From positions 1 to 15,808 of the forward strand of contig JAFGWO010000210.1 of assembly GCA_016937135.1 (NCBI GenBank): a stretch of 15,808 bases of DNA, written 5' to 3'. The translations under genes were made by a program, and so were the position numbers. The DNA is from Pseudomonadota bacterium (GTDB lineage Bacteria; BMS3Abin14). Positions 1-15,808 of the stretch are shown here, piece after piece. The notes under the pieces were generated by a model. That model ran no database searches. It worked only from the letters and a program-made list of their open reading frames with translations, and was not told where the DNA came from. Numbering within the stretch: position 1 is the stretch's first letter; each line of letters begins with the position of its first letter.

Positions 1-2
1 TA

Positions 3-269
3 GCGGTTGAGGGAAAAGGGGGAAAGGATATCCTCCTGTATACCCTGAGCACTTGCGTCTGGTGCAAAAAAACCAAAAAGTGGCTCGGAAAAAAACGGCT
101 GGCCTATCGCTTTGTGGATGTGGACCTGGAAGAGCCCGAGGACAAGGAAGCCCTCCTGGAGGAAATGCGCCGGTTCAATCCGAAGAGTTCCTTCCCTACC
201 CTTGTCATCGACGGCGGGGAAACCATCGTCGGGTTCAAACCGGATAAATTCAAGGAGCTCCTCTTATGA
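3..269 (+). CDS. Glutaredoxin-like thiol-disulfide protein, 5' end missing
   Basis: The frame is open from the left edge and ends at a TGA at 267-269, so the start lies outside the window. The 88 visible residues form a compact thioredoxin fold: a beta strand (DILLYTLST), the redox motif CVWC encoded at 54-65, a helix, a second strand (RFVDVDLEEPE), then FPTLVIDGG carrying the cis-proline, and a terminal helix GFKPDKFKELLL. This is the size and order of a glutaredoxin/NrdH-type protein that exchanges thiols with cytosolic partners. The stop overlaps the ATG of the next gene (ATGA), so the two are probably translated together. That neighbour is the catalytic chain of ferredoxin:thioredoxin reductase, which suggests this protein is its electron acceptor; the partnership is inference. 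CVWC is not the classical CPYC, so glutathione dependence cannot be assumed. Confidence 0.8.
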   Translation, partial: AVEGKGGKDILLYTLSTCVWCKKTKKWLGKKRLAYRFVDVDLEEPEDKEALLEEMRRFNPKSSFPTLVIDGGETIVGFKPDKFKELLL

Positions 270-646
270 AAGAGAAAAAACTGCCCCCTCCCCGGGTGCT
301 GCAGCATCTGGAAAAGATCAGAGAGCTGGCGCGGCAGAAGGGATATTTTCTTAATCCGGACACCGAACACACCTACGCCCTGGTTGAATCCCTGCTGGTG
401 AACATGGACCGCTACGGGTACCCCTCCTGCCCCTGCAGGCTGGCGGCGGGAAAACGGGAAGAGGACCGCGACATCATCTGCCCCTGCGATTACCGGGATG
501 CCGATCTTGCCGAGTACGGGACCTGTTTTTGCGCCCTGTATGTCAACGAGGAGATCGCGGGGGGGATGGGGGAGGCCTCCCCCATCCCGGAGCGGAGGCC
601 CGGAATCGAGGAGCGAAGGAAAAAGGGGAAACAGGTTCCCCCTTAA
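266..646 (+). CDS. Ferredoxin:thioredoxin reductase catalytic (beta) chain
   Basis: This 126-residue protein has the three Cys-X-Cys pairs of the FTR catalytic chain: CPC at 55-57, CPC at 72-74 and CFC at 87-89. In the cyanobacterial enzyme the equivalent cysteines bind a [4Fe-4S] cluster and form the active-site disulfide, moving electrons from ferredoxin to a thioredoxin-like protein. By analogy C55, C72, C74 and C87 would bind the cluster and C57/C89 would be the redox pair. Spacing (14 and 12 residues between pairs) follows the archaeal/deltaproteobacterial type rather than the plant type. The residue between the last two cysteines is Phe88 where the plant/cyanobacterial enzyme has a functional histidine. 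No variable (alpha) chain gene is visible. The gene overlaps the glutaredoxin-like gene by 4 bp. The tail after about residue 98 is poorly conserved and contains a 26-bp DNA palindrome. Confidence 0.9.
   Translation: MKEKKLPPPRVLQHLEKIRELARQKGYFLNPDTEHTYALVESLLVNMDRYGYPSCPCRLAAGKREEDRDIICPCDYRDADLAEYGTCFCALYVNEEIAGGMGEASPIPERRPGIEERRKKGKQVPP
563..588. repeat. 26-bp perfect palindrome inside the FTR gene
   Basis: Bases 563-575 and 576-588 are exact reverse complements (GGGATGGGGGAGG followed by its complement), centred on an AGGCCT site. It lies in the coding sequence of the FTR tail (residues GMGEASPIP), downstream of the last cysteine pair. No T-run follows, so it is not a standard intrinsic terminator. 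As RNA it could fold only with a few central bases left unpaired. Confidence 0.8.
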
Positions 647-653
647 GGCAGGC

Positions 654-1430
654 TCAGCCGGACCCTCTTTCCAGGTAGGCCTCGGGATCTTCCAGAAACT
701 CCCTGTAGACCCTGAAATATTCCGTATCCTCGTAATCCACCTGCTGGATGGGAGGCGCGTCGAAGCTGTAGATCATGGCTCCCGGGCAGGCCAGGAGGAT
801 AGGGGAATGGGTTGCGACGATGAACTGGGTATTCCCCTGCCGGGCGCTTTCCTGGAGGACCCTGATCAGTTCGATCTGGCTCTGCGGGGACAGGGCCGTT
901 TCCGGTTCATCGAGGAGATACAGCCCCTTCCGGCAGTAGCGGGAACGGAAAAAGGAGAGGAGGGACTGCCCGTGGGACTGGCTCAACAGGGAACGGCCCC
1001 CGAAATAATCCAGCATCCGGGGGTCGGAAACGGCGAACTCGTCTAACGCCTCTGCCCAGAAGCGAAAAAGATCCGAGGAGAAATACGACCCGGGGACGGG
1101 TCCGCTGGACCAGACGATCTCAAGGAACAGGTGAAAGAGATTTTCAAAGGGGCTTTTCTTGTAGCGCTGCCTCCTTTCGCCCTCCCAGATATGGATTCCG
1201 CAGCCCAGCCCGATGGCCCGGAGGAGGGTGGATTTCCCCGTGCCGTTCCCCCCGGCGAAAAAGGTGACAGGGACGGAAAACCCGATCTCCTCTGTCTCGC
1301 GAAGGACGGCCAGGTTAAAAGGATAAACATCCGCATCCGGATAGGGCCGGCTTTGAAGACGCAGCTTCGTCAGGTGGGGCATAACCGTTTTCTCCCGCGG
1401 TTCTCTTTCCGAAACTTCAGAGGCTGTCAT
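654..1430 (-). CDS. Small ABC/AAA-type predicted ATPase
   Basis: This 258-residue soluble protein is a single ABC-class nucleotide-binding domain: Walker A GGNGTGKST (60-68), an ABC-signature-like LSQSHGQ (149-155), Walker B LYLLDEP (170-176) with catalytic-type Glu175, and H-loop histidine in ATHSP (206-210). The layout matches stand-alone predicted ATPases related to the SMC/RecF group (COG3910-like, from memory). It has no transmembrane segment and no permease neighbour, so transport is unlikely; the real role is unknown. The ATG at 1430 overlaps the metF stop by 4 bp, implying translational coupling. An alternative ATG at residue 17 (position 1382) has a better ribosome site (GGGAG, 9 bases upstream) and starts closer to the conserved domain, so the first 16 residues are uncertain. 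It converges on the FTR gene with a 7-bp gap. Confidence 0.8.
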   Translation of the reverse strand: MTASEVSEREPREKTVMPHLTKLRLQSRPYPDADVYPFNLAVLRETEEIGFSVPVTFFAGGNGTGKSTLLRAIGLGCGIHIWEGERRQRYKKSPFENLFHLFLEIVWSSGPVPGSYFSSDLFRFWAEALDEFAVSDPRMLDYFGGRSLLSQSHGQSLLSFFRSRYCRKGLYLLDEPETALSPQSQIELIRVLQESARQGNTQFIVATHSPILLACPGAMIYSFDAPPIQQVDYEDTEYFRVYREFLEDPEAYLERGSG

Positions 1431-2299
1431 CCGGTTCTTTTCCGGATGGGGGAAAAATCCTTCAATCCATCCAGGATAAGCCCCGTGGCCTGGTTCCGGT
1501 TAAGGGTGTAAAAATGAAGGCCGGAGACCCCCGCCTTTATCAATTCCCCGCATTGGCCGATGGCGTAATCCACACCGATCCGAAGGGTTTCCCCGGGGTT
1601 TTTCCCCTCCATCCGGGAAAGGACCCCAACCGGAACGGTGGCCCCGCACATCTGGGTGAATTTTTTCACCTGCCCGGGATTGATGATGGGCATGATCCCC
1701 GGGATGATCGGGACATTTATTCCGGCCGCGCGGACGCGTTCCTCGAAATCAAAAAAATACCGGTTGTCAAAAAAAAGCTGGGTCAGGATGAACTCGGCCC
1801 CGGCGTCGACCTTCTTTTTTAGAAAGGTGATATCCTCCTCGAGGGAGGCGGCCTCGGGGTGGCCTTCCGGGTATCCGGCGACCCCTATGGAAAAAAAACC
1901 ATCCAGTTCCCTGAGATAGGCAACGAGGTCGGAGGCGTGGCACAGGGGCCCCGGGGGCGGACAATCCGGAGGGGCGTCCCCACGGAGGGCGAGGATATTC
2001 TCAATCCCGGAGGATTTCAATGTGTGGACGATCCGGGTGATCTCGTCTTGCGAGGAAGCGATGCAGGTCAGGTGCATCATGACCTCAAGGCCGTCCTCCA
2101 TCAGATCCAGGGTCCACTGGAGGGTCTTGTCCCGGGTGCTTCCGCCGGCCCCATAGGTTATGGAGACAAAGTCCGGCGCGAACCGTTTGAGGGCGCCGAC
2201 GGTTTCATGAAGGACATGCTCGCTCTCGGAATTCTTCGGGGGGAAAAACTCGAAGGAGAGAAGAAAATCCTTTTTTTTAAAGATATCGACGATCTTCAC
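1427..2299 (-). CDS. metF: 5,10-methylenetetrahydrofolate reductase
   Basis: This 290-residue protein is a complete MetF barrel: it reduces 5,10-methylene-THF to 5-methyl-THF using FAD, feeding methionine synthesis or, in anaerobes, one-carbon/Wood-Ljungdahl metabolism. Recognisable motifs in order are SFEFFPPK (15-22, with the catalytic-type Glu17), SITYGAGGST (46-55), LRGD (105-108, flavin-contacting Asp), GVAGYPEGHPEA (139-150), LTQLFFD (172-178), IIPGIMPI (198-205) and GLHFYTLNR (260-268). Length matches the bacterial MetF family, without the regulatory domain of the eukaryotic enzyme. The start is GTG, supported by GGAG seven bases upstream; no upstream ATG fits better. A candidate promoter lies about 65 bases upstream of the start. 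Nothing visible shows whether the role is biosynthetic or acetogenic; no acetyl-CoA pathway neighbours are present. Confidence 0.95.
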   Translation of the reverse strand: MKIVDIFKKKDFLLSFEFFPPKNSESEHVLHETVGALKRFAPDFVSITYGAGGSTRDKTLQWTLDLMEDGLEVMMHLTCIASSQDEITRIVHTLKSSGIENILALRGDAPPDCPPPGPLCHASDLVAYLRELDGFFSIGVAGYPEGHPEAASLEEDITFLKKKVDAGAEFILTQLFFDNRYFFDFEERVRAAGINVPIIPGIMPIINPGQVKKFTQMCGATVPVGVLSRMEGKNPGETLRIGVDYAIGQCGELIKAGVSGLHFYTLNRNQATGLILDGLKDFSPIRKRTG

Positions 2300-2371
2300 T
2301 CGCTGGCTCCGGAACTCGGACGGCCGTTATCCGGCCTTTTCCCAAAGCCCGGATGGGTGCGTAAATGTCAG

Positions 2372-2400
2372 ATACTAGGGGAACGGGTTTTTTTTGGCAA
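2372..2400 (-). promoter_or_regulatory. Candidate sigma70-type promoter of metF
   Basis: On the minus strand TTGCCA (2395-2400) is separated by exactly 17 bases from TAGTAT (2372-2377). The -35 matches the consensus at five of six bases and the -10 at four of six. The spacer begins with a run of seven A. Transcription would start near 2365 and leave a leader of about 65 bases before the metF GTG. No terminator is seen after the upstream membrane-protein gene, so read-through is also possible. Confidence 0.45.
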
Positions 2401-2412
2401 GGGATCAGGGGT

Positions 2413-2760
2413 TTATTTGCCCGGAGGACTCTTCCGGGTGGCTGAGACCAAAAACCCCACACCGACCACCATGAGGAGCACGGCCATGAGGGGCATTTTC
2501 ATCTCGAAAAGCTCCCATGCCCCCACCAGGACAAAGAGGATGGCCACGAGGATCCAGAAACCGTCCGACTCCAACCCGGCGTATTTTCTGGCGATCTGCA
2601 TCCCGAGGCTGATGAATCCGACACCCAGAAGGATCAGCCCGATCCCCGCATCGAGGACGAGGACCAATCCTAGCCAGAGGAAAAACAATCCCCACCCCAT
2701 GGCCGTAATGCGCCTGGCCTTCATCCTGGTTTCACGGATCGAGTCGGCGTCTCTTTTCAC
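2413..2760 (-). CDS. Small integral membrane protein of unknown function
   Basis: This 115-residue protein is not recognised. It has a short charged N-terminus (about 20 residues, net basic after MKRDADSIRETRMKARR), then four hydrophobic stretches at about residues 22-38, 38-54, 67-84 and 88-106, arranged as two helical hairpins separated by the polar segment ARKYAGLESDG. A basic tail TRKSPPGK follows. It is probably an inner-membrane protein with both ends in the cytoplasm. The start is firm: the ATG has an ideal ribosome site (AAGGAGGT, five bases away). The gene lies upstream of metF in the same direction, 113 bp apart, with a separate candidate promoter between them, so a functional link to metF is doubtful. 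Its architecture resembles small envelope-stress or LiaI-like membrane proteins, but there is no motif to support a name. Confidence 0.7.
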   Translation of the reverse strand: MKRDADSIRETRMKARRITAMGWGLFFLWLGLVLVLDAGIGLILLGVGFISLGMQIARKYAGLESDGFWILVAILFVLVGAWELFEMKMPLMAVLLMVVGVGFLVSATRKSPPGK

Positions 2761-2794
2761 AGCGGACCTCCTTCCGGCGAGATAGTCTGCGGAG

Positions 2795-2800
2795 ATTATA
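2795..2800 (-). promoter_or_regulatory. Candidate -10 box of the membrane-protein gene
   Basis: A perfect TATAAT lies on the minus strand 35 bases before the start codon, giving a leader of roughly 28 bases that contains the strong ribosome site. No good -35 hexamer is seen at 16-18 bp. A TTGACT sits only 7 bp upstream, too close to serve with it. The rest of the 242-bp gap to the next gene (2761-3002) shows only a weak hairpin (AGCCG/CGGCT near 2886-2901) and nothing else recognisable. Confidence 0.35.
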
Positions 2801-3002
2801 ACCCACAGTCAAGGTTCCGACTACCCCGTTCCGACCACCTCCGCCTCTTCCCCTTTAGAGAAGGATACCTTCCTGATCCCGTGCCAGCCGAATATCCGGC
2901 TTTATCCTCCGCCCGAGTGGTGGTAGATTAACTTATGAAAATGGTCAAAGGCCGGCGCGGAATCGGGACGGTCGGTCAGGGTCTTTAAAGGGGGTACAAA
3001 GA

Positions 3003-3974
3003 ATGCCATCTGATGAAAAGGGGCGATATCTTCTCGAGTCGGCCCTGGAAGAGGTCAAACGTCTGGATGCGAGGATCTTTCCCTTCGACAGCGACAAGGT
3101 CCAGGAGGTTGAAGCCGCGGTGGTAGATGCGGTGAGGGATCTTTTCGGTGAGGATTCACCCGAGTTCGAGGAATTCGAGGACTTTCATATTTCCTCGGGC
3201 CCCGTTTCCCTGGGGGATTCACGGACGGAAAAACAGGCCAGGTTCGAGATCGGTCTCCCTCAGGCGGTGACCCGTCTGGAAACCCTTCTGGACCAAATGG
3301 AACAGGCCCCTGATTCAGGGAAATCCTTTTTTGCCGAGTCCTCCGGGCCTTTTGGGGGGAAGAAGGAAAAGAGGGCGGCAAAAGCGGGGCCGCAGGGGGA
3401 CCCTCAAAAGCTACCAGCCCCAACCGGACCAAAGGCAAAAACAGCTCCCCCGGTCCCCCCGAAACCGGAAGGGAAGGACAAGACACCTCCCGTGAAACAG
3501 CCCGGGTCCGCGGCCAGGGCAAACCAGCCGGGCAGAGTTCTGATCCTCCAGGCCGGAGGGGACGAGATCACCTTCGCGGCGACGGCCCTCATGGACAAGA
3601 TCGGGGTGGACGTCCTTCTTCTGGAAGAGGACACCCCTGAAAAAGTCGATGAGGCGTTTTCACAAGGGGAGCTCGTCTTCACGCTGGTCTGTGTTTCCTC
3701 ATTTGTGAAAGGGGGGTTTTCCGGGCTGACCGCGGTCATCTCGAAGCCGAGGCCCAAGCACGAAATGGCTTTTAAAATCGGCCTCCTCGTAGGGAAACTG
3801 GGGCCGGGGAAAGTCGCCATCCTGTACACGGGGGAAAAGCCGCAGGATGTCCCCGAAAGCCTCTTCGGGGTTTACTATATCCCCTTCAAGGAGGAAGGAG
3901 GCTGGCAGATAGGGTTTTTAAAGCTGTTGAAAAGCAACGGCTTTTATATTGACGCGAACCTTCTTTTCGATTGA
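3003..3974 (+). CDS. Stand-alone TIR-like nucleotide-binding-domain protein, catalytic Glu apparently replaced
   Basis: This 323-residue soluble protein has three parts. Residues 1-105 are acidic and mostly helical, with GEDSPEFEEFEDFHI and a second helix RLETLLDQMEQ. Residues about 106-176 are a Pro/Lys/Gly-rich linker. Residues 177-323 resemble the TIR-like domain of the PF10137 type: GRVLILQAGGDE (first strand and loop), MDKIGVDVLLLEED, the conserved GLLVGKLGPGKVAILYTGE (260-278), GVYYIPFKEEGGW (289-301) and a final LLKSNGFYIDAN. Such domains bind or cleave NAD+ or sense nucleotides, and some serve as anti-phage effectors. Aligned from memory, the usual ELG glutamate falls on Lys258 (FKIG), so NAD+ cleavage is unlikely. 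The first-strand histidine is also absent. The start is supported by AAGGGGGT eight bases upstream. It is a single-gene unit with no cyclase or nuclease neighbour, so a defence role is not shown; a binding or regulatory role fits better. Confidence 0.65.
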   Translation: MPSDEKGRYLLESALEEVKRLDARIFPFDSDKVQEVEAAVVDAVRDLFGEDSPEFEEFEDFHISSGPVSLGDSRTEKQARFEIGLPQAVTRLETLLDQMEQAPDSGKSFFAESSGPFGGKKEKRAAKAGPQGDPQKLPAPTGPKAKTAPPVPPKPEGKDKTPPVKQPGSAARANQPGRVLILQAGGDEITFAATALMDKIGVDVLLLEEDTPEKVDEAFSQGELVFTLVCVSSFVKGGFSGLTAVISKPRPKHEMAFKIGLLVGKLGPGKVAILYTGEKPQDVPESLFGVYYIPFKEEGGWQIGFLKLLKSNGFYIDANLLFD

Positions 3975-3982
3975 GGCCCCTC

Positions 3983-4000
3983 CGCGGGAAACCACCCGCG
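3983..4000. other. GC-rich stem-loop between convergent genes
   Basis: CGCGGG (3983-3988) and CCCGCG (3995-4000) form a perfect 6-bp stem with loop AAACCA, nine bases after the TIR-like gene's stop. No T-run follows on either strand, so termination by this hairpin alone is doubtful. It is the only structure in the 61-bp gap between these two convergent genes. Confidence 0.35.
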
Positions 4001-4035
4001 CCCCAGTCCTTGCCTTCACCCCCGCGCGAAAGCTT

Positions 4036-4407
4036 CTAGTCCCCAAAAAGGCCGAGGCCGAGGGGCACCGTCCAACCCGGGACCTTCAACAGGACCATAT
4101 CCTGCCCGGTGATCTCCGGGATCGGGGAAAAAGTCATCCCGCCGTGAAACCCCGCCGGGATCACCCCTACCATCCGTGCTTCCGAGGGCATGTAACCCCG
4201 GGAGATGTAGACCTCGAGCGGGTGATAAAATAGGCTGGAAAAACCGCTGAGTTCCAGAACCCTCCCGTCGGCCGAAACGCTCATCCTGCCAGAGACATCG
4301 GCCGCCTTCGTGTAGCCGTAAAGGTCGGCGTCCATACCGAAAGCCATAATCGGGATCAGCCACAGGACAATGGCCGCTGTCGTGATCATCAACCCTCGAG
4401 ATTTCAT
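4036..4407 (-). CDS. Secreted DM13-like protein
   Basis: This 123-residue protein is predicted to be exported. A signal peptide covers residues 1-24 (MKSRG, then hydrophobic ITTAAIVLWLIPIMAFG) with probable cleavage after AFG. The mature part is mostly beta: GRMSVSADGRVLELSGFSSLF, PLEVYISRGY, ARMVGVIPAGFHGGMTFSPI, ITGQDMVLLKVPGWTVPLGLGLF. This order resembles a DM13 (electron-transfer DM13) domain, from the xVYLS-type strand to the final VP-GxG strand. The cysteine usually found in the late strand is replaced by Lys108, so metal or heme chemistry is not supported. The start is the internal ATG at 4407 because AAGGAGG lies five bases upstream; an ATG 24 bases earlier lacks such a site and would bury the signal peptide. 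It is a single gene with no partner. The family assignment is tentative. Confidence 0.55.
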   Translation of the reverse strand: MKSRGLMITTAAIVLWLIPIMAFGMDADLYGYTKAADVSGRMSVSADGRVLELSGFSSLFYHPLEVYISRGYMPSEARMVGVIPAGFHGGMTFSPIPEITGQDMVLLKVPGWTVPLGLGLFGD

Positions 4408-4513
4408 CGCTTCCTCCTTTTCAGAACGCATCTTCGATGCCGCATGTTACCGGAATCCGGGCATGAGGCAAAGAGTAAAGACAGCGAATCCCGTTTAAGG
4501 TTTGTGGCTAAAG

Positions 4514-4676
4514 GTTGATGACCCTGCGAAAAGTCATCAACGCGGCCCGGGTGCGGGCCGCCCGGATCCAGGACCGGAATGGCAAGTCGTGGATCCGTGA
4601 GGCAAGGGAAAACCACGTTTTTTCCCTTTCCGGGAAGCGTTAAGTTCCGCGTTGAACTTTTCGCGACCCTGTCAAC
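4514..4676 (+). repeat. Structured intergenic repeat, copy A
   Basis: This is one of two related copies, the other lying inverted at 15533-15694. It consists of consecutive inverted repeats: stem 4514-4522/4533-4541 (9 bp), 4542-4548/4555-4561 (7 bp, GCGGCCC), 4563-4569/4591-4597 (7 bp, CGGATCC), 4606-4612/4620-4626 (7 bp, GGGAAAA) and 4642-4647/4654-4659 (6 bp, AAGTTC). It ends with ACTTTTCGCGACCCTGTCAA (4656-4675). The longest stretch shared with copy B is 19 bases (4596-4614), and the terminal motif shares 16. It sits between the pldA stop and the start of the DM13-like gene and could serve as pldA's 3' end. It contains a 41-codon ORF (4518-4643). A REP/MITE-like element or a structured RNA are both possible. 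Confidence 0.8.
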
Positions 4677-4689
4677 ATTTCACCGCCTT

Positions 4690-5595
4690 TTACAGCCAGT
4701 CGGCCATGAGGAGGCCGAACCCCAGCCTCGTCTCCCGGTGATTATAATCGATGAGGCTCTCCCCGTAACCCTCGAAAAACCGGACATACCCCTTTATCTT
4801 TTTCGAAAGGGGGTATGACCAGCCCAGCTCCACCGCCCCCTTGTTGTCCTTCCGAAGGTTGTTGCGAAGCAGGACAGTAAATGTGTGATTCCGGTGGGCG
4901 AAAACAAAACTCAGTTCCCCGGGGCCCATGTATTCCATGAGGTCCGGGTTGTCGTCACCCGATGGGTCCTGAGGGTCCTTTTTTTCCTTTTCCGGAATCC
5001 TGTACCAGGGCTTCACGTTGACGATCATGTTTTTTCTGGACAGGAGCAGGTCCAGATAGACCCGGTTCCAGCTCCGGGAAAGATCCCCCCCCTGACCGTT
5101 GGACTGGTGGGAAACCCCCGCGACCACCCCAAAGGCCTTCATCCCCAGGATGCCGAAATCGGTGTCAAAAAAGAGAAACATTTCGGGCTCATGGTTGGTC
5201 TCCCGGAAAGGGGAGGAGCGTTCCCCGTTATAGGCCTGCCACCAGGACCGGCTTGTGTACGCCGCGTAAAGATCCCCTTTCGATCCCAGAAAATCATTGT
5301 CGATGAGGACTTTGAGGCTAATCTGGAATAACATCTCGATTCTGTCCAGCTCGTCCTCGGAGAGGCCCTGGACCTCGGCGTTGGGGTCGGTGCTGTAATA
5401 AAAGGGCAGGATGTAGTTCGGCCGGTGCGGCAGAAGGAGGAAGGGGTTTTCCTCGGCGGCCTGCTCCATGACCATCCGGTTGCTCAAATCCCGGACTGTG
5501 TCATCGGAGGCGCTGCATGGGGACCAGAGACCGGACCAAAGGGTGCAGACCAGGGCTGCGGCGACAAGGACCTTGCCTGTGCAAGCCTTTTTCAT
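4690..5595 (-). CDS. pldA: Outer-membrane phospholipase A
   Basis: This 301-residue protein is an OMPLA-type 12-stranded barrel that hydrolyses phospholipids in the outer leaflet of the outer membrane, helping keep lipid asymmetry and active as a Ca2+-dependent dimer. A signal peptide (MKKACTGKVLVAAALVCTLWSGLWSPCSAS) is cut before DD. The catalytic motif is SHQSNGQGGDLSRSWNR, with His163, Ser165 and Asn177 (numbered from the chosen Met), matching E. coli His142/Ser144/Asn156 with identical spacing. YNGERSSPFRETNHEPEMFL is the conserved strand region before it. Alternating polar/hydrophobic strands run to the C-terminus, which ends in DWL. The start at 5595 is chosen because AAAGGGG lies eight bases upstream and the signal peptide begins there; an ATG 27 bases earlier has no ribosome site. 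It is divergent from mtgA, and its stop is followed by repeat copy A. Confidence 0.92.
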   Translation of the reverse strand: MKKACTGKVLVAAALVCTLWSGLWSPCSASDDTVRDLSNRMVMEQAAEENPFLLLPHRPNYILPFYYSTDPNAEVQGLSEDELDRIEMLFQISLKVLIDNDFLGSKGDLYAAYTSRSWWQAYNGERSSPFRETNHEPEMFLFFDTDFGILGMKAFGVVAGVSHQSNGQGGDLSRSWNRVYLDLLLSRKNMIVNVKPWYRIPEKEKKDPQDPSGDDNPDLMEYMGPGELSFVFAHRNHTFTVLLRNNLRKDNKGAVELGWSYPLSKKIKGYVRFFEGYGESLIDYNHRETRLGFGLLMADWL

Positions 5596-5627
5596 CGGGG
5601 CAGCCCCTTTATTTTGCCGCATCCGGT

Positions 5628-5636
5628 GTTATAAAT
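5628..5636. promoter_or_regulatory. Shared AT-rich core between divergent pldA and mtgA
   Basis: The short sequence GTTATAAAT reads as an extended -10 on the plus strand (TG-T-TATAAA, 5627-5635) for mtgA and as TATAAC (5628-5633) on the minus strand for pldA. Minus-strand initiation near 5621 would leave a leader of about 26 bases containing the pldA ribosome site. Plus-strand initiation near 5642 would place the transcript start almost at the mtgA ATG. No convincing -35 is seen for either direction, so confidence is low. Confidence 0.35.
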
Positions 5637-5643
5637 CCCATGA

Positions 5644-6717
5644 ATGAAATTTTATCCTTTTCACAAGTTCTCCGTCTTTATTTTTATCTTCCTCGGTATC
5701 TTTTTTATCGGCACATCCATCGGTCTATGGATCTTTTACGGATCCCTTCCGGATGTGGGTTTCCTTTCGAAACAGAACGCCTCCCTGGAAATTTCCGTCC
5801 CGGACTGGCGCGGAAGACTGGAATCTTTCACGGTAGGGCCCGCCAACCCTTACTGGACCCCCTTATCTGAAATCCCCCGCTACCTCAAGGACGCGGTCCT
5901 CGCCGGGGAGGATTTTTCCTTTTACGGGCACAAAGGCATCGACTGGTTCGAGGTAAAGGAATCTCTCAAAAAGAACCTCAAAACCCGGCGTTTTGCGAGA
6001 GGAGCCAGCACCATCACCCAGCAGCTGGCCAAAAACCTGTTCCTCTCAAGGGAAAAAACCCTGGCCCGGAAATTTCGCGAGATTCTCCTGGCCTGGAAGC
6101 TGGAGAAGGCGCTAAAAAAGGACCGCATCCTGGAACTTTATCTCAACATCGTGGAATTAGGGGATTCGATTTATGGAATCGGCAAAGGGTCCCGGTTCCA
6201 TTTCAACAAGGAACCCGCGGACCTGTCTCTTCGGGAGGCAACGATCCTCGCCGCCATGCTTCCGGGACCGAAGGTTTATGACCCCGCCAGATACCCCGAC
6301 CGGGTGATGAACCGTTCGGATCATCTACTGGGCATCATGCTGAAGGGGCGGATGATACGGGAAGCGGAATACCTGGAAGCCCTGAGCGAATTTCCCTTTG
6401 CCGAAGAGACGCAATCCGGTGCGGAGATGGCGCCCCTGCCGGTACCGGAAGAGACGGCCTCTGCCCCGTCTGCCATCGGATCCGCAAGAACCGATGCCCC
6501 TTATGGGTCTGCTTCAAAAGAACCCGTGCCTGTCCCCATCCCCGGCTACAGTGGGGCCGCGGTGGAAAAACATCCAGGAGATCTCCCTGGCTTTGCCCCT
6601 CCGGGGCCTTCCTTAGCGCCTTCCCCGCAGGGGACGCCCCCCTCTCCCGGAGAGGGTGATCCCGCCGTTCCCGTCGGTTCGGGTCCCCTTCCGGAAACCG
6701 GCGAGGCCCCTCCTTAG
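5644..6717 (+). CDS. mtgA: Monofunctional peptidoglycan glycosyltransferase with a Pro-rich tail
   Basis: This 357-residue protein is a GT51 family enzyme that polymerises lipid II into glycan strands at the periplasmic face of the inner membrane. Residues 8-32 form a single N-terminal membrane anchor. The catalytic domain follows: EDFSFYGHKGID (89-100, catalytic Glu89), RGASTITQQLAKNLFLSREKT (119-139) and ILELYLNIVELGDSIYGIG (162-180, second essential Glu171), then LREATILAAMLPGP (196-209). No transpeptidase domain follows, so it is monofunctional. Unlike E. coli MtgA (about 242 residues), it continues with about 105 residues rich in Pro, Ala, Gly and Glu (252-357), probably disordered in the periplasm. 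The only possible start in frame is 5644, with no clear ribosome site. It ends at a hairpin terminator, convergent with the TPR lipoprotein gene. Confidence 0.9.
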   Translation: MKFYPFHKFSVFIFIFLGIFFIGTSIGLWIFYGSLPDVGFLSKQNASLEISVPDWRGRLESFTVGPANPYWTPLSEIPRYLKDAVLAGEDFSFYGHKGIDWFEVKESLKKNLKTRRFARGASTITQQLAKNLFLSREKTLARKFREILLAWKLEKALKKDRILELYLNIVELGDSIYGIGKGSRFHFNKEPADLSLREATILAAMLPGPKVYDPARYPDRVMNRSDHLLGIMLKGRMIREAEYLEALSEFPFAEETQSGAEMAPLPVPEETASAPSAIGSARTDAPYGSASKEPVPVPIPGYSGAAVEKHPGDLPGFAPPGPSLAPSPQGTPPSPGEGDPAVPVGSGPLPETGEAPP

Positions 6718-6718
6718 G

Positions 6719-6744
6719 AACCGGGGGCTATCGTCCCCGGTTTT
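6719..6744 (+). terminator. Rho-independent-type terminator after mtgA
   Basis: AACCGGGG (6719-6726) pairs perfectly with CCCCGGTT (6735-6742) around an 8-base loop, and the downstream arm runs into a TTTT stretch (6741-6744). It begins two bases after the mtgA stop. The stop codon of the convergent lipoprotein gene (6728-6730) lies in its loop, so transcription from both sides may end here. Confidence 0.6.
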
Positions 6745-7597
6745 CAATGCGATCCCTGACCTTTTCAATCCTCCAGGAGATCGCCTCCTTGTTATCGTAA
6801 ACGGGGAATATCCGGTTATACATATCCAGGGCTTCCTCAAGATGGCCCATTTCCTCAAGGGTCGCGGCCAGGTTGAATTTTGCGTCAACGGCGAGCTCCC
6901 CCTCAGGAAACCGTTCAAGGTACTGTTCGTAGGCCTTCCGCGCGTCCTCCAGGGCCCCCTGGGTCTGCAGGATACTGGCGATCCTGAAAAAGGCGTCGTC
7001 CACAAGAGGGCTGTCCGGGTATCGGCTGATGAGGTAGAAAAACTCCATCTTCGCGCGTTCGAAATCCAGGAGCTCGAAAAAACAGACCCCGGTGCGGAAC
7101 TGAAACAGGTCCTTGCCGGGTTTGTCTTCATAATCCGTGATCAGCCTCTGATATTCCTCAGCGGCCTGCGCGAAATCGCGGATCCTGTTCTCAAGGAGTT
7201 CGGCGATGCTGATGTGCGCTTCGAAGGCCAGGGGGTGATCCGGAAACCTGCGGATCAATTCGCGGAAATCCATGATCGCTTCTAAATAACGGGACTGGTA
7301 AAGCTGGTAGAGGGTCCCCCTTTGGTGAAGGACCTTGGGGATAAGACTGCTTTCGGGATATCGGATCAGGAACGTGGTGAGGTATTCCACGGCGGCGCCG
7401 GAAAGTCCTTCGTCCAGGGCCGCCGTGGCCTGCTCGTAGAGGGCCTGTTCCCGTGAGCGGCATGCGGAAAAACTGACGACGAGAAACGCCGCGACGGCGA
7501 AAAGAAGAACGGTTCGGGGGAGAAAACCGCGCGGGCTCCATCCTTTTTTTTCCGTCCGGGAGGACGCTCCCCCCGGGCGGGTTGTTTTTCTTCTCAG
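6728..7597 (-). CDS. TPR lipoprotein (BamD/YbgF-like), start codon uncertain
   Basis: The frame encodes a basic N-region, a hydrophobic stretch (TVLLFAVAAFLVVSF) and a lipobox FSAC with Cys46 from the proposed start, so it is an exported lipoprotein. The mature part is helical repeats of about 35-37 residues (for example AAVEYLTTFLIRYPESSL, EAIMDFRELIRRFPDHPL, RAKMEFFYLISRYPDSPL, DARKAYEQYLERFPEGEL), typical of TPR envelope scaffolds such as BamD, CpoB/YbgF or gliding-type proteins; which one is unclear. No ATG, GTG or TTG lies in frame between the pilZ stop and the signal peptide. The only in-frame ATG (7735) is deep inside pilZ without a ribosome site. The CTG at 7595-7597 overlaps the pilZ TGA and has GAGGA seven bases upstream, so it is used here. 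Alternatively, an extra base in the C5 run at 7516-7520 separates the frame from an ATG at 7541. Confidence 0.7.
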   Translation of the reverse strand: MRRKTTRPGGASSRTEKKGWSPRGFLPRTVLLFAVAAFLVVSFSACRSREQALYEQATAALDEGLSGAAVEYLTTFLIRYPESSLIPKVLHQRGTLYQLYQSRYLEAIMDFRELIRRFPDHPLAFEAHISIAELLENRIRDFAQAAEEYQRLITDYEDKPGKDLFQFRTGVCFFELLDFERAKMEFFYLISRYPDSPLVDDAFFRIASILQTQGALEDARKAYEQYLERFPEGELAVDAKFNLAATLEEMGHLEEALDMYNRIFPVYDNKEAISWRIEKVRDRIENRGR

Positions 7598-7949
7598 ACC
7601 TGGGTCCTCATGAATTGTCTCAGGGCCCCCGTCCTGGCTTCGGAGGGATTCAGAAACTGCAGGCCGAGGCGCCTTTCCTGGACATAGCTGAAGCCTGTCA
7701 CCTGCCCTTTTTTCACGTCCCTTGTCTTGCGGCATCGGATCTTGTCGATAAAGATGTTTTTCGCCGCGTTGATAAGATCCACGACGACCTCTTCCGGGAG
7801 GTCTTCGGTCCCCTTGTAGAGGACCCCGAGACCCCCTTCGCTGATATCCACGACCAGCCCCGGACGCCCCAGACCCGCGACGTAGGACATCCCCTCCGCC
7901 TCCGCCCGCGGGTGGACCCTTCTTTCGGCTATTCCTCCCCCATCCCCGC

Positions 7950-7953
<4 letters not shown>
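7594..7953 (-). CDS. PilZ-domain protein, probable c-di-GMP receptor
   Basis: This 119-residue protein is a single PilZ domain. The two c-di-GMP-binding motifs are present: RRVHPR (11-16, the RxxxR type) near the N-terminus and DISEGG (36-41, D/NxSxxG) about 20 residues later. The closing strand [11 protein letters not shown] follows and then a helix ending in RQFMRTQV. In PilZ proteins these arginines and the Asp/Ser/Gly loop wrap an intercalated c-di-GMP dimer, changing contacts with an effector. No output domain is fused, so it must act through another protein. The start ATG overlaps the gyrA stop by 4 bp (ATGA), and its stop overlaps the proposed start of the lipoprotein gene, so the three appear translationally chained. 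Which process it controls (motility, envelope or polysaccharide) is not shown. Confidence 0.88.
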
Positions 7954-10394
<2,441 letters not shown>

Positions 10395-10454
10395 GAAAGA
10401 CCCTCAAAAATTTCCGGTTTCGAAACCATGGGCAAAAACCCGTTCCTTTTTTCG

Positions 10455-13046
<2,592 letters not shown>

Positions 13047-13077
13047 TCATCGGGCCAATGCGCGTCCTTTTCCGTCC

Positions 13078-14247
13078 TCAGGCCGTCCGCTGCAGGGCCC
13101 CCGCCTGAACCCTCCAGGCGATCCCTTCCCCCTCCGGAAAAAACAGGTCCCGGTCTTTTGTGGCGGAAAGGAGAAACTGTGCCCCGAATTCCCGGATGAT
13201 CCCGGTCAGGGCCTTTTTCCTCGCCTCGTCAAGTTCGCTGGACACATCGTCAAGGATCACCAGCGGCCATTCCCCCTCCCGCGCCCTGGCCACCTCGCGG
13301 ACGAGGGCCAGCTTGAGGGCGAGGACGGCCGCCCGCTTTTGCCCCTGGGATCCGAAGCGGGCGAGATCAACAGGGCCTCCGGAACCTTCCAGAAGGAACT
13401 GCACGGCGTCCCTGTGGGGACCTACAAGGGTGTGGCCGCTCCTCTTTTCCCTTTCCCGTTCGCGGAAGAGGCCTTCCAGGATCCCCTCCGCCAGGGCTTC
13501 CCGGCTGCGCCCTGTTGTTTCGTAATGCTCCATCCACGGGATATTCCCGATCGCGCTCCCACCGGGGACCTTTTCAAAAGAAGGGGTGTATCTTAGATGG
13601 AGTCCCTCTCCCAGTTCCAGGATTTCCCCCAGGGCGGCCATTTCCCGGTTGAGCGTCCCGAGGAGGTCCATTCTCCTCTTGAGGATCCAGGATCCGGTCT
13701 CGGCCAATGCGCGGTCCCACCCCTCCCTCTCTTCGGCGGATGGACGCGCTTTCCGGAACAGGGCGTTTCTTTGTCTCAGGGCGGACAGGAACCTCCGGTA
13801 TTCGGAGGGATACCCGGGACGGGTTTCGAAAACGGCCCGATCCAGGATCCTTCTTCTCCAGGACGGGGGGCCCCCCACCATTCCCACGTCCTCGGGAATG
13901 AAATGGACCGCTCCCACGGACCGGAGATATTCCTCCGGGGACGCGATCCGCCGATCGTCGATAAACTGGCTTCGACCACGCTGGTCCAGGGAAATGGAAA
14001 GGATCCTTTCGGACTCCGCCCAAAGAAGACGCCCCGAAACGCGGCACATTTCCTCCCCGTGCCGGATCAAATCATTCTTCCCCGCCGTCCGAAAGGAGCG
14101 GAGACTCCCCAGACAGGCCACAGCCTCGAGGAAATTTGTCTTCCCCTGGCCATTGGGCCCATAGACCAGGTTGAAACGGGGGTGGAGATGGATCTTCTGG
14201 CGATGGAGGTTGCGAAAACGGTCCGGTTCCACCCAATCCATTCTCAT
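13078..14247 (-). CDS. recF: DNA recombination/repair ATPase RecF
   Basis: This 389-residue SMC-like ATPase loads RecA at gaps with RecO and RecR. The visible motifs are the N-terminal strand and DRFRNLHRQKI, Walker A GPNGQGKT (30-37), GPHRD (276-280), the ABC signature FGSQGQKRAAVLALKLA (298-314, Ser300) and Walker B LVILDDVSSELD (329-340). Length is slightly above the usual 360-370. The start at 14247 lies two bases after the dnaN stop with no good ribosome site, which implies coupling to dnaN translation; a second ATG is two codons downstream. The position between dnaN and gyrB is the standard origin-proximal order. It is distinct in size and context from the other ABC-type ATPase in this window (654-1430). 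Confidence 0.96.
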   Translation of the reverse strand: MRMDWVEPDRFRNLHRQKIHLHPRFNLVYGPNGQGKTNFLEAVACLGSLRSFRTAGKNDLIRHGEEMCRVSGRLLWAESERILSISLDQRGRSQFIDDRRIASPEEYLRSVGAVHFIPEDVGMVGGPPSWRRRILDRAVFETRPGYPSEYRRFLSALRQRNALFRKARPSAEEREGWDRALAETGSWILKRRMDLLGTLNREMAALGEILELGEGLHLRYTPSFEKVPGGSAIGNIPWMEHYETTGRSREALAEGILEGLFREREREKRSGHTLVGPHRDAVQFLLEGSGGPVDLARFGSQGQKRAAVLALKLALVREVARAREGEWPLVILDDVSSELDEARKKALTGIIREFGAQFLLSATKDRDLFFPEGEGIAWRVQAGALQRTA

Positions 14248-14249
14248 GG

Positions 14250-15371
14250 TCAGATTCGCATGGGCATAATGACAGCCAGGTAATCCTCCTCCCCTTTCTG
14301 GGACAGGACGCAGGGACTAAGCTCGTCGTTGATGCTGATTTCCACCGTATCGGATTCCATGGAAGTCAGGGTGTCCAGCATGTACCTGGCGTTGAAGGTG
14401 ACCTCCAGGGCATCCCCTTCGAATTTGGCTGGAACGGTTTCCGTGGCCATCCCGAGATCGGGGTTGTTGATATGGACGGTCATTTTATCCGGGCCGAAGG
14501 AGAAACGGACGGCCCGGGAACGTTCCGAAGACAGGAGCTGGACCCTGCGGATCGCATGGATCATATCTTCCCTTGACACCTGCGCCGTTACCTTCCTGTC
14601 CTCCGGGATGACCTGGGCGTAGTTAGGAAAGGCCATATCGATGAGCCGGGTCGTCAGGACCGTGGAGTCTTTTCTGAAAACCCCGTGCTGCTTCTTGAAG
14701 TCCACCTCGATGATGGCGTTTTCCCCCTCCTCCTCAAGGAGCCTTCTTACCTCATTCAGGGACTTTCTGGGGATGACAACGCTCTCCCCGCCCCGGACGT
14801 TTCCCGCCTTCTTCTCCACCAGGGCCAGCCGGTGCCCATCGGTGGCAACCAGCCGCAAGATGCCCTCCCCGTTCTTTTCCTCCATCTGGAAAAGTATTCC
14901 TGTCAGGTTGTACCTCGTCTCGTCGGTGGAGGCGGCGTAGATCGTCTTGCGGATCATTTCCCTGAGATTTTCCGCGTCCAGGGTGACGAAATCCCCGTCC
15001 TCGAAGGAAGGGAGGGAAGGGTAATCCCCGGAAGGCAGCCCTTTCAGCTCGAAGGAAGAGGTTCCGCATGTGATCTGAGCGACATTTTCCCCCAGAACCT
15101 GCAGATCGATCTCCGTCTCGGCCGGAAGTTCCTTTATGATCTCGAAAAGCTTTCTTGCCGAGAGGGTGACGGATCCTTCGCTGCTGATCCTGGCTCCGAC
15201 AAAACCGCTGATGCCGACCTCCATGTCGGTCGCCTGCATCCGCAATTTCTCACCGCTCCCTTCAATGAGGACATTGCTCAATATGGGAACGGTGTTTTTC
15301 CTTTCCACGATGCTCTGGACCCGGGAAAGCCCCTGGAGGAAATCCTCTCTGTTAACGGAAAAACTCAACAC
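14250..15371 (-). CDS. dnaN: DNA polymerase III beta sliding clamp
   Basis: This 373-residue protein is the ring-shaped processivity clamp. The three-fold repeated fold is seen with family motifs: NREDFLQGLSRVQSIVERKNTVPILSNVLIE in domain I, SFELKGLPSGDYPSLP, TRYNLTGILFQ and ATDGHRLALVEKK in domain II, FPNYAQVIPED at the start of domain III, and the C-terminal LAVIMPMRI (usual MPMR ending). The start is the GTG at 15369-15371, six bases after a perfect AGGAGGT (15378-15384). An ATG 33 bases upstream lies before that site and would add eleven residues not found in the family. It is the first gene of the minus-strand operon dnaN-recF-gyrB-gyrA-pilZ-lipoprotein. The sequence between it and the origin-like segment contains a candidate promoter and repeat copy B. 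Confidence 0.98.
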   Translation of the reverse strand: MLSFSVNREDFLQGLSRVQSIVERKNTVPILSNVLIEGSGEKLRMQATDMEVGISGFVGARISSEGSVTLSARKLFEIIKELPAETEIDLQVLGENVAQITCGTSSFELKGLPSGDYPSLPSFEDGDFVTLDAENLREMIRKTIYAASTDETRYNLTGILFQMEEKNGEGILRLVATDGHRLALVEKKAGNVRGGESVVIPRKSLNEVRRLLEEEGENAIIEVDFKKQHGVFRKDSTVLTTRLIDMAFPNYAQVIPEDRKVTAQVSREDMIHAIRRVQLLSSERSRAVRFSFGPDKMTVHINNPDLGMATETVPAKFEGDALEVTFNARYMLDTLTSMESDTVEISINDELSPCVLSQKGEEDYLAVIMPMRI

Positions 15372-15463
15372 CTTCCGACCTCCTGATTCCGGCGGGCGGT
15401 CCAAAAAAATCCCCGCTCTTTATCCCATGGAAAACCGCAGGGTTCCAATACGGAATTACGCTT

Positions 15464-15493
15464 ATTTTACCCGAAGGTGATACCGCAAAGCAA
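15464..15493 (-). promoter_or_regulatory. Candidate dnaN promoter
   Basis: On the minus strand TTGCTT (15488-15493) precedes TAAAAT (15464-15469) with an 18-bp spacer. The -10 matches five of six bases but the -35 only three. A transcript from near 15457 would have a leader of about 86 bases before the GTG. A second weaker pair (TTGGAA, then GATAAA nearer the gene) is also visible. Transcription from dnaA beyond the window is also likely. Confidence 0.3.
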
Positions 15494-15532
15494 CACTTAA
15501 CACTTTTTCTTAAAAGATGCATTCTTTGACAA

Positions 15533-15694
15533 CATTGCCAGGGTCGCGAAAAGTCTAATCCGAGACTTTTCGCTCCACGGCAAGGGGAAAACGCGGTTTT
15601 CCCTTGCCTCACGAATCAAGGACTTACGACAACGGTCCTCGATTCGGGCAGCCCGTACCCGGGCCGCTCCGATGGTTTTTGGATAAACCATCAG
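15533..15694 (-). repeat. Structured intergenic repeat, copy B
   Basis: This is the inverted counterpart of copy A, lying between the origin-like segment and the dnaN promoter. The same five stems are present: 15671-15678/15685-15692 (8 bp), 15648-15654/15661-15667 (7 bp with one G-U in the RNA of this strand), 15612-15617/15641-15646 (6 bp, with inner AGGAC/GTCCT), 15579-15591/15597-15608 (12 bp with one bulge) and 15546-15556/15563-15573 (11 bp, perfect, GCGAAAAGTCT). Several stems differ from copy A at both arms so that pairing is kept. An additional copy of the terminal 20-base motif lies at 15695-15714, 160 bp from the one at 15535-15554 (18 of 20 identical), followed by a further AAAAGT/ACTTTT hairpin to about 15730. 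This looks like the end of a preceding unit in a head-to-tail arrangement. Confidence 0.8.
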
Positions 15695-15736
15695 CTTGAC
15701 AGGGCCGCGAAAAGTCCGCTCCGGCACTTTTTTCTC

Positions 15737-15808
15737 GATCTTAAATCTTTTAATGATTTGAATAATAAAACAGTAGAAGAAGCAGTAGGGCCTGGGGATT
15801 CGTGGAAA
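15737..15808 (-). other. Origin-of-replication segment: DnaA-trio-like triplets and AT-rich unwinding region, cut by the window edge
   Basis: Read on the minus strand from the edge, TTTCCACG (15801-15808) fits a DnaA box (TTTTCCACA type) with its first base outside the window. A GC-rich block follows (15788-15797), then six consecutive NAG triplets on the plus strand (15771-15788: CAG TAG AAG AAG CAG TAG), then an AT-rich stretch (15737-15770). Box, GC block, trios and AT-rich DNA in this order and polarity is the basal unwinding system described for bacterial oriC, where DnaA spreads from the box along trios (3'-[G/A]A[T/A]-5') to open the strands. Four of six triplets fit strictly. The position upstream of dnaN matches the dnaA-dnaN intergenic origin of Bacillus subtilis, whose trio region is similar from memory. 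Only one possible box is visible. Confidence 0.6.

Follow-up and report, generated by a model that had tools for sequence, protein, structure and literature searches.

The basal unwinding system (BUS) of Bacillus subtilis lies between dnaA and dnaN, the position also taken by the module described here. In the excerpts consulted of two studies of this system (PMC6669920, PMC10721633), tandem co-oriented boxes (DnaA-box 6/7) are followed by a short GC spacer, A-centred DnaA-trios and AT-rich DNA; box-bound DnaA starts an ATP-bound filament that extends onto the trio strand, and opening follows. The portion consulted of a third paper (PMC8287927) reports predicted BUS modules in 1755 of 2070 bacterial origins, with a peak of the box-to-trio spacer at 10–13 bp. 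We analyzed a 15,808-nt stretch of DNA, hereafter the window, from an uncultured lineage. Its right end is very probably the dnaN-side part of a chromosomal origin that lies in the dnaA–dnaN spacer and is opened via boxes and trios. We take the module to be an oriC BUS of the kind already known, and its mechanism not to be new.

The window corresponds to the entire contig C59; the assembly comprises 292 contigs (1.71 Mb, 81% complete). Since the contig is shown in full, position 15808 is the contig end; the window thus ends at the putative melting site, not begins there as the initial annotation had it. Read inward from 15808, the minus strand shows TTTCCACG, AATCCCCA, GGCC, CTA CTG CTT CTT CTA CTG and TTTTATTATTCAAATCATTAAAAGATTTAAGATC, so the truncated box, GC-rich block, triplet run and AT-rich tract that had been described as pointing toward dnaN are all present. 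The distal DnaA-box match, TTTCCACG (15801–15808, minus strand), has lost its first base at the contig end. Compared as NTTTCCACG with TTATCCACA, it carries two mismatches when the lost base is ignored, and an unfavourable base there would make three. In tandem with it, and overlapping it by one base, is a proximal degenerate DnaA-box position, GAATCCCCA (15793–15801, minus strand), with three mismatches, where up to four are allowed for the second box, itself optional in a BUS. A short GC spacer, read as GGCC (15789–15792, minus strand), separates the boxes from six DnaA-trios at 15771–15788. These sit on the plus strand (3'-GAT GAC GAA GAA GAT GAC-5'; minus strand CTACTGCTTCTTCTACTG), and the run holds six C-led triplets, seven triplets in total, in a single register. 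From the distal box to the first trio is 12 bp, which lies within the 0–16 bp limit for a BUS. Past the trios, the AT-rich tract (15737–15770) spans 34 nt with 85% A+T, a content reached at 5 of the 15,775 34-nt positions of the window, the tract itself included; past the trios, melting presumably starts here.

Several controls were run on this arrangement. A pattern of six CTN triplets with 17 specified positions occurs at two sites in the 1.71-Mb assembly, including the module, compared to eight sites for the reversed pattern. None of 300 dinucleotide-shuffled windows contained six consecutive CTN triplets. A looser pattern (TNCAC, 8–22 nt, at least four CTN) has a single occurrence in the window, and 4 of 300 shuffles contained it. 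The strand carrying boxes and trios does not fold unusually (z 0.93), and Rfam gave no matches to the window at gathering scores.

The likeness to the B. subtilis BUS, as set out in the excerpts of PMC6669920 and PMC10721633, extends to the tandem co-oriented boxes, the short GC spacer, the A-centred trios and the AT-rich DNA. Unlike the system in those excerpts, the boxes here are weaker, with the proximal one decayed to GAATCCCCA in the window, and beyond the AT tract comes a hairpin repeat. The module also resembles those predicted in PMC8287927, so far as the consulted portion describes them: a box with at most two mismatches, a spacer of at most 16 bp (at 12 bp, inside the 10–13 bp peak), at least three NAN trios and GAT as the box-proximal trio. 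The DnaA protein of the source genome agrees with this picture. Its nearest solved structure is B. subtilis DnaA (entry 8btg, E = 5.4e-138), for which the consulted part of PMC10721633 gives Asn187, Ile190, Ile193, Arg202 and Glu228 as contacts to trio bases. By hand count from the 8btg alignment, the source-genome protein has N, I, L, R and E at these positions; four of the five are identical and the fifth is conservatively changed (I to L).

The gene setting fits an origin. In the window, dnaN, recF, gyrB and gyrA all lie on the minus strand, recF being named from its place in the gene order and an SMC_N match. The dnaN gene (14250–15371, minus strand) has a GTG start at 15371, an AGGAGG at 15379–15384 and three sliding-clamp Pfam domains. 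The initial annotation had looked to dnaA beyond the edge as its main refutation check; we ran this check and located dnaA on the minus strand of another contig, C235 (94–1473), where it is the genome's only match for the DnaA ATPase family. On C235, dnaA points toward its own contig end, and dnaN adjoins the window edge. The opposite flank of dnaA carries rpmH, rnpA and yidD, recognised by eye, as well as yidC and mnmE. Many bacteria share the order rpmH-dnaA-dnaN-recF-gyrB. In relatives, the placement of the module beside dnaA, between dnaA and dnaN, is seen directly; in the source genome, it follows from two facing contig ends.

At its end, C235 has 93 nt of spacer, which align to the dnaA-side part of the relatives' spacer without gaps, apart from those that an insertion in one locus of genome G010 introduces. 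A cluster of DnaA boxes had been expected beyond the window's edge, and what C235 holds is box-like: CTGTCCACA at 31, TAATCCACA at 59 and TTGTCAACA at 83, with two, one and two mismatches, respectively, and no perfect TTWTNCACA in C235:1–93 or in the window. In the spacer alignment with relatives, 46 columns separate the C235 end from the window's first base, suggesting that about 46 nt of spacer are missing between the two contigs, and the distal box would be completed across this gap. At the 10 loci of relatives with dnaA in the stretch, the distance from dnaA to the trios is 169–260 nt; G005 was left out of this measure, as its contig starts short of dnaA.

Conservation was assessed in the 12 genomes of a phylum search, which represent one family and eight genera; this family is the sole one of its phylum among the genomes searched. 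Matches to dnaN were found in 11 of the 12 (none in G006, two in G010), giving 12 loci. The module is present in register upstream of dnaN at all 12 loci, in 11 genomes; that of G004 was found once a longer upstream stretch was used, and the second G010 locus is L046. In relatives with an intact spacer, dnaA and dnaN flank the same module, in support of the proposed placement of the origin. On the trio strand, 67 of 72 triplets are A-centred, compared to 20/72 and 16/72 in the other two frames, and the count is 43/48 once the two anchor-fixed triplets are taken away. The five exceptions all fall on the third triplet of the run (AAC in G008; TAC in G001, G007 and both G010 loci). The two dnaN-origin loci of G010, on contigs C3 (L046) and C12 (L019), possibly stem from two related strains binned together.

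Which box is better preserved differs among these loci. The distal position reads TTTCCACA in G003 and G011, and the distal box is the better one (one or two mismatches) in these two genomes, G009 and the window. The proximal position is the better one, with two mismatches, in G001, G007 and one G010 locus, where it reads CAATCCACA or AAATCCACA. Neither box has two or fewer mismatches in G002, G004, G005, G008 and the other G010 locus. This variation in box preference indicates that the GC-rich block is in part a decayed box. The block named in the initial annotation, AATCCCCAGGCC, is indeed GC-rich; it also includes the proximal DnaA-box position, which is AATCCACA in some relatives.

The family scans covered the last 1000 nt for G004 and 405 nt for the window. 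A strict scan, which required a box within two mismatches and a run with four or more C-led triplets, detected 4 of the 12 family loci. A loose scan detected 11/12 in the forward and 1/12 in the reverse direction; the one missed, G008, still shows the motif in the alignment, with the third triplet interrupted. Outside the family, we scanned up to 600 nt upstream of dnaN at 63 loci (70 less 7 of the family). Here the strict scan gave 1/63 forward, 0/63 reverse and 0/63 shuffled, and the loose scan gave 15/63 forward and 5/63 reverse. By these scans, then, the module is no general trait of regions upstream of dnaN, and the case for a wide spread of the BUS rests on the literature.

Sites for parS lie near several of these loci. 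A perfect parS (TGTTTCACGTGAAACA) is found at C235:6213–6228, about 6.2 kb from the C235 edge, and two more copies are on contig C289. In G001, G003, G004, G007, G009 and both dnaN contigs of G010, parS lies 6–10 kb from the trios. In G005 and G011 the sites are on contigs other than that of dnaN, G010 has an extra one-mismatch site on contig C65, and parS-like sites of G002 and G008 lie about 1 Mb from dnaN. Global GC skew was sampled (20 × 20 kb each) in the single-contig relatives G001, G008 and G002. In all three of these N-joined records the sampled cumulative minimum falls away from dnaA–dnaN (near 1.2–1.35 Mb in G001, 1.3 Mb in G008 and 1.76 Mb in G002), with nearly flat curves in G008 and G002. 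The 'chromosome' records (CP070719 for G001, CP070682 for G002, CP070698 for G008) have frequent N runs, that is, they are joined contigs: the sampled 400 kb contain 14 runs in G001, 68 in G008 and 76 in G002, nearly all of them 100 long among the runs listed. Tests that depend on contig order, such as GC skew, are therefore unsafe in these genomes, and given the 100-N joins and the distant parS-like sites of G002 and G008, we give the sampled skew little weight. Within one 20-kb stretch, the skew minimum lies at dnaA–dnaN in both G001 and G008. In the source genome, skew near the end of the window ranges from −0.10 to −0.15, and on C235 it is +0.117 over the first 1.5 kb and negative from 1.5 to 5.25 kb.

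On the dnaN side, a conserved block, AAGTGTTAAGTGTTGCTT (15488–15505, minus strand), overlaps a −35-like TTGCTT (15488–15493), with TAAAAT (15464–15469) 18 nt further; block and TAAAAT are likely the dnaN promoter. The exact block AAGTGYTAAGTGNYRCTT occurs in 10 of the 12 genomes, in each of them beside dnaN, with a variant in G002 and none found in G006; it is possibly an operator or promoter element. At 7 of the 12 loci, which belong to 6 of the 11 genomes, 19–34 nt lie between the trio end and AAGTGYTAAGTGNYRCTT; elsewhere the distance is 70 (G009), 88 (G002), 151 (G005), 265 (window) or 660 nt (G004), such that the junction of melting tract and dnaN promoter carries inserts in 5 of 11 genomes. 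The block stays with dnaN and the trios stay with dnaA, which marks them as separate units. A second AAGTGYTAAGTGNYRCTT copy in G005 (C5:28508–28525, L173) precedes a response-regulator-like gene. Beside this second AAGTG block lies CCACGAATCCCC, which has seven matches in 5 of 12 genomes (reversed control, one); we considered it as the mark of a DnaA-controlled promoter and rejected it, as its five other contexts, inspected by eye, have no common promoter-like setting.

In the window, the insert between AT tract and dnaN promoter block contains a hairpin-array repeat (15535–15736), which lies outside the melting module. A second copy is at 4529–4675, and units are about 160 bp apart. The repeat has at least 51 matches in the source genome and is present in 11 of the 12 family genomes (match counts in G000, G003 and G005, from 40 scored candidates, are 'at least' values). 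One strand folds with a z of −6.81, and 0/200 shuffles fold as well. The window copy was aligned with single copies from 15 of 20 stretches; this alignment predicts 42 pairs, six of them with pair-keeping changes on both sides. A similar piece forms the parS-side end of C235, just past parS, and in G005 the repeat lies at a contig start (L016/L152, C41:1–80), on the dnaA side of the origin boxes.

The gap between the contigs bears on the distal box. Conceivably, C59 and C235 join directly via a shared 10-mer, CTGGGGATTC, in which case nothing is missing, the distal box differs and the module is still an origin. By eye, the final 10 nt of C235 (minus strand) do equal bases 8–17 of the window's minus strand. 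However, the flanks of the 10-mer differ (TTTCCAC versus CCCGGAT), an exact end-overlap test requiring at least 8 bases gave none, the relatives' spacer aligns with C235 at a position farther out, and a direct join would leave a dnaA-to-trio spacer near 96 nt, well short of the range in relatives. We regard this as unlikely; because the spacer alignment leaves 46 columns between the C235 end and the window's first base, the two 10-mers are better seen as related box-like sites than as an overlap. Alternatively, the triplet run and AT tract would be chance, or the leader of the dnaN promoter, with no melting role and the origin elsewhere. The sampled skew minima of G001, G002 and G008 point that way, and the boxes are degenerate; this degeneracy, together with the interrupted third triplet at 5 of 12 loci, also counts against reading the module as an origin. 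Yet the register is kept at every locus, the trios stay by the dnaA-side boxes despite inserts of up to 660 nt before the dnaN promoter block, parS is close by, and the six-CTN pattern is rare in the genome, all of which makes a chance or leader origin of the run very improbable.

The hairpin repeat raises a further question, namely whether it is a working part of the origin, such as a barrier limiting the bubble. It lies directly against the AT tract (15736/15737), its folding is far stronger than that of shuffles, and it sits at a junction where 5 of 11 genomes carry inserts. On the other hand, it is a dispersed repeat with many copies in the source genome, and 6 of 11 genomes have 19–34 nt at the junction and no insert, leaving such a role with hardly any credence. 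Mobile hairpin DNA might also insert preferentially at this junction in the family, with the array here setting the dnaN-side limit of the bubble and so influencing its end point or the site of helicase loading; this, too, is quite doubtful, if slightly less so.

We thus favour an origin in the dnaA–dnaN spacer opened via boxes and trios. By analogy with B. subtilis and other tested species, DnaA would bind the tandem boxes at 15793–15808, and an ATP-DnaA filament would extend from them onto the plus strand, along the six trios from 15788 down to 15771. By capturing and stretching this strand, the filament would open the duplex toward dnaN, and the AT-rich tract (15737–15770) would melt next and take the helicase. 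The finding provides a sequence-defined, testable origin melting site for an uncultured lineage. In the comparison of 11 genomes, the trio register is kept and the dnaN-side DNA is not, which supports boxes plus trios as the core of bacterial origin opening.
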